Below are positions 1-64,000 of a DNA stretch of 64,000 bases, piece by piece (the first letter of the stretch is position 1; each line of letters begins with the position of its first letter). The stretch comes from Xanthobacter sp. YC-JY1 (GTDB lineage Bacteria > Pseudomonadota > Alphaproteobacteria > Rhizobiales > Xanthobacteraceae): positions 3,581,001-3,645,000 of the forward strand of contig NZ_CP032674.1 in assembly GCF_021730305.1 (NCBI RefSeq). The letters are read 5' to 3'. The translations under genes and the position numbers were made by a program. Below the pieces are notes generated by a model, which saw nothing but the letters and a program-made list of their open reading frames with translations, searched no databases and was not told the DNA's origin.

Positions 1-6
1 GATCGG

Positions 7-1056
7 ATGACGCGCTTCATCGCCCCCCTCTTCCTCGTCGTCTTCGCCCTGCTGCCGCTGGGCCTGACCGACCCCTATCTGCTGAATGCCCTCATCATCA
101 CGGGCATCCTCACCATCTGCGCCATGAGCCTCAACCTGCTGCTCGGCTTCACCGGGCAGCTCAGCCTCGGGCATGTGGCCTTCTTCGGCATCGGCGCCTA
201 TGTGAGCGCGCTCACCGCGCTGGGTTTCGACGTGAGCCTGCCGTTCGGCCTGCGCGTGACCCACGAGGGCGGCTCGCCGCTCCTCGGCTTCGTGCTCGCC
301 ATCGTGCTCACCGGGCTCTGCGGCTATCTCATCGGGCGGCTGTCGTTCCGGGTGCGCGGCGCCTACTTCGTCATCGTCACCATCTCGTTCGCCGAGGTGG
401 TGCGGCTCGTGGCGCTGAACTGGGTGGAGCTGACACAGGGCCCCCTCGCCCTCACCGCCATTCCCAACATGGTGCTGCCGGTGCCGAGCATCGGCGACGT
501 GGCGCTGCGCTCCAAGATGCAGAACTATTATCTGGTGTTGGCGGTTGGGGTGGCGAGCTATCTCCTCATCGCGCGCCTCGTCGCCTCGCGCTTCGGACGG
601 GCCATGCGGGGGCTGAAGGAGAACGAATCCCTCGCCCTCTCTCTCGGCATCAACGCCACCCGCACGCTCACCGTCGCCGCCACCGTCTCGGCCGCGATGG
701 CGGGGGCAGCGGGCAGCCTTTATGCCCACTACATCCGCATCATCGATCCCGACGTGTTCCTGTTCTCCTACACCGTCACCATGGTCATCATGGTGGTCTC
801 CGGCGGTAAGGGCACCTTGGCGGGGCCGCTGGTGGGCGGCATCATCTTCGGCCTGCTGCCGGTGGCGCTGCGCCCGGTGATGGCGCCGGAAGCGCAGTGG
901 ATCGTCTACGGCGCCATCCTCATCGCCATCCTGTTCCTGATGCCACGCGGCATCGTGCCGGCACTGGAAGGCCTCGGCGAACGCATCGCCGCACGCCGCA
1001 AGGCCGGCGACAAGCCGACGGACGCGATGCCTGCCAAGATGGGAGCGAACCCATGA
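7..1056 (+). CDS. livM: HAAT-family ABC transporter permease LivM
   Basis: Inner-membrane permease subunit of a branched-chain amino-acid-type ABC importer. The 349-residue product is hydrophobic almost throughout, with roughly nine to ten membrane segments, the LivM-typical motif GFTGQLSLGH near residue 48, and a cytoplasmic ATPase-contact loop near residue 200 (RAMRGLKENESLALSLGI). The ATG lies six bases inside the window, so partner genes (livH and a binding protein) are probably just outside. It overlaps the downstream ATPase gene by four bases (ATGA), showing translational coupling. The substrate cannot be read from the sequence: this family carries amino acids, amides, urea and various carboxylates. 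Confidence 0.9.
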   Translation: MTRFIAPLFLVVFALLPLGLTDPYLLNALIITGILTICAMSLNLLLGFTGQLSLGHVAFFGIGAYVSALTALGFDVSLPFGLRVTHEGGSPLLGFVLAIVLTGLCGYLIGRLSFRVRGAYFVIVTISFAEVVRLVALNWVELTQGPLALTAIPNMVLPVPSIGDVALRSKMQNYYLVLAVGVASYLLIARLVASRFGRAMRGLKENESLALSLGINATRTLTVAATVSAAMAGAAGSLYAHYIRIIDPDVFLFSYTVTMVIMVVSGGKGTLAGPLVGGIIFGLLPVALRPVMAPEAQWIVYGAILIAILFLMPRGIVPALEGLGERIAARRKAGDKPTDAMPAKMGANP

Positions 1057-1869
1057 GCACGACGAGCAGCAGCGCCATCCTGAACGTGGAGCACGTGGGC
1101 ATGAAGTTCGGCGGCCTCACGGCCATCGCCGACCTGCATTTCGACGTGCATGAGGGCGAAATCCTGAGCCTCATCGGCCCCAACGGTGCCGGCAAGACCA
1201 CCGCCTTCAACATCATGACCGGCTTCCTCAAGCCCACGCAGGGCCGGGTGCTGTTCCGTGGCCGCGACCTCTCGCAGACCCGGCCGAACGAGATCGCCCG
1301 CCTGGGTCTTGCCCGCACCTTCCAGCGCACCAGCGTGTTCGCCGACGACAGCGTGCGGGACAACGTGCTCATCGGCCTCCACCGCTTCGGCGACGACACG
1401 CGCGCGACGGCCCTCCTCGACCGCCTCTTCCCCACCCCCGCCGCACGGCGGGCCGAGAATGCGGTGCGCGAGCGGGCCGAGGCCATCATCGACATGGTGG
1501 GCCTTTCCGCCCGCGCCGGCGACAAGGCCGGCTCCCTCTCCTATGGCGAGCAGCGCCTCGTGGGCTTCGCGCTGGCGCTGGCGGTGGAACCCAAGATGCT
1601 GCTGCTGGACGAGCCGGTCTCCGGCATGAACGCCTCGGAGACACAGGGCTTCGTGCGCCTCATCCGAAAGGTGCGGGACGAGGGCGTCACCATCCTCCTC
1701 GTGGAGCACGACATGCCCATGGTGATGGAGGTCTCCGACCGCATCGTCTGCCTCAACTATGGCCGCCTGATCGCGGAGGGCCCACCCGAGGCCATCCGCA
1801 CCGATCCCAAGGTCATCGAGGCCTATCTCGGCAAGAGCGCCGCGAAGCTGGAGCAGCGGGAGGTGGCCC

Positions 1870-1877
<8 letters not shown>
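1053..1877 (+). CDS. livG: HAAT ABC transporter ATP-binding protein LivG
   Basis: Cytoplasmic ATPase of the importer that begins with the preceding permease. The start chosen is the ATG overlapping the permease stop codon; the open frame extends further upstream, but only inside the permease gene. The 274-residue product has Walker A GPNGAGKT at residues 42-49, a signature loop of the LivG type (LSYGEQ), Walker B LLLDEPVSGM and the switch histidine (LLVEHDM). The LivG-type C-terminal extension (VIEAYLG) is present. It overlaps livF by eight bases. Function is secure at family level; the imported compound is unknown. Confidence 0.92.
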
Positions 1878-2574
<697 letters not shown>

Positions 2575-2635
2575 CGCCGGACTCCCGCCCCGCCGGGCGC
2601 GTCCGAACGCGGCAAGCGCATGGAGGTTGCCGCGC

Positions 2636-4006
2636 TCAAGGCGCGGGCGCGCCGATGGTGGCGGGTTGCAGTCGGTCGCGATGGCGGACGATCATCGCCC
2701 GGTAGAGGCCTTCGAGGGCAAGGGTGTAGGCCGACACGTCGAACAGCGGCGTCTCAAGCCGGTTGGCGTCAAGCCGTGTCTTGAGCGCCGCGAGGCGGTC
2801 GGGATCCGTGGCGATGTCGTACGCCAGCTCGAAATAGCTTGCGTGGTCCTCGGCGACCAGCTCGCCGAGGCCGACCGCGTGCAGGATAGAGCCCGCCACC
2901 CGCGACGGAAAGGTTTCCCCCGGACAGGTCACGATCGGCACGCCGGCCCAGAGCGCGTCGCTCGCCGTGGTGTGCGCGTTGAACGGGGCGGTATCGAGCA
3001 TCAGATCCGCGAGCTGGAGCCGGGCGAGATGCGCCGCCTGTGGCAGGTTTGCGCCAAAAACCAGCCGCCGCGCATCGACACCATGGCGGATTGCCTCCGA
3101 ACGGAGGTTGACGGCGGCATGCGGATGGTCGAGCAGCCACAGCACGCTGTCGGGCACCAGCGCCAGCAGCCGGCACCAGATGGCGAAGATGTCCGGGGAG
3201 ATCTTGTAGGGCTGGTTGAAGCAGCAGAAGACGAAGCCCTCCTCCGGCAACCCGACCTCCCGCCGCCCCGGCCGGGTGCCGGGCGGCGTCCGCCGGCCGT
3301 GGGGGTGATAGGTGTGCGGCATGTAGGCCAGGGCCTCGGCATAGTCCGGAGCGCTCGTGGCGGGCGTGAGAAAACGGTCGGTGATGAGGTAGTCGCACAT
3401 CCCCGCGCCCATGGTGCCGGGATAGCCGAGATAGTTCACGATGATCGGCGCCGGCCGCAGAAGAACGATGCCGCTCCGCGCCCCGGAGGTGAACCCCTTC
3501 AGATCAATGAGAATATCTACTCCGTCGGCATGGATGCGCGCGGCCGCAGCCTGGTCGTCCATGTCCGAGATGTCGATGAAGTGGTCGCAGGCCGCCATGG
3601 TCCGGCGGCGCATGGATTGGCCGTCGTCCGCGCCGAAGGAATAGGCAAGCACCTCGAAATCCGCGCCGGCATGGGCCTCCAGCACCTCGATCAGCAGGTG
3701 GGCGGTGGCGTGCTCCTGGAAATCGTTTGAGAGATAGCCGAGGCGCATCTTGCGGCCGCGCCCGTCATCGAAGGCATAGCGCAGGCCTGGGTCCGACGCC
3801 CCGGCCGCGGTCCGGCGCGCGCGGGTCCACAATTCCGAGCACGCCCGCTGCTGCTTCGCGCTCACGCCGGGCGTCGACAAGAGATGGAAGGGCGGCAGCA
3901 GATGATCGTCCTCGCCTGCGAGGATTGCGCCGATGGCGATATCTTCGGGCGCGAGATCGTCCCATTCGCAGACGCTGCGCTGCCGCACCGAGGTGGCCAT
4001 GCTCAC
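2636..4006 (-). CDS. SPINDLY/OGT-type glycosyltransferase (GT41-like), without TPR repeats
   Basis: Related to the catalytic half of O-linked N-acetylglucosamine transferase / SPINDLY enzymes (GT41), which transfer a sugar to Ser/Thr or to glycans. Family blocks are visible: the linker PPFHLLSTPGVS, MRLGYLSNDFQEHATAHL, DILIDLKGFTSGARSGI, the acceptor-site block RPAPIIVNYLGYPGTMGAG followed by DYLITD, FCCFNQPYKI, and DTAPFNAHTTASDALWAGVP for nucleotide-sugar binding. The usual N-terminal tetratricopeptide array is missing; the 456-residue protein begins about 45 residues before the linker. Start is GTG with GGGAAG just upstream; an in-frame ATG lies two codons later and an in-frame stop lies just upstream, so no hidden extension exists. 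Target protein or glycan unknown. Confidence 0.85.
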   Translation of the reverse strand: MSMATSVRQRSVCEWDDLAPEDIAIGAILAGEDDHLLPPFHLLSTPGVSAKQQRACSELWTRARRTAAGASDPGLRYAFDDGRGRKMRLGYLSNDFQEHATAHLLIEVLEAHAGADFEVLAYSFGADDGQSMRRRTMAACDHFIDISDMDDQAAAARIHADGVDILIDLKGFTSGARSGIVLLRPAPIIVNYLGYPGTMGAGMCDYLITDRFLTPATSAPDYAEALAYMPHTYHPHGRRTPPGTRPGRREVGLPEEGFVFCCFNQPYKISPDIFAIWCRLLALVPDSVLWLLDHPHAAVNLRSEAIRHGVDARRLVFGANLPQAAHLARLQLADLMLDTAPFNAHTTASDALWAGVPIVTCPGETFPSRVAGSILHAVGLGELVAEDHASYFELAYDIATDPDRLAALKTRLDANRLETPLFDVSAYTLALEGLYRAMIVRHRDRLQPATIGAPAP

Positions 4007-4141
4007 ACTTCCCGTTCGCGCCTATGGCCTGCGCAGGAGAGCGACGGCCATCTGAAGTGCCGAGCGGAGGAAATCAGCCTCGATCTCGAAAGTCAGACTC
4101 CCTTGGCAAGCAAGGATTGCGCCGCGGCGGGGCCGTGAAGG

Positions 4142-4960
4142 CTAATCCTGAAGCAGCGCCGTGCGGTGCGCGCCCAACGCGCCCGCCTCCTCGAGCCGCG
4201 CGGCGGCGGCGGCAAACAGCGGCGCGAGCCGCTCGGCCCATTGCTGCTGGCCGTCCGGCCGGCCGACGAGATCCTGCCGGATCTCGATGCCGACATGGGG
4301 AATGCCGCGCCCCTCCCCATGCTCCGGAATGGTCCAGTCCGTCTCCTCGCTGACGGCATAGGGCTCGTTGTCGCCCACATTCAGCGCGGCATCGGCGCGC
4401 AACAGGGGCATCAGCGCCTGCGCGAACCGGGCGTCGCGATGATAGAGCAGGCCGGCGTGCCACGGCCGCACGAAGCCGGCGAAGACTGGCGTGAAACTGT
4501 GCATGGCGAGGAGTATGGCCGGCGCGCCCTCCGCCTGCCGCCGAGCGAGCTCGGTTGCGATGCGGGTATGATAGGGCAGGAAAATTTCCGTCTCGCGCGC
4601 CCGGCGATCTTCCGCACCGATCCCCTGATTGCCGGGAACGGGCGTCGCATCGCTCTCCGCCGGGATGGACTGCGCGGCGCCAAGCGGCCGGTTGCAGTCG
4701 ATCAGCAGGCGAGAATAGTTCTGTTGAATGAGCGTGGCATCGAGTAAATCGGAAAGTGCGCGGCAGACGCCAGCGATGCCGATGTCCCACGCGATGTGGC
4801 GCTCGCGATCCACAGCCCCCAGGCCAAGCGTTCCCACTGACCGGGGAAGCCTGTTTCCCGCGTGATCCGCGACGATGAGGAACGCGGAACGCCCTTCGGG
4901 ATTTAGTACAGTGACGGGCGGGATGTCGTCCGCCGTCAACAGTGAAACAGGCGCGCTCAC
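4142..4960 (-). CDS. N-formylglutamate amidohydrolase family protein
   Basis: Zinc-dependent amidohydrolase of the N-formylglutamate deformylase family (PF05013), which in histidine breakdown releases formate and glutamate. Family features visible: ADHAGNRLP near the N-terminus, the HIAWDIGIAGVCRAL block, NYSRLLIDCNRPL, and LLAMHSFTPVF for substrate and metal binding. I chose the GTG at 4958-4960 preceded by AGG; longer frames would run into the divergent transglutaminase gene. The product is 272 residues, normal for the family. No other histidine-utilisation gene is nearby, so its substrate may be another N-formyl or N-acyl amino acid. Confidence 0.82.
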   Translation of the reverse strand: MSAPVSLLTADDIPPVTVLNPEGRSAFLIVADHAGNRLPRSVGTLGLGAVDRERHIAWDIGIAGVCRALSDLLDATLIQQNYSRLLIDCNRPLGAAQSIPAESDATPVPGNQGIGAEDRRARETEIFLPYHTRIATELARRQAEGAPAILLAMHSFTPVFAGFVRPWHAGLLYHRDARFAQALMPLLRADAALNVGDNEPYAVSEETDWTIPEHGEGRGIPHVGIEIRQDLVGRPDGQQQWAERLAPLFAAAAARLEEAGALGAHRTALLQD

Positions 4961-5064
4961 GTCAGGACCTTTCCGGCTCGGGCCACGCACCTGACGCGAC
5001 AGCCCCGAAGCTGCGCGCACCATAACCGATCTGCGGGCCATGTCCGCACAGAGCTGAGGCCCAG

Positions 5065-5880
5065 ATGCTAATTCACGCCGGCTACGAGATTTCCTATGGC
5101 TGCCCGCAGCCGACACCCATGATTCTGACCCTGAGCGTCCATCCCTCGCGGATCAACGATCTCGTGAATCCGGACCGGGTGATGTTCGATCCGCCGATTC
5201 CCGCCAACACCTATCACGACAGCTTCGGCAATTTCTGCCACGTCATCTCCGCGCCCGCCGGCGGGCTCACCATGCGCACGGAATTCGTGATCCGCGACAG
5301 CGGCCTTCCCGACGCCGTAGCGCCCGACGCGCCCCAGCATGCCCTCGGCGACCTGCCGGTGGACGTGCTCCTCTTCCTTTTGGGCAGCCGCTACTGCGAG
5401 ACCGATCGCCTGAGCGCGTTCGCCTGGTCGCAGTTCGGCCATCTGCCCAAGGGCTGGCCGCTGGTGCAGGCGATCTGCGATTTCGTCCATGGTCACATCG
5501 TCTTCAACTATGCCCACGCCAGCCCGCTGAAGACCGCCTTCGACGCCTACACCAGCCGGCAGGGCGTGTGCCGCGACTTCGCCCATCTCGCCGTCACTTT
5601 GTGCCGGTGCATGAACATCCCGGCCCGCTATTGCACCGGCTATCTCGGTGACTTCGGCGTTCCCGCCGATCCGGCCCCCATGGACTTCAGCGCCTGGTTC
5701 GAGGTCTATCTGGGCGGGCGGTGGTACACATTTGACGCGCGCCACAACAAGCCGCGCATCGGCCGCATTCTTATGGCACGGGGACGGGATGCGACGGACG
5801 TGGCGCTCGTGACATCCTTCGGTCCGTCGACGCTCACCTCGTTCAAGGTGATTACGGACGAGGCTCCCGCAGCCACGTAA
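5065..5880 (+). CDS. Transglutaminase-like superfamily protein with Ser in place of the His position
   Basis: A 271-residue protein of the bacterial transglutaminase-like group (N-terminal beta domain followed by a papain-like core). The nucleophile is Cys169 in RQGVCRDFAH, and Asp224 lies in YTFDAR. The position usually occupied by the catalytic histidine (HAWFEVY in most relatives) reads FSAWFEVY, with Ser209, so either His227 in DARHN substitutes or this subgroup is not a classical triad hydrolase. No signal peptide is evident, so it is probably cytoplasmic. It is divergent from the amidohydrolase gene with about 100 bases between. Family assignment is firm, biochemical role unknown. Confidence 0.78.
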   Translation: MLIHAGYEISYGCPQPTPMILTLSVHPSRINDLVNPDRVMFDPPIPANTYHDSFGNFCHVISAPAGGLTMRTEFVIRDSGLPDAVAPDAPQHALGDLPVDVLLFLLGSRYCETDRLSAFAWSQFGHLPKGWPLVQAICDFVHGHIVFNYAHASPLKTAFDAYTSRQGVCRDFAHLAVTLCRCMNIPARYCTGYLGDFGVPADPAPMDFSAWFEVYLGGRWYTFDARHNKPRIGRILMARGRDATDVALVTSFGPSTLTSFKVITDEAPAAT

Positions 5881-6017
5881 AATGATCGGGGACGCTGCCC
5901 CATCGCTTTGGCGGCCCGTCCCCTCTACACTAACCCCATTCCGGCCTCGGCCGGCATCCGGGCGAGCGGCCAGACTTCTGGCCGGGGAACCGGGACGACC
6001 TTCAGATTGGATATCTT

Positions 6018-6302
6018 TTGCAGGTTCTCGTCAGAGACAACAATGTTGAGCAGGCCCTCAAGGTTCTCAAGAAGCGCATGCAGCGCGAGGGCGTTTTCCG
6101 CGAGATGAAGCAGCGCCGGGCCTATGAGAAGCCTTCCGAGCGCAAGGCCCGCGAGCATGACGAGGCCATCCGCCGGCATCGCAAGGCTGCGCGTAAGAAG
6201 GCTCAGTGGGAAGGCCTGATCGCCGCCCCCAAGCGCCGCGTGAAGCCCACCAACGCCCGCGGCCCGGCCGCCGGCTCCGCGCCGTCTTTCACGACCCGCT
6301 GA
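6018..6302 (+). CDS. rpsU: 30S ribosomal protein S21
   Basis: Small-subunit protein located near the platform and the anti-Shine-Dalgarno region. The 94-residue product begins with the family sequence [19 protein letters not shown] and continues with [21 protein letters not shown], followed by a basic C-terminal extension typical of alphaproteobacteria. The initiator is TTG; there is no strong Shine-Dalgarno sequence upstream, in keeping with reports that some bacteria make S21 from poorly SD-dependent messages. It is a single gene with a GC-rich stem-loop just after its stop. Confidence 0.95.
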
Positions 6303-6328
6303 TTCTCCCGCTGAACCTGCGGCCAAGA

Positions 6329-6358
6329 GAGGGTTTGGGGCTTCCCGCCCCGGCCCTC
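6329..6358 (+). terminator. Stem-loop after rpsU
   Basis: GAGGG-ttt-GGGGC, loop ttccc, GCCCC-gg-CCCTC: a two-part GC stem immediately after the S21 gene and before the convergent small secreted protein gene. No T-run follows, so it may stabilise the 3' end or act with Rho rather than be a classical terminator. Confidence 0.4.
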
Positions 6359-6366
6359 ACCCGCCG

Positions 6367-6738
6367 TCAGTAGAACGGACGTGCGAGGCTGGCAGAGCCG
6401 AGGCGCTTTCCATCCGCATCGATGGCTTCAACCGTCCATGTGTAGATGCCGCCGACGCAGGGCGACCTGTAGGTAACCGCGCCTTTCGGAATGGCTCCGC
6501 GCGCCGGAAGCTGGACATCGGCACCGCCGAGCTCGCGCCCTGTGGGGCCCATCAGCGCAAACCGCAATTTGGTGGTGCCCGCCGGCACATTATCCACCTG
6601 GAATTCCGGGCTGCTCGGCCGCGGCGCGCACAGGGTGGTTCCGAGCCACGTGAAATCGAGCGTCATGTCGGCGGCGCTTGCCCAGGCAGACGGCACGCTT
6701 GCCGAAATAAGGCAGGCCAGGACGAACGCTTTTTTCAT
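6367..6738 (-). CDS. Small secreted protein, distantly PEBP-like
   Basis: A 123-residue protein with a clear Sec signal peptide (MKKAFVLACLISASVPSAWASA, cleavage near residue 22). The mature part has SPEFQVDNVPAGTTKLRF and a cysteine-containing block YRSPCVGGIYTWTVEAID, an arrangement reminiscent of the phosphatidylethanolamine-binding-protein/YbhB fold (SP...VPAGTKSL... and GPCPPGGxHxY...ALD). Two cysteines in the mature part could form a periplasmic disulfide. It is convergent with rpsU. The resemblance is weak, and I treat it as a periplasmic protein of unknown function. Confidence 0.6.
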   Translation of the reverse strand: MKKAFVLACLISASVPSAWASAADMTLDFTWLGTTLCAPRPSSPEFQVDNVPAGTTKLRFALMGPTGRELGGADVQLPARGAIPKGAVTYRSPCVGGIYTWTVEAIDADGKRLGSASLARPFY

Positions 6739-6881
6739 GTCAGCTCCTTCAGCTTCCGCATCGAAGCTGCGATGATCCTAGCATAAGTCGGCACCATCCC
6801 GGCCCGAAAACTGCCGGAGAAATTCGCTCGTCTCGACGAGAATTGATCCCGCTCGCGCGAAAATCGTGATACAGGGACCGA

Positions 6882-7073
6882 ATGAATACGAAATTTGACG
6901 CCAATGGCCTGGTCGAGTTCGTCGCAGGATTCCGATCGCCTCAAGGGCGCTTCCGGATCGTCCGCATCATGCCTGAGGACAAGGGCGAGCCGAGCTATCG
7001 CGTAAAAGGCGAGCACGAGGCATTCGAGCGCATCGCGCGGGAATCCGAACTGCGGCGGCCCGGCGAAATATAG
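6882..7073 (+). CDS. Conserved small hypothetical protein
   Basis: A 63-residue soluble protein rich in charged residues (begins MNTKFDANGLVEFVAGFRS). An AGGGA Shine-Dalgarno sequence lies about five bases upstream of the ATG, which supports translation. It has no signal, membrane segment or cysteine. It lies divergent from the secreted protein gene and about 200 bases before cspA. I cannot assign a function. Confidence 0.55.
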   Translation: MNTKFDANGLVEFVAGFRSPQGRFRIVRIMPEDKGEPSYRVKGEHEAFERIARESELRRPGEI

Positions 7074-7276
7074 GCGGCGAATAGTTTAGGCGGGATATAA
7101 AAAATCCAGGCCTTGCTATCACCACAATAGCCTCTTATGTTCATTTGGTCTGAATTTGACGGCTGATTTTCTGGCGCCATAGCCCGCGCCTGACGATACC
7201 TCCCTTCAATTTCTAACTCTTGCGCAGCTCGATCTTCTCGGGCTGAGCACCCACGCGCGATTGAAAGGAAATCGTC

Positions 7277-7486
7277 ATGAATATCGGTACTGTGAAGTGG
7301 TTCAACGCCACCAAGGGCTTCGGCTTCATCCAGCCCGACAACGGCGGCGCGGATGTGTTCGTGCATATCTCGGCCGTCGAGCGCGCCGGAATGCAGGGCC
7401 TGGCCGAAGGTCAGAAGCTCCAGTTCGACATCGTCCGTGACAACAAGTCCGGCAAGAATTCGGCTGGAAATCTCCAGGCGGCGTGA
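7277..7486 (+). CDS. cspA: Cold-shock protein (CspA family)
   Basis: Single-stranded nucleic-acid-binding OB-fold protein of 69 residues acting as an RNA chaperone. It contains [15 protein letters not shown] (RNP1 motif KGFGFI), [13 protein letters not shown] (RNP2 motif VFVHI) and [10 protein letters not shown] strong Shine-Dalgarno GAAAGGAAA precedes the ATG. About 200 bases of non-coding leader separate it from the upstream gene, as is usual for csp genes whose 5' leader folds according to temperature; a perfect intrinsic terminator follows. Confidence 0.95.
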
Positions 7487-7546
7487 CATCGCGCCAGCGG
7501 ACCACGGATGTACTGGCCGCTGACTGATGCACAATGCATTTCGAAA

Positions 7547-7582
7547 GGCTCTGCCCACCCGGGCGGGGCCTTTTTCTTTTTT
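7547..7582 (+). terminator. Intrinsic terminator of cspA
   Basis: A ten-base-pair stem GGCTCTGCCC / GGGCGGGGCC (two G-U pairs), four-base loop ACCC, then five T, a C and six T. This is the clearest classical Rho-independent terminator in the window. Confidence 0.9.
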
Positions 7583-7642
7583 ATTATTCCCGTTTCGAAT
7601 CTTAGTTCTCGGGCTTCTCCCCGGGTCGTGTTATCGTTCGAA

Positions 7643-7849
7643 ATGACCCCAATAACGACACATCAGAACTCGCTCTCCAGCGCCGAGAGCCGCCGCCAAT
7701 TGGATGAATCCATTGAGCGGGCCATGGAGCGCAACAGGGGCGAGCTCGAAGCGGTTCGCCAGAAGAGCGCGCGTCTACGGGCCCTGCGCGAGGCGACCGA
7801 AAGCGAAGCCGTCCCCGCGCCGCGCCCCAAGGCCCGCCGCAAGGCCTGA
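7643..7849 (+). CDS. Small charged helical protein of unknown function
   Basis: A 68-residue protein starting MTPITTHQNSLSS; the open frame extends upstream through the csp terminator, which is implausible, so the internal ATG is preferred. Most of the protein is a predicted amphipathic/coiled helix (RRQLDESIERAMERNRGELEAVRQKSARLRAL) ending in a basic tail (KARRKA). No Shine-Dalgarno is strong. It resembles small uncharacterised proteins common in rhizobia-like genomes. Function unknown. Confidence 0.5.
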   Translation: MTPITTHQNSLSSAESRRQLDESIERAMERNRGELEAVRQKSARLRALREATESEAVPAPRPKARRKA

Positions 7850-8135
7850 AGCCCAAATGCCTGCGTTGCATGCCGGGACTCCGCATGACGGAGCCGCGTG
7901 GCGACGGGCAGAATTGCCACATCCCCCTCAGAAATATCCCTGCTGGACACTGCGGCAACCGTGCAAAACGGCGCCGTTGCTGGCGCATCGGGCGCATGGC
8001 TGCCCTGCGCGGTTGAGGCCGGCGCTTGCCAGCCGCTCCGCTTGGCGGCAAAGTCCGCGCCGAAAATTGTGTTTCAGCTTCGCTGGGCGGCCACGCTGCC
8101 GGGCGACGGGACAAAAGGGAAACTGCGAGATCACC

Positions 8136-8810
8136 ATGACGGACGACGTCGCCATGTCCGGGCTCGGGTCCGGCGCTCTCAGCCGCCGCTCTTTCCTGTT
8201 CGGCTCCGCCCTCGGACTTGGTGCCCTCGGGCTGGCCGGCTGCTCGTCCGATGTCATGAGCCTCGCCGAGGCGCAGAAGCTCTACGGGCCGCTGCCCAAC
8301 GAGAAATTCCCGATCCCGGCGCCGGACATCAGCAAGGTCAACCCCAAATATTACCGCCGGACCGTCGCCTACGAGAGCAATGAGGGGCCGGGCACGATCA
8401 TCGTCGATCCCAGCAATTATTACGTCTATCGCATCGAGGGCGAGGGCAAGGCGACCCGCTACGGCGCCAATGTCGGCCGCTCCGGCTTCCTGTGGAGCGG
8501 CGACGCCTATGTGGGACGCAAGGGCGAGTGGGCGACCTGGACCCCGCCCAAGGAGATGATCAAGCGCCAGCCCGAGGCCGCCAAATGGGCCAACGGCATG
8601 CCCGGCGGCCTGGAAAACCCCCTCGGCGCGCGCACGCTCTATCTCTACCAGAACGGCCAGTACACGCTGTACACAATCTATGCGAGCAGCGACCCCGAGT
8701 CGATCGGCACCGGCGTCACCAGCGGCTGCGTCGGCCTGCTCAGTCAGGACATGATCGACCTCTACGAGAAGACCCCGGTCAAGACCAAGGTTGTGGTGCT
8801 GCCTGCCTGA
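8136..8810 (+). CDS. L,D-transpeptidase (YkuD) family lipoprotein with altered active-site motif
   Basis: Periplasmic YkuD-domain protein of 224 residues; relatives cross-link peptidoglycan or anchor proteins to it. The N-terminus has a twin-arginine signal SRRSFLFG followed by a lipobox LAGC (Cys36), so a Tat-exported lipoprotein is likely. The catalytic Cys198 is present in VTSGCVGL. In active relatives the preceding block is HGTxxPxSIG and the nucleophile motif is S(H/S)GCIR; here they read YASSDPESIG and TSGCVG, so the upstream His and the Arg after Cys are lost. The spacing is intact. The 286 bases upstream contain no convincing gene. Confidence 0.8.
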   Translation: MTDDVAMSGLGSGALSRRSFLFGSALGLGALGLAGCSSDVMSLAEAQKLYGPLPNEKFPIPAPDISKVNPKYYRRTVAYESNEGPGTIIVDPSNYYVYRIEGEGKATRYGANVGRSGFLWSGDAYVGRKGEWATWTPPKEMIKRQPEAAKWANGMPGGLENPLGARTLYLYQNGQYTLYTIYASSDPESIGTGVTSGCVGLLSQDMIDLYEKTPVKTKVVVLPA

Positions 8811-8903
8811 CGCGGGGGCAAACTCAAAGATCCAGCCTCAGCCCCTGATCGGCGCTGCGCCGGCGGAGGCCGCCGTCGGGGGTGCCGCCCTGTCCTTCGT
8901 GGT

Positions 8904-9233
8904 TCAGCTCGCGAGGCTTGCGGCCGCCAGCCCCAGCACCAGAAGGCCCGCCGCCACCAGCGCCCAGGTGCCCCAGTTCGGCGGCGCGTTGGCGTGGGCG
9001 CGATTATCCTCCTCGCTCTGGGGCTCATAGAGTGCTCCGATACTGGGATCGCCATCGGCGATGCGGTCGCCCTGCTGCGGCGGTCGCCAATCCTGCTGCG
9101 GGGTGTGGCCATTCGCCTCGTCATCCGTCCCCAATGGCGCGGCGGCAAAGTCCGGCCCGCGCACCTTGTCGCGGTTCTGGCCGGTGTCGGTTGCGTGGCG
9201 GGTCCTCTCGGCGTCGGATCCGTCTTCGGCCAT
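8904..9233 (-). CDS. Small C-terminally anchored membrane protein
   Basis: A 109-residue protein: a hydrophilic, acidic and Asn/Gln/Pro-rich N-terminal 85 residues, then one hydrophobic segment (WALVAAGLLVLGLAAASLA) at the very C-terminus. The ATG is preceded by an excellent Shine-Dalgarno GGAGGAG, which makes it a real gene despite lack of a recognised domain. The topology suggests a cytoplasmic tail with a tail anchor, or a periplasmic tail if inverted. Function unknown; convergent with the L,D-transpeptidase gene. Confidence 0.65.
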   Translation of the reverse strand: MAEDGSDAERTRHATDTGQNRDKVRGPDFAAAPLGTDDEANGHTPQQDWRPPQQGDRIADGDPSIGALYEPQSEEDNRAHANAPPNWGTWALVAAGLLVLGLAAASLAS

Positions 9234-9339
9234 GGCTAGCTCCTCCGGTTCGTCGGTTATCCGAAGGAAGTCTCCGGCGGGGCCAGACGTTCCGGCGCCG
9301 AGCCGATCCGGGCGCGACGCCGCGACGGGCGCGCCCCCT

Positions 9340-9587
9340 CACGCGACCAGTTCGAAACTGCGGAACCCGTCCTCGATCCAAACCGAGGCGCTGAAGCGCG
9401 AAATCGTGGCCACGGTCGCCGACGTGCTGCGCGCCCACGACATCCCCGAACCCGAGACGGCGGCCCGCGACCTCACCGCACTCACCCGCGGGATGATCGA
9501 TGCCGCCGGAATGTTCGGGGAAACCGAGATCGCCTCACTTGAGCGCGCGTCCAGCGCGCCGTCTACGGCTATCTGCGGCTGGACTGA
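9340..9587 (+). pseudogene. C-terminal remnant of a TetR/AcrR regulator, frameshifted
   Basis: Translation of this stretch gives LKREIVATVADVLRAHDIP and then LTRGMIDAAGMFGETEIASL, which look like the last helices of a TetR-family regulator. At the GCGCGCG run around 9544-9549 the frame breaks: the other frame continues RVQRAVYGYLRLD and stops at 9585-9587, the typical TetR C-terminal end. A one-base loss in the repeat would explain it. No DNA-binding domain is encoded upstream, where a good minus-strand gene sits, so only the tail remains. The family call rests on pattern recognition. Confidence 0.5.
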
Positions 9588-9656
9588 AGCCCGCGCGATG
9601 CGGGCGGGAGCGACAGTGAAAACGTCAACGGGAGGACGCCGTGGGGCTTCAAAATG

Positions 9657-9692
9657 GACCATCCGGTAGGGCCTTGCCGCCGCCGGATGGTC
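9657..9692. repeat. Inverted repeat between TetR remnant and MFS gene
   Basis: Perfect ten-base arms GACCATCCGG / CCGGATGGTC with a 16-base spacer, ending about 20 bases beyond the stop codon of the minus-strand MFS gene. It could be the transcript end of that gene; no T-run follows on either strand. Apart from the TetR remnant, the 9234-9714 gap holds nothing else recognisable. Confidence 0.45.
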
Positions 9693-9714
9693 TCAGGTTG
9701 CATCGCTTCCGGGA

Positions 9715-11016
9715 TCAGGCTCCCGACGTCGCCCGGATCCGCATGGGCTTCATCACGAACAGAATGATGAAGGCGGCGGCGACATCCATGGCGCAGGAGA
9801 GCCAGAACACCGTGTGCCAGCCGCCCGAATATTCCGCGACCACGTTGCCAAGCGGCACCAGGAGCGAGGCGACACCCTTCGCCGTGAAGATCAGGCCGTA
9901 GTTGCCTGCGGCATTCTTCGCACCGAAGACGTCGGTGGTCAGTGCGGGGAACAGGCTGAAGATCTCGCCCCAGGCGAAGAAGACCAGCCCGGTCAACAGC
10001 ACGAACGCGACAGGGTTGGTGCCGAAGTGGCTGAGGGCGAAGATGCCCACCCCTTCCAGAAGGAAGGCGAAGAACATGGTGTTCTCACGGCCGAACTTGT
10101 CGGACACCCAGCCGAAGAACGGACGCGTCACGCCGTTCAGCATCCGGTCGAGAGACAGGGCGAACGTGAGCGCAGGCAGCGTCACCCAAAGCAGCGTGAC
10201 CGGCGACTTTTCAAGGCCGAGGTCATGGGCGATGGGGGCGAGCTGCGCCGTTGCCATGAGGCCGCCGGTGCAGACCAGCACGAACACCGCGTACATCACC
10301 CAGAACATTCCGGTGCGGACGACTTCCTGCGGCGCACGCTCGACCTTGGCGTGGCTGACCACCGTATTGGTGGCCTTTTCGACCTGACCCCGCTGCGGCG
10401 CGCGGAACACCAGCGACAGCACCAGCAGGCCAGTGCCCTGCGCCAGGCCGAACCACAGGAACGTGTTCTGGTATCCCGAGTTGCCGATCATCGTCTGCAA
10501 CGGAATGATGGTGAGCGCGGACGCCACGCCGAAGGCGCCGGAGGTCAGGCCTGCCGCGAGCCCGCGATTGTTCGGAAACCATTTCAGCGCATTGCCGATG
10601 GCGGCCGCCACGACGATACCGACCCCCAGGCCGCCTATGGCGGACGAGACGTAGAGGATCCATAGCTCGGACGCGATCGAGTTCAGCACCCACGATCCGC
10701 CGGTCATCAGGCCCGCCACGAAGGTGAGCTGCGCAGGTCCCCTGCGGTCCACGAGCCAGCCGCAGACCGGAAGAAGCCAGGATTCCGCGAGGATGAAGAT
10801 CGTGAACGCAAGCTGGATGGCCGGACGCCCCCAGTGATACTTCTGATCCATGGGCAGGACGAAGAGCGTCCAGCCATACTGCAGATTGGCGACCATCGTG
10901 ATGGCCGCGATTCCCACGATGAGCTGGAACCAGCGATATCGCCTGGTCGCCAGCGGATAGGTTACGCCTCCCTGATCGAGGGTATCGTCCTCGACGGCGT
11001 TAATGACAGCGGCCAT
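9715..11016 (-). CDS. MFS transporter, oxalate/formate antiporter (OFA) family
   Basis: A 433-residue, twelve-segment inner-membrane carrier of the major facilitator superfamily. The sequence around TM1 (GWTLFVLPMDQKYHW), the TM2-3 loop GWLVDRRGP, the central RPFFGWVSDKFGREN loop and the FAWGEIFSLFPALTTDVFGAKNAAGNYG block are typical of the OxlT/OFA family, which exchanges small carboxylates. It is followed upstream in the same direction by a cupin gene and lies next to a cycloisomerase/lactonase locus, so it is likely the carrier for the organic acid handled there. The identity of that acid is unknown. Confidence 0.85.
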   Translation of the reverse strand: MAAVINAVEDDTLDQGGVTYPLATRRYRWFQLIVGIAAITMVANLQYGWTLFVLPMDQKYHWGRPAIQLAFTIFILAESWLLPVCGWLVDRRGPAQLTFVAGLMTGGSWVLNSIASELWILYVSSAIGGLGVGIVVAAAIGNALKWFPNNRGLAAGLTSGAFGVASALTIIPLQTMIGNSGYQNTFLWFGLAQGTGLLVLSLVFRAPQRGQVEKATNTVVSHAKVERAPQEVVRTGMFWVMYAVFVLVCTGGLMATAQLAPIAHDLGLEKSPVTLLWVTLPALTFALSLDRMLNGVTRPFFGWVSDKFGRENTMFFAFLLEGVGIFALSHFGTNPVAFVLLTGLVFFAWGEIFSLFPALTTDVFGAKNAAGNYGLIFTAKGVASLLVPLGNVVAEYSGGWHTVFWLSCAMDVAAAFIILFVMKPMRIRATSGA

Positions 11017-11069
11017 CTAAATCTCCCCAGATTGTCCTGTGCTGTTCTTCTTGTTCTTGATGTATTGGC

Positions 11070-11504
11070 TCACGAACTCTTCTTCGCATGCTCCGCCGAC
11101 ACCGGCCGGGTCTCACCCGTTTCGAGCATCGTCCGCGTTGCATCGATCGACGCATAGACCCAGAAGATCTTCAGCGGCTTCTCACTGGACCCATTGCGGA
11201 AGCGGTGGGGCAGGTTGCAGGGAATCCACGTCGCATCCATCGGCTTCACCGGATGCACCTCATCGCCGACCTCGGCGAAACCCTCGCCTTCGAGGACGAG
11301 CACTGTTTCCTCGCAATTGTGGAAGTGCCACGGAATGGCGGAGCCGGGGCCGATGATCGTCATGCCGGTGAGCATCTGCTGCGACCCCGTCCCGCGCCCG
11401 ACTAGCGGAATGGTCCGGTTGCCGCCGCCCCGATCGACGCTGGGCATCTGGTCCGGGCGCATGAGCGCGGGCTTGAGGTCTGGGATCGCGTTGACGGCGG
11501 TCAT
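11070..11504 (-). CDS. Cupin-domain protein
   Basis: A single-domain cupin of 144 residues. Metal-binding motif 1 is WHFHNCEETVLVLEGEG (His60, His62, Glu66) and motif 2 is ATWIPCNLPHRF (His100). The start is the ATG at 11502-11504; the frame extends 20 residues upstream without a better site. It is probably co-transcribed with the OFA-type carrier 53 bases downstream and is divergent from the cycloisomerase gene. Stand-alone cupins of this kind can be isomerases, dioxygenases or lyases, and the sequence does not decide among them. Confidence 0.75.
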   Translation of the reverse strand: MTAVNAIPDLKPALMRPDQMPSVDRGGGNRTIPLVGRGTGSQQMLTGMTIIGPGSAIPWHFHNCEETVLVLEGEGFAEVGDEVHPVKPMDATWIPCNLPHRFRNGSSEKPLKIFWVYASIDATRTMLETGETRPVSAEHAKKSS

Positions 11505-11582
11505 GGGAAGGGTCCCTGATTTGGAATGGCGAATCCGCCGTCTGCCCGGCGGCTCGCTGCCCAATCCATCACTCGGCCATCG

Positions 11583-11658
11583 ATACCGCCAATATCAAAT
11601 TACGATTCGTCATCATACCGCTCCGGCATGAGCGCGCTGGCGTTGCCCGGCCATGCCG
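11583..11658. promoter_or_regulatory. Divergent promoter region with repeated ATRCCG half-sites
   Basis: The 240-base gap between the cupin and cycloisomerase genes contains ATACCG at 11583-11588 and 11615-11620, CGGCAT at 11624-11629 and ATGCCG at 11653-11658. The pair at 11615-11629 is an inverted repeat around CTC. The same half-site makes an inverted repeat in front of the LysR gene at 13871-13890, so these are candidate operators for that LysR regulator. No footprint-quality motif could be derived. Confidence 0.35.
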
Positions 11659-11744
11659 TTTCTGTCTGCGACGCCATAAAGGATCGATATTTCAGGCACT
11701 CGCGGAAACGGATTAGGAGGAGACGACAACCGAGGATTCCGCCC

Positions 11745-12911
11745 GTGAACTATGACCCTCACCTTTCGTCACGGTCGCCCATCGCAGAGGCGGACGGCAC
11801 CATTCGCCTGGTGCGGATGGATCTGTTTCCCGTCGCCATCCCGCTGACGCGGCCGATGAAGATGTCGGGCGTGACCATCCGCCATGCCGAGAACCTGTTC
11901 GTTCGCCTCGAAGCCGTGGATGGAAGCGTCGGCTGGGGCGAGGCGGCCTCCGCGCCAACCATGACCGGCGAGACCCTTTGGGGCATGACGGCCGCGGCGC
12001 GCCTCGTATGGGATGCCCTCAAGGGCCGGGATGCGCGTCCGCACATGGAAATCGCGCGCCGCATCCAGAGCGCTGTCTACGGCAATACCAGCGTGAAATC
12101 CGCGATCGAGATGGCGCTGCTGGACCTTCTCGGCCGCAAGCTCGGCATCGGCGCCGGCGACATTCTCGGCAGCCGCTTCCGCGACCGGCTCGAGCCCATG
12201 TGGATGCTGGGCAACGCGACGCCGAAGGAGGACGTGGACGAGGCGCGCGCCAAGTCCGAGATGGGCTACCGCTTCTTCAAGCTGAAGGTCGGCACAAAGA
12301 CCATCGAGAACGACATCATCTCGGCGGTCCGCGTCCGCGAGGCCATCGGCCCCGATGCGAAGCTGTGTGCGGACGCCAATGGCGGCCTTTCGCTCGACGC
12401 CGCACGCCGCCTGATCGCGGAAGCCGGGCCCGCCCGGCTGCTCTACCTCGAACAGCCGCTGCCTGCCGAAAGCATCGACGAGCTGGCAGAGCTCAATCGC
12501 CTCGGCACGGTGCCCATCGGCATCGACGAGGGCGTCCATTCGCGAGCGGATATCGAAACCCACGCCCAGCGGGGCGCCGCAGCCGGCATCTCGCTGAAAC
12601 TGATCAAGCTCGGGGGCATGATCGCCACGCTCGACTGCGCAGCGCGGGCAACCGACCTCAACCTCTCCATCAACGTCGCCGCTAAGGTAGCGGAATCGAG
12701 CCTTGCCTCCGCAGCGGCGTCGCATGTGGCCGCCGGGATCAGGGATTTCGGATGGGGATTGAGCCTCACGCACGTGTATCTGGAGCACGACCCGGTGCTG
12801 GATCCCCTGCGTCTGGCGGATGGCACCGTCGCCGTGCCGCAAGGGCCGGGCCTGGGCGTGACCGTCGACGAGGACGCGCTGCGCACCTATCAGGTGCCTG
12901 TCCCGCGATAG
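11745..12911 (+). CDS. Enolase-superfamily cycloisomerase (muconate cycloisomerase/mandelate racemase-like)
   Basis: A 388-residue enzyme of the muconate-lactonising subgroup. Visible residues: KxK base Lys179/Lys181 in FFKLKVG, metal ligands Asp210 (CADANGG), Glu236 (YLEQPLP) and Asp261 (GIDEG), and the second base Lys285/Lys288 in ISLKLIKLGG. The start is uncertain: the GTG used has GAGG 12 bases upstream, while the frame remains open further upstream with no good ATG. It is not the catechol-pathway catB, which is present elsewhere at 26967. Neighbours (SMP-30 lactonase, semialdehyde dehydrogenase, OFA carrier) suggest opening or forming a lactone of a sugar acid or a substituted muconate. 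Confidence 0.8.
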   Translation: MNYDPHLSSRSPIAEADGTIRLVRMDLFPVAIPLTRPMKMSGVTIRHAENLFVRLEAVDGSVGWGEAASAPTMTGETLWGMTAAARLVWDALKGRDARPHMEIARRIQSAVYGNTSVKSAIEMALLDLLGRKLGIGAGDILGSRFRDRLEPMWMLGNATPKEDVDEARAKSEMGYRFFKLKVGTKTIENDIISAVRVREAIGPDAKLCADANGGLSLDAARRLIAEAGPARLLYLEQPLPAESIDELAELNRLGTVPIGIDEGVHSRADIETHAQRGAAAGISLKLIKLGGMIATLDCAARATDLNLSINVAAKVAESSLASAAASHVAAGIRDFGWGLSLTHVYLEHDPVLDPLRLADGTVAVPQGPGLGVTVDEDALRTYQVPVPR

Positions 12912-12940
12912 GGGGCACCTGACCGGGCGTCCCGCCAGCC

Positions 12941-13852
12941 TTAGACGTCGGCCTCGCTGCGGAACGTGTGCTTCGCATCGAGGTCGGCGACGATCTTCAT
13001 CACCGCATCCTTGATGATCTGCGAGGAGCGCGACAGCCGTCGCGTGCGCGAATAGCCCAGCGCGAGGCGGCGAAATATCCCTTTCGGACCAATGGAATGG
13101 AGCGTGACTTCCCCGCTCCGGGCTTCCTCGTAGAGGATCGAGCGCGGCAGGATCGTCGTCGCGATTCCCTGGCGCACCATCAGGCGGATCGTCTCGATGG
13201 AATTGAGTTCGAGCATCACTGTCACCAGCGGCCCCTTGTGGCCGAGCAAATTGTCGATGATGGTCCGGATGCCCTGGGACATGACCAGCGGCGTGGTCGC
13301 CAGCTCGTCGAGCGAGATCGGCCCCGCCTTCCGCGATCCGCGCACGGCGACGAACATCATCTCCTCCGAGACCAGATGCTCGATGATCATCCGCCGCGTG
13401 GGCGCGGGTTCGGTGAGCACGGCCAGATCGAGACGCCCCTCGTCCAGCCAGTCCATCAAAGGCTGGCTGTAGGCCTCGCTGATGGTGAGGTCGATGCGCG
13501 GATAGTCCGACCGGATGATCGACACGAGGTCCGGCGCCACACGCGGACAGATGGTCGGCACGAGCCCGAGCGCGCAGGTGCCGCCGGGGCTTCCGGCAGA
13601 GCCGCGCACCTCGTCCTTCGCCCGCTGAACCTCCCGCAGAATCGTCTTGGCGTGCTCGAACAGTTCGCGCCCCTGATCCGTAAGGTGAATACCGCGGCTT
13701 TCCCGGATCAGAAGCTGTGCGCCGAGTTCATCTTCGAGCTGCCGCACCTGACGGCTGAGCGCCGGCTGCGCCACGTTGAGATGCTGTGCGGCCCGCGTAA
13801 TGCTCCCGAACTCGGCGATTTTCGCGAAATAGTTCAAGGCCCTGAAGTCCAA
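12941..13852 (-). CDS. LysR-family transcriptional regulator
   Basis: Transcription factor with N-terminal winged helix (FGSITRAAQHLNVAQPALSRQ) and a C-terminal co-inducer domain. The start chosen is TTG at 13850-13852, preceded by an excellent AGGAGGGG seven bases upstream, giving 303 residues, the normal LysR length; the longer ATG start adds 46 unrelated residues. It lies between the convergent cycloisomerase gene and the divergent SMP-30 gene, and most likely activates both in response to the pathway intermediate. An inverted repeat lies directly upstream of its Shine-Dalgarno sequence. Confidence 0.88.
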   Translation of the reverse strand: MDFRALNYFAKIAEFGSITRAAQHLNVAQPALSRQVRQLEDELGAQLLIRESRGIHLTDQGRELFEHAKTILREVQRAKDEVRGSAGSPGGTCALGLVPTICPRVAPDLVSIIRSDYPRIDLTISEAYSQPLMDWLDEGRLDLAVLTEPAPTRRMIIEHLVSEEMMFVAVRGSRKAGPISLDELATTPLVMSQGIRTIIDNLLGHKGPLVTVMLELNSIETIRLMVRQGIATTILPRSILYEEARSGEVTLHSIGPKGIFRRLALGYSRTRRLSRSSQIIKDAVMKIVADLDAKHTFRSEADV

Positions 13853-13870
13853 GGCGGTCCCCTCCTGGAG

Positions 13871-13890
13871 CGGTATGGCGAGCCATGCCG
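13871..13890. promoter_or_regulatory. Inverted repeat, candidate LysR operator
   Basis: Arms CGGTATGGC and GCCATGCCG (one T/C mismatch) around GA, between the divergent LysR and SMP-30 genes. The outer CGGTAT/ATGCCG half-site recurs in front of the cycloisomerase gene. Confidence 0.45.
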
Positions 13891-13976
13891 AAATTGTATT
13901 TAACAGCGCGCCTCCATCAGGAATAGGTCTTTCTTCGAGGCCCGTCCACCGACGGTCTTTCGAATGGAGTCTTTCG

Positions 13977-14894
13977 ATGCTGTTCCCCAATCCAGTTGAG
14001 CGTCTTGTCGCCGAAGTTCACTACCAGCTTCCCGAGAAGTGGCGGAAGAAGAGCCGCACTGCCTGGTCTGATCCGAACCGGGCCAATGCCGAAGTGGACA
14101 GCTTCCTCGAAGGCCCTTCGTTCGATCGCGACGGAAACCTCTTCTTCGTGGACATCCCCTATGGCCGCGTGTTCCGGCTGACGCCCGGCGGCGACTGCGA
14201 TCTGGTCTGCCAGTATGACGGCTGGCCGAACGGCCTGAAGATCCACAAGGACGGACGTATCTTCATCTGCGACTACAAGGCGGGCCTGCTGCTCCTCGAT
14301 CCCAAGACGGGCGTCATCGAGCCGTTCCTGGCATCGCGCAACAGCGAGGCCTGGAAGGGCCTGAACGATCTGGTGTTCGCCGCCGACGGCACGCTCTACT
14401 TCACCGACCAGGGCCAGACCGGCATGCACGACCCGACCGGGCGCGTCTACCGGCTCGATCCCAACGGCAAGCTCGACATGCTGCTGGGCAACGTGCCGAG
14501 CCCCAACGGCCTCGTGCTCAACATGAAGGAAAACCGCCTCTACCTCGCCGTCACCCGTCAGAACGCCGTGTGGCGTTGCCCCATCATGACGGACGGCACC
14601 ATGTCCAAGGTCGGCACCTACATCCAGCTTTCCGGCGGCCACGGCGGCCCGGACGGCATGGCGCTGGACGAGGAAGACGCGCTGATCGTGTGCCAGCTCG
14701 GTGTCGGCGTGTGGCGCTTCGATTCCGATGGCATGCCGACGCACCTCATCACCGGCCGCGTGGGACATCATCTGACCAACGTCGCCTATGGCGGCAAGGA
14801 CAACAAGACGCTGTTCATCACCGAGGCCGATACCGGCACGATCCTCAAGGTCGAAATGCCGGTCGCGGGCAAGAAGATGTACTCGCACACCTGA
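13977..14894 (+). CDS. SMP-30/gluconolactonase family lactonase
   Basis: A 305-residue six-bladed propeller hydrolase. Family metal-site blocks are visible: FLEGPSFDRDGNLFFVD (ligand Glu), VPSPNGLVLN (Asn) and GGPDGMALDEED (Asp). Enzymes of this family open lactones of sugar acids. The ATG with GGAG ten bases upstream is preferred over the longer frame. It is the first gene of a unit with the downstream aldehyde dehydrogenase and is divergent from LysR. With the cycloisomerase it suggests a lactone intermediate. The substrate is not determinable. Confidence 0.85.
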   Translation: MLFPNPVERLVAEVHYQLPEKWRKKSRTAWSDPNRANAEVDSFLEGPSFDRDGNLFFVDIPYGRVFRLTPGGDCDLVCQYDGWPNGLKIHKDGRIFICDYKAGLLLLDPKTGVIEPFLASRNSEAWKGLNDLVFAADGTLYFTDQGQTGMHDPTGRVYRLDPNGKLDMLLGNVPSPNGLVLNMKENRLYLAVTRQNAVWRCPIMTDGTMSKVGTYIQLSGGHGGPDGMALDEEDALIVCQLGVGVWRFDSDGMPTHLITGRVGHHLTNVAYGGKDNKTLFITEADTGTILKVEMPVAGKKMYSHT

Positions 14895-14912
14895 GCGAGA
14901 CCACGCCTCTAC

Positions 14913-14937
14913 AGGTGGCGGGGCAACCCCGCCACCT
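14913..14937 (+). terminator. Perfect intercistronic hairpin
   Basis: AGGTGGCGGGG, loop CAA, CCCCGCCACCT: eleven perfect pairs between the lactonase and aldehyde dehydrogenase genes. The downstream sequence (cgtccttctcct) has few consecutive T, so it may attenuate or stabilise mRNA rather than fully terminate. Confidence 0.5.
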
Positions 14938-14966
14938 CGTCCTTCTCCTGCGATGAAGCCATAACC

Positions 14967-16337
14967 ATGATCGTTTCCGTCAATCCCTATACCGCCCAGG
15001 AAATCGCCCGTTTCGAGGAGCACTCGGATGCGCAGATCGAGCAGGCGCTCGCCGAGGCGGTGGCGGCCCAGCGCGCCTGGCGCAAGACGTCGTTCGCCGA
15101 GCGCTCCAGGCTGCTGGTGTCGATGGCGAAAGTGCTGCGGGCGAACAAGTCCGAGTACGGAAAGATGATATCGCTGGAGATGGGCAAGCCCATCGCCGAG
15201 GCCGTGGCGGAAGTGGAGAAGTGCGCGCTGAACTGCGATTTCTACGCGGAGAATGCCCCCCGGTTCCTGGAAGACGAGGTCATCGCGACCAATGCCTCAG
15301 ACAGCCGCGTCGTGTTCGATCCGCTCGGCGTGGTGCTCGCCATCATGCCGTGGAACTATCCCTTCTGGCAGTATTTCCGCTTTGCGGCGCCCGCCTTCAT
15401 GGCCGGCAACGGCGCGGTCCTGAAGCACGCGAACAATGTGCCCCAGTGCGCCAAGGCCATCGCCGAAATCGTCGCGGAAGCCGGCGCCCCCGCCGGATTG
15501 CACCAGACCCTGCTCATTCCCCCGTCCAAGGTCGAACGCCTGATCGCGGATGATCGCATCGCGGCGGTCACGCTCACCGGCTCCACCGGCGTCGGTGCCA
15601 TCGTCGCGGCGCAGGCCGGCAAGGCGCTGAAGAAGCAGGTACTCGAACTCGGAGGGTCCGATCCCTTCATCGTCCTCGCCGACGCCGATGTGTCAGCCGC
15701 CGCCGAAGTCGCAGTGAAGGCGCGCTTCATCAATGTCGGCCAAAGCTGTGTGAACGCAAAGCGCTTCATCGTCGAGGAGAGCATCGCCGACGCCTTCGTC
15801 GAGGCGTTCTGCGCCGCCGTCGCCCGGCTGAAGATCGGCGATCCCATGGCCGCCGACACCAACATCGGCCCCATGGCCCGCGCCGACCTTCGCGCGACGC
15901 TGCACGATCAGGTCGAGCGTTCGGTTGCTGCCGGTGCCGTGCTGCGCGCGGGGGGCAAGGCGGTGGAAGGTCCCGGCTTCACCTATGAGCCGACCATCCT
16001 CGACCACGTCACGCCCGAGATGCCGGCCTTCAACGAGGAAACGTTCGGCCCCGTGGCGGCGATCATCCGCGTGAAGTCCGCCGAGGATGCGATCGCCCAC
16101 GCCAACGACACCGAGTTCGGCCTCGGCGCGGCGATCTGGACGCGGGATGTGGCGAAGGCCGCCATCTATGCCCGCCAGCTCGATGCCGGCGCGGTCTTCA
16201 TCAACGGCATGGTCGCCTCGGACCCGCGCCTGCCGTTCGGCGGCATCAAGCGCTCGGGATACGGCCGGGAACTCGGGTCCTACGGCATCCGCGAGTTCAC
16301 CAACACCAAGACGGTGTGGACCGGGCCCGCCCGCTAG
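14967..16337 (+). CDS. NAD(P)-dependent semialdehyde dehydrogenase (succinate-semialdehyde dehydrogenase-like)
   Basis: Cytosolic aldehyde dehydrogenase of 456 residues, the short SSADH/YneI-like subgroup. Visible elements: PWNYPFWQYFR cofactor-pocket block, the general base Glu227 in VLELGGSDPF, the nucleophile Cys261 in GQSCVNAKRF and the C-terminal RLPFGGIKRSGYGRELG. It follows the SMP-30 lactonase gene by 72 bases, separated by a strong hairpin. In context it would oxidise the semialdehyde made at the end of the lactone pathway (for example succinate or alpha-ketoglutarate semialdehyde). Convergent with the GntR gene. Confidence 0.85.
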   Translation: MIVSVNPYTAQEIARFEEHSDAQIEQALAEAVAAQRAWRKTSFAERSRLLVSMAKVLRANKSEYGKMISLEMGKPIAEAVAEVEKCALNCDFYAENAPRFLEDEVIATNASDSRVVFDPLGVVLAIMPWNYPFWQYFRFAAPAFMAGNGAVLKHANNVPQCAKAIAEIVAEAGAPAGLHQTLLIPPSKVERLIADDRIAAVTLTGSTGVGAIVAAQAGKALKKQVLELGGSDPFIVLADADVSAAAEVAVKARFINVGQSCVNAKRFIVEESIADAFVEAFCAAVARLKIGDPMAADTNIGPMARADLRATLHDQVERSVAAGAVLRAGGKAVEGPGFTYEPTILDHVTPEMPAFNEETFGPVAAIIRVKSAEDAIAHANDTEFGLGAAIWTRDVAKAAIYARQLDAGAVFINGMVASDPRLPFGGIKRSGYGRELGSYGIREFTNTKTVWTGPAR

Positions 16338-16353
16338 GGCCCGACTTCACACG

Positions 16354-17025
16354 TCACATGCCGTCCTGGCGCAGGGCCGCGCGGACCAGCCGCGCGGTCA
16401 GCCGGAAATGCTCCATGAGCAGTTCGACGGCCTCGTTCTCGCGCCGGGCGATGGCGGCCTGCGCGATGGCCCGGTGCTCGTCCTGCTCGTTGCGGCCGGC
16501 GCGCGGGACGGTCCGCGCCGCATGGCGGTAGCGTTCCGCCGCGACATACAGCTGCGTGCAGAAATCATTGATCCAGGACGATCCCGACGCCGCCACCAGG
16601 GCCGCATGGAAGGCGCCGTGGGCCTGCTCCCATGCGGGATTGCGCTCGGTCGTGTCGTCGGAGAGATAGCGCGGAATGGCTTCCAGCCGCTGGAGCGCCG
16701 CGGTCACCCCCTCCTCCCAGGCGAGGCCCCCGCTGCGGATCGAATTGCGCAGCCCGACCTCGTTGGCCCAGCACCGCGCCAGGATCAGCTCGTCGAGGTC
16801 CTGCAGGGTGACCGAGTGGACCCGGAACCCGCGCTGGTCGCGGTGATCCAGCAGCCCCTCGCTGGCGAGCCGGTTGAGTGCCTCGCGGACCGGGCTGGCG
16901 CCGATGCCATATTGATCGCAGATGGTGCGGATCTTGAGCTTGGCGCCCGGCTTGATCGCCCCGTTGATGATATCGCTCCGCAGCCGTCCATAGGCCTCGC
17001 TGGCCAGGGTTGCGCTCTTCGTCAT
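16354..17025 (-). CDS. GntR-family regulator, FCD (FadR-like) subgroup
   Basis: A 223-residue regulator with N-terminal winged helix (TICDQYGIGASPVREALNRL) and an all-helical FCD effector domain; putative metal ligands are the histidines in EQAHGAFHAALVAA, DEHRAIAQAA and LLMEHFRL. The ATG MTKSATLASEAYGRL is preferred over a start 31 residues earlier. It is divergent from the FAH-deacetylase-decarboxylase operon, and the 162-base gap carries two identical 15-base repeats and a partial palindrome. It is likely the local repressor, released by a pathway acid. Confidence 0.87.
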   Translation of the reverse strand: MTKSATLASEAYGRLRSDIINGAIKPGAKLKIRTICDQYGIGASPVREALNRLASEGLLDHRDQRGFRVHSVTLQDLDELILARCWANEVGLRNSIRSGGLAWEEGVTAALQRLEAIPRYLSDDTTERNPAWEQAHGAFHAALVAASGSSWINDFCTQLYVAAERYRHAARTVPRAGRNEQDEHRAIAQAAIARRENEAVELLMEHFRLTARLVRAALRQDGM

Positions 17026-17101
17026 CAACAGTGCCGCGCTCCGTTCTTCGCCCGTGAAGCTTGGATGATCACAGCCGCTTCGTAAAGCCTGAATGATCGA
17101 T

Positions 17102-17166
17102 AATATTGCGTTGCACAATTAAAAAATCGATATTTTTATTGACGGACTCAGAAAATCGATATTTTT
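17102..17166. promoter_or_regulatory. Candidate GntR operator region: duplicated 15-mer and half palindrome
   Basis: AAAATCGATATTTTT occurs at 17123-17137 and again at 17152-17166, 29 bases apart, ending 21 bases before the FAH gene. Just upstream, AATATTGCG at 17102-17110 begins an imperfect inverted repeat ending CACAATT. AT-rich tracts in this GC-rich genome make the region stand out. The same AATATTGCG forms a perfect palindrome at 23276-23294. Confidence 0.5.
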
Positions 17167-17187
17167 TGGCGGCCAGGAGAACTGCCG

Positions 17188-18069
17188 ATGAAACTGGTCA
17201 CCTTTGTTCGCAAGCCGTCCGCCGATCCGCACCTGGGTGTGGTGCTCGATGACGCCGTGTTCGACCTCACGGCGACCGGCAAGCCTGAATTTGAGAGCAT
17301 GCTCTCGCTGATCCGTGCCGGCGCCATCGATGCCGCGAAGGCTCTGGCTGAGGCGGCCCGCGGGGCGCCGGGCCTCGTGCCGCTGGAAGACGTCACGCTG
17401 CTGGCGCCGATCCCGCGCCCGGCCAAGAACATCTTCTGCGTGGGCCGCAACTACATCGATCACGTCACCGAGGGCTACAAGGCGCGCGGGCTGGACCTGA
17501 AGCTGCCTGAGTTTCCCCAGTTCTTCTCCAAGCCGCCGACCACCGTCATCGCCACCGGCGACACCATCCCGCTGCACGAGGGCATCACCAACCTGCTCGA
17601 CTACGAGATCGAGCTCGCCATCGTGATCGGTCGCGACGGCCGCGATATTCCGGCTGCGGACTGGCGCAAATACGTGTTCGGCTACACGGTGCTCAACGAC
17701 ATCACCGGCCGCGACCTGCAGCGGCGCCATGACCAGTGGTTCAAGGGTAAGGGCCTCGACGGCAGCTGCCCCATCGGCCCCTGCATCGTCACCGACGACG
17801 CCATCGCCGATCCGCAGAAGCTCGACCTGTGGCTGGAGGTGAACGGCGAGCGCCGCCAGTCCGCCAACACCTCGCAGATGATCTTCAACCTGCCGCGCAT
17901 CGTCGAGGATCTCTCGCGCGGGATGACGCTGGAAGCCGGCGACATCATCGCCACCGGCACGCCCTCCGGCGTCGGCTATGCCATGACGCCGCCCCACCCG
18001 CTTCAGCGGGGTGACCTCGTGACCTGCCATATCGAGGGCATCGGCACGCTCCAGAATCGTATCGGCTGA
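17188..18069 (+). CDS. Fumarylacetoacetate hydrolase (FAH) family protein
   Basis: A 293-residue enzyme of the FAH superfamily, whose members hydrolyse C-C bonds of acylpyruvates, decarboxylate or isomerise keto acids. Visible blocks: NIFCVGRNYIDHVTE, FFSKPPTTVI, metal-binding LLDYEIELAIVIG, NDITGRDLQRRHDQWFKGK and IATGTPSGVGYAM, all standard for the catalytic C-terminal domain. It is the first gene of a five-gene operon that also encodes a deacetylase-like hydrolase, an amidohydrolase-type decarboxylase, a carrier and an aldehyde dehydrogenase. No ring-cleavage dioxygenase lies beside it, so the acylpyruvate source is unknown. Confidence 0.87.
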   Translation: MKLVTFVRKPSADPHLGVVLDDAVFDLTATGKPEFESMLSLIRAGAIDAAKALAEAARGAPGLVPLEDVTLLAPIPRPAKNIFCVGRNYIDHVTEGYKARGLDLKLPEFPQFFSKPPTTVIATGDTIPLHEGITNLLDYEIELAIVIGRDGRDIPAADWRKYVFGYTVLNDITGRDLQRRHDQWFKGKGLDGSCPIGPCIVTDDAIADPQKLDLWLEVNGERRQSANTSQMIFNLPRIVEDLSRGMTLEAGDIIATGTPSGVGYAMTPPHPLQRGDLVTCHIEGIGTLQNRIG

Positions 18070-18100
18070 ACGAACCGCGACATTTGAAAGGGCCCGCCGC

Positions 18101-18937
18101 ATGACCGCAGCAACCTCCACCCCCGTCGCCTGGCCCCTGGACCGTCCGCTCGCCCTTTCGGTCAGCGTGATGCTCGAAGCCTGGAGCGACGATTCCGCGC
18201 CGGGCATCGGCCCCATGGGCAACCCGCTCAAGGCCGGCGTGCTCGACCTGCAGGGCCGCTCCTGGGCGGACTATGGCCCCAAGGTCGGCACCTGGCGCAT
18301 CCTCGACGCACTCGCCGCTGCCGACGTGAAGGCGGTGTTCTACGTCAGCGGCATCCTCGCCGAGCGATATCCTGACCTGATGAAGGCCATCGTCGCGGCC
18401 GGGCACGACATCGCCGCCCATGCCTGGGCGCAGAACATCGTGCCGGCCTACCAGACCGAGGCCGAGGAGCGCGCCGACCTCCTGCGCTGCATCTCCACCA
18501 TCGAGGCGACCTCGGGCCGCCGCCCGGCGGGCTGGATCAGCCCGCGCTGCACCCCCAGCGCCGTCACCTCCGCTTTGCTGGCGGAGCAGGGTTTCGCCTG
18601 GCATTCCGACATCTTCGACACGGACGTGCCCTACAAGCTGGAAACCCCGCGCGGCAGCGTCGTCGGCGTCCCGTTCACCATGGAAGTGAACGACATGCCG
18701 CTCTACATCCGCTACGGCAACGAGCCGCGGGCCTTCACCCAGATCCTGGGGCGCCTGCTCTCGCAGTGGCCGGACGCCCCCAAGCGCCCCTGCTGCCTGG
18801 ACATCACCGTGCACGCGCACGTGTTCGGCCGCCCCTACGGGATCATCGAGCTGATCGAGTCGCTGCGCCTGGCCCGCCGCTACGAGGCGCTGGCGCGTCT
18901 GACCACCCACGCCGAACTCGCCGCTTTGTGTGCCTGA
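18101..18937 (+). CDS. Polysaccharide deacetylase (NodB/CE4) superfamily protein
   Basis: A 278-residue NodB-fold hydrolase of the cytoplasmic, PuuE-like type: no signal peptide, and blocks VKAVFYVSGILAERYP, GHDIAAHAWAQN, GRRPAGWISPRCTPS and the C-terminal histidine region CLDITVHAHVFGRP. This group includes allantoinase PuuE and, as I recall, some cyclic-imide hydrolases as well as carbohydrate deacetylases, so a small cyclic amide or ester is as likely as a polysaccharide. It follows the FAH gene by 31 bases in the same operon. A strong hairpin lies after its stop. Confidence 0.78.
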   Translation: MTAATSTPVAWPLDRPLALSVSVMLEAWSDDSAPGIGPMGNPLKAGVLDLQGRSWADYGPKVGTWRILDALAAADVKAVFYVSGILAERYPDLMKAIVAAGHDIAAHAWAQNIVPAYQTEAEERADLLRCISTIEATSGRRPAGWISPRCTPSAVTSALLAEQGFAWHSDIFDTDVPYKLETPRGSVVGVPFTMEVNDMPLYIRYGNEPRAFTQILGRLLSQWPDAPKRPCCLDITVHAHVFGRPYGIIELIESLRLARRYEALARLTTHAELAALCA

Positions 18938-18943
18938 GTCACG

Positions 18944-18972
18944 CCCCTGCGCCGGCACGGCCGGCGCGGGGG
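18944..18972 (+). terminator. Intercistronic hairpin
   Basis: CCCCTGCGCCGGC, loop ACG, GCCGGCGCGGGGG: thirteen pairs with one G-T, directly after the deacetylase stop codon. No T-run follows. It probably protects the upstream mRNA segment or causes partial termination inside the operon. Confidence 0.45.
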
Positions 18973-19021
18973 ATGGCGGGCCAGAGCTTTCGCCACGCAT
19001 CCGAGCAGCAGGAGGCGCGCC

Positions 19022-19969
19022 ATGGCTGCGCCAGGGCCGGTCGTTGCCATCGAGGAGCATTATCTCGATGCAGAGGTGTATGCCATCGCCGGCGGCGCCG
19101 GCGGCAGCCTCGCCACCCGCATGCGCGATCTCGGCGCCCAGCGCCTGCGTGAGATGGACGAAGCGGGCGTCGACATCCAGGTGCTCTCCCATGCGCCGCC
19201 CGGGCTTCAACGGGTTGCGGCGGCCTCGGCTGCGGACGTAGCCCGGCGCGCCAACGACCGGCTCGCCGAGGTGGTGGGGGCGCACCCCACCCGCTTCGCG
19301 GCCTTCGCCTCACTGCCCACGTCCGCGCCCGATTATGCGGCGGAGGAACTGGAACGCACGGTGCGGGAGCTGGGCTTCAAGGGCGCCATGATCCACGGGA
19401 CCACGGACGGGCGGTTTCTGGACGACGCCCGCTTCTGGCCCATCCTCGAGCGGGCCGAGGCGCTGGATGTGCCGCTCTACATCCATCCGGCCCTGCCGAT
19501 GGCTGCGGTGCGGCAGGCCTACATGGGGAAATATGCCGAGACCCACCCGACCTTCGCCACGGCCGCGTGGGGCTTCACCATCGAGACCGGCACCCATGCC
19601 ATGCGCCTCGTCCTGTCGGGCGCGCTGGAGGCGTTTCCCCGTCTCCAGCTCATTCTCGGGCACCTCGGCGAGGGGATCCCGTTCCTCATGGCCCGCATCG
19701 ACGAGGCCCTGAGCCGCGACACGCCGACGAAGGCCTTCCGCAAGCTGTTCACCGACCATTTCCACGTGACCACGAGCGGCTTCTTCTCCGACCCCGCGCT
19801 TGCCTGCTGCATCGCGGAGATGGGCGTGGACCGCATCCTGTTCTCCATCGACTGGCCCTTCGTGGAGAACGCGCCGGGCGTGGACTGGTTGCGGAAGTTC
19901 GAGCTGGGCGACGCCGACAAGGCGAAGATTTTCGGCGGCAACGCCAAGAGGCTGCTGAAGCTGGCGTGA
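19022..19969 (+). CDS. Amidohydrolase-2 family decarboxylase (ACMSD / gamma-resorcylate decarboxylase-like)
   Basis: A 315-residue TIM-barrel metal enzyme of the ACMSD family, whose members mostly remove carboxyl groups from aromatic or unsaturated acids. It has the Glu-x-His variant of the first metal motif (IEEHY, Glu11/His13), as in gamma-resorcylate and 2,3-dihydroxybenzoate decarboxylases, then PLYIHPALP, ILGHLGEGIPF and the catalytic Asp in ILFSIDWPF. Third gene of the FAH operon. The substrate is probably a hydroxyaromatic or 2-hydroxymuconate-type acid; the sequence does not fix it. Confidence 0.82.
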   Translation: MAAPGPVVAIEEHYLDAEVYAIAGGAGGSLATRMRDLGAQRLREMDEAGVDIQVLSHAPPGLQRVAAASAADVARRANDRLAEVVGAHPTRFAAFASLPTSAPDYAAEELERTVRELGFKGAMIHGTTDGRFLDDARFWPILERAEALDVPLYIHPALPMAAVRQAYMGKYAETHPTFATAAWGFTIETGTHAMRLVLSGALEAFPRLQLILGHLGEGIPFLMARIDEALSRDTPTKAFRKLFTDHFHVTTSGFFSDPALACCIAEMGVDRILFSIDWPFVENAPGVDWLRKFELGDADKAKIFGGNAKRLLKLA

Positions 19970-20057
19970 AGACCGGCCGCAGCGAGGATGCGTGCCGGCG
20001 ATCGGCGCGCTCCCTCATCAAGAACACAGATCAAAGCAATGCCGGGGAGGTGATTGG

Positions 20058-21440
20058 ATGAAGAACATCAGTATGGGCAAGGCCGACAGCGCGCATGCGG
20101 AGGTGATCCGCGACGTCGCCGCGCGCATCGAGCGCCTGCCGTTCTCGCGCTGGCACCTGAAGGCCCGCATCCTGATCGGCACGGCCACCTTCTTTGACGC
20201 GTTTGACGCGCTCACCATCGCCCAGGTGCTGCCGGTGCTGCGGCCGCTCTGGAAGCTCAGCGGGCCGCAGGTCGGCTTCCTCATCTCGACCGGCTATCTC
20301 GGCCAGCTTGTCGGCGCGCTCGTGGCCGGCATGTGCGCCGAGCGCTTCGGCCGCCTGCCGACCATGATCGGCGCCATCTGCATCATGTCGGTGATGAGCC
20401 TCGCCTGCGCGTTTGCGTCGGACTACGAGACGCTGCTCGTCTTCCGCACCATCCAGGGCCTGGGCCTTGGCGCGCAGGTGCCGATCGCGGCGGTGTACAT
20501 CAGCGAGATCGCCAAGGCGCACAAGCGCGGACGCTTCTTCATCCTCTACGAATGCGTCTTCACCTTCGGGCTGTTCGCCTCCGGCCTGATCGGCTCCTTC
20601 GTGGTGCCGCACCTCGGCTGGCAGGCCATGTTCTTTATCGGTGTCCTGCCGATCATCATCGGCGTGAGCCTCGGCTTCCTGCTGCCTGAATCGCCCCGCT
20701 GGCTCGCGAGCCGCAACCGTGTGGCAGATGCACAGGCCGCCATGGCGCGCATCGAGAGCGAGATCGAGGCCTCCACCGGCCAGAAGCTCGCGCCGCCCAC
20801 CGAATGGGTGCCCGCGGACCCGCGCCGGTCGTCCTGGCGTGACCTGGTCGGTCCTGACTACATCAGGCGCACCGTGGTCGTGTGGGTGATCTGGTTCTCC
20901 ACCTTCCTCATCACCTACGGCCTCGGCACCTGGCTGCCCACCCTCTACCGGAGCGTGTTCAACCTGCCGCTCGACACCGCGCTGCGGTTCGGCACCATCG
21001 GCAGCCTGATGCAGCTGGCCGGCGGACTGACGGCGGGCTTCGTCATCGACCGGATCGGCCGGCGCAGGCTGTTCATGGTCGCCCTCTTCGGGGCCGCGGC
21101 GGCGCTCCTCTCCATCTGGTTCGTCGGCCTCACGTCGGTGCCCCAGTTCGTGGTGCTCAGCGGCATCGCCTATTACTTCGCGGGCCTGTCGGTTCTCGGC
21201 ATCTATCTCTACACGCCGGAGATCTACCCCACCCGCGCCCGGGCCATCGGCACCGCCCTCGGCACGGCCTGGCTGCGGCTGGCCTCCATGGTTGGCCCGC
21301 TGATCGTGGGCTTCTTCGTGGCCGATGGCATCGGCATGGTGTTCCTCGTCTTCGCGGCGGCCGCGATTGTCGCAGGCATCGTGGTCTCGGCGCTGGCCAT
21401 CGAGACCACCAACCGGTCGCTCGAAGACATCTCCCGCTGA
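20058..21440 (+). CDS. MFS transporter, metabolite:H+ symporter type
   Basis: Inner-membrane carrier of 460 residues with twelve membrane segments. Start ATG with GGGGAGG eight bases upstream. Motifs: DAFDALTIAQVLPVL in TM1, the A-loop ERFGRLP, GLGAQVPIAAVYISEIAKAHKRGRF, LLPESPRWL after TM6 and DRIGRRRLFM in the second half, all of the sugar-porter-like/aromatic-acid symporter group. Fourth gene of the FAH-decarboxylase-aldehyde dehydrogenase operon and therefore probably the uptake carrier for its substrate. Confidence 0.87.
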   Translation: MKNISMGKADSAHAEVIRDVAARIERLPFSRWHLKARILIGTATFFDAFDALTIAQVLPVLRPLWKLSGPQVGFLISTGYLGQLVGALVAGMCAERFGRLPTMIGAICIMSVMSLACAFASDYETLLVFRTIQGLGLGAQVPIAAVYISEIAKAHKRGRFFILYECVFTFGLFASGLIGSFVVPHLGWQAMFFIGVLPIIIGVSLGFLLPESPRWLASRNRVADAQAAMARIESEIEASTGQKLAPPTEWVPADPRRSSWRDLVGPDYIRRTVVVWVIWFSTFLITYGLGTWLPTLYRSVFNLPLDTALRFGTIGSLMQLAGGLTAGFVIDRIGRRRLFMVALFGAAAALLSIWFVGLTSVPQFVVLSGIAYYFAGLSVLGIYLYTPEIYPTRARAIGTALGTAWLRLASMVGPLIVGFFVADGIGMVFLVFAAAAIVAGIVVSALAIETTNRSLEDISR

Positions 21441-21531
21441 AACCGGCGCCGGCCAACCCGTGATGGGGCTGGCCGGTGCACTGCCGTGTCCGGCTTTGTT
21501 CGGGCATGACCACCGATGAGGAAGGCCCGCC

Positions 21532-23019
21532 ATGGGAAGAGCATCGCTCGATCTCGTCACCACCCGCTGGTCCTCGACGAATGCCGAGGACCGCTTTCCC
21601 GTCGACAATCCGGCCACCGGCGACGTCTTCGCCATGGTGCAGGGCGGGGGCGCGGCGGAAGTGGACGCGGCGGTGCGGTCGGCCCACGCGGCCTTCCTCG
21701 GCTGGCGGCGGGTGCCTGCGCGCGAGCGCGGGCTTGCCCTTCTCCAGGCCAGCCGCAAGCTCGCCGAACACGCCGACGAACTTTCCGAGCTGCTCTGCCG
21801 CGAGAACGGCAAGCCGGTCCGTGACGCCAAGGCCTTCGACGTCGCCGCCCTGATCCACGCCTTCGCCTATTTCGGCAGCCTCGCCGACAAGATGAGCGGC
21901 GAGACGCTGGACATGGGCAACGTCTATTCGGTCACGGTGCGCGAGCCCTATGGCGTCGTGGCCGGCATCATCCCCTTCAACTGGCCGCCCATCCATACCG
22001 GCGCGAAAATCGCGCCGGCGCTCGCCGCCGGGAACACCATCGTCCTGAAGCCGGGCGAGCAGGCGCCGCTGACCATCATGCGCATCGTCGAGATCATCAA
22101 CGAGGTGCTGCCGCCCGATCTCGTCCATGTGGTGCCCGGCCCCGGCGCCACCGGCCGGGCACTCACCGCGCATCCGCTGATCCGCAAGATCTCCTTCACC
22201 GGGGCCCCGTCCACCGGTACGGCCGTGCTCAAGGCGGCGGCGGAGCGGCACGTTCCGGTGCTGCTGGAACTCGGGGGCAAGAACCCCTTCATCGTGTTCG
22301 AGGATGCGGATCTCGATCGCGCCGTGCGCGATGCGGTCGATGCGGCCTTCTTCAACAAGGGCGAGGCCTGCACCGCCGGCTCGCGCATCCTCGTCCACGC
22401 CGACATCCACGACGCCTTCGCCGAGCGCTTCGCCGCCTTCGTCCGCCGGCTGCGGCTGGGCGAGGGAACGGACCCGAAGGTCCATGTCGGCCCGCTGATC
22501 TCGAAGCCCCAGCAGCAGAAGGTCCTGGACTATATCCGCATCGGCCTGGAGGAAGGCGCCACCATCCTCGCGCAGGCCCCGCTGCCGCAGGAGGAGCGGC
22601 TGCGGAACGGCTATTTCGTCCAGCCCACCGTCTTCATCGGCGTCACGCCCCACATGCGGATCGCGCAGGAGGAGATCTTCGGCCCCGTCACCGCGCTGAT
22701 GACCTTCCGCACCGAGGAGGAGGCCATCGCCATCGCCAATTCCACCGACTTCGCGCTGGTGGCCGGCATCTATTCACGCGATCAGGCCCGGGCGAACCGG
22801 GTGGCCCGGGGGGTGGAGGCGGGGATCGTATTCATCAACAATTACAACCGCGGCGGCAACGGCACCCCCTTCGGCGGCACCAAGTCGAGCGGCTACGGGC
22901 GCGAACGGGCAGCGATGACGCTGAACGAATTCACCTATGTGAAGGCCCTGCGCATCCCCACGGGCTTCGGCGACGTGCCCCAATGGAGCGCGCTCGACGA
23001 TATCGCCGAGACCAACTAG
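21532..23019 (+). CDS. NAD(P)-dependent aldehyde dehydrogenase
   Basis: Cytosolic aldehyde dehydrogenase of 495 residues. Elements seen: IPFNWPPIHTGAKIAPAL (cofactor pocket), general base Glu246 in LLELGGKNPF, catalytic Cys280 in NKGEACTAGSR, EEIFGPV and the end block GGNGTPFGGTKSSGYGRE. Closest in style to betaine/aromatic aldehyde dehydrogenases; the substrate is uncertain. Last gene of the operon starting with FAH, followed by a GC hairpin. Confidence 0.87.
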   Translation: MGRASLDLVTTRWSSTNAEDRFPVDNPATGDVFAMVQGGGAAEVDAAVRSAHAAFLGWRRVPARERGLALLQASRKLAEHADELSELLCRENGKPVRDAKAFDVAALIHAFAYFGSLADKMSGETLDMGNVYSVTVREPYGVVAGIIPFNWPPIHTGAKIAPALAAGNTIVLKPGEQAPLTIMRIVEIINEVLPPDLVHVVPGPGATGRALTAHPLIRKISFTGAPSTGTAVLKAAAERHVPVLLELGGKNPFIVFEDADLDRAVRDAVDAAFFNKGEACTAGSRILVHADIHDAFAERFAAFVRRLRLGEGTDPKVHVGPLISKPQQQKVLDYIRIGLEEGATILAQAPLPQEERLRNGYFVQPTVFIGVTPHMRIAQEEIFGPVTALMTFRTEEEAIAIANSTDFALVAGIYSRDQARANRVARGVEAGIVFINNYNRGGNGTPFGGTKSSGYGRERAAMTLNEFTYVKALRIPTGFGDVPQWSALDDIAETN

Positions 23020-23049
23020 GTCGCGCCCCCCTCCGAGGTGAGAATGGTG

Positions 23050-23072
23050 CCCCCGCCCGTATGGGGCGGGGG
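23050..23072 (+). terminator. GC hairpin after aldehyde dehydrogenase gene
   Basis: CCCCCGCCC, five-base loop, GGGCGGGGG (nine pairs) 30 bases after the stop. Downstream sequence attggtca is not a T-run, so efficiency is uncertain. Confidence 0.5.
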
Positions 23073-23275
23073 ATTGGTCAAGTGCGTGCGCCCGGACGAA
23101 GCTCTTCCCGCGCGCCGCAATCCGATTCAGCCGGCCCCACCTTCACCCCTGCGCAGGTCGGCGCCATGCCTTTTCGTGCGCCAGGCCGAGCCGGCTGCGG
23201 GGCGACCGATGCCGCGGCACAAATCGCGCGGGATTGCTTCAACGGGAAGCGTCGAACAACCGGCGACCACGCCAG

Positions 23276-23294
23276 AATATTGCGACGCAATATT
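23276..23294. promoter_or_regulatory. Perfect 19-base palindrome, candidate operator
   Basis: AATATTGCG-A-CGCAATATT, perfectly symmetrical. The left half occurs identically in the GntR/FAH promoter region at 17102-17110. It lies 44 bases upstream of the CatR/BenM-type box. A GntR-type dimer site is the best guess. Confidence 0.5.
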
Positions 23295-23337
23295 GAGCGC
23301 TACCAGCAAGACAACCATGTGGTGCTGCGCCCGCAGT

Positions 23338-23352
23338 ATACTCAATAAGTAT
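23338..23352 (+). promoter_or_regulatory. CatR/BenM-type operator (ATAC-N7-GTAT)
   Basis: ATAC-TCAATAA-GTAT is an exact match to the ATAC-N7-GTAT consensus known for BenM/CatM. A possible -10 TATAGC at 23395-23400 would place the box near -62, the usual activator position for LysR proteins. It precedes the MFS-benD unit. Confidence 0.65.
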
Positions 23353-23608
23353 TGAAAAATACCCAGTTGATCTTAGAGAATGCGCGCCGGCGCGTATAGC
23401 TTCACGCTGCGGCCATACCCGGACTGGAAGCGCTCCTCTCCAAACCGGAACACCATGGCGGCGCCTCGCCTGAACCCGGCCCGCATGTCTGTTCCCGCCT
23501 CGGCAGGCAACCGACAGGTGGGCATCGGGGGTCAACCTGTCGCTGACCGCGTCTCCTCGGACGATGTCGCAGCGATCAGCAACAAGCAAAACCATTGAGG
23601 AAAGCCCG

Positions 23609-24961
23609 ATGCCAAACCGCCTTCCGCTCACGCGGGATGTCAAGGAGATCATCGACGCCGGATCGATGACCGCTGGCCGGTGGGCCGTGGTCGGACTGTG
23701 TTTCGTCATCGCCCTGCTCGACGGATTCGACACCCAGTCGATTGCCTTCATCGGGCCGGCCATCGCGCAGGACTTCAAGATGAATCCTGCCGACATGACC
23801 TGGGTCATCACCGCGAGCATCATCGGCATGGCGATCGGCGCCATCGGGCTCGGCAGCTTCGGCGACCGCTTCGGGCGCCGCAAGGCCATCATGATCGCGA
23901 TCGCTTTGTTCGGCGCCTTCTCGCTGGCGGGCGCCTACGCGACCTCGCCCACGCAGATCATCGTGCTGCGCTTCCTGATCGGCCTCGGCATGGGCGGGGC
24001 GACGCCCTCCGTGCTCGCGCTGACCGGCGAGTACAGCACCGCGCCCAAGCGCGGCCTGATGATTACCGCCGTGCTGCTCGGCCTGCCCGCCGGCGCGATG
24101 CTGGGCGGCCTCATCGCGGCGAGCTGGCTGCCGGTGCTTGGCTGGCGCGGCATTTTCCTGCTCGGCGGCGCACTTCCGCTGGCCTTGCTGGTCGTCATCT
24201 ACGCCCTCCTGCCGGAATCCCCCGCCTTTCTCGTGTCCCGCAACAAGGCCGGAGACCAGGACCTGGCGCGGCGCCTCCTCGGGCGCATGACCGGCCAGAT
24301 CGTGCCCGCGGATGTACAGATCATCAGCCCCGTCCAGGTGGAGAAGGGGGCGTCCATTGCCGGACTGTTCGAGGCGCGCTATCGCGGTGTCACGCTGGCG
24401 ATTTCCGCGATCTACCTGTTCAACTGGATCGCCTGGTTCCTGCTGCTGCAGTGGCTGCCCACCGCACTGACCACGCTGGGTCTTGAGAAGGCGCAGGCGG
24501 CGTATGGCACGGTCACGGTCAATGCCGCGTTCATCGCCATGGCCCTGCCGCTGTCGGCGCTCCTGCCCAAGGTTGATCCGCGCAAGCTCCTGACGCTGAT
24601 GTTCATGGTCGGCATCGCCGTGGCGATCGGCCTCGGCCTTGCGGGCGACCGGTGGCCGGTGGTCTTCACGCTGATCGCTCTTGCCGGCTTCGGCATCGGC
24701 GGCCAGCAGCTCGTGCTGAACTACCTGATCGCCAACGCCTATCCCACGCAGCTTAGGGCCACGGCGACCGGCTGGGGCATCGGCATCGGCCGTTCGGGCG
24801 CCATCGTCGGCTCGGCGGTCGGCGGCCAGCTCCTGTCCGGCGCCGGTCCTTCCGGGTATTTCATGGCGCTGGCGATCCCCCTCGCGCTGGCCGCGTTCGC
24901 CACCCTCACGGTGCGCCGGACGTCCAGCGAGGGCGCCGCCGTGCCGGTCGCCTCACACTGA
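23609..24961 (+). CDS. MFS aromatic acid:H+ symporter (AAHS, BenK/PcaK-like)
   Basis: A 450-residue, twelve-segment carrier with the AAHS hallmark DGFDTQSIAFIGPAI in TM1 (Asp pair needed for substrate movement in PcaK/BenK), the A-loop GDRFGRRKA and GLGMGGATPSVLALTGEY. Start ATG with GAGGAAAG upstream. It is followed by benD after a strong hairpin and preceded by a CatR/BenM box, so benzoate or a related acid is the likely cargo. A second AAHS carrier is encoded in the catB-benABC operon at 31210. Confidence 0.87.
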   Translation: MPNRLPLTRDVKEIIDAGSMTAGRWAVVGLCFVIALLDGFDTQSIAFIGPAIAQDFKMNPADMTWVITASIIGMAIGAIGLGSFGDRFGRRKAIMIAIALFGAFSLAGAYATSPTQIIVLRFLIGLGMGGATPSVLALTGEYSTAPKRGLMITAVLLGLPAGAMLGGLIAASWLPVLGWRGIFLLGGALPLALLVVIYALLPESPAFLVSRNKAGDQDLARRLLGRMTGQIVPADVQIISPVQVEKGASIAGLFEARYRGVTLAISAIYLFNWIAWFLLLQWLPTALTTLGLEKAQAAYGTVTVNAAFIAMALPLSALLPKVDPRKLLTLMFMVGIAVAIGLGLAGDRWPVVFTLIALAGFGIGGQQLVLNYLIANAYPTQLRATATGWGIGIGRSGAIVGSAVGGQLLSGAGPSGYFMALAIPLALAAFATLTVRRTSSEGAAVPVASH

Positions 24962-24968
24962 GTGCGCG

Positions 24969-24996
24969 CCTGCGGGGCCTCCAGCGGCCCCGCAGG
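24969..24996 (+). terminator. Intercistronic hairpin between MFS gene and benD
   Basis: CCTGCGGGGCC, loop tccagc, GGCCCCGCAGG: eleven perfect pairs eight bases after the MFS stop. Not followed by a T-run; likely partial termination or mRNA stabilisation. Confidence 0.5.
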
Positions 24997-25040
24997 CTAA
25001 AGTCCGTCTTAGATCCAGCCGCACAACAAGGGGAAAACCC

Positions 25041-25844
25041 GTGTCGGACCAGACCGCTCGCCCTCAACGCTTCGCAGGCAAGAGCCTTGTCGTCACCGGC
25101 GCAGCCCAGGGCGTCGGCAAGCAGGTCGCGCTGGACGCCGCCGCCGAGGGAGGCTGCGTGCTGGTGGTGGACCGCTCGCCCATCGTCGCCGAGGTCGCCG
25201 CCGAGATCGAGGCGGCCCATGGCGCGGGCCGCGCCTTGGCGATGGTGGAGGATCTCGAGACCTATGCCGGCAACGACCGGGTGATGGCGCAGGCCGATGC
25301 CGCGTTCGGCAAGATCGACGTGCTGGTGACCAATGTGGGCGGCGCCATCTGGATGCGGCCCTTCCAGGAGTTCGACGAACGCCAGATCACGGCGGAGATC
25401 AGCCGCTCCCTGTTTCCCACCCTGTGGGGCTGCCGCACCGCTTTGCCCTACATGCTGCGCGAGGGGCGCGGGGCCATCGTGAACGTGTCGTCCATCGCCA
25501 CCAAGGGCATCAACCGCATCCCCTATTCGGCTGCGAAAGGCGGTGTGAACGCCCTCACCGCCTCCCTCTCCTTTGAGCTCGCCGGCACGGGCATCCGGGT
25601 GAACGCGGTCGCGCCGGGCGGGGTTTCGGCACCTCCCCGCCGCGTGCCGCGCGGCACGGATCCCATCTCCGAGCAGGACAAGGCGTGGATGCAGGAGGTG
25701 GTCGACCAGACCCTGCGCGCAACCCATCTCGACCGCTATGGCGAGCTTCAGGAGATCGCCGCCGCGATCCTCTTCCTCGCCTCCGACGAAGCGTCCTACA
25801 TCACGGGAACCGTGCTGCCCGCGGGCGGCGGCGACCAGGGCTGA
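25041..25844 (+). CDS. benD: 1,6-dihydroxycyclohexa-2,4-diene-1-carboxylate dehydrogenase
   Basis: NAD-dependent short-chain dehydrogenase that converts benzoate cis-diol to catechol with loss of CO2. The 267-residue product has the cofactor loop TGAAQGVGK, TNVGGAIWMRPF (a BenD/XylL-like block), and the Ser-Tyr-Lys site in NVSSIATKGINRIPYSAAKGG with Tyr162 and Lys166. Start GTG. It is separated from benABC by the divergent LysR gene, an uncommon arrangement; benD usually follows benC. Confidence 0.9.
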   Translation: MSDQTARPQRFAGKSLVVTGAAQGVGKQVALDAAAEGGCVLVVDRSPIVAEVAAEIEAAHGAGRALAMVEDLETYAGNDRVMAQADAAFGKIDVLVTNVGGAIWMRPFQEFDERQITAEISRSLFPTLWGCRTALPYMLREGRGAIVNVSSIATKGINRIPYSAAKGGVNALTASLSFELAGTGIRVNAVAPGGVSAPPRRVPRGTDPISEQDKAWMQEVVDQTLRATHLDRYGELQEIAAAILFLASDEASYITGTVLPAGGGDQG

Positions 25845-25862
25845 CAGGCGGAAGAGCCGGGC

Positions 25863-26804
25863 CTATTCGGCGAAGGACGGCCGCGTCGGCAGATTGTGCT
25901 CGGCGCTGAGCCAGGAGGGGTTCTCCGCATACATCTCCTTGATGACCTCCTTCACCAGATCGATGTAGGGCGAGGTATCGCCCACCCGGTGATAGAGGAT
26001 GACGGGAGAGGTGGCGCGTTCCCCCTCAAGCAGCCGGTAATGCACATCGCTGCGCATCTGCCGCGCCGATGAGGGAATGACGCACAGACCGGTTTCGGCG
26101 GCGACGAGGCCGAGCGCGGTCTGGATTTCGCGCACCTCATGCACCTCCGCCGGCCGGACATCATGCCCGTGCAGCAGATTCAGCACCTGGTCCGCATAGC
26201 CGGGGCGCGGCTCCTTGGGATAGACGATGAGCTTCTGGCCGGTCAGCGCGCCGATGGGCAGGGGCGCGCTGTCCTGCGCCAACGGCGTGTCCCGGGGAAT
26301 GGCGACGGTCAGGCGCTCCTCGCGCAGCACGATTTCCACCACGCCGGAATCGCTGTGGTGCAGGCGCCCGAAGCCGATGTCGATGCGCCCTTCCTTCAGC
26401 GCCGGAATCTGCTGAATGGACATCATCTCCAGCACCTGGATCTCGATATCCGGCGCCCGGTGGCGCAGCTTGCGCACCAGCGAGGGCAGCCCGCCATAGA
26501 GGGTAGACGCCACGAAGCCGATGGACAGCACGCTGTTCTGGTTCAGGCCCACGCGCCGCGTCGCCGCGCGCATCTGATCGACCCGTCCCAGCACCTGCAA
26601 CGCCTGCTCGTAGAACAGCCGGCCCGCCTCCGTCAGCCGCACGGGACGGCTGTTGCGGATCAGGAGGGCAACTCCCAGTTCGTCCTCCAGCGCCTGGATT
26701 TGGCGACTCAGAGGCGGCTGGGCGATGTTGAGCTGCTGGGCGGCACGGGTGAAATTGCGCTCCCGCGCAACCCCAACGAAATACCGAAGCTGGCGAAGAT
26801 CCAT
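25863..26804 (-). CDS. LysR-family regulator of the ben/cat genes (CatR/BenM/CatM-like)
   Basis: Regulator with N-terminal helix-turn-helix (RNFTRAAQQLNIAQPPLSRQIQ) and the CatM/BenM-style effector domain (SIGFVASTLYGGLPSLVRKLR, LEMMSIQQIPALKEGRIDIGFGR). This subgroup senses cis,cis-muconate and sometimes benzoate. I prefer the ATG MDLRQLRYF (26802-26804), preceded by AGGGG, over a start seven codons earlier. It sits between the MFS-benD unit and the divergent catB-benABC-benK-catA unit, and both have ATAC-N7-GTAT boxes upstream, strongly suggesting control of both. Confidence 0.88.
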   Translation of the reverse strand: MDLRQLRYFVGVARERNFTRAAQQLNIAQPPLSRQIQALEDELGVALLIRNSRPVRLTEAGRLFYEQALQVLGRVDQMRAATRRVGLNQNSVLSIGFVASTLYGGLPSLVRKLRHRAPDIEIQVLEMMSIQQIPALKEGRIDIGFGRLHHSDSGVVEIVLREERLTVAIPRDTPLAQDSAPLPIGALTGQKLIVYPKEPRPGYADQVLNLLHGHDVRPAEVHEVREIQTALGLVAAETGLCVIPSSARQMRSDVHYRLLEGERATSPVILYHRVGDTSPYIDLVKEVIKEMYAENPSWLSAEHNLPTRPSFAE

Positions 26805-26895
26805 CCCACGCCCCTCCGCGGGCACAATTTTTATGGTCGTTTACGGTATGCTGCGGTGCGGCAAGCTGCCGTTCCATTATATTTTTTCCGACATA

Positions 26896-26910
26896 ATACC
26901 CACTGAGTAT
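26896..26910 (+). promoter_or_regulatory. CatR/BenM-type operator upstream of catB
   Basis: ATAC-CCACTGA-GTAT, a second exact match to ATAC-N7-GTAT, in the gap between the divergent LysR and catB genes. Its right arm overlaps a perfect TATAAT (26908-26913), so the geometry differs from the benD-side box; binding could repress as well as activate. Confidence 0.65.
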
Positions 26911-26966
26911 AATTGTAAACACAAAAGGTTTTGGACGGCGGGGCCCGTCATCCGCAAGGTGTCGCC

Positions 26967-28151
26967 ATGAACGCGACCTTTGCACATCCCGTCCCGACCT
27001 CAGCTCCTGCCCGCGCCGTCATCGAGCGGGTGGAGACGGCGCTGATCGACCTTCCGACCATCCGGCCGCACAAGCTTTCGGTCGCGACCATGAACGGCCA
27101 GACGCTGATGCTGGTGCGCGTTCTGTGCAGCGACGGAGTGGTGGGCATCGGCGAGGGAACCACCATCGGCGGCCTCGCCTATGGCGGCGAGAGCCCGGAG
27201 AGCATGAAGCTCGCGGTCGATACCTATTTCGCGCCCCTGATGGTGGGCCAGGACGCCACCGCCGTGCGCGCGCTGATGCTGCGCATCGGCAAGATGGTGA
27301 AGGACAACCGCTTCGCGAAGAGCGCCGTGGAAACCGCCCTTCTCGACGCGCAGGGCAAACGACTGGGACAGCCGGTGAGCGAACTCCTGGGCGGCCGCCT
27401 GCGCTCCCGCCTGCCGGTCGCGTGGACCCTCGCATCGGGCGACACCGCCAAGGACATCGCCGAGGCGGAGAAGATGCTGGAGCTGCGGCGCCACCGCATC
27501 TTCAAGCTGAAGATCGGCGCGCGGACACCGGCCGCCGACGTCGCCCATGTCGCGACCATCAAGCGCGCGCTCGGAGACCGCGGCGCGGTGCGGGTGGACG
27601 TCAACATGGCCTGGAGCGAGACCGAAGCGGCCTACGGCATGGCCGCCCTCGCCGATGCCGGCTGCGAACTGGTCGAGCAGCCCGTCGCCACCGCCGCCGG
27701 ACTGGCGCGGCTGGTGCGCCGCTTCCCGGTGGCGCTTATGGCGGACGAGTCGCTGCAGGGGCCGGAGAGCGCCTTCGAGATCGCGAGACATGCCGGCGCC
27801 GACGTGTTCGCCATCAAGATCGAGCAGAGCGGCGGCCTGTTCCAGGCCCAGCGTGTCGCCGCCATCGCCGATGCGGCCGGCATCGGCCTCTACGGCGGCA
27901 CCATGCTGGAAGGCGCGGTGGGCACCATTGCCTCGGCCCAGCTGTTCTCCACGTTCGTCAACCTCCAGTGGGGCACCGAGCTGTTCGGCCCCCTGCTGCT
28001 GACCGAGGAAATTCTCGCCACGCCCCTCACCTACGCGGACTTCGAGCTGACCGTGCCTGCCGGGCCGGGCCTCGGCATCGCGCTCGACGAGGATCGCGTG
28101 GACTTCTTCACCCGGGGCCGGCCCCGCAAGACAACGAGCGTCGCCATATAG
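26967..28151 (+). CDS. catB: Muconate cycloisomerase
   Basis: Converts cis,cis-muconate to muconolactone, second step of the catechol ortho pathway. The 394-residue enolase-superfamily enzyme has [13 protein letters not shown] near the N-terminus, bases Lys180/Lys182 in IFKLKIG, metal ligands Asp211 (VDVNMAW), Glu237 (LVEQPV) and Asp260 (MADESLQ), and the AIKIEQSGG block. Start ATG with AAGGT upstream. First gene of catB-benABC-benK-catA. catC, which would take muconolactone further, is not in the window. Confidence 0.92.
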
Positions 28152-28254
28152 GGCGCGCCGCACCCGGTTCAACAATTTGCACGAACGCGCAGCCGGCCCC
28201 GGGCGATCTCCGCCCTCACGCCGACGAAGCGCAGCATCTCGAGGGAGGATAGCC

Positions 28255-29613
28255 ATGTCAGCGACCGCCGAAAGGACCCGCGATCTCGACCGCCTGCTCG
28301 CCACTGCCGTGGTGGACGACAAGGAGGCCGGCGTCTTCCGCTGCCGCCGCGACATCTTCACCAACGAAGATCTCTTCGAGCTGGAGATGAAGCATATCTT
28401 CGAGAGCAACTGGGTGTATCTGGCCCATGAGAGCCAGATCCCGGAGAACAACGACTATTACACCACCTCCATCGGCCGCCAGCCCGTTGTGGTGACGCGG
28501 GACAAGGCGGGCGAACTCCACGCCGTCATCAATGCCTGCGCCCATCGCGGTGCGCTCCTGTGCCGGCGCAAGCACGGCAACAAGGGCAGCTTCACCTGCC
28601 CCTTCCACGGCTGGACCTTCTCCAACACCGGCAAGCTGCTCAAGGTGAAGGACGAGAAGACCACCCAGTACCCGCCCCAGTTCGCCAAGAACGGCTCCCA
28701 CGATCTGAAGCGCGTGCCGCGCTTCGAGAGCTATCGCGGCTTCCTGTTCGGCAGCCTGAACGAGGACGTGGCGCCACTCGCCGACTATCTCGGTGAGACC
28801 AGGGCCATCATCGACCTGATCGTGGACCAGGCGCCGAACGGCCTCGAAGTGCTGCGGGGGAACTCGTCCTACATCTATGACGGGAACTGGAAGCTGCAGA
28901 TGGAGAACGGCTGCGACGGCTATCACGTCAGCTCCGTTCACTGGAACTATGCGGCGACCATGGGCCGCCGCAAGGTGGAAGGCACCAAGGCGGTCGACGC
29001 CAACGGCTGGAGCCGTTCCGTCGCGGGCGTCTACGGCTTCGACAACGGCCACATCCTCCTGTGGACCAACACGATGAACCCCGAGGTGCGCCCGGTCTAC
29101 GGCCACCGCGAGGAGATCGCCTCCCGTGTCGGCCAGGAGCGGGCGGACCTCATCGTCAACCAGACCCGCAACCTGTGCCTCTATCCCAACGTGTTCCTGA
29201 TGGACCAGTTCAGCACGCAGATCCGCGTTGCGCGGCCCATCAGCGTGGACAAGACGGAGATCAGCATCTTCTGCTTCGCCCCCAAGGGTGAAAGCGCGGA
29301 GGACCGGGCGCTGCGCATCCGCCAGTATGAGGACTTCTTCAACGTCTCCGGCATGGGCACGTCGGACGACCTGGAGGAGTTCCGCGCCTGTCAGGTGGGC
29401 TATGCCGGCATCTCCGCCCTGTGGAACGACCTGTCCCGCGGCGCGCCCCTGTGGATCGAAGGCCCGGACGAAAATGCCAGGCGCCTGGGCATTCGCCCGC
29501 TCCTGTCCGGCGAGCGCAGCGAGGACGAAGGGCTGTTCGTGCGCCAGCACGAATACTGGGCGAAGGTGATGCGTGAGGCCGTGCCGCTCCGCGAGACGGG
29601 AGTTGCGGCATGA
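28255..29613 (+). CDS. benA: Benzoate 1,2-dioxygenase large (alpha) subunit
   Basis: Rieske non-haem iron oxygenase subunit, 452 residues, adding O2 to benzoate to form the cis-diol. Rieske ligands are Cys95/His97 (CAHRG) and Cys115/His118 (CPFHGW). The mononuclear iron site is in [16 protein letters not shown] (bridging Asp plus two His). Strong GAGGGAGG Shine-Dalgarno. The stop overlaps the benB start (ATGA). About 100 bases separate it from catB. Confidence 0.93.
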
Positions 29614-30098
29614 GCATCTCCCTCGAAGCCGCCCGCGCCTTCCTCTATCGCGAGGCGCGCCTTTTGGACGACCGTGCCTGGGACGAATGGCTCACCTGCT
29701 ATGCGCCCGATGTCACCTACTGGATGCCTGCCTGGGATGACGATGACCGGCTCACCGAGGATCCGCAGTCGCAGATCTCGCTGATCTACTATGCCGATCG
29801 CGACGGGCTGGAAGACCGCGTCTTCCGCATCAAGACCGAACGCTCCGGCGCCTCCACGCCGGAGCCGCGCACGAGCCACAACGTGACCAACGTGGAACTC
29901 GTTGCCACGCGGCCGGGCGAGGTCGACCTCAGGTACAACTTCCACACCCTCAGCCACCGCTACAAGGTCACGGACCAGTTCTTCGGAACGATGCTCGTCA
30001 CCCTTCGCGAGGATCAGGGTCAGATCACAATCTCGGCCAAGAAGATCGTTCTGAAGAACGACTACATCCGCCAGGTCATCGACGTCTATCACGTCTGA
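29610..30098 (+). CDS. benB: Benzoate 1,2-dioxygenase small (beta) subunit
   Basis: Structural beta subunit of the Rieske dioxygenase, 162 residues, cystatin-like fold. Characteristic blocks: [43 protein letters not shown] and the C-terminal [19 protein letters not shown]. Translationally coupled to benA by a four-base overlap, matching the 1:1 alpha-beta stoichiometry. Confidence 0.93.
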
Positions 30099-30130
30099 CA
30101 GGCATCGATATCCGGCCCAGGGAGGGTTCC

Positions 30131-31153
30131 ATGTCCAGCCATACCATCGCGCTCAATTTCGAGGATGGCGTCACGCGCATCATCGATTGCAAGGCCGGCG
30201 AAAAGGTGCTCGACGCGGCGTTCCGCAACAAGATCAATCTGCCCATGGACTGCTCCGACGGGGTCTGCGGAACCTGCAAGTGCCGCGCCGAAAGCGGCGC
30301 GTATGATCTGGGCGAAGACTATATCGAGGACGCGCTGACCGCCGACGAGGCGGCGCAGGGGCTGGTGCTGACCTGCCAGATGGTGCCGTCGAGCGACTGC
30401 ATCATCGCCGTGCCGGTCACCTCGCTCTCCTGCAAGACGGGGCTGCAGAAATTCAGCGCGACGGTCGCGCAGGTGAGCCTCCACAACGACGCCGCGGTCG
30501 TCCTGGAACTGGACGTGGACGGCCCGGCGCCCGCCTTCCTGCCAGGTCAGTACGTCAACATCGACGTTCCAGGCACGGGGCTCACCCGCGCCTATTCCTT
30601 CTCCTCGGCGCCGGGCGAGACGCGCATCTCCTTCCTCATCAAGCGGATTCCCGGCGGGCTCATGAGCTCCTGGCTGGCGCGGGCGAAGCCGGGCGAGAGG
30701 CTCACTCTCAGCGGTCCGCTGGGCAGCTTCTATCTGCGCGACACAAGTGCGCCGTTGCTCTTCCTCGCCGGCGGCACGGGCCTCGCGCCCTTCCTCTCCA
30801 TGCTGGAAGTGCTCGCCCGCGCAGGTTCGCAGCAGCAGATCCATCTCGTCTACGGCGTGACCCGCGACCTCGATCTCGTGCTGGTGGACGCGCTCGAAGC
30901 CTACACACCGCGCCTGCCGGGCTTTAGCTTCACCACCGTGGTGGCCGACGAGGCTTCGGCCCATCCGCGCAAGGGATGGGTCACCCAGCACATGCCCGAC
31001 GACATGCTCCGCGCGGCGCCGGACGTCTATCTGTGCGGCCCCCCGCCCATGGTCGATGCCGTGCGCCGTCATTTCGAGGCGACGGGCGTGACGCCCAACT
31101 GCTTCCACTACGAGAAATTCACGCCCAACGCGCCGCTGAAGGAGAGCGCCTAG
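30131..31153 (+). CDS. benC: Benzoate 1,2-dioxygenase electron-transfer component (ferredoxin-NADH reductase)
   Basis: A 340-residue reductase passing electrons from NADH via FAD and a plant-type [2Fe-2S] centre to the oxygenase. N-terminal ferredoxin domain has MDCSDGVCGTCKCRAESG plus the later Cys in LVLTCQM; the FAD site is TRAYSFSS and the NAD site GGTGLAPFLSMLE; the C-terminus has YLCGPPPMVDAVR. Domain order (ferredoxin, FAD, NAD) is that of BenC. Good AGGGAGG ribosome-binding site. Confidence 0.93.
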   Translation: MSSHTIALNFEDGVTRIIDCKAGEKVLDAAFRNKINLPMDCSDGVCGTCKCRAESGAYDLGEDYIEDALTADEAAQGLVLTCQMVPSSDCIIAVPVTSLSCKTGLQKFSATVAQVSLHNDAAVVLELDVDGPAPAFLPGQYVNIDVPGTGLTRAYSFSSAPGETRISFLIKRIPGGLMSSWLARAKPGERLTLSGPLGSFYLRDTSAPLLFLAGGTGLAPFLSMLEVLARAGSQQQIHLVYGVTRDLDLVLVDALEAYTPRLPGFSFTTVVADEASAHPRKGWVTQHMPDDMLRAAPDVYLCGPPPMVDAVRRHFEATGVTPNCFHYEKFTPNAPLKESA

Positions 31154-31209
31154 GGCTCGCGCCAGCGAACAAGATCAACGTGCAAAAGCACTCCGGGGAG
31201 GAAACCCAC

Positions 31210-32544
31210 ATGCGAAACATCGATATCACGGATGCCATCGACAAGGCGCCGTTCGGGCGCTTCCAATGGATGGTGGCCGCGCTCTGCGGGCTGCTGCTCG
31301 TGGTGGATGGCTATGACGTCTTCGTGGCCGGCACGGTGCTGCCCGCGCTGATGAAGGAGTGGGGCCTCAGCAAGCCGCAGGCCGGCACCCTTCAGGCCTG
31401 GGCCCTGTTCGGCATGATGTTCGGCGCCCTCGTCTTCGGTCCCCTCGCGGACAGGATCGGCCGCAAGAAGGGCATCGCCGTCTGCTTCCTCCTGTTCACC
31501 ACATCCACCCTGCTTGCCGGCTTTGCCAATTCGCCGACCCAGTTCGGCATCTTCCGGTTCATCGCCGGTCTCGGCTGCGGCGGCCTGATGCCGAACGCGG
31601 TCGCGCTGATGAACGAATATGCGCCGAAGCGCCTGCGCAGCACCATGGTGGCCGTCATGTTCTCCGGCTATTCGGTGGGCGGCATGGTGGCGGCCGGCTT
31701 CGGCATCGGGCTCATCCCGCAATTCGGCTGGAAGCCCATGTTCTTCATCGCCGCCGTGCCCCTGCTCCTGCTGCCGCTGGTGCTGTGGAAGCTGCCGGAA
31801 TCCCTCGGCTTCCTCCTCCGCCAGGGCAAGGAGGCGGAGGCCCGCACGATCTGGGCGAAGGTCGCCCCCTCCGCCCGGCTCGAGGCCGGCGACAGGCTGG
31901 TGTTCACCGAGAGCAAGAGCGCGTCCGCCTCGGTCGTCGAGCTCTTCCGCGACCAGCGGGCGGTGAGCACCGTGATGCTTTGGGCCGCCTTCTTTTGCTG
32001 CTTGCTGCTGGTTTACCTGCTGTCGTCCTGGCTGCCCAAGGTCCTGCAGGAAGTCGGCTATGCCGAGACCGCCAGTCTCCTGAGCCTCTTCTCGCTCAAT
32101 TTCGGCGGCATGCTGGGGGCCATCCTCGGCGGACGGCTCGGCGATCGCTTCGGCCTGCCGCGGGTGGTGGTCGGCTTCTTCACCGCCGCCGCCGTGTCCA
32201 TCGCGCTCATCGGCTTCGGCCTTCCGGCGCCCCTGCTGTTCGTGATGGTCTTCATCGCCGGAGCCACCACCATCGGCACGCAGATCCTGCTCTATGCCAG
32301 CGTGGCGCAGCTCTACAACCTGTCGATCCGGTCCACCGGCCTCGGCTGGGCCTCGGGCGTGGGCCGCATCGGCGCCATCGTCGGGCCGACGCTGGGGGGC
32401 GTGCTGCTGGCGCAGGAGCTGCCGCTGCAGCAGAACTTCCTGATCTTCGCGGTGCCCGCGGCGCTCTCGGCCCTCGCCATGCTGGTGTTCGCGGTGAACG
32501 CCGCGCGCCGCACCGCGACGGTCACGGCGGTCGCGACGGCCTAG
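31210..32544 (+). CDS. benK: MFS aromatic acid:H+ symporter (BenK-like)
   Basis: A 444-residue, twelve-segment AAHS carrier. TM1 carries VVDGYDVFVAGTVLPAL (DGxD motif), with GPLADRIGRKKGI and CGGLMPNAVALMNEYAPKRLR further on, typical of BenK and PcaK. Start ATG with GGGGAGGAAA upstream. It lies between benC and catA, so benzoate uptake is the natural role. A related carrier is encoded ahead of benD. Confidence 0.87.
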   Translation: MRNIDITDAIDKAPFGRFQWMVAALCGLLLVVDGYDVFVAGTVLPALMKEWGLSKPQAGTLQAWALFGMMFGALVFGPLADRIGRKKGIAVCFLLFTTSTLLAGFANSPTQFGIFRFIAGLGCGGLMPNAVALMNEYAPKRLRSTMVAVMFSGYSVGGMVAAGFGIGLIPQFGWKPMFFIAAVPLLLLPLVLWKLPESLGFLLRQGKEAEARTIWAKVAPSARLEAGDRLVFTESKSASASVVELFRDQRAVSTVMLWAAFFCCLLLVYLLSSWLPKVLQEVGYAETASLLSLFSLNFGGMLGAILGGRLGDRFGLPRVVVGFFTAAAVSIALIGFGLPAPLLFVMVFIAGATTIGTQILLYASVAQLYNLSIRSTGLGWASGVGRIGAIVGPTLGGVLLAQELPLQQNFLIFAVPAALSALAMLVFAVNAARRTATVTAVATA

Positions 32545-32650
32545 GGAGTGGCCCCGCCTCGATCGGGCACGAGGACACCTGAACAAGATCACCGGCGCAA
32601 TGGGCGAATTGAAGCCCGCGCCACCAGAAAGCGAAATGGAGGACACGAGG

Positions 32651-33580
32651 ATGGGCGTGAAGATTTTCAACGGCAAGGACGTGCAGGACTTCCTGCGGAT
32701 CATCGCCAATCTGGATGGCGCCGGCGGCAACGAGCGGGCGAAGCAGGTGGTGCACCGCATCGTCTCCGATCTGTTCAAGACCATCGAGGATTTCGACCTG
32801 ACCCCGGATGAGGTCTGGCTCGGCATCAACTATCTCAACAAGCTCGGCTCGGAGGGCGAGGCGGCGCTGCTGGCGGCCGGTATCGGCCTTGAACACTACA
32901 TCGACATGCGCCTCGATGCCGAGGATGCCGAGCTCGGCATCACCGGCGGCACGCCGCGCACCATCGAGGGACCGCTCTACGTGGCCGGCGCCCCCGAGCA
33001 GAAGAGCAAGGCGCGCCTCGACAAGAATCCCGATCCCGACGCCGGCCCCCTACGCATCCACGGCCGCGTCACCGGTCCGGACGGCGCTCCGGTGGCGGAT
33101 GCCCTGGTGGAAGTCTGGCATTCGGATTCCAAGGGCTTCTACTCGCATTTCGACCCCACCGGCCGGCAGAGCGAGTTCAACCTGCGCGGCGCGATCCGCA
33201 CCGGCGCCGACGGGCGCTATGAGGTGCTCACCCGGATGCCGGCCTCCTATGGCTGCCCGCCCTCCGGCGCGACGCAGACCCTGCTGAACCAGCTCAACCG
33301 CCACGGCAACCGCCCGGCCCACGTGCACTTCTTCGTCACCACGGACAGCTTCCGCAAGCTGACGACGCAGTTCAACATCGAGGGCGACCCGCTGATCTGG
33401 GACGACTTCGCCTTCGCCACCCGCGAGGGTCTCATCCCCCACGTGGTGGAGCGCACAGGCGGCCAGGCGGTCGGCTTCGAGGAGGACGGCTATCGGGATA
33501 TCGAGTTCAACATCGAACTGACCCCGAAGGTCGCCGGCAAGGACAACCAGATCGTCGAGCGCGCCCGCGCCGCGGCCTGA
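32651..33580 (+). CDS. catA: Catechol 1,2-dioxygenase
   Basis: Intradiol Fe(III) dioxygenase cleaving catechol to cis,cis-muconate. 309 residues, with the N-terminal dimerisation helices (VKIFNGKDVQDFLR), TPRTIEGPLYVAGAPE (first Tyr ligand), FYSHFDPTGRQSEFNLRG, ASYGCPPSGATQ (second Tyr ligand) and RPAHVHFF (two His ligands). The start at MGVKIFN matches the known start of CatA homologues and has GGAGG upstream; the frame is open 17 codons further. It ends the ben/cat operon and is followed by a perfect hairpin. Confidence 0.94.
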   Translation: MGVKIFNGKDVQDFLRIIANLDGAGGNERAKQVVHRIVSDLFKTIEDFDLTPDEVWLGINYLNKLGSEGEAALLAAGIGLEHYIDMRLDAEDAELGITGGTPRTIEGPLYVAGAPEQKSKARLDKNPDPDAGPLRIHGRVTGPDGAPVADALVEVWHSDSKGFYSHFDPTGRQSEFNLRGAIRTGADGRYEVLTRMPASYGCPPSGATQTLLNQLNRHGNRPAHVHFFVTTDSFRKLTTQFNIEGDPLIWDDFAFATREGLIPHVVERTGGQAVGFEEDGYRDIEFNIELTPKVAGKDNQIVERARAAA

Positions 33581-33587
33581 GCGAAAA

Positions 33588-33615
33588 CCGGCGGCAGCGC
33601 GAATGCTGCCGCCGG
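33588..33615 (+). terminator. Perfect hairpin after catA
   Basis: CCGGCGGCAGC, loop gcgaat, GCTGCCGCCGG: eleven pairs seven bases after the catA stop and 19 bases before the GTPase gene. Without a T-run it is not a classical terminator, but it may separate the catabolic and GTPase units. Confidence 0.5.
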
Positions 33616-33634
33616 ACACGCACGGGAAGCCAAG

Positions 33635-34912
33635 ATGCCCGACGCCTCTCTTCGCCAGCCGGCAACGCCCGCCCTCCCTGCGCGGTGGCGCGACGTGCTC
33701 TGCGTCCTGCCGCATCGGGACGGCGACCTCGCGCGCCTCGATGAACTGGCGGCGGCAGATGCCCCCGTCGTCACCGTCATCGGCAAGTACAATCACGGCA
33801 AGAGCCGTCTGCTCAACGAGCTGATGCGCCGGGATGCCTTCGCCGTGGCCGACCGGCGCCAGACCATTCAGCTGGCCGAGTGCCGGCACGGGGGCGTGCG
33901 CTGGCTCGATGCGCCCGGGCTGGATGCGGACGTGGCCGGAGAAGACGACCGGCATGCGCTGCGGGCCGTCTGGCTGTCGTCCGACATTCGCCTGTTCGTC
34001 CATGCCGCGCGCGAAGGCGAGCTCGACGCCGCGGAACGGGCGCTTATCGAGACGCTGCACGCTGACAGCCAGCGCACCGGTCGCGAGACGCTGATCGTGG
34101 TGACGCAAGCCGACCAGATGGAAGACGACGACGCGCTCGGCCGCGTGGTGTCGGCCATCGCGGATCAAGTGCCGGGCGCAGGCCTTCATGTCGTCTCCTC
34201 CACCCGCCATCGCCGGGGACTGGAGGACGGCAAAACCCTGCTGGTCCAGCGCAGCGGCATTCCCGAGCTGGAGCGCGCTCTAGCGGACGCGCTCGCGCGG
34301 GTGCCGGCCGCGCGGGCCCATGAGACCAGCCTGTTGCGGGGCGAGATGCGCGCGGAACTTGGAAGTGTTCGGCGTGCCGAGGCTGAGACGCTCGCGTCAC
34401 TTCGGCAGCAGCAGGAAGCCCAGCGGCGCGCCTTCGACGACGGACTTGAGACCCTGCTTGCGGCAATCGGCCAGGACATGGAGGAGGTCGTGGCACTCCC
34501 CGGCCCCGACCTCGCGCTGGTGGCGGACACCGGCCGCGAGCGCTATGCCACGACCGCCGCGAAGCTGGAGCGCGCGCGCATCCAGGTGGCCTATTCGAGG
34601 GCGTGCATCCGCCTCGACGGGTTCCTCGCAGGTCACGGTGTCTCCAGCTTGCCGCAGGAGCAGCAGACCGCTGCGGGGAGCCTCAACACGGTCATGGTGG
34701 CGGTCATGGGCGTCTCGGTAAAATTCCGGGCGGACCTGCGCCGCATGTTCTGCGAGGCGCCGGGGCGGGCGCGGCTGCAGGCGGCCTTCGCGCACTATTT
34801 CGAGCTGTCGCGGTCGCAAGCTGCGCTGCGGGACAGGATCACCGAGGCCGCCGCCGTGCTGGATGCGACCGACCGCGCCCTTGCCGCCCTGCCGCCGGAC
34901 GCCGCGCCATGA
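33635..34912 (+). CDS. Dynamin-like/TRAFAC GTPase, first of a tandem pair
   Basis: A 425-residue predicted GTPase. G1 is GKYNHGKS (residues 50-57), a likely G2 Thr is in DRRQTIQL, G3 is DAPG (92-95) and the G4 position reads TQAD (157-160) instead of (N/T)KxD. The GxxNxGKS form is that of bacterial dynamin-like proteins. The C-terminal half is helical with coiled-coil character (ETLASLRQQQEAQRRAFDDG). No membrane segment is clear; a short hydrophobic stretch (TVMVAVMGVSV) lies near residue 350. It overlaps the second GTPase gene by ATGA. Unrelated in function to the upstream benzoate genes as far as can be seen. Confidence 0.75.
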   Translation: MPDASLRQPATPALPARWRDVLCVLPHRDGDLARLDELAAADAPVVTVIGKYNHGKSRLLNELMRRDAFAVADRRQTIQLAECRHGGVRWLDAPGLDADVAGEDDRHALRAVWLSSDIRLFVHAAREGELDAAERALIETLHADSQRTGRETLIVVTQADQMEDDDALGRVVSAIADQVPGAGLHVVSSTRHRRGLEDGKTLLVQRSGIPELERALADALARVPAARAHETSLLRGEMRAELGSVRRAEAETLASLRQQQEAQRRAFDDGLETLLAAIGQDMEEVVALPGPDLALVADTGRERYATTAAKLERARIQVAYSRACIRLDGFLAGHGVSSLPQEQQTAAGSLNTVMVAVMGVSVKFRADLRRMFCEAPGRARLQAAFAHYFELSRSQAALRDRITEAAAVLDATDRALAALPPDAAP

Positions 34913-36531
34913 GGGCGGAGACGATGGACCGCGGTGGCCCCTCGCCGGCACTCAATGAGCCGTCAACACGCGCGGCTCTGTCCGAGGAACAGCTTTTCAT
35001 GGCCGAGGCCGAGGCGGCCGCGCTCGCCTCGGATGACCTTAGCCCCGCGCTCGCCCGTCTGGACGGGTGGCTTTCAGGTCTGGGCACGGGCCTTGCCAGC
35101 GCCCGCATCGACGCCGCAGCATTGCGGGAGGACAGCGAGATCGCCCGCCGCGTCGCGGCGACGAATGCCGCTGTTGATGCTTGCGTCTCGGACTGGCCCC
35201 GGCAACGCGACGCGCTGCGGCCCGCCGAGGCGCTGGCGCGGAGCCTGGACCAGGCCGTTGTCCTGCTGGTGTTCGGCAAGTTCAATGCGGGCAAGAGTTC
35301 GCTCTGCAATCTCATGGCCGACCGCTTCGCGGCACATGGCGCGGAAGTCGCGTTTTTTCAGCTCGACGCCGACGGGCGCCTGGAGCCATGCGCCCGCTTC
35401 ACGGAAGGTGCGACGGAGACCACATCGCGCATTCAGGGCATCCGGCTGGGCCAACGGCTGGTGCTGCTCGACACGCCCGGCCTCCATTCCGCCACCGGCG
35501 AGCACGCGGCGCTCACCCGCCGCTTCGCCGACTGCGCCGATGCGGTGCTTTGGCTCACCAGTTCCTCCACGCCGGGGCAGGTGCAGGAACTGGACGAGCT
35601 TGCCGGCGAATTGCGCCGCGGCAAGCCCCTGCTGCCGGTCATCACCCGCAGCGACCGCTATGAAGAAGACGAGATCGACGGCGCACTGGTGAAGCTCATG
35701 CGCAACAAGCCCACGGCCGACCGCTGCGGGCAGGAGGCTGATGTGGCCGAGCGTGCGCGCGACAAGCTCGCTGCGCTGGGGCTGGACGTGACGCAGTTGC
35801 GGCTGCCCGTATCGGTCTCCGTCCATATGGCGCGGGTGGAGGGAGCGAGCCCAGCCGCCATGGCGGCGGCGGGCATGGATCGTCTCTATTCTGCCCTGCG
35901 GTCCCTCGTTTCGCCGGCACTGGCTTATCGGCGCCGCAAGCCGGCCGAGGTGCGGCTGCGCCATCTGGACGAAACCGTCCTCGGCGGCCTGCAAGCTCTG
36001 CTGCGGCCCGCGCTGGAGCAGCTGAATGCCGCGCTGGACGACGCGACGGGCCAGCTCGCCCTCCGGGGCGCGCAGGTCCAGGAGGATGTGTGGCGCGCCG
36101 TCGTCCCCCTTCTGCCGGACCTGCTCGATGCCCAAGCCCGTGAGCGGGATGCAGATGGCGTCCGCCGCAACGTATCGCGCGCCCTGCAATCGGCATGGGG
36201 CGAGGCACGGGACGCCCACTTCCGCGATTATCGGCTCGGCTGCGATGCGCAACCTGCCCCGTTCGAGCCCGCCACGGACATCGGCTTCGAGGAGATCATG
36301 ATCGAGGTGGACGATAGCCTCCAGTCTGCTGGGGTCGACGCCACGCGCCTGCACGCCGCTTTGGAGCGGGAGATCCGGGATTGGGCGGCCGTTGCGGCCG
36401 ACCACGCGCGGGAGGAATGTGCCGAGAGCCTTCGCGAGGTGATGGCGGGCGCCGCGCGCCTCGATGCCGTCCTTCGCGCCCACGAGGCGAGCCTCCGCGA
36501 GATCAGGAGCGACCTTCGCGCACCCGCCTGA
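34909..36531 (+). CDS. Dynamin-like/TRAFAC GTPase, second of a tandem pair
   Basis: A 540-residue predicted GTPase. An N-terminal helical region of about 110 residues precedes G1 GKFNAGKS (123-130); G2 Thr is in TEGATETTSR, G3 is DTPG (188-191), and G4 reads TRSD (246-249). The large C-terminal region is helical (QALLRPALEQLNAALDD, HAALEREIRDWAAVAADHA), like stalk regions of dynamin-like proteins, but I see no transmembrane paddle. Start ATG overlaps the stop of the first GTPase. Paired bacterial dynamins commonly work as heteromers in membrane remodelling or stress tolerance; which applies here is unknown. Confidence 0.75.
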   Translation: MRAETMDRGGPSPALNEPSTRAALSEEQLFMAEAEAAALASDDLSPALARLDGWLSGLGTGLASARIDAAALREDSEIARRVAATNAAVDACVSDWPRQRDALRPAEALARSLDQAVVLLVFGKFNAGKSSLCNLMADRFAAHGAEVAFFQLDADGRLEPCARFTEGATETTSRIQGIRLGQRLVLLDTPGLHSATGEHAALTRRFADCADAVLWLTSSSTPGQVQELDELAGELRRGKPLLPVITRSDRYEEDEIDGALVKLMRNKPTADRCGQEADVAERARDKLAALGLDVTQLRLPVSVSVHMARVEGASPAAMAAAGMDRLYSALRSLVSPALAYRRRKPAEVRLRHLDETVLGGLQALLRPALEQLNAALDDATGQLALRGAQVQEDVWRAVVPLLPDLLDAQARERDADGVRRNVSRALQSAWGEARDAHFRDYRLGCDAQPAPFEPATDIGFEEIMIEVDDSLQSAGVDATRLHAALEREIRDWAAVAADHAREECAESLREVMAGAARLDAVLRAHEASLREIRSDLRAPA

Positions 36532-36542
36532 ACGCGCCTTGA

Positions 36543-36610
36543 TTCATCCGCGATGAACGCAAGGCTCGGAAAATCCGCGGCGGGCCGGGCGCATCCATGA
36601 ACTAGATTCA
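36543..36610. promoter_or_regulatory. Promoter region of transketolase operon with LysR-type motifs
   Basis: Two symmetrical elements: TTCATC-CGC-GATGAA at 36543-36557 and TGAA-CTAGA-TTCA at 36598-36610. The second is a T-N11-A LysR-type motif and matches TGAA-N5-TTCA upstream of the GcvA-like LysR gene at 46672-46688. It lies 77 bases before the transketolase start. Confidence 0.45.
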
Positions 36611-36686
36611 CCAATCGGTGTGTTTTTCGCGTTACCGACCTTCGGCGGCTTTCGGCATCATCGCGCCCCTAAAAGACCAAGGCACG

Positions 36687-38741
36687 ATGAGGAGACGACC
36701 CTTGACCGGTCAAGCCCCCGCCACGACGGGCGATATCGCCATTTCCGCCGACCCGGGCGCCCCCCTAGCCGAGGCGCTCCAGCCTCTGGCGCACGCCATC
36801 CGCTTCCTGGCGGTGGACGCCATTCTCGCCGCCGGCGAAGGCCATCAGGGCGTTCCCCTCGGCATGGCCGAGATCGCGACGGTGCTCTACAGCCGTCACC
36901 TGAAGTTCGATCCCGCCGACCCGACCTGGCCGGACCGCGACCGGGTGGTGCTCTCCAACGGGCACGGCTCCACCCTGCTCTATTCGTTGCTGCACCTCAC
37001 CGGCTATCACCACATCTCGCTCGACGCGGTGAAGAGCTTCCGTGAACTCGGCTCACCCTGCGCCGGCCATCCGGAATACGAGCCCGCCGCCGGCATCGAG
37101 ACCACCACCGGCCCGCTCGGGCAGGGCATCGCCAATGCGCTGGGCATGGCCATCGCCGAAGCCCATCTCAACGCGCGCTTCGGCGACGACCTCATCGATC
37201 ACCGCACCTGGGCCTTCGTCGGCGACGGCTGCCTGCAGGAAGGCGTGGGGCAGGAGGTGATCCAACTCGCCGGCCACCTCAGGCTCGGCAAGCTCACCTT
37301 CTTCTGGGACGACAACGCCATCACCGACGATGGCTCCACCGAGCTGTCCATCTCCGAGAACGTGGCCGAACGCTTCCGCGTGGCCGGCTGGCACGTGGTG
37401 GAGATCGACGGCCACGACATCGAAGCCGTGGACGCGGCCATCACCGCCGCCAAGGCGGATCCCCGCCCCTCCATGATCGCCTGCAAGACGACCATCGCCC
37501 GCGGCATCCCCCGCCTCGAAGGCCAGCGCGGCGGCCATTCCGGCAAGCTGTTCCCCGAGGATCGCAGCCAGATGGCCGCGCGCTTCGGCTGGTCGGCCGG
37601 CAGCTTCGACATCCCCGCCGACATCGGCGCCGCCTGGCGCGCCACCGGCTCGGCGGGTGCGGAAACCCGGGCGGCCTGGCGCAAGCGGCTGGCGGACACC
37701 GGCAATGCGGTGCAGGACGAATTTCACCGCACCGTCTCCGGCACGCTTGCCGCCCGCTGGCGCGAGGCCATCCACGCCTACAAGGCGAAGATGGCGGCCG
37801 AGGAGAAGGCGGACTTCTCCATCGCCACCTCCGGCGACATCGCGGCGGCGCTCTATGAGGTGCTGCCCGAGATCATGACCGCCTGCGCGGACCTTGAGGC
37901 GCCCACCAACCACAAGCGCCAGCTCTCCGCCTTCACCGCGAAGGACCGGGCCGGCCGCTACATCCATTGCGGCGTGCGCGAGCATGCCATGGGCTCGCTG
38001 GCCAACGGTATGGCCGCCCATGGCGGCGTCATCCCGCTCGCCGTCACTTACCTGCCCTTCTCGGATTACGAGCGCCCTGCCCTGCGCATGGCGGCGCTCA
38101 TGGGGCTGCCGGTGAAGTTCGTGTTCAGTCACGATTCCATCGGCATCGGCAAGAACGGCCCCACCCACCAGCCGGTGGAGATCATCGCCTCGCTGCGCGC
38201 CATGCCGAACATGATGGTGCTGCGCCCGTGCGATGCCATCGAAGCGGCGGAGGCCTGGGAGATCGCGCTGGAGCATCGCACCGGCCCGGTGGCGATGGTG
38301 TTCGCGCGCCAGTCCCTGCCGGCTTTGCGGCGCGACGGCGGCGCGGAGAACCGTTCGGCGCGAGGCGCCTACGTGCTTCAGGAGGCCGAGGGCGGCCCGC
38401 GCCGCGTCACCCTCATTTCCACCGGCTCGGAAGTGCAGATCGCCGTGGAGGCCCGCGCGCAGCTTCAGGCGGCCGGCATTCCCACCGCCGTCGTCTCCAT
38501 GCCCTGCTGGAGCCTGTTCGAGGCGCAGGATGCCGCCTATCGCAAGGCGGTGCTGGGCACGGGCACCGTGCGCGTCGCGGTGGAAGCGGCGGTGAAGTTC
38601 GGCTGGGAGCGCTGGATCGGCGAGGATGGCGGCTTCGTCGGCATGACGGGCTTTGGAGCCTCCGGCCCGGCCGATGCGTTGTACCGGCACTTCGGCATCA
38701 CCGCCGAGGCCGTGGCCGAGGCCGCGCGCGTGCGGCTCTGA
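36687..38741 (+). CDS. Transketolase (full length)
   Basis: Thiamine-diphosphate enzyme transferring two-carbon ketol units. The 684-residue product has LSNGHGSTLLYSLLHLTGY, GHPEYEPAAGIETTTGPLGQG, the ThDP-binding GDG block (FVGDGCLQEGVGQEVIQLAG) and the pyrimidine-domain Glu region YIHCGVREHAMGSLANG. Start at the ATG with AAGG upstream; a TTG five codons later with GAGGAG upstream is an alternative. It is followed after 31 bases by a hydroxypyruvate-reductase-like gene. No Calvin-cycle genes are adjacent, so a specialised metabolic role is possible; hydroxypyruvate is a known ketol donor for transketolases. Confidence 0.9.
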   Translation: MRRRPLTGQAPATTGDIAISADPGAPLAEALQPLAHAIRFLAVDAILAAGEGHQGVPLGMAEIATVLYSRHLKFDPADPTWPDRDRVVLSNGHGSTLLYSLLHLTGYHHISLDAVKSFRELGSPCAGHPEYEPAAGIETTTGPLGQGIANALGMAIAEAHLNARFGDDLIDHRTWAFVGDGCLQEGVGQEVIQLAGHLRLGKLTFFWDDNAITDDGSTELSISENVAERFRVAGWHVVEIDGHDIEAVDAAITAAKADPRPSMIACKTTIARGIPRLEGQRGGHSGKLFPEDRSQMAARFGWSAGSFDIPADIGAAWRATGSAGAETRAAWRKRLADTGNAVQDEFHRTVSGTLAARWREAIHAYKAKMAAEEKADFSIATSGDIAAALYEVLPEIMTACADLEAPTNHKRQLSAFTAKDRAGRYIHCGVREHAMGSLANGMAAHGGVIPLAVTYLPFSDYERPALRMAALMGLPVKFVFSHDSIGIGKNGPTHQPVEIIASLRAMPNMMVLRPCDAIEAAEAWEIALEHRTGPVAMVFARQSLPALRRDGGAENRSARGAYVLQEAEGGPRRVTLISTGSEVQIAVEARAQLQAAGIPTAVVSMPCWSLFEAQDAAYRKAVLGTGTVRVAVEAAVKFGWERWIGEDGGFVGMTGFGASGPADALYRHFGITAEAVAEAARVRL

Positions 38742-38772
38742 GCCTGTCGCGACAATCGGAAAGAGCAAGACC

Positions 38773-39732
38773 ATGCACAAGATCGTCGTTCTCGACCGCG
38801 ACACCATCGCGCCCGAGGTCCAGGTCCGCCGCCCCTCCTTTGCCCATGAATGGGTGGAATATGCGCGCACCAGCCCGAGCGAGGTCATCGCCCGGGCCAA
38901 GGACGCCACCATCATCATCAACAACAAGGTGGACCTGCGCGCCGACACGCTGGCCCAGCTGCCGCAGCTCAAGCTCATCGCCATCGCCGCCACCGGCACC
39001 GATTGCGTGGACAAGACGGCGGCGGCCGCGCAGGGCGTGCCGACGGTGAACATCCGCGGCTATGCCAAGGCCACCGTGCCGGAGCACACCTTCGCACTGC
39101 TCCTCTCCCTCGCCCGCTCCATCGTACCCTACCGACAGGAGGTGCTGGAGGGCGCGTGGCAGGCGGCGCAGCAGTTCTGCTTCTTCACCAACCCCATCGT
39201 GGACCTCGCCGGCCGCAGGCTCGGCATCGTCGGCGCTGGCGTGCTGGGCTCGCAGGTGGCGGGCATCGCGCGGGCCTTCGGCATGGACGTGGTGTTCTAC
39301 GATCCCATGGCGAAGCCGGGCACTGCGGGCGTCGTCAGCCTCGACGAGCTGATCGAGACCTCCCACGCCATCACCCTGCACTGCCCGCTGACCGACGAGA
39401 CGCGCGGCATGTTCGACATGGCCGCCTTCCGGCGCATGAAGAACCAGCCGATCCTCATCAACACCGCCCGCGGCGGGCTGATCGTGGAGGAAGACCTGGA
39501 GGTCGCCCTCGACGAAGGGCTGGTGAGCGCCGCCGGCCTCGACGTGACCCTGCCGGAGCCGCCCGCTCCCGACAGCGCCTTCATGCGGCTCGCACGGCGG
39601 CGCAACGTCATCTGCACGCCGCACATCGCCTGGGCCTCGCTGGAGGCCCAGCAGGCGCTGGCCGACCAGCTCATCGACAACGTCGAGAACTTCGTCGCCG
39701 GTAGCCCCACGAACGTGGTCTCGCCCGACTGA
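38773..39732 (+). CDS. D-2-hydroxyacid dehydrogenase, glycerate dehydrogenase/hydroxypyruvate reductase-like
   Basis: NAD-dependent dehydrogenase of 319 residues resembling HprA of methylotrophs. Elements: IAATGTDCVDKTAAAAQG, Rossmann motif GIVGAGVLGSQVA, catalytic Arg in NTARGGLI, Glu in TLPEPPAPDS and His in CTPHIAWASLEAQQ. It would interconvert hydroxypyruvate and D-glycerate, or a similar 2-oxo acid pair. Same operon as the transketolase; followed by a long hairpin. Confidence 0.88.
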   Translation: MHKIVVLDRDTIAPEVQVRRPSFAHEWVEYARTSPSEVIARAKDATIIINNKVDLRADTLAQLPQLKLIAIAATGTDCVDKTAAAAQGVPTVNIRGYAKATVPEHTFALLLSLARSIVPYRQEVLEGAWQAAQQFCFFTNPIVDLAGRRLGIVGAGVLGSQVAGIARAFGMDVVFYDPMAKPGTAGVVSLDELIETSHAITLHCPLTDETRGMFDMAAFRRMKNQPILINTARGGLIVEEDLEVALDEGLVSAAGLDVTLPEPPAPDSAFMRLARRRNVICTPHIAWASLEAQQALADQLIDNVENFVAGSPTNVVSPD

Positions 39733-39763
39733 GGCGTCTCGCACCATTTCAGTGTTGGCAGAA

Positions 39764-39790
39764 CGCCGGCCGGAACTCTTCCGGCCGGCG
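39764..39790 (+). terminator. Terminator of transketolase/hydroxyacid dehydrogenase operon
   Basis: CGCCGGCCGGAA, loop CTC, TTCCGGCCGGCG: twelve perfect pairs followed by ctttcgttt, a broken T-run. Confidence 0.7.
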
Positions 39791-39820
39791 CTTTCGTTTG
39801 CTCCTGGCGATCCTCGGCAC

Positions 39821-39853
39821 AAAAAAAGGCCCACCGGCGAACCGGCGGGCCTT
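39821..39853 (-). terminator. Terminator of the TRAP transporter operon
   Basis: Read on the minus strand: AAGGCCC-g-CCGG, loop TTCG, CCGG-t-GGGCCTT running into seven T. It lies 58 bases after the DctQM gene and faces the plus-strand terminator just before it. Confidence 0.75.
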
Positions 39854-39910
39854 CAGGCTAGGGAGCTTGCAAGACGGGAAGCGGGGCCCGGTCTGCGCCG
39901 GGCGCCCTCC

Positions 39911-41857
39911 TCAGGGCAGGAAGCCGATGGAGATCCACGGCACCGCGGCCACCACCGCCAGCGCGATCAGCAGCACCAGCATGTAGCCGACGATGGGTTT
40001 CATGCCCTCGTCCGGGTTCACGTCGCCGATAGCCGTGGCGCAGTAATAGCCGACGCCGAAGGGCGGGGCGAAGAGGCCGATGCCCATGGCGAGGATGACC
40101 ACCATCGCATAGTGGACCTCGTGGATGCCCATCTGCCGCGCGATCGGGAACAGGAGTGGCCCGAACAGCACGATGGACGGGATGCCCTCCAGCACCGAGC
40201 CAAGGATGATGAAGGCGAGGATGGAGACCACCATGAACGTCGCCGCGCCGCCCGGCAGGCCGGACATCACCTTGGCGAGGTTCTGCGAGAAGCCGGACTG
40301 GGTGAGCGCCCAGGCCATGCCCGTCGCCGCGCCGATGATGAGCAGGATCGCGCCGGAGAGCGCGGCCGTGCTGATCATCATCGGCACCACCCGGCTCCAC
40401 TCGAACTGCCGGTAGACGAGCAGGCCTACCACCACCGAATAGATGATGCCGATGGTGGAGACTTCTGTCGCCGTGGCGATGCCCTCCATCACCGCGCCGC
40501 GGATGACGAACGGCAGGGCGATGGCCGGAAGCGCGATGCCCGCCGACCACAGGATGTCCCGCGCGGAGACGCGCTTGACGTTGGAAAGGTCGTCGTTGCG
40601 GTAGCGGTAGCGCACGAGGAGGCACAGGGCGAGGCCGAGCACCAGAGCGGGCAGAAGTCCGCCGGTGAACAGCGCCGCGATGGACACGCCCGTGACCGAG
40701 CCGATGGTGAGCAGCACGAGGGAGGGCGGGATCGTCTCCGTCTGCGCGCCGGTGGCGGCGAGCAGGGCCACGAGATCACCCTTCTTGGCGCCGCGCTTCA
40801 CCATTTCCGGGAACAGCACCGGCGTCACCGCCGCCATGTCCGCCGCCTTCGAGCCGGAGATGCCCGAGACGAGATACATGGCGCCGATCAGCACGTACGA
40901 GAGGCCGCCGCGCACATGGCCGAGAAGGCTGGCGAGGAAGCCCACCAGCGCGCGGGCCATGCCGGTCATCTCGATGAGAAGGCCGAGGAATACGAACAGC
41001 GGCACCGACAGAAGGATGAGGTGGCTCATGCCCTCATCCATGCGCCCCACCACCACCGCGAGCGGGGTCGTGGTCGTGAAGGTGAGATAGCCCACCGTCG
41101 CGAGGCCGAAGGAGAAGGCGATGGGCACCCCGGCGAACACCGACGCCGCCACGAGGCCGACAAGGAAGATGAGCAGGTTGTAGTTGCCCAGCGTCTTCAG
41201 CCAGGGCGAGGCCACATGGCCGAGGGCGACCGCCAGGACGAGGCAGACGCACACCACCGCCACCTGTTTCGGATTGGCCGCGCGCAGCAGCTTCAGGAAG
41301 CTGACGAGCGCCATGAGGCCGATGCCGATGGGCAGCGCGGCCGCCTTCCACGTGTTGGGCACGTCGAGGGCCGGCAGCGTGACGAACATTTCGTCCTCGG
41401 CATACTCGATGGCGGGATGCAGCACCGCCATGAGGAAGACGAGGGGCGCGGCGAGGGCCAGCGTCTCCAGCACCGACCTCACGCGCGGCGAGGCCATGCT
41501 GACGAGGGCGGTCATGCGCATGTGGCTGTCGCGCTGGAGGGCCAGCACCGCGCCGAACATGGCGAGCCAGATGAACAGGACCGAGGCGAGTTCGTCCGAC
41601 CACACGATGGGGCTGTGCAGCGCATAGCGCTTCACCACGCCGACGAAGAGCACGGTGATCTCGGCCAGCACGAGGGCGGCGGCGAGATATTCCACCACCC
41701 GGCAGAGGGCCGTCTCCACACCGAAGACGGCGCGGCGCCAGCCGGTGGGAAGCGCCTGGGTCGGCGCCTCCTCGGTGGCGTAGGCTTCGTGCAGCGCGTG
41801 GGTTTCATCCAGCGCGTGCCCGGGCGGCGGCATGGAATGCGATACGTGCTGCGACAT
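39911..41857 (-). CDS. TRAP transporter permease, fused DctQ-DctM
   Basis: A 648-residue inner-membrane protein joining the small four-segment DctQ subunit (about residues 45-210, with IVWSDELASVLFIWLAMFGAVLAL) to the large DctM subunit (from about residue 225, with GVPIAFSFGLATVGYL, LFVFLGLLIEMTGMA and GQTETIPPSLV-like ATGAQTETIPPSLVLL). TRAP systems use ion gradients to import carboxylates and sugar acids. Start is the ATG MSQHVSHSM; it lies two bases from the upstream binding-protein stop. Fused QM proteins are known but less common than separate subunits. Confidence 0.9.
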   Translation of the reverse strand: MSQHVSHSMPPPGHALDETHALHEAYATEEAPTQALPTGWRRAVFGVETALCRVVEYLAAALVLAEITVLFVGVVKRYALHSPIVWSDELASVLFIWLAMFGAVLALQRDSHMRMTALVSMASPRVRSVLETLALAAPLVFLMAVLHPAIEYAEDEMFVTLPALDVPNTWKAAALPIGIGLMALVSFLKLLRAANPKQVAVVCVCLVLAVALGHVASPWLKTLGNYNLLIFLVGLVAASVFAGVPIAFSFGLATVGYLTFTTTTPLAVVVGRMDEGMSHLILLSVPLFVFLGLLIEMTGMARALVGFLASLLGHVRGGLSYVLIGAMYLVSGISGSKAADMAAVTPVLFPEMVKRGAKKGDLVALLAATGAQTETIPPSLVLLTIGSVTGVSIAALFTGGLLPALVLGLALCLLVRYRYRNDDLSNVKRVSARDILWSAGIALPAIALPFVIRGAVMEGIATATEVSTIGIIYSVVVGLLVYRQFEWSRVVPMMISTAALSGAILLIIGAATGMAWALTQSGFSQNLAKVMSGLPGGAATFMVVSILAFIILGSVLEGIPSIVLFGPLLFPIARQMGIHEVHYAMVVILAMGIGLFAPPFGVGYYCATAIGDVNPDEGMKPIVGYMLVLLIALAVVAAVPWISIGFLP

Positions 41858-41859
41858 GC

Positions 41860-42885
41860 TCACCCCCCCAGCTTGCCGACGGCGGCTTCGAGCAGGCCCC
41901 ACGCCTCATCGCCATACTTCGCCTTCCACTCGCCGTAGAAGGGGGTGGAGGCCAGCGCCTTGCGGAACAGCTCGCGGTCCACGTCGATGAAGGTGATGCC
42001 CTTGGCGGTGAGGTCCGCGCGCAGGCTCTGGTTGAGCGAGGCGATGTCGGCGCGCTGGTCCACGGCCGACTTGTCCAGCTCGCGGGTGACGACGGCGCGG
42101 ACGTCCTCCGGCAGCGTGCCCCAAGCGCGGCGGTTGCCGAGGATGACGTAGCCATCCCACACATGGCCGGTCATGGAGCAGGACTTCTGCACCTCGTAGA
42201 GGCGGGTGGAAGCGATGATGGCGAGCGGGTTTTCCTGGCCCTCCACCACCTTGGTCTGGAGCGCGGAGTAGAGCTCATTGAAGTTGATGGGCGTGGCGCC
42301 GGCGTTCAGCGACTTGAACACCGAGGTCAGCATGGGAGCGGGCGGGACACGGATCTTGAAGCCGTTCAGGTCCTGCGGCGTGCGGATCTCGCGGGTGGAC
42401 GAGGTGATCTGGCGGAAGCCGTTGTCCCAGAACTTGGCGGGGGCGACGAGGCCGGTCTTCTCGATCTGCGTGCGGATGTACTTGCCGAGGTCGCCGTCGA
42501 CCGCCTTCCACACCGTCGCATAGTCGGGGAAGGCGAAGCCGGTGTTGACGATGCCGGAGACCGGAACCAGCGTCGCGAGGATCGAGGTGGAGAGGTTGAA
42601 GAACTCGACGCCGCCCGAGCGCACCTGGGCGAGGAGATCGGTGTCCGAGCCGAGCTGGTTGGCCGGGAACAGCTTGATCTCGACGCGGCCGGAGGTGGCC
42701 TCGCGGATGCGGTCGAGAGCTTCCTGGGCGCGCTTGTTGACCGGGTGGGTGGGATCCTGCCCGGTGGCGTACTTGTAGGTGAACTCGGCGGCCTCACCCC
42801 GGCGGGTGAGGATGCTGAACAGGGGCAGCGCGGCGCCGGCGGCCAGCACATGACGGCGGGTCAGGCCGGTCTTGGTCGGTTTCAT
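41860..42885 (-). CDS. TRAP transporter solute-binding protein DctP
   Basis: Periplasmic binding protein of 341 residues with an N-terminal twin-arginine signal (LTRRHVLAAGAALPLF). The DctP domain shows the conserved substrate-carboxylate Arg in LNGFKIRVPPAP, GATPINFNELYSALQTKVVEGQENP and the final WKAKYG region. It is in the same operon as the fused DctQM, HIBADH-type dehydrogenase, split transketolase and SDR, so the cargo is probably a sugar acid or polyhydroxy acid used by those enzymes. Confidence 0.9.
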   Translation of the reverse strand: MKPTKTGLTRRHVLAAGAALPLFSILTRRGEAAEFTYKYATGQDPTHPVNKRAQEALDRIREATSGRVEIKLFPANQLGSDTDLLAQVRSGGVEFFNLSTSILATLVPVSGIVNTGFAFPDYATVWKAVDGDLGKYIRTQIEKTGLVAPAKFWDNGFRQITSSTREIRTPQDLNGFKIRVPPAPMLTSVFKSLNAGATPINFNELYSALQTKVVEGQENPLAIIASTRLYEVQKSCSMTGHVWDGYVILGNRRAWGTLPEDVRAVVTRELDKSAVDQRADIASLNQSLRADLTAKGITFIDVDRELFRKALASTPFYGEWKAKYGDEAWGLLEAAVGKLGG

Positions 42886-42941
42886 GGTGTCTTCTCCCTA
42901 GTGTGCCGCTTTCGGCGGCTTGGTCGTTTGGAAAGAGGGGA

Positions 42942-43820
42942 CTAGGCCCGGCCCTGTAGGGCTCGGTATGCGTCGATGACCTTGCTGTCGTCCTTTGCGC
43001 CCTTGCCCTGTCCGGAGACGGCGAGGAACATCTGGTGGGCGGTTGCGGCGAGGGGCAGCGCGGTCTTCGCGCCGGCACCGGCTTCCAGCACGATGCCGAG
43101 GTCCTTCACGAAGATGTCCACCGCGCTGGTCACGCGCGGCTCGCTCTCCAGCATGCGCGGTCCGCGGTCCCTCAGCATCCAGCTGGAGGCCGCCGAGCCG
43201 GAGACGATGTCGAGCATGGCGTTCATGTCGAGGCCGAGCGTCTCGGCCAGCGACAGCGCCTCGCCGGCGACCGCCAGATGGACGCCGCACAGAAGCTGGT
43301 TCACCGCCTTGGCAGTGGCGCCCTGCCCGGCCTTCTCGCCCAGCAGCACCACCTTGGAGCCCATGGCGTCCAGCACCGGTTTCACCTGCGCGAACAGGTC
43401 GGACGGTGCCGCCACCATGATGGTGAGGCTGCCCGCCTCGGCCCCCACCACACCGCCGGAGACCGGGGCGTCCACGAGGCGGCGGCCTTCGGCCTCCACA
43501 CGTCTGGCAAGGGCTGCGACGGCGGCCGGCGGGCAGGTGGCCATCAGGATCACCGTGCCGCCTTCAGGCAGATGCGCCAACGCGCCCGCGCCGAACAGGA
43601 TGTCCTCGGCCTGGGTGGCGTTCACCACCATCAGCACCGCGGCATCCTGGCCGGCGAAGGCGTCGGTAAGGCTGGTTGCGGCCACGCCCCCGGCGGCGGC
43701 GACCTTCGCCCCGGCCTCGGGGCGAAGGTCGAAGCCGGTCACGGCGAACCCCGCGCGGGCGAGATTGCCGGCCATGGGCAGGCCCATGGAGCCGAGCCCC
43801 ACAAAGCCGATCTTCTTCAT
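42942..43820 (-). CDS. 3-hydroxyisobutyrate dehydrogenase family (beta-hydroxyacid dehydrogenase, LtnD-like possible)
   Basis: NAD(P)-dependent beta-hydroxyacid dehydrogenase of 292 residues: Rossmann motif GFVGLGSMGLPMA, substrate block DAPVSGGVVGAEAG, and catalytic Lys in GATAKAVNQLLCG. The longer frame upstream overlaps the transketolase subunit gene and is not used. Members act on 3-hydroxyisobutyrate, tartronate semialdehyde, L-threonate or phosphonate analogues. The TRAP/transketolase context favours a sugar-acid substrate. Confidence 0.87.
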   Translation of the reverse strand: MKKIGFVGLGSMGLPMAGNLARAGFAVTGFDLRPEAGAKVAAAGGVAATSLTDAFAGQDAAVLMVVNATQAEDILFGAGALAHLPEGGTVILMATCPPAAVAALARRVEAEGRRLVDAPVSGGVVGAEAGSLTIMVAAPSDLFAQVKPVLDAMGSKVVLLGEKAGQGATAKAVNQLLCGVHLAVAGEALSLAETLGLDMNAMLDIVSGSAASSWMLRDRGPRMLESEPRVTSAVDIFVKDLGIVLEAGAGAKTALPLAATAHQMFLAVSGQGKGAKDDSKVIDAYRALQGRA

Positions 43821-43873
43821 CTTGTCCTCCCGCTCGGCCCGCCTCTCTTGCCGGAGGCTGGGGCCGTATGGAT

Positions 43874-44911
43874 CTATTTCAGCCAGCCCTTCACCTGCGC
43901 GCAGAGCGCGTCGGTGGAGATGCCGTAGCGATCGTGCAAGGTCGGCAGCGCGCCGGCCGCAAGGAATTCGTCGGGCAGGCCGATCATGCGGAAGGCGGGG
44001 TGGACGCCCTCGCGCATCAGCAGCCCCGCCACCGCCTCGCCGAGGCCGCCGATGACGGTGTGATTCTCCACCACCACCACAAGGCGGCCGGGCTTGGCGC
44101 AGGCCTCCAGAAGGGTCGCGGTGTCGAGCGGCTTGATGGTGGGCACATGCAGCACGCCCACGTCCACGCGGTCCGCCTCGAGGGCCTTGGCGGCCTCCAG
44201 CGCGCGCATGGTCATGATGCCGGACGAGATGAGCAGCACCTCGTAGCCGTCGCGCAGCATCTTCGCCTTGCCCAGCTCGAAGGTGTAGCCGTACTCGTCG
44301 AGCACGAGCGGCACCTGGCCGCGCAGCAGGCGCATATAGACCGGGCCCTTGTGGGCGACGATGGCCGGCACCGCCTGCTCGATCTCGTGCGCGTCGCACG
44401 GGTCGATCACCGTCATGTTCGGGATGGCGCGCATGAGCGCCAAATCCTCGGCCGCCTGGTGCGAGGGGCCGTAGCCGGAGGTGAGGCCCGGCAGCGCGCA
44501 GACGATCTTCACGTTGCGGTCTTCTTCCGCGATCGTCTGGTGGATGAAGTCATAGGCCCGGCGCGAGGCGAACACCGCATAGGTGGTGGCGAAGGGCGTG
44601 AAGCCCTCGGCCGCGAGGCCCGAGGCCGCGCCGAACAGCAGCTGCTCGGCCATGCCCATCTGGTAGTAGCGATCCGGGAACGCCTGCTGGAAGATGTGCA
44701 GGTCGGTGTACTTGCCGAGGTCCGCCGTCATGCCGACGATGGAGGGATCGGTCTTCGCGCATTCCACCAGCGCGTGGCCGAAGGGGGCTGGCTTGGTGCG
44801 CTGCCCCTCGCCCGCGATGGACGCGATCATGGCGGAGGTGGTCAGGCGCGGTTTGGCGGGGGCGTCGGCGCCCTTGGCGGCGGGAGCGGGATGAGCCGTG
44901 GCGGGTTTCAT
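43874..44911 (-). CDS. Split transketolase, C-terminal subunit
   Basis: A 345-residue protein matching the pyrimidine and C-terminal domains of transketolase: FGHALVECAKTDPSIVGMTADLG, the catalytic Glu region YYQMGMAEQLLFGAASGLA, LTSGYGPSHQAAEDLALMRAIP and the C-terminal VVENHTVIGGLGEAVAGLL. It overlaps the N-terminal subunit gene by four bases, as in other two-gene transketolases. Such split enzymes occur in specialised pathways, for example sulfosugar or pentose breakdown. The first about 30 residues are an Ala/Pro-rich extension. Confidence 0.9.
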   Translation of the reverse strand: MKPATAHPAPAAKGADAPAKPRLTTSAMIASIAGEGQRTKPAPFGHALVECAKTDPSIVGMTADLGKYTDLHIFQQAFPDRYYQMGMAEQLLFGAASGLAAEGFTPFATTYAVFASRRAYDFIHQTIAEEDRNVKIVCALPGLTSGYGPSHQAAEDLALMRAIPNMTVIDPCDAHEIEQAVPAIVAHKGPVYMRLLRGQVPLVLDEYGYTFELGKAKMLRDGYEVLLISSGIMTMRALEAAKALEADRVDVGVLHVPTIKPLDTATLLEACAKPGRLVVVVENHTVIGGLGEAVAGLLMREGVHPAFRMIGLPDEFLAAGALPTLHDRYGISTDALCAQVKGWLK

Positions 44912-45747
44912 GCGGGCTTCCTCTCGTCGAGGGCGGCCAGGGCCAGCTGCCACTCATGGGCATCCACACGGATGAAATGGTTCTTGTCGCGCGCCTCGAG
45001 GAAGGGGATGCCCTTGCCCATGAGCGTGTCGGCGATGATCATGCTGGGCCGGCCGCCATTGGCGTCCTTGGCCGCATCGAAGGCGGCGCGCACGGCGCCG
45101 AGGTCGTTGCCGTCCACCCGCTGCACGAACCAGTTGAACGCCGCGAGCTTCTCCGCCAGCGGCTCGAAGCCGAGCATGGAGGTGGAGGGGCCGTCCGCCT
45201 GCTGGTTGTTCACGTCGACGATGGCGATGAGGTTGTCGAGCTTGTAATGGGCGGCCGACATGATGGCCTCCCACACCGAGCCCTCGTCCAGCTCGCCGTC
45301 GGAGAACAGGGTGTAGACGCGGCTGTCAGAGCCCTTGCGCTTGAGGCCGAGGCACTTGCCCACCGCGATGGACAGGCCGAGGCCGAGCGAGCCGCCGGAC
45401 ATCTCCATGCCCGGGGTGTAGCTCGCCATGCCCGACATGGGCAGGCGGCTGTCGTCGAACCCGTAGGTCTCCAGCTCGTCCTCGGGGACGATGCCGGCCT
45501 CGATCAGCGCCGCATAGAGCGCGATCGCATAATGGCCGTTGGAAAGCAGGAAGCGGTCGCGCCCCTCCCATTCGGGGTTCTGGGGCTCGTAGCGCATGGC
45601 ATGGAAATAGGCGGTGGCCAGCACATCGGCGATGTCGAGCGCCTGGGCGATGTACCCCTGCCCCTGAACCTCGCCCATGCGGATCGCATGCCGACGAATG
45701 TTCCAGGCGCGCCGCTCCAGCGAGACGTTGGAAGGTGAAATGGTCAT
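44908..45747 (-). CDS. Split transketolase, N-terminal subunit
   Basis: A 279-residue protein matching the ThDP pyrophosphate-binding domain: FLLSNGHYAIALYAALIEAG, GSLGLGLSIAVGKCLGLKRKG, and the metal-binding FSDGELDEGSVWEAIMSAAH with VDVNNQQADG. Here the GDG motif reads SDG. Start is ATG MTISPSNV. The four-base overlap with the C-terminal subunit gene supports a heteromeric enzyme. The SDR gene lies 89 bases upstream. Confidence 0.9.
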   Translation of the reverse strand: MTISPSNVSLERRAWNIRRHAIRMGEVQGQGYIAQALDIADVLATAYFHAMRYEPQNPEWEGRDRFLLSNGHYAIALYAALIEAGIVPEDELETYGFDDSRLPMSGMASYTPGMEMSGGSLGLGLSIAVGKCLGLKRKGSDSRVYTLFSDGELDEGSVWEAIMSAAHYKLDNLIAIVDVNNQQADGPSTSMLGFEPLAEKLAAFNWFVQRVDGNDLGAVRAAFDAAKDANGGRPSMIIADTLMGKGIPFLEARDKNHFIRVDAHEWQLALAALDERKPA

Positions 45748-45836
45748 GTCCCTGTTCCTGTCGAGGAGCGCCCGCGCCGGGACGGGTCCGGCCGCCATGC
45801 GACCAGCCATCCCGCGCGCGCCGTGGCGGACCGGGA

Positions 45837-46586
45837 TTAGTGGATCAGCATGCCGCCATTGACGTCGATGACGGCGCCGGTGACGTAGGCAGACAGGTCG
45901 CTGGCGAGGAACAGATAGATTCCGGCCACGTCGCTCGCATCGCCGAGGCGGTTGAGCGGGATGCCCTTCAGGATGTCCTTGCGCATCTCGTCCGTCAGCT
46001 TGCCGCCGGTGATGTCGGTCTGGATCAGGCCGGGGGTGACGCAGTTCACGCGGATGCCGTCCACGCCGAACTCGCGGGCCATCGCCTTGGCGAGGCCGAG
46101 CACGCCCGCCTTCGCGGAGGAATAGTGCGGGCCGCCGAAGATGCCGCCGCCGCGCTGCGCGGACACCGACGACATGCAGGCGATGGAACCGGACTTGCGC
46201 TCGCGCATGTGCGGGATGAACACTTGGCTGAGGAACAGGACGCCCTTGCAGTTGATGTCCTGGATGCGGTCCCAGCTCGCCTCGTCGATGTCGAGGGTCT
46301 TCACCGGCTGGGTCACGCCGGCATTGTTGACGAGGATGTCGACGTGTCCGAACGCCTTGATCACTTCATCCGCGGCAGCCTGGCACGAGGCCTTGTTGGC
46401 GACGTCGCAGCCGACGCCGATGTGCTCCGGGCCGAGCTCGGCGGCAGCGGCCTTGGCGGCGGCCTCGTCAATGTCGAGAATGGCGATGCGCGCGCCATGG
46501 GCGGCGAACAGCTTCGCCGTGGCAAGACCAATGCCGCGGGCGCTGGCCGCCCCCGAGATGGCGGCGGTCTTGTTCTGAAGCAACAT
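45837..46586 (-). CDS. Short-chain dehydrogenase/reductase
   Basis: A 249-residue NAD(P)-dependent oxidoreductase: cofactor loop SGAASARGIGLATA, NNAGVTQPVKTLD, active-site Ser and Tyr-x3-Lys in MSSVSAQRGGGIFGGPHYSSAKAG, and C-terminal GAVIDVNGGMLI. Start ATG with GGAGG upstream. First gene of the minus-strand transketolase/TRAP operon and divergent from a GcvA-like LysR regulator. It likely oxidises or reduces the sugar or sugar-acid before or after ketol transfer. Confidence 0.87.
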   Translation of the reverse strand: MLLQNKTAAISGAASARGIGLATAKLFAAHGARIAILDIDEAAAKAAAAELGPEHIGVGCDVANKASCQAAADEVIKAFGHVDILVNNAGVTQPVKTLDIDEASWDRIQDINCKGVLFLSQVFIPHMRERKSGSIACMSSVSAQRGGGIFGGPHYSSAKAGVLGLAKAMAREFGVDGIRVNCVTPGLIQTDITGGKLTDEMRKDILKGIPLNRLGDASDVAGIYLFLASDLSAYVTGAVIDVNGGMLIH

Positions 46587-46671
46587 GGTTTCCTCCACGA
46601 GGGGCCTCTTTTTGTAAGGGTGATACTGGCTCCCCTTTTCCCGGCTGAAAAACGCAAAAATTGCGCCAATG

Positions 46672-46688
46672 GATGAATCATGTTCATC
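46672..46688. promoter_or_regulatory. LysR-type operator between divergent SDR and LysR genes
   Basis: GATGAA-TCATG-TTCATC, a perfect inverted repeat containing TGAA-N5-TTCA (T-N11-A). It lies 54 bases before the LysR gene and 86 bases before the SDR gene. An ATTGCGCCAAT repeat is just upstream. Confidence 0.6.
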
Positions 46689-46741
46689 TAAAGCCCTGGA
46701 TTGCCCGCCGTTCCCTTACGGCCCCCTTCATGAGAGCTCAC

Positions 46742-47629
46742 ATGAAGCGCCTTCCCCTCTCCGCCCTCCAGGCTTTCGAGTCCGCCGCGCGCCGTGGCTC
46801 CTTCCGCGTCGCCGGCGAGGAGCTGGGCATCTCGCCGAGCGCCATCAGCCACGCCGTGCGCAAGCTGGAGGACCTGATGGGCGCGGCGCTGTTCGAGCGG
46901 GAGGGCCGCGCGGTGCGGCTCAACCCGGCGGGCGAGGCGCTGATGCGCCATGTGGCGGCGGGGTTCGACGAGATGCGGCAGGGCATCGAGATGGTCGGCG
47001 CCCGCTCGGTGAACCTGCTGCGGCTCCACTGCGCGCCGTCACTGGCCGCCCAATGGCTGCTGCCGCGGCTGCGCACGCTGCTCGCCAAGCAGCCGGGGCT
47101 GGAGGTGCGGCTCGCGGCCGGCGTCGACTACCCGCGCTTCGAGCATGACGAGTTCGACGCCGACATCTGCTACGGCCCGCCGCGGCAGGAGGGGCTGATC
47201 GTCGTGCCCCTCGGCGAGGAGACGGTGACGCCCCTGTGCGCGCCGGAGATGGCCGCGCGTATCTCAGGCCCCCTCGACCTGCTGGACCACGATCTGATCG
47301 AGAGCGACAACAAACGCGTGCGCTGGAACCACTGGTTCGAATCCAACGGCGTCGCCCCGCCCGGCCCGCGCGGCTCGCGCTTCGACCGCTCCTTCATGGC
47401 CATCGCCGCGGCGGTGGACGGGCTCGGGATCGCGCTGGAATCCACCCGCCTCGCCGAACGCGAGATCGCCCGCGGCCAATTGGTGGCGCCGCTGGCCGAC
47501 AAGGCCAACGACGTGACCTATGTAGGGCACTACCTCGTCTTCCCCCGTGCTGCAAAGGCGCGGCGGGCGGTGCGCATGTTCGCCACCTGGATCACGCAGG
47601 AACTCGATTTACCCACGCCTCGCATGTGA
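46742..47629 (+). CDS. LysR-family regulator, GcvA-like
   Basis: A 295-residue regulator with the GcvA-type N-terminus (LPLSALQAFESAARRGSFRVAGEELGISPSAISHAVRKLED; HTH within) and effector domain containing LRLHCAPSLAAQWLLPRL and FDADICYGPPRQEGL. The start MKRLPLSAL is used; the frame is open 27 codons upstream. Divergent from the SDR/transketolase/TRAP operon, which it probably controls through the palindrome between them. Convergent with the enoyl-CoA hydratase gene. Confidence 0.88.
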   Translation: MKRLPLSALQAFESAARRGSFRVAGEELGISPSAISHAVRKLEDLMGAALFEREGRAVRLNPAGEALMRHVAAGFDEMRQGIEMVGARSVNLLRLHCAPSLAAQWLLPRLRTLLAKQPGLEVRLAAGVDYPRFEHDEFDADICYGPPRQEGLIVVPLGEETVTPLCAPEMAARISGPLDLLDHDLIESDNKRVRWNHWFESNGVAPPGPRGSRFDRSFMAIAAAVDGLGIALESTRLAEREIARGQLVAPLADKANDVTYVGHYLVFPRAAKARRAVRMFATWITQELDLPTPRM

Positions 47630-47663
47630 GGGAGACGCGGGGTCGGGGCGGGGCACCATCATC

Positions 47664-47695
47664 TCCTCCCGCCCCGCAGGATCGGGGCGGGAGGA
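47664..47695. terminator. Bidirectional hairpin between convergent genes
   Basis: TCCTCCCGCCCC, loop gcaggatc, GGGGCGGGAGGA: twelve perfect pairs midway between the LysR gene and the enoyl-CoA hydratase gene. No T-runs; its position suggests transcript ends from both sides. Confidence 0.6.
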
Positions 47696-47734
47696 TCATC
47701 ACCCGACGTCCATTCTCAAGCCGGTCCCGCCGGG

Positions 47735-48508
47735 TCACATGTCGCGAAACTGCGGCGCGCGCTTCTCCACGAAGGCGGCCATGCCCTCCTTCTGGTCCTG
47801 TGTCGCGAACAGGGCGTGGAAGGTCCGACGCTCGAACAGGAGCCCCTCGGACAGCGAGGTCTCGAAGGCACGGTTGACGGCCTCCTTGATCGCCATCGTG
47901 CTGATGCGGGACTTAGTGGCGATCCCCTCCGCCACGGCCTGTGCTTCGGCGAGCAGTTCCGATGCCGGGACGACCCGTGAAACAAGGCCCAGACGTTCCG
48001 CCTCCGCGGCATCCATCATCCGGCCGGTCAGGCAGAGATCCATGGTCTTGGCCTTGCCGATGGCGCGCGCGAGGCGCTGTGTGCCGCCCGCGCCGGGCAT
48101 CACGCCGATCTTCACCTCCGGCAGGGCGAACCGCGCCGTTTCGGCCGCGATGATGACATCGCACATCATCATGATCTCGCAGCCACCGCCGAGGGCATAG
48201 CCCGCCACCGCGGCGACGAGAGGCTTGCGCAGGTGCGCGATGGCATCCCAGGAGGCGAGGAAGTCCTCAAGGAACGTCTCAGGATAGCTGCGGCCCGCCG
48301 CCTCCTTGATATCCGCTCCGGCGGCGAAGGCGCGTTCCGAGCCGGTGAGAACCACGCAGCCGATGTCGGGATCGGCGCCGAACCCGGCGAGGGCGCGCAC
48401 AATTTCGCCCACCATCGCCGCGTTCAGGGCATTGAGCGCCTCCGGCCGATCCAGCGTGATCCAGCCCACCCGGCCGGCGACGCGGGTCTGAATGAAGTCG
48501 TATGCCAT
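47735..48508 (-). CDS. Enoyl-CoA hydratase/isomerase family protein
   Basis: Crotonase-fold enzyme of 257 residues adding water to enoyl-CoA esters. Oxyanion-hole blocks: FAAGADIKE and [19 protein letters not shown]; catalytic Glu region [20 protein letters not shown] (two Glu positions are consistent with hydratase). Start [10 protein letters not shown]. Last gene of the minus-strand ABC transporter operon, only 11 bases after the orphan DctP gene, linking uptake to CoA-ester metabolism. Confidence 0.9.
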
Positions 48509-48519
48509 CGGCTTTCCCA

Positions 48520-49518
48520 TCACTTGCGGTCCGCCCCGATCTGCGCGCGGAAGTCCCGCCAGGTGTCGGGGAAGCGCTCGGAGAAGCTGGCGGCCACCGG
48601 CGAGACGGCCTCGCGCCAGGGCTTGAGATCGGTCACGGTGACGATGGCCGCGCCTTTGGCGGCCATGTCCTTGAGGATCGCCGCGTCGTCCGCCTCCATG
48701 CGCCCCCAGCCTTCGGTGATGTTGGTGCGGGCGGCCGCGAGCAGCGCATCGCGATCGGCGGTGGAGAGGCGATCGATCGCGTCCTTCCGCGCCACCAGCA
48801 CGTAGGTGATCATCATCAGCCCCGGCGCGTGGGTGGCCTTGGGGGCGGCCATGCCGAGCTGAGAGGTCCAGGCGCCGGGAGAGGTGAAGACCCCGTCGAG
48901 GGCGCCGCGCTCGAAGGCGGGCTTCATCTCGGGAATGGGCAGCACCACCGGGTCCGCCGAGAGGCGGCGCATGATGTCCTCGTAGGTGCCGGACCCGGCC
49001 ACGCGGATCTTCAGCCCCTTGAGGTCCGCCGGGGTCGCGACGCGCTTGTCGCGGAAGACGAAGAGCTGGTCCGCGCCCCGCATCAGGCCGATCACCCGCA
49101 GGTCCTGCTTCTGGGCGAGCGTGTCGAGGAGGTCCACCACGCCACGGCGCGCGGCTGGCTGGGCCATGGCGGTGTCGTCGAGCGCGAAGGGCAGATTGAT
49201 GAAGCCGAAGCGCGGATCGAGGCGCTCCAGATTGGCCGCATTGACGAAGGTGAGTTCCGCCTTCCCGGCCTTCAACGCCTCGATGGAGGCGAACCCTGGG
49301 TAGATGGTGCCGCCCGGATTGGCGGCGATCGTCAGCCGGCCCGAGGTTGTCTTGGCCACATCCTCCGCCATGGCCGTGAAGTAGGGCACGCGCGGATGAT
49401 TGGCCGGGATGTCGAACACGAGCCTCAGCTCGTCCGCCGTGGCGACGGACGGAAGCGCGGCGAGGGGGGCGAGCGTCATCATCGCCGCCCCGAGAAGGCG
49501 GCCGACAGTCTTGGTCAT
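48520..49518 (-). CDS. TRAP-type solute-binding protein (DctP) without TRAP permease
   Basis: Periplasmic DctP-family protein of 332 residues with a Sec signal ([19 protein letters not shown]). Family features: [22 protein letters not shown], substrate-Arg block [39 protein letters not shown]. No DctQ or DctM gene accompanies it; it lies 59 bases after livM and 11 before the hydratase gene, inside an ABC transporter operon that already encodes its own binding protein. It may deliver substrate to a distant TRAP permease, act as a sensor or scavenger, or work with the ABC permease. Confidence 0.85.
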
Positions 49519-49577
49519 GGGCGTGTTCCTCCGGTGTTGCGCGCGTTGGGGCGCGTCGTTCATCCGCTGGGCGGATT

Positions 49578-50642
49578 TCAATAGGGCAGCGGCCAGCGGC
49601 GCAGGCGATCCTTCGCCTTCACGGCGAGACGGGCGAGGCCGCTCGGCTCGATGATGAGGAAGGCGACGATGAGCGCGCCGAAGATCATCAGCTCCAGATT
49701 GGCCAGGACGTCGGGCTTCAGGGCCTCGCCGAACAGGGTCGCGGCGTTGGCGATGGCCACCGGCAGGAGCACGATGAAGGCCGCCCCGAGGAAGGAGCCG
49801 AGGATGGAGCCGAGGCCGCCGATGATGACCATGAACAGGATCTGGAACGAGCGATGCAGCGAGAAGGCCTCGATCTCCACATTGCCGAGATAGAGGAACG
49901 CCCAGAGCGCGCCGGCCACCCCGCAATAGAAGCCGGAGACTGCGAAGGCGGTGAGCTTGGCGCGGGTGGTGTCGACCCCGGTCAGTTCCGCAGCCGTCTC
50001 GTGGTCGCGCACCGCCATCAGGGCGCGGCCGGCGGAGGAGCGGATGAGGTTCTTCGCCACGAAAGCCAGGGCGACGACCGTCACAAAGGCGACGAGGTAG
50101 CGGGACGGCACGGACGAGAAGCCGAAGCCGAATAAAAAGAGCGTCGGGGTGGAGACGACGCCGGAGGGGGTGTTCAGCACCAGCCACGGAATGTGGGTGC
50201 AGATCCATTCGATGAAGAACTGGGCGGCGAGCGTCGCCACCGCCACGTAGAAGCCGCGGATGCGCAGGCTCAGGAGGCCGAAGGCGAGCCCCACGGCGCC
50301 CGCCACCATCCCCGCCAGCACGAAGGAGACCGGGAACGGCAGCCACGGCAAGCGGATGACGAGGTTCACCGCCGCATAGGCCCCCACCGCCATGAAGGCG
50401 CCCGAGCCCAGCGAGAGCTGGCCGGCATAGCCGGTGAGGATGTTGAGCCCGATCGCCGCGAGCGACAGGATGAGGCATGGCAGGAGGATGGAGCCGAGCC
50501 AGTAGGGCCCGGCCACGAACGGCACCACGAGCGCGCCCACGGCCATGAGGGCCACCACCGCCCAGCGGTCGAGGGCCACGGGGAAGATGGCCTGCTCCTC
50601 GCCATAGGACGTCTTCAGCGCGCCGGCGTCACGGTGGAACAT
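49578..50642 (-). CDS. livM: HAAT ABC transporter permease LivM
   Basis: Inner-membrane permease of 354 residues with the LivM motif [21 protein letters not shown], the ATPase-contact loop [20 protein letters not shown] and [20 protein letters not shown] near the end. It begins three bases after the livH stop, so the two permeases are co-translated. Part of the operon whose LivG is fused to an acyl-CoA-synthetase-like domain. Confidence 0.92.
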
Positions 50643-50645
50643 GGG

Positions 50646-51536
50646 TCAGACCCTCGCGATGCGCGCCGCGCCGAACAGGCCGGCGGGGCGGATGAGCAGG
50701 ACGGCGATGGCGAGTGCGTACGGGAACCAGTTCTCGATGCCGCCGCCGACGAAGGGCCCGAGATAGATCTCGGCGAGCTTCTCGCTGACCCCGATCACCA
50801 GCCCCGCCACGATGGCGCCAGCGATGGAGTTGAACCCACCGAGGATCATCACCGGCAGCGCCTTGAGCGCCACCAGCGTCAGCGCGAACTGCACGCCGAG
50901 CCGCGCGCCCCAGACCAGACCCGCGACAAGCGCAATGAAGCCCGCGGCGCCCCACACCACGGCCCAGATGAAGCCGAGCGGCACGCCCGCCACCTGCGCC
51001 GCCTGGGTGTCGTCGGCCACCGCCCGCAGCGCGCGCCCGACCTTGGTGTAGGAGAAGAAGGCTGACAGCACCGCCACCAGCACCGCGGCCATGGCCGCAG
51101 CGGAGAGGTCGAACTGCGAGATGAGGATGCCGCCGATCTCGATCGGCTCGTCGGAGATGCCGAGGTCGAGCCCGCGCACCTTGGTGCCCCAGATCAATTG
51201 GGCGAAGCCCTCCAGGAAGATGGAGAGGCCAATGGTGGCCATGAACAGGATCATGTGGTCCTGCCCGACGAGGGGGCGCAGCACCGTGCGCTCGATGGCC
51301 ACCGCCAGCGCCAGCATGGCGGCGAGCGCGAGCAGGAAGGCGGCCCACATGGGCAGGCCGAATTCCAGGAAGCCGACGAAGGTGAGCGCGGCGAACAGCA
51401 CCATGGCGCCCTGAGCGAAGTTGAACACGCCCGAGGCCTTGAAGATGAGCACGAAGCCCAAGGCCACCAGCGTGTACATCACGCCGGACAGGAGGCCGCC
51501 CACCACCACTTCGATAAAGAAGGAAAAGTCGCCCAT
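50646..51536 (-). CDS. livH: HAAT ABC transporter permease LivH
   Basis: Inner-membrane permease of 296 residues with LivH blocks GVMYTLVALGFVLIFKASGVFNFAQGAM at the N-terminus (read in two parts around residues 18-46), the ATPase-contact loop GRALRAVADDTQAAQVAGV and LGGFNSIAGAIVAGLVIGV. Shine-Dalgarno GGGAGAA upstream. It follows the fused LivG gene by eleven bases. Confidence 0.92.
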   Translation of the reverse strand: MGDFSFFIEVVVGGLLSGVMYTLVALGFVLIFKASGVFNFAQGAMVLFAALTFVGFLEFGLPMWAAFLLALAAMLALAVAIERTVLRPLVGQDHMILFMATIGLSIFLEGFAQLIWGTKVRGLDLGISDEPIEIGGILISQFDLSAAAMAAVLVAVLSAFFSYTKVGRALRAVADDTQAAQVAGVPLGFIWAVVWGAAGFIALVAGLVWGARLGVQFALTLVALKALPVMILGGFNSIAGAIVAGLVIGVSEKLAEIYLGPFVGGGIENWFPYALAIAVLLIRPAGLFGAARIARV

Positions 51537-51547
51537 GGTATTCTCCC

Positions 51548-53818
51548 TCAGGCGGCTTCGCCGAGGGCGGCGGAGCCGAGATAGGCGGCGATGACTTGGG
51601 GATCGGCACGAACCACATCGGGCGTGCCATCGGCGATCTTGCGGCCGTAATTGAGGACCGCGACGCGATCGGAGAGGCCCATCACCACGCCGATGTCATG
51701 CTCGATGATGAGGATGGTGGTGCCGAAGCTCTCATTGACCCGGCGGATGAAGCCGCACATGTCGCGCTTCTCCTCGTGGGTCATGCCGGCCATGGGCTCG
51801 TCGAGCAGCAGCAGGCGCGGCTCGGTGGCGAGCGCGCGGGCCAGCTCCACCCGCTTCTGGATGCCGTAGGGCAGGCTGGCGACCGGCGCCTGGCGCAGAT
51901 GCTCCAGCTCCAGGAAGGCGAGGATGCGCTCCGCAGCCTCCCGCTCGCGCCGCTCTTCCGCAGACGTGGAAGGCAGGCGCAGCAGCTTGCCAAGCAGCGA
52001 GCCCTCGAAGCGCGCGGCGCGGCCCACCAGAACGTTGTCGATCACGTTCATGCCCTTGAACAGGGAGACGTGCTGGAACGTGCGGCCGATGCCCGAGCGT
52101 GCGGCAAAGGCCGGGCGCATGCGGGCGCGTTCCTTGCCGGCGAAGGTGATGGTTCCCGAGCGCGGGTGGTAGACGCCGTTGATGACGTTCAGCAGCGAGG
52201 TCTTCCCCGCCCCGTTCGGCCCGATGATGGAGAGGATCTCCCCTTCATGGATGGCGAGGGACACGTCGGTGAGCGCCTTCACCCCGCCGAAGGCGACGGC
52301 GACGCCGCTGACCTGCATGAGCACGGATCCGCGCGAGCGGGCTGAGCGCTCGGTCGGCCGTGCCTGCGTCTCGCGGCCGGCCGGGGCGAACGGAGCGTCA
52401 CGCACCTCGCCCTCCAGCGTCAGCTCCTGCGGACCGAAGCCGTCGGCGGCGAGGTCGAAGGTCCGAATGGCTAGAGACGTTCCGGGGAATTCCCCGGCCA
52501 GCCGTGCATTCACCCGCTCCACCGCCGCCGATGCATGGCTCTGGGCCGTCGCGGTGTCCTCCGCGTCCGCGGCGGACGGCGCGAGCGCGATCCGGGCACT
52601 GAGGCCGCCGGGGACGCGCGTGACGCGGGCGCGATCAATGACGGCCTCGCTCCGGAGCGCGGCTTCGACGGACCGGAGCAGATGGGGGTCGTCGGCCGCG
52701 GCGACGGCGTGGGAACGGAGGCTGCCGTCATCGGCGAGGGCAAGATCCGCGTCGAGCGGCACCCCGTAGGACGCGAGGCGGCCGACGGTTGTGGGGTCCA
52801 GAATGCCGGAGGTGACAAAGGCCAGGCGGCAGGCGCCGAGGCCAAGGGTGTTGCGCAGCGGCGCCCCGAAGGCGAGACCCGTGCCCGGCAGCCTCTTCTC
52901 ATTCGCCCGCGCGAGGGCGCGCACCAGCGGCCCGCCCGCGGACAGGCGAACGCCAGCGTCCCTCACCAGAAGCTCGAACACGCGCGCCGGCGCGGCCAGC
53001 ACGGTGGGCGCCACCTCCTTCAGATCGTTGGGGAAACTCGCCGGCCCCTCCACGCAATGGAGGGAGCAGCCCGAGAGAAGCGGTTGCACCAGGCTGCCGG
53101 CGGCGTCGGCTATGCCCGAGGCGGGCAGAAACGCCATGAGCCGGTCGGAGGGAGAAAGCTGCAGGCGGGACATGGCCGCCGCGCCGGCGTCGAGGAGACG
53201 CCGGTGGGTAAGCGCCAGCGGGCGGGGCGGCCCGTCCACGCCGGCAGTGTGGAGAATGAGGGCGGTTCGGCTTCCCTCAACCGTGGCGGTCCGCCAGGCG
53301 TACCAGGCCACGGCCTCGTCCTGGGCGGCCTCCGGCGATGGCGCACATTCGTCGAGACGCAGCGCGATGGCGGGCGAGCGGCTGGCAGTGCGCCACGCGC
53401 GGGCGGCCTCCTCATTCTCGCAGAGGACGAGGGCGGGATCGGCCGCAGGCGAACCGAAGCGGCGCAGGAATTCCGGGCCCACCGGCATCACCGCGGCGCC
53501 GAGGCCCTGCGCGGCAAGGGCTGCGGCGTAGAGCTCCGGCCGGTTCTCGCCGACAGTCATGAGCAGGCCTTCGCCGGTGAAGCCTGCACCATCGAGAAGC
53601 CGGGCCATGGCGGCGGTACGGGCGAGATACTCGGCGAACGTCCAGGTGCGCCAGATGCCGCCCACCTTGTGGCGCAGGGCCGGGTGCGCGGCATGGCGCC
53701 GGGCGGCGGCGATCAGGGCACCGGGCAGCGTGTTTGCGGGGCAAGGATCGGCCCGTTCCGCGGCGCCGGAGGCATGGTCGAAGGCGCGGTTCATGGCAGG
53801 AGGAATCCCTTCGTCCAT
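51548..53818 (-). CDS. Fusion protein: acyl-CoA-synthetase-like (AMP-binding) domain plus LivG ABC ATPase
   Basis: A 756-residue single reading frame. Residues about 30-475 follow the long-chain acyl-CoA synthetase fold (HPALRHKVGGIWRTWTFAEY; late block VNARLAG...ELTLEGEVR). The nucleotide loop, normally YTSGTTGxPKGVxLTH, reads HTAGVDGPPRPLALTH at 190-205, losing the Ser/Thr and Lys, and the YGxTE motif reads YGVPL at 351-355, so adenylation activity is doubtful. After a linker (about 476-498), residues 499-756 are a complete LivG: Walker A GPNGAGKT (533-540), LPYGIQKRVELAR signature, LLLDEPMAGM, IIEHD. Start is ATG without a clear Shine-Dalgarno, seven bases after livF; an ATG eight codons later and an internal ATG at residue 501 are alternatives. 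Separate ligase genes are known between liv genes; the in-frame fusion is unusual. Confidence 0.85.
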   Translation of the reverse strand: MDEGIPPAMNRAFDHASGAAERADPCPANTLPGALIAAARRHAAHPALRHKVGGIWRTWTFAEYLARTAAMARLLDGAGFTGEGLLMTVGENRPELYAAALAAQGLGAAVMPVGPEFLRRFGSPAADPALVLCENEEAARAWRTASRSPAIALRLDECAPSPEAAQDEAVAWYAWRTATVEGSRTALILHTAGVDGPPRPLALTHRRLLDAGAAAMSRLQLSPSDRLMAFLPASGIADAAGSLVQPLLSGCSLHCVEGPASFPNDLKEVAPTVLAAPARVFELLVRDAGVRLSAGGPLVRALARANEKRLPGTGLAFGAPLRNTLGLGACRLAFVTSGILDPTTVGRLASYGVPLDADLALADDGSLRSHAVAAADDPHLLRSVEAALRSEAVIDRARVTRVPGGLSARIALAPSAADAEDTATAQSHASAAVERVNARLAGEFPGTSLAIRTFDLAADGFGPQELTLEGEVRDAPFAPAGRETQARPTERSARSRGSVLMQVSGVAVAFGGVKALTDVSLAIHEGEILSIIGPNGAGKTSLLNVINGVYHPRSGTITFAGKERARMRPAFAARSGIGRTFQHVSLFKGMNVIDNVLVGRAARFEGSLLGKLLRLPSTSAEERREREAAERILAFLELEHLRQAPVASLPYGIQKRVELARALATEPRLLLLDEPMAGMTHEEKRDMCGFIRRVNESFGTTILIIEHDIGVVMGLSDRVAVLNYGRKIADGTPDVVRADPQVIAAYLGSAALGEAA

Positions 53819-53824
53819 GGAGGA

Positions 53825-54628
53825 TCAGGAGAGCCAGCGCGGGCGACGGCGGGCGGCGAGGCTCGCCCCGTCCGCTTCGGCGGAGGCATCGAGCCCGAGA
53901 TAGGAGGCGCGGATCTCGGGATCGGCAGCGAGCGCGCGCGCCGGCCCCTCGCGCACCACTCTTCCGCCCTCCACGAGATAGCCGTAGGTGGCGTAGCGCA
54001 GCGCTACGGCGGCGTTCTGCTCCGCGAGGAGGAAGGTCACCCCGGCTTCGGCATTCAGCTGCTGCATGATGGAGAAGATCTCCTCCACCAGAAGCGGTGC
54101 GAGGCCCATGGAGGGCTCGTCGAGCAGGATCATGTGCGGCCGGGCCATGAGGGCGCGGCCGATGACGCACATCTGCTGCTCGCCGCCGGAGAGGAGGCCG
54201 GCCGGCTGATGCCGCCGCTCCTTCAGGCGGGGAAAGGTGCTGTAGACGCGTTCGAGACTCTCGGCGACCGCGCCGTCGCGGCGGGAATAGGCGCCGACCT
54301 TCAGATTGTCCTCGACCGACAGGGTGGGGAAGGCATGGCGGCCCTCCATCACCAGAGAGAGGCCACGGCGGGCGAGGTCGGACGGGTCGAGCCCGTCGAT
54401 GCGCGCGCCGTCATAGTGGATGGCGCCCTTCGTCACCTCGCCGCGCTCGGATCGCAGCAGGTTGGCGATGGCCTTCATGGTGGTGGTCTTGCCCGCCCCG
54501 TTGGCGCCCAGCAGGGCGACGATGCCGCCCCGGGGAACGCTGAGCGTGAGCCCGCGCAGCACGAGGGCCAGACGGGAATACATCACCTCGATGCCGGCGA
54601 CGGACAGCAAGGGGCCTTGCGCGCTCAT
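53825..54628 (-). CDS. livF: HAAT ABC transporter ATP-binding protein LivF
   Basis: Cytoplasmic ATPase of 267 residues with Walker A GANGAGKT, LLSGGEQQMCVIGRAL signature, MILLDEPSMGLAP Walker B and LLAEQNAAVALRYATYGYLVE. It has a C-terminal tail about 20 residues longer than the other LivF in this window. Start ATG with GGGAGAGG upstream. It is the second gene of the operon, followed seven bases later by the ligase-LivG fusion. Confidence 0.92.
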   Translation of the reverse strand: MSAQGPLLSVAGIEVMYSRLALVLRGLTLSVPRGGIVALLGANGAGKTTTMKAIANLLRSERGEVTKGAIHYDGARIDGLDPSDLARRGLSLVMEGRHAFPTLSVEDNLKVGAYSRRDGAVAESLERVYSTFPRLKERRHQPAGLLSGGEQQMCVIGRALMARPHMILLDEPSMGLAPLLVEEIFSIMQQLNAEAGVTFLLAEQNAAVALRYATYGYLVEGGRVVREGPARALAADPEIRASYLGLDASAEADGASLAARRRPRWLS

Positions 54629-54722
54629 GGCGTGCCTCTCCCAAGGGGTGGCTCCGGCGCCGGGGGCAGAACGCCCCGGCGCGCGGCAGGTCACGGATCA
54701 GGGCAGAACGGGGCCTGCGAGG

Positions 54723-56105
54723 TCAGTTCGTCTCGCCGGCGCAGTCGCGGGGCGTGATGCCCTTTTCCTTGGCGAACTGGGCGGCGGACGCCTCGATGAG
54801 CGGCCGGACCATGGACTGGTCGGACTTGATCCAGTCGGAGATCATCACCCACTTGGCGCCGTCCCATTGCTGGAAGCGGATGGCACCATCGCCCTCGTGG
54901 TCGGCGCAGGTGACCTTGATCTCCGGCATCAGGCCCTCGAGGCCGAGCTGCTTGATGCGCTCGCTGGTCATCACCAGATGCTCGAGCCCCCAGCGCACCT
55001 CGTCACCGGTGAGGGGACGATTGCCGAACTTCTTCATGGCGGTGCGCATGGCTTCCGTCACCGCCACGCCGTGGAGCACGCCACGGACATAATAGACGGA
55101 GCCGATGCGGTTCTCCTCCACATTGCCCTGCCCCTTGGCGTAGACGTACTTCTTGATGTCCTCGAACACCGGATAGTTCGGCCCGGTGGCGTGGAACTGA
55201 GCGGTGATGAAGCCCTTGGCCGCATCGCCCGCCGGCGTTACGTCCTCTTCCGAGCCAGACCACCACCAGCCGATGATGCGGTCGCGGGCGATGCCGGCGC
55301 GGGCGGCTTCCTTGATGCCGGTGGGGGTGGCGGCGCCCCAGCCGCGGAACAGCACCCAGTCCGGCCGATACTGGCGCACCTGAAGCCACACGGCGCGCTG
55401 GTCGAGGCCGGGCGGCGTGATGGGGAAGGTCGTCACCTCGAAGCCATAGCGCTTGGCCTGGGCGTCGAGAATGGCCTGGGTCTCGCGGCCGGCGGCGAAG
55501 TCCATTACCACATTGGCGATCTTCTTGCCCTTCAGCTTCTCCAACCCGCCTTCGCGCTCGGCGATGTAGCGGATGGTTGCGGTGTTCTCGCTCCAGTAAT
55601 TGGAGATGAGCGGGAAGAAATAGGGGAAGACCCGGCCATCGGAGGAATCGGTCCGCCCGTAGCCGATGGTGACGGAGGGGATCTTGTCCGCCGTCATGCG
55701 GTCGATGAGGGCATAGACGCCGCCCGTGCCGGAGGGCGTGAAGGCCGCGGCGCCGGTCGGCCCCTTCGCCTTCTGGCGCTCGTAGCATTCGATCATGCGG
55801 TCGGGCTGGTAGCCGGTCTCGCACTCCTCATAGACGAGCTTCACGCCGTTCACGCCACCATCGCGGGCGTTCACCAGCGCGAGATAGTCCGCATAGGCAC
55901 CGTAGATGCCCGAGCCGCCCGGCGCGTAGGGACCGGTGCGGTAGATGGCGATGGGCACGAACTGCTCCATCGCGGCACCGCCCGTAGCGGCGGGTGCCGC
56001 CGTCTGGGCGGCGGCCGGCACGGCGAAACCGAGCGTCGCGACGAAGGCAAGGAGACAGGCCGGCGCGACGGATTTCCGGCGCCGCGAGCTGAAGCATTGA
56101 GGCAT
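54723..56105 (-). CDS. HAAT ABC transporter periplasmic substrate-binding protein
   Basis: Periplasmic binding protein of 460 residues, Peripla_BP_6 type, larger than amino-acid LivJ/LivK proteins. Signal peptide: basic MPQCFSSRRRKS then hydrophobic ACLLAFVATLGFAVPAAA. Mature blocks: YRTGPYAPGGSGIYGAYADYL, VKLVYEECETGY, CYERQKAKGPTGAAAFTPSG, and FRGWGAATPTGIKEAA. Its size and sequence resemble binding proteins for aromatic or alkyl carboxylates rather than leucine, but that is inference. Start ATG with GGAGGATGA upstream; first gene of the minus-strand operon, divergent from the kinase/acyl-CoA operon. Confidence 0.88.
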   Translation of the reverse strand: MPQCFSSRRRKSVAPACLLAFVATLGFAVPAAAQTAAPAATGGAAMEQFVPIAIYRTGPYAPGGSGIYGAYADYLALVNARDGGVNGVKLVYEECETGYQPDRMIECYERQKAKGPTGAAAFTPSGTGGVYALIDRMTADKIPSVTIGYGRTDSSDGRVFPYFFPLISNYWSENTATIRYIAEREGGLEKLKGKKIANVVMDFAAGRETQAILDAQAKRYGFEVTTFPITPPGLDQRAVWLQVRQYRPDWVLFRGWGAATPTGIKEAARAGIARDRIIGWWWSGSEEDVTPAGDAAKGFITAQFHATGPNYPVFEDIKKYVYAKGQGNVEENRIGSVYYVRGVLHGVAVTEAMRTAMKKFGNRPLTGDEVRWGLEHLVMTSERIKQLGLEGLMPEIKVTCADHEGDGAIRFQQWDGAKWVMISDWIKSDQSMVRPLIEASAAQFAKEKGITPRDCAGETN

Positions 56106-56131
56106 GGCGTCATCCTCCAGGCCGGAATTCT

Positions 56132-56161
56132 GGTCCGGCATCTTTATCTGATGATCGGACC
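56132..56161. promoter_or_regulatory. Inverted GGTCCG/CGGACC half-sites before the transporter operon
   Basis: GGTCCG at 56132-56137 and CGGACC at 56156-56161, 18 bases between, 27 to 56 bases upstream of the binding-protein start. The GTCCG/CGGAC core is the same as in the perfect repeat at 56309-56328. Confidence 0.4.
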
Positions 56162-56308
56162 ATAAATCCAAAATCGCCGCGCCGTCAATCTCCGGATGGA
56201 GGCGGCGAATTTTCCAGTCAATTCATTGATTATCATACAAAATTCCGCCACATCCGCCGCTCACAATGGGTGCCTGACGGAAAATTTCCGCTTGACCCCA
56301 TGATTTCA

Positions 56309-56328
56309 GTCGGACAATTTAGTCCGAC
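56309..56328. promoter_or_regulatory. Perfect inverted repeat GTCGGAC-N6-GTCCGAC, candidate GntR operator
   Basis: GTCGGAC-AATTTA-GTCCGAC, 21 bases before the kinase gene. On the other strand it also reads as two near-identical TTGTC(G/C)GAC direct repeats. The FadR-like regulator at the end of this operon is the obvious candidate to bind it. Confidence 0.55.
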
Positions 56329-56348
56329 AAAAACGAGGCGACGCGTCC

Positions 56349-57494
56349 ATGGTCGAGGCTGTTCACGTGCTGGAAGGCGAGGGCACCGCAAAGGGGCAAG
56401 TCGGCGCGTCCATGCTGGACCCGGCGCCGCCGGCCGGTGTCGCCCTGCGCAGCGTGGCCGAGAGCCGGGCGCTCGATTGGCCGGCGATCGGTCGTCATCT
56501 GGCTGCCCACGGCATCGGCTTCGATCCCGCCTTCGTGCCCCGTCAATTCACGGGCGGCCTCGCCAACCTGAACTTTCTCGTGCGCGTGTCGGACGGCTGG
56601 GCGGTGCTGCGGCGGCCGCCCGACGGCCCCCTGCCCCCGGGCGCGCACGACATGGCGCGCGAGCACCGCATCCTTTCGAATCTCTGGCGGGAGCTGCCCC
56701 TCGCCCCGCGCAGCCTGCACCTGTGCGCCGACGCCAGCGTCGCCGGCGCGCCGTTCCAGGTGATGGAGTTTCGCCCCGGCATCGCCCTGCGCGGCGACAG
56801 CCTGGCGCCCTTCCCGGCAACCGCCGCCACCGGCGCGGACCTCTCGCACAAGCTGGTCGAGACATTGGCTGCCATCCACGCGGTGGACCCGGCGCGGATC
56901 GACCTGTCCGATCTCGGCCGCCCCGCTGGCTTCTTCGCCCGCACAGCCGCAGGCTGGATCGGCCGCGCCGAGCGGGTGGCGCAGGGCGCGCTCTCCCCGG
57001 CCGCCCGCGCCGTCGCCGGCTGGCTCGCCGCAGCAGAGGTGCGGGACGCGACGGCGCCGACCCTTCTCCATAACGATTTCAAGCTCGACAACGTGCTGCT
57101 GGATCCCGCCACCCGCGCCCCCGTCGCCGTGGTGGACTGGGACATGGGCACCCGTGGCGACCCACTGTTCGACCTCGCGACGCTGCTCAGCTACTGGACC
57201 GAGGCCGGCGACCCGCCGTGCATGCACGAGCTGGCGCAGATGCCCACGGCCCGCCCCGGCTTCCTGACGCGGGCCGAAGCGGCGGATGCCTATGCCCGCG
57301 CCACCGGCCGGGACCTGTCCCAGCTGAAGGTCTACCGCGTGCTCACCATGCTGAAGCTCGGCGTGGTGTTCCACCAGCTCCACGCGCGGCACCTCGCCGG
57401 CGAGACGGCGGACCCGCGCTATGCCGGCTTCGGCACGCTCGCCGAAGCGCTGTTCGATTTCACCCTCGACATCATCAACGACAAGACCTTCTGA
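56349..57494 (+). CDS. APH-family phosphotransferase, acyl-CoA kinase type (LvaA / ACAD10-11 kinase-like)
   Basis: A 381-residue kinase-fold protein with N-terminal lobe ITGGLANLNF-like (FTGGLANLNFLVRVSDGWAVL), catalytic loop HNDFKLDNVLLDP (HxDxxxxN) and metal-binding VVDWDMGTRGDPLFDLATLL. Homologues phosphorylate 4-hydroxyacyl-CoA esters (LvaA in levulinate breakdown, kinase domain of ACAD10/11). Adjacent acyl-CoA dehydrogenase, SDR and acyl-CoA synthetase genes support that role. The first about 45 residues are a non-conserved extension, so a later start is possible. Confidence 0.85.
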   Translation: MVEAVHVLEGEGTAKGQVGASMLDPAPPAGVALRSVAESRALDWPAIGRHLAAHGIGFDPAFVPRQFTGGLANLNFLVRVSDGWAVLRRPPDGPLPPGAHDMAREHRILSNLWRELPLAPRSLHLCADASVAGAPFQVMEFRPGIALRGDSLAPFPATAATGADLSHKLVETLAAIHAVDPARIDLSDLGRPAGFFARTAAGWIGRAERVAQGALSPAARAVAGWLAAAEVRDATAPTLLHNDFKLDNVLLDPATRAPVAVVDWDMGTRGDPLFDLATLLSYWTEAGDPPCMHELAQMPTARPGFLTRAEAADAYARATGRDLSQLKVYRVLTMLKLGVVFHQLHARHLAGETADPRYAGFGTLAEALFDFTLDIINDKTF

Positions 57495-57505
57495 AGGCGA
57501 GGCCC

Positions 57506-58710
<1,205 letters not shown>

Positions 58711-58711
<1 letters not shown>

Positions 58712-59502
58712 TGGGCCTCGCCCTTCCCCTGCCCCATCCCGCGCCCATGCCCGGCCTTGCCGGCAAGATCGTCATCGTCACCGGCGGCGGGCGGGGCCTC
58801 GGCCGCGCCGTAGCGGAGGGCTTTGCCGCCGCCGACGCCCATGTGGTGCTCACCGGCCGCAGCGCCGAGACGCTGGCCGAGGCCGCCGCCGCGATCGCCA
58901 CGCAGGGCGGATCGGCCGAAGGCATCGCTGCCGATGTGGCCAGCGAAACGGACGTCGAGGCGCTGGCCCGCTCCGTGGTGGAGCGCCACGGCCGCATCGA
59001 CGTGCTCGTCAACAATGCCGGCATCAACCCCTGGTACAAGACCGCCGAGGACACGAGCCTCGACGAGTGGCGGCAGGTGGTGGACACCAACCTCACCGGC
59101 GTGTTCCTCGCCGCCCGCGCGGCAGGCCGGGTAATGCTGGCCCAGGGCGAAGGCGCCATCGTCAACATCACCTCGGTCGCCGGCCGGGTGGGACTGGCGC
59201 GCACCACCGCCTATTGCGCCGCCAAGGGCGGGGTGGAGCTGATGACCCGCCAGCTCGCGCTCGAATGGGCGAAGAAGGGCGTGCGGGTGAATGCCGTCGG
59301 CCCCGGCTATTTTGAAACCGAGCTGACCGAAGGCATGCGCCAGAACCCCAAGCTCGCCGAGCGCGTCACCGGCCGCACGCCCATGGGCCGCTTCGGCCAT
59401 CCGCAGGAGCTGGTCGGCGCCTGCCTGTTCCTCGCCTCGCCCGCGGCCTCCTACATCACCGGCGCCTCGCTGGCGGTGGACGGCGGCTGGACCGCCGCCT
59501 GA
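58711..59502 (+). CDS. Short-chain dehydrogenase/reductase
   Basis: NAD(P)-dependent oxidoreductase of 263 residues: cofactor loop TGGGRGLGRAVAEGF, NNAGINPWYK, active site NITSVAGRVGLARTTAYCAAKGG and C-terminal ASLAVDGGWTAA. The ATG overlaps the dehydrogenase stop by one base; a GTG just before it is an alternative. By analogy with LvaD it may interconvert a 4-keto and 4-hydroxyacyl-CoA; that is inference from gene order. Confidence 0.87.
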
Positions 59503-59517
59503 TCCGAAAGACCAGAG

Positions 59518-60732
59518 ATGAACGCCCTGACGCCCACATCCACACCGAGCTCCACCCCCTTGGCCCTCGCCGGCCTCAAGGTGCTGGACCTCACCCGCCT
59601 GCTGCCGGGCGCCTTCTGCTCGCTGATGCTGGCCGACCTCGGGGCCGACGTGCTCAAGATCGAGCAGCCGGAGGGCGGCGACTACAACCGCACCTTCCCG
59701 CCGCTGAACCGGGCGGAATCCGGCTCCTTCCTGCTGCTCAACCGCAACAAGAAGAGCCTGACGCTGAACCTCAAGTCGGAAGAGGGCCGTGCCATCCTCC
59801 TCAAGCTGGTGAAGGATGCGGACGTGCTGCTGGAGGGCTTCCGCCCCGGCGTCATGGACCGCCTCGGCCTCGGCTATGACACGCTGGCCGAGATCAATCC
59901 GCGCCTCGTCTATTGCGCCATCTCCGGTTATGGGCAGGACGGGCCGAGCCGGCTCAAGCCGGGGCACGACCTCAATTACCTCGCCGAAGCCGGCGCGTTG
60001 CAACTGTTCGGCAAGGCGGGCGAAGGCCCCATCGTGCCGGGGCTCTCCATCGCCGATGTGGGCGGCGGCTCGCTCATGGCCTCCACGGGAATCCTCGCCG
60101 CACTGCTGGCGCGGGCGACCACCGGGCGCGGGCAGTTCGTGGACGTGTCCATGCATGACGGCGCCATGTCCTGGCTGTCCCTGCACGGCGCCGATCATCT
60201 CTTCGCCGGCATCGAGCCGAAGGGCGGCGAGCGGCCCTTCATCGGGCAGGCGCCCTGCTACAACGTCTATGCCTGCGCCGACGGGAAGCACGTCGCGCTG
60301 GGCCTTATCGAGACGCATTTCTGGCACCGCTTCTGCGACGCCGTGGGCCTGCCCGCGCTGAAGGACGAGCAGTGGCCGGAGGGCGAGCGGGAAGTGGCGC
60401 AGAAGGCCACCCTCGCCGAGCTGTTCGCCCGCAAGACGCGCGACGAATGGGTAACAGAGCTTGAAGCCGCCGACATTCCCTTCGGCCCGGTCTTTTCCAT
60501 GGAGGAGGCGTTCGCCGATCCCCATGCCCGCCACCGGCAGATGCTGATGTCCATGGAGCATCCGGTGGAGGGCACCATTCCCCAGCTCGGCTTTCCGGTG
60601 AAATATTCCGGGACGCCCTGCACGCTGCGTTCGCCGCCGCCCCTGCTCGGCGAGCACAATGGCGAGGTGCTGGCGGGCCTCGGCTATGCGCCCGAGGAGA
60701 TCGCCGCGCTCAAGGCCAGCCGGGCCATCTGA
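59518..60732 (+). CDS. Class III CoA-transferase (CaiB/BaiF family)
   Basis: A 404-residue CoA-transferase moving CoA between carboxylates through an Asp anhydride. Family blocks: LKVLDLTRLLPGAFCSLMLADLGADVLKIE, NRNKKSLTLNLKSEEG, ISGYGQDGPSRLKPGHDLNYLAEAG (Asp is the catalytic candidate) and the MEHPVEGTIPQLGFPVK end region. It gives the operon a second way to activate the carboxylic acid besides the synthetase. Sixteen bases separate it from the SDR gene. Confidence 0.9.
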   Translation: MNALTPTSTPSSTPLALAGLKVLDLTRLLPGAFCSLMLADLGADVLKIEQPEGGDYNRTFPPLNRAESGSFLLLNRNKKSLTLNLKSEEGRAILLKLVKDADVLLEGFRPGVMDRLGLGYDTLAEINPRLVYCAISGYGQDGPSRLKPGHDLNYLAEAGALQLFGKAGEGPIVPGLSIADVGGGSLMASTGILAALLARATTGRGQFVDVSMHDGAMSWLSLHGADHLFAGIEPKGGERPFIGQAPCYNVYACADGKHVALGLIETHFWHRFCDAVGLPALKDEQWPEGEREVAQKATLAELFARKTRDEWVTELEAADIPFGPVFSMEEAFADPHARHRQMLMSMEHPVEGTIPQLGFPVKYSGTPCTLRSPPPLLGEHNGEVLAGLGYAPEEIAALKASRAI

Positions 60733-60784
60733 GGCACTACGCGCAAGAGAGCACCAAGAGAGCACAATGCTCCGGGAGGAAACC

Positions 60785-62470
60785 ATGGCCCTCAGCCAGA
60801 TGGCGCCGACCAAAATGGCGCCCAACATGACCGACTATGCCGAAACCGTCCGCACCTTCCGATGGCAGGTGCCGGAGACGTTCAATTTCGGCGCCGACGT
60901 GGTGGATCATTTCGCCCGCACCGCGGACGGGCCCGCCCTCATCTGGGCCAATGCGGCGGGCGAGGAACGGCGCTTCTCCTTCTCGGACATGGCACGACTG
61001 ACCAGCCGCTTCGCCTCGGCGCTGGCAGCGCGCGGCATCCGGAAGGGGGACCGGGTGCTGGTCATGCTGCCGCGTATTCCGGAATGGCAGGTGGCCATGG
61101 TGGGCTGCCTCAAGCTCGGGGCGGTGCCCATCCCGTCCATCGAGATGCTCACCCCCAAGGACATCGAATATCGTGTGCGCCATGCCGGCGTGCGGGCCGT
61201 GGTGGCGCGGGCCGAGCACGCACCGAAGTTCGCCAACGTGATGGGAGAGGTCCCGGTGCGCCTCGCGCTGACAGGCCCCCTTGGAGGCGCGCCCGGGTTC
61301 GAGCCGCTGGAAGAGGCGCTGGCCTCCGGCGACGAGGCTTTCGCGCCGGTGACCGTCAGGGCCGACGACCCGGCCGTCCTCTATTACACCTCCGGCTCCA
61401 CCGGCCAGCCGAAGGGGGTGCTCCACGCCTCCCGCGGGCTCTATGCGTGGCGTGGTTCGGCCGTCTGCTGGCTGGATCTTCGTCCCGGCGACACCATCTG
61501 GTGCACGGCCGACACCGGCTGGAGCAAGGCCGGCACCTCCATCCTGTTCGGCCCGTGGAGCTGCGGGACGGCCAGCTTCTTCTACGACGGCCCGTTCGAC
61601 CCCAAGGAGCGCCTGCGGCTGCTGGAGCGCTACGGCATCACCGTCTATTGCGCGCCGGGCACCGAGCTTTTCCGGGTGGTGGATGCCGGCGTCGCCGAGC
61701 ACGACCTCTCGCGCCTGCGCCACACCGTCTCCTCCGGCGAGACGCTCAACCCCGCGGTCGCGGCGCGCTGGCAGACGGCGACAGGCATCCCCATCCTCGA
61801 AGCCTACGGCCAGACCGAGACGCTGATGACGCTGCTCAATTATCCCTGCGTCGCCCCGCGCGAGGGCTCCATGGGCAAGCCCCTGCCGGGCCTCGATCTC
61901 GCCGTTATCGACGGCGCGGGCAACCGCCTGCCGCCCGGCGTTGAGGGCGATATCGCCCTGCTCACCCCCAACCCGCAGATGATGCTCGGTTATCTCGACG
62001 AGCCCGAGCGCACCGCCAGCGCCCATGTGGACGGGCCGGAGGGGCGGTGGTTCGTCACCGGCGACCTCGGAATGGTGGATGCGGACGGCTATTTCTACCA
62101 TCGTGGCCGCAATGACGACGTCATCAATTCTGCCGGCTACCGCATCGGCCCCTCCGAGGTGGAGAACGCCCTGCTCGACCATCCGGCGGTGCAGGAATGC
62201 GCGGCAGTGGCGGCGCCCCACCCGGAGCGCGGCGAGATCGTGAAGGCCTTCGTGGTGCTGCGCGCGGGGCTCACCGGCGACAACGCCCTCGCCAGCGCCT
62301 TGCAGGATCACGTGAAGCGTGTCACCGCTCCCTATAAATATCCCCGCGCCATCGAGTTTCTCGGCGAGCTGCCGAAGACCATGACCGGGAAAGTGCAACG
62401 CAAGGTGCTGCGCGACCTGGAGAAGGCCCGCGCCGCCGAGAGGATGGTTCCTGATGTCGCTCGCGCTTGA
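60785..62470 (+). CDS. Acyl-CoA synthetase (AMP-forming, medium-chain type)
   Basis: Intact adenylate-forming enzyme of 561 residues: P-loop YYTSGSTGQPKG, AYGQTE, RWFVTGDLG, hinge and YRIGPSEVENAL, and catalytic Lys in KTMTGKVQRK. It resembles medium-chain or benzoate/methacrylate-type synthetases. Start ATG with CGGGAGGAAA upstream. In contrast to the fused domain in the divergent operon, every catalytic motif is present, so this is the probable activating enzyme of the pathway. Its end overlaps the GntR gene by 17 bases. Confidence 0.9.
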   Translation: MALSQMAPTKMAPNMTDYAETVRTFRWQVPETFNFGADVVDHFARTADGPALIWANAAGEERRFSFSDMARLTSRFASALAARGIRKGDRVLVMLPRIPEWQVAMVGCLKLGAVPIPSIEMLTPKDIEYRVRHAGVRAVVARAEHAPKFANVMGEVPVRLALTGPLGGAPGFEPLEEALASGDEAFAPVTVRADDPAVLYYTSGSTGQPKGVLHASRGLYAWRGSAVCWLDLRPGDTIWCTADTGWSKAGTSILFGPWSCGTASFFYDGPFDPKERLRLLERYGITVYCAPGTELFRVVDAGVAEHDLSRLRHTVSSGETLNPAVAARWQTATGIPILEAYGQTETLMTLLNYPCVAPREGSMGKPLPGLDLAVIDGAGNRLPPGVEGDIALLTPNPQMMLGYLDEPERTASAHVDGPEGRWFVTGDLGMVDADGYFYHRGRNDDVINSAGYRIGPSEVENALLDHPAVQECAAVAAPHPERGEIVKAFVVLRAGLTGDNALASALQDHVKRVTAPYKYPRAIEFLGELPKTMTGKVQRKVLRDLEKARAAERMVPDVARA

Positions 62471-63191
62471 TCCGGTGCAGGTGGAGCCTGCCTTCCGTCT
62501 CGTCGCCCGCACCATCGAGGACAAGATCCTGGCCGGCGAAATCGCGCCGGGGGATCTGCTGCCCTCAGAGGCGGGGCTGGCCGAGAAGCTGGGCGTGAAC
62601 CGCTCCACCATCCGCGAAGCCATCCGCGTGCTGGAGCAGAACGGCTTCGTCAGGCGCGAGGCGGGGCGGAAGAAGCTCTATGCCTCCATCCCCCAGTCCG
62701 GCGACATTTCCCGTCGGCTCACGGCGGCGATGGTGCTGCATCAGGTGACGTTCGAGGAATTGTGGGAGGCGATGTACGCCATCGAGCCCGCCGCGGCCGC
62801 CTCCGCCGCCCAGCGCAGCGATGCGGCCGACCTTGAAGACCTGGAGCGCAATCTCGAGGAGACGCGCAAGGCGCTGAAGGATTCCACCAGCCTCACCGCC
62901 CTCGACATCGAGTTCCACGATTTGGTCGCCCGCGCCACCCGCAACCGGGCCATCCAGATGGCAAGGCTGCCGATCTCCGAGCTGTTCTATCCGCCCTTCC
63001 TGAAGGTGATGTCGCGCCTCAATGCCGGCGAGCGCCTGCTGGTGGCCCATGAGGCGATCTTCGCGGCGGTCCGCGATCACGACGAGAAGCGCGCGCGGGA
63101 CTGGATGGAGAAGCACATCCTGGACTTCAAGCGCGGCTACGAGCTCGCCAATCTCGACATGGCCACGCCCGTGGATATGCCCGAAAAATGA
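62454..63191 (+). CDS. GntR-family regulator, FadR/FCD subgroup
   Basis: A 245-residue regulator with winged helix (LLPSEAGLAEKLGVNRSTIREAIRVLEQNG, HTH within) and FCD domain (ALDIEFHDLVARATRNRAIQ; HEAIFAAVRDHDEKRARDWMEKHI) with metal-ligand His. FadR-like proteins sense acyl-CoAs or organic acids. It is encoded inside the operon it probably controls, giving feedback; the GTCGGAC-N6-GTCCGAC repeat in the divergent promoter region is the likely site. Overlaps genes on both sides. Confidence 0.88.
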   Translation: MSLALDPVQVEPAFRLVARTIEDKILAGEIAPGDLLPSEAGLAEKLGVNRSTIREAIRVLEQNGFVRREAGRKKLYASIPQSGDISRRLTAAMVLHQVTFEELWEAMYAIEPAAAASAAQRSDAADLEDLERNLEETRKALKDSTSLTALDIEFHDLVARATRNRAIQMARLPISELFYPPFLKVMSRLNAGERLLVAHEAIFAAVRDHDEKRARDWMEKHILDFKRGYELANLDMATPVDMPEK

Positions 63192-63907
63192 GTGCGCCCG
63201 CCCCCTCCCCCGCTTCTGTCACCTCCGGCGTCATCTCCGCCGAGGAGGCCATCCGCTCGCGCCGCTCCATCCGCGCCTTCCTGCCGAAGCCGGTCGGCGA
63301 CGAGACCGTCGCGGCCATACTGGAGCTTGCGGCCCGCGCGCCCTCCGGCACCAACATCCAACCGTGGCAGGTGCTGGTGCTGCGGGGTGAACCGCTCGCG
63401 GCTCTGACGCGTGAACTCCACGCCCTCTCCCTCGCCGGCGATCCCGGCACGGAGGAATTTGCCTATTACCCGCGGCAATGGCGCGAGCCCTATCTCTCCC
63501 GCCGCCGCAAGGTGGGGTGGGATCTCTATGGCACGCTCGGCATCGCCAAGGGTGACACCGAGCGGATGCGCCACCAGCTCGCCCGCAACTTCCTGTTCTT
63601 CGACGCTCCGGTGGGCCTGATCTTCACCATGGACCGGGACATGGAGCGGGGCTCCTGGCTCGACTACGGCATGTTCCTTCAGAACATCATGATCGCCGCG
63701 CGGGCGTTCGGCCTCCACACCTGCCCGCAGGCGGCCTTCAACGCCTATGGCGCGGTCATCGCGCGTCGCCTCGCCATTCCCGACACGCAGATGATCGTCT
63801 GCAGCATGGCGCTCGGCTTCGCCGATCCCGAGGCCCCGGAGAACACCTTCACCACGGTGCGTGAGCCCCTGGAGCGCTTCGCGCGTTTCGTCGACGCCAT
63901 CGCCTGA
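63188..63907 (+). CDS. Nitroreductase family flavoprotein
   Basis: FMN-dependent NAD(P)H oxidoreductase of 239 residues: SRRSIRAFLPKPV and ARAPSGTNIQPWQVLVL at the N-terminus (FMN phosphate and flavin contacts), LFFDAPVGLIFTMDR, MIAARAFGLHTCPQAAFNAY and VCSMALGFADPEAPEN. The family reduces nitro, quinone or enone groups. It overlaps the GntR gene by four bases and ends the operon; its contribution is unclear. The last 93 bases of the window hold no gene. Confidence 0.88.
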   Translation: MSAPAPSPASVTSGVISAEEAIRSRRSIRAFLPKPVGDETVAAILELAARAPSGTNIQPWQVLVLRGEPLAALTRELHALSLAGDPGTEEFAYYPRQWREPYLSRRRKVGWDLYGTLGIAKGDTERMRHQLARNFLFFDAPVGLIFTMDRDMERGSWLDYGMFLQNIMIAARAFGLHTCPQAAFNAYGAVIARRLAIPDTQMIVCSMALGFADPEAPENTFTTVREPLERFARFVDAIA

Positions 63908-64000
63908 GCCACACGCTCAATTTCATCCCCGATCGTTTCGCCCGTCCCGCTGCCGCAGGGCGATCGCCTGCGCATGTCACCTGCGCCTGTCACATGAATG

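Follow-up and report, generated by a model that had tools for sequence, protein, structure and literature searches.

A degenerate acyl-CoA synthetase domain joined in frame to the LivG ATPase of a Liv-type importer in Xanthobacter

In Liv importers the ATPase LivG pairs with a second ATPase, LivF. Importer ATPases that carry an extra cytoplasmic domain are known from MetN and ModC, and the C2 domain of MetN provides a case of a fused domain that tunes an importer, as reviewed in PMC10710835. A second described system bears on the surroundings of the locus reported here: the lva route for 4-hydroxyacids, which pairs a kinase with an acyl-CoA dehydrogenase and a synthetase (PMC11342911). We describe in Xanthobacter a LivG that bears an additional domain related to acyl-CoA synthetases. 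The domains of MetN and ModC are C-terminal, have other folds and bind substrate (PMC10710835), whereas the domain described here is N-terminal; it therefore departs from trans-inhibited importers of the MetNI/ModBC type, which have a C-terminal regulatory domain. Titles and abstract openings together with a full-text search, covering a literature mostly outside subscription journals, yielded no published description of such a fusion or of an arrangement in which an acyl-CoA synthetase is linked to liv genes.

The fused gene lies at positions 51548..53818, on the minus strand of the window, by which we mean the whole 64,000-nucleotide stretch of DNA that was analysed. It is open throughout its 756 codons and joins a synthetase-like domain in frame to a complete LivG ATPase, as an earlier note on this DNA had described with correct coordinates, strand and length. 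Pfam places AMP-binding at residues 38-365 (93 bits, cut-off 29.9), ABC_tran at 516-677 (110.6 bits) and a BCA_ABC_TP_C tail at 726-750. Three parts can be delimited, all on the minus strand: a degenerate acyl-CoA synthetase domain (residues 9-475, 52394..53794, from Pfam and hhalign), a fast-evolving linker (residues 476-500, 52319..52393, from dN/dS) and the LivG ATPase domain (residues 501-756, 51551..52318, from Pfam and NCBIfam). Translation likely starts at Met9 (ATG at 53792..53794, minus strand, in 7/7 copies of the gene), which would shorten the product to 748 codons, because a Shine-Dalgarno-like GAAGGGA ahead of it (53806..53812, minus strand) is identical in 7/7 copies and Met1 is missing in one of them, G198, whose match to the window protein starts at residue 3.

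Alternatively, most LivG might be produced on its own, by a start near Met501 or by proteolysis, leaving the fused product of the long frame without a function. Met501 and the Val-Leu before it are indeed kept in 7/7 copies despite the variable linker, and just 5' of Met501 three of the seven have a Shine-Dalgarno-like stretch, GGGAAAGG or GGGAAGGG. The other four, window included, have no such stretch, and with its presence restricted to three copies we dropped an internal ribosome site ahead of Met501 as a candidate. Moreover, the protein-level selection on the upstream domain described below argues that this domain is translated in frame, and we consider a mainly separate LivG improbable.

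The LivG part is complete, as the earlier note had it, in that residues 499-749 cover positions 4-254 of the 255 in the NCBIfam LivG model NF008449, although its 246 bits stay below the curated cut-off of 362 bits; the model is of the equivalog kind and takes in less than the LivG-type group as a whole. Walker A (GPNGAGKTS), Walker B (LLLLDEP) and the H-loop (IEHD) are all present, shared with the LivG of branched-chain-amino-acid-type importers, and so is the C-terminal BCA_ABC_TP_C tail; the best solved-structure match of this part is 1g6h, named branched-chain amino acid transport ATP-binding protein. What sets the protein apart from ordinary LivG is the extra N-terminal domain of ~466 codons. 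Its genetic setting is likewise that of a LivG-type ATPase, with LivF, LivH, LivM and a binding protein encoded alongside. The gene order is a LivK-type periplasmic binding protein (54723..56171, minus strand, PF13458), LivF (53825..54694, minus strand, best NCBIfam match NF008626 at 198 bits against a cut-off of 441), the fusion, and the permeases LivH (50646..51536) and LivM (49578..50642), both on the minus strand and recognised by Pfam and NCBIfam. Next in order come genes for a DctP-type binding protein and for an enoyl-CoA hydratase. The surrounding order is kept in the other carriers over the stretches covered, except that G094 is without the DctP gene.

A search for the two-domain architecture, which the earlier note had suggested, showed that the fusion recurs, though only in Xanthobacter within the family, order, class, contig, plasmid and viral samples searched. 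It is present at full length and free of stops in 7 of 14 Xanthobacter genomes, the six other copies being 70-94% identical to that of the window. A scan of genome contigs returned eight loci. Five are Xanthobacter fusions (Xanthobacter aminoxidans, X. autotrophicus AM3 and AM5, X. oligotrophicus 29k and one MAG), and the three from other genera are synthetase matches that are either unfused or fragmentary. Because the same frame thus recurs in seven genomes, five of them named Xanthobacter records that stem from different strains and include the MAG, an assembly or annotation artefact is refuted, and we give that explanation practically no weight. Thirteen of 198 genomes of the family match the domain at 1e-20; five of these matches are the fusion, seven adjoin livG and the last lies at a contig end. 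With a profile built from the fused domain the window reaches 960 bits, whereas no score exceeds 129 bits among the 366 other genomes of the class sample or 119 bits among the 296 others of the order sample. Among plasmids, 0/50 matching records reach 80% coverage of the domain, and the viral contigs gave no match to it. At the level of the phylum, a profile of liv-linked synthetases found strong relatives in 70 of 398 genomes, with 84 matches listed; we read 39 of these for a fusion, longest open frames included, a set outside which falls G579:C8 (886 codons). Eight matches in long frames, one in G582 (L070) and seven in G433, G576, G344, G371, G105, G167 and G187 (L130-L136), showed no fusion to LivG. 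A frame of 1052 codons at G000:C1:1932910 was rejected as a candidate fusion, since the reading had run past a stop codon and the gene inside the frame, of 641 codons, is a separate one (L128).

The N-terminal part of the extra domain belongs to the ANL fold by homology, as indicated by PF00501 and by an hhalign match to liv-linked synthetases with a probability of 99.9% (345 columns, 29% identity, residues 28-373). This match stops at residue 373 and leaves the C-terminal stretch 374-475 outside it. Solved structures are matched only weakly by the domain profile (8 distinct sequences, best E 8.6e-10), and an AlphaFold model of the full fusion, built with nine sequences, is too poor for use (mean pLDDT 49.8, pTM 0.35).

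Comparison with active relatives revealed the loss of one catalytic motif after another. Firstly, the former P-loop, HTAGVDGPPRPLALTH (residues 190-205, 53204..53251, minus strand), aligns with YTSGTTGxPKGVxLTH in three alignments, a register that the earlier note had recognised; the pattern [YF]TSG[TS]TGxPKG is replaced by HTAGVDGPPRP in the window, and the Ser, TT and Lys of the loop are gone in 7/7 fused copies, with Gly193 and Gly196 retained in 7/7, Thr191 in 6/7 and Pro198 in all 19 sequences of a wider alignment. Secondly, YGxTE is lost. The same note had read this motif as YGVPL, which puts it in the wrong register: YGVPL corresponds, in each of three alignments, to the xGVNL strand just ahead of YGxTE, and no YGxTE follows it in the fused domain. 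Thirdly, TGD occurs in none of the seven copies, and its column hits different residues depending on which of three alignments is used. The hinge Arg may or may not be kept, as DRAR (residues 395-398) pairs with DRAK of the hinge in two alignments but not in that of 19 sequences. Lastly, the A10 motif LTRTxKxRR reads LTLEGEVRD in the window, and its Lys column holds Glu or Asp in 7/7 copies. If VEAAL is the equivalent of IENKL, as in the 19-sequence alignment, the fused domain has ~79 residues fewer between GVNL and IENKL than the liv-linked locus L033.

A census covered 161 columns that are invariant in 16 intact liv-linked synthetases. In all seven fused copies 39 of these are preserved; in the P-loop region three of nine (one Thr and two Gly) persist in at least five of seven copies, and in the YGxTE region none of six, the YGxT residues being gone. 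An acidic residue may survive at the position of the YGxTE Glu, because one alignment, that of 19 sequences, which is ungapped there, puts Asp (three) or Glu (three) in this column in the six fused rows. At the P-loop, at YGxTE, at the TGD Asp, less surely at the hinge Arg, and at the A10 lysine, then, the domain departs from a functional acyl-CoA synthetase. Mutants of the P-loop Thr, the P-loop Lys and the A10 Lys are reported to have reduced activity (PMC6122825). Since none of the seven copies retains the P-loop Ser, TT and Lys, the YGxT residues, TGD or the A10 lysine, the fused domain has very probably lost adenylation, and the protein would be expected to be inactive as a ligase in vitro. 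Being common to all seven copies, these losses are older than the divergence of the copies. If the domain were still a working ligase or adenylyltransferase, its active site would be an unusual one, drawing on the glycines, the proline and the threonine (6/7) kept in the loop and on the acidic residue that one alignment places at the YGxTE Glu. Every copy, however, lacks TGD, the A10 Lys and, in the P-loop, Ser, TT and Lys, and such an enzyme is very unlikely indeed.

Where the domain came from is suggested by synthetases that are still intact and linked to liv genes. We took the 30 best-scoring of the 84 phylum matches, which are not a random draw and exclude L086-L091; in 30/30 the synthetase is separate from, yet near, livG (in L081 livG starts ~0.5 kb after it), and in 30/30 the P-loop, YGxTE and TGD patterns are intact, with the strict A10 pattern matched in 21 and unmatched in nine. 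Xanthobacter itself has intact liv-linked synthetases, in two genomes that have no fusion (G145, on a contig of 316 kb, and G160) and in one that has it (G200). Liv-linked synthetases in general share with the fused domain N-terminal homology, the same neighbours and a joint group in the tree; they differ in being separate, with their motifs intact, whereas the fused domain is attached, shorter and without P-loop, YGxTE and TGD. A tree of 41 synthetases places the seven fused domains as one clade inside the liv-linked group, which is set apart from 11 other synthetases with support of 100/99, on a very long fused stem and with warnings on long branches and odd residue make-up for all seven fused rows. 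Most simply, the fused domain would be a former neighbour of livG that was later joined to it. Because intact relatives adjoin livG in many Proteobacteria, it looks like a decayed livG neighbour, and not like a sensor of foreign origin. We also considered an early burst of change with a standstill after it, and rejected this on the basis of two trees, in which the synthetase part and the LivG part have similar ratios of stem to crown.

The history of the ATPase half is less clear-cut. Fused LivG is 54-63% identical to the LivG of the 30 synthetase-linked loci and forms one clade (100/100) in a group otherwise of synthetase-linked LivG. Its sister is the LivG of nine operons (97/95, with a long-branch warning at the join), which may, judging from the start of the sequence, be sulfone-monooxygenase-like, and no synthetase gene was found in these nine. 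LivH of the fusion operon tends to be closer to the synthetase-free operons (62-67%), but LivK is not clearly so, with up to 52% there against 54% in the synthetase-linked operon of G160. The history of the operon may thus be mosaic.

We next consider whether the domain is maintained. Its dN/dS is 0.20-0.38 in seven pairs, with bootstrap upper limits of 0.29-0.52, as compared to 0.01-0.20 for the LivG part and 0.24-1.41 for the linker in the six computable pairs of seven (G174-G130 is omitted for having no synonymous change); the linker is a weak neutral control, being 25 codons long and having a wide bootstrap interval that overlaps that of the domain in 5/6 pairs. Median dN/dS over pairs is 0.31 in one part of the domain and 0.40 in the other, 0.85 in the linker (20 pairs) and 0.09 in LivG, which puts the domain at 3-4 times the value of LivG; seven neighbouring genes have values of 0.03-0.29. 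Intact liv-linked synthetases, by comparison, have 0.07-0.13 against 0.06-0.12 for their own LivG (four pairs); since they evolve like their own LivG, the constraint on the fused domain is relaxed, though not absent. Length is held as well. The domain alignment has zero gaps over 1398 nt in 7/7 pairs of six genomes (G198 excluded), and the domain measures 466 codons in 6/7 copies and 469 in G198, with synonymous divergence among copies reaching 0.8-0.95. Between G000 and G200 there are 321 substitutions and no gap in the domain, as compared to four gaps and 71 substitutions in 162 nt of neighbouring intergenic sequence; the intergenic region between LivK and APH has 0, 0, 1, 1, 1, 4 and 4 gaps in the same seven pairs, the divergent alignments being rough. 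The best conserved 40-codon bin, at residues ~248-287 (dN/dS ~0.18), lies right after the segment that matches AWxGDH of active relatives, a segment rewritten in the fusion. The suggestion of the earlier note that the domain has probably lost adenylation but kept its fold or ligand binding is supported in its first half, with the motifs gone in 7/7 copies, and, as regards the fold, in so far as the N-terminal part can still be recognised and evolves under purifying selection.

Upstream of LivK a divergent catabolic operon (56349..63907, plus strand) is co-inherited with the fusion. It encodes an APH-type kinase, an acyl-CoA dehydrogenase, an SDR, a CaiB-type CoA-transferase, an acyl-CoA synthetase, a GntR regulator and a nitroreductase. 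The synthetase (60659-62470) is intact, with AMP-binding and AMP-binding_C; its presence had been pointed out before, and the tree puts it on a different branch of the family from the fused domain. A close ortholog (E up to 1e-150) occurs in 6 of 14 genomes of the genus, all of them carriers, so that 6/7 carriers have it and 0/7 non-carriers; the sole carrier without it is an assembly 88% complete in which the contig with the fusion is 5.7 kb long. By gene content alone the operon can be likened to lva-type 4-hydroxyacid catabolism, its kinase, acyl-CoA dehydrogenase and synthetase having counterparts in LvaA, LvaC and LvaE, with ACAD10/11 in animals (PMC11342911).

A redundant enzyme beside the divergent synthetase might simply be decaying, kept in place only because it precedes LivG in translation and would do harm if it misfolded. 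Such a tolerated relic would account for a domain dN/dS whose medians are 3-4 times as high as that of LivG and which exceeds that of intact relatives, for the loss of catalytic motifs with net shortening, and for another synthetase being co-inherited. It fits less well with values that are far below 1 up to their bootstrap limits in all seven pairs, or with a length so steady at that synonymous divergence. Furthermore, the best LivG in each of six non-carriers compared is at most 58% identical to fused LivG, so that none of these six showed an orthologous LivG lacking the domain. Purifying selection may mean only that an attached domain must fold and spare LivG, and we hold the relic to be a possible but rather unlikely explanation. 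Because the domain is constrained and steady in length, we favour a non-catalytic structural or regulatory part of the importer, a reading that we regard as somewhat probable.

On this non-catalytic reading, a synthetase of the liv-linked type would have been joined to livG in the ancestor of part of Xanthobacter and would then have lost its catalytic machinery while retaining its N-terminal scaffold. The domain, very probably unable to make an acyl-adenylate, would hang on a linker of ~25 residues from one ATPase only (LivG, not LivF). As LivG pairs with LivF, there would be one pseudo-synthetase per importer, flexibly attached. It could stabilise the LivF/LivG pair, dock a partner or sense an acyl ligand, and activation of the imported acid would most likely fall to the intact synthetase encoded in the divergent operon. 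The earlier note had conjectured that the domain lies at the exit of the channel and gates the ATPase or channels metabolites; this would go beyond the present evidence, in which no ligand pocket could be made out. More speculatively, and with doubts as large as those about the relic, the retired enzyme may act as a regulator, binding of the imported carboxylate, of its acyl-CoA or of the intact synthetase being predicted to set the ATPase rate of the importer; if true, uptake would follow the state of the activation step. Whatever its role, the locus provides a natural case of an enzyme of the kind encoded beside livG made a covalent part of the ATPase, its chemistry very probably lost and its constraint in part kept. 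Because active relatives, the fusion and fusion-free species coexist in one genus, swaps could test how a partner enzyme turned into a domain of the transporter.

These surveys also point to a widespread arrangement in which a Liv importer has its own acyl-CoA synthetase adjoining livG. The best NCBIfam match of the liv-linked synthetases is FadD11 (NF038343), below cut-off. Separately, among the order-sample matches L086-L091, LivG was seen in three of six within the stretch covered. A second liv-linked family (L127 and L133-L136), considered as another degenerate group, has the P-loop TTSGTT[SA]xPKLAM with its other motifs intact, and for that reason we did not count it as dead.

Importer and ligase genes appear together at many liv loci. 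In each of the 30 best-scoring of 84 matches to our liv-linked synthetase profile across 398 genomes of the phylum, a distinct, motif-bearing acyl-CoA synthetase gene lies close to livG; this pairing of importer and ligase is a widespread one. A second liv-linked synthetase family (L127, L133–L136), one member of which (L127) is located in the window's own genome, is encoded between livG and the livH that follows it; its P-loop is a variant (TTSGTT[SA]xPKLAM), and its remaining motifs are intact. In the LivG tree, the fused proteins have as their sister group the LivG of nine operons (L118–L126) in which no synthetase was detectable, and whose LivH is 62–67% identical to that of the window.

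Next after livM, the ABC operon carries a gene (48520–49557, minus strand) for a solute-binding protein of the DctP type, which belongs to the TRAP family. Among other fusion-carrying Xanthobacter genomes whose sequence reaches that far, G200, G174 and G130 likewise have this gene and G094 lacks it; the stretches of G113 and G198 that were compared end short of the site. In the divergent operon, an APH-type kinase adjoins an acyl-CoA dehydrogenase (56349–58711, plus strand), the same pairing that PMC11342911 records for 4-hydroxyacid catabolism.
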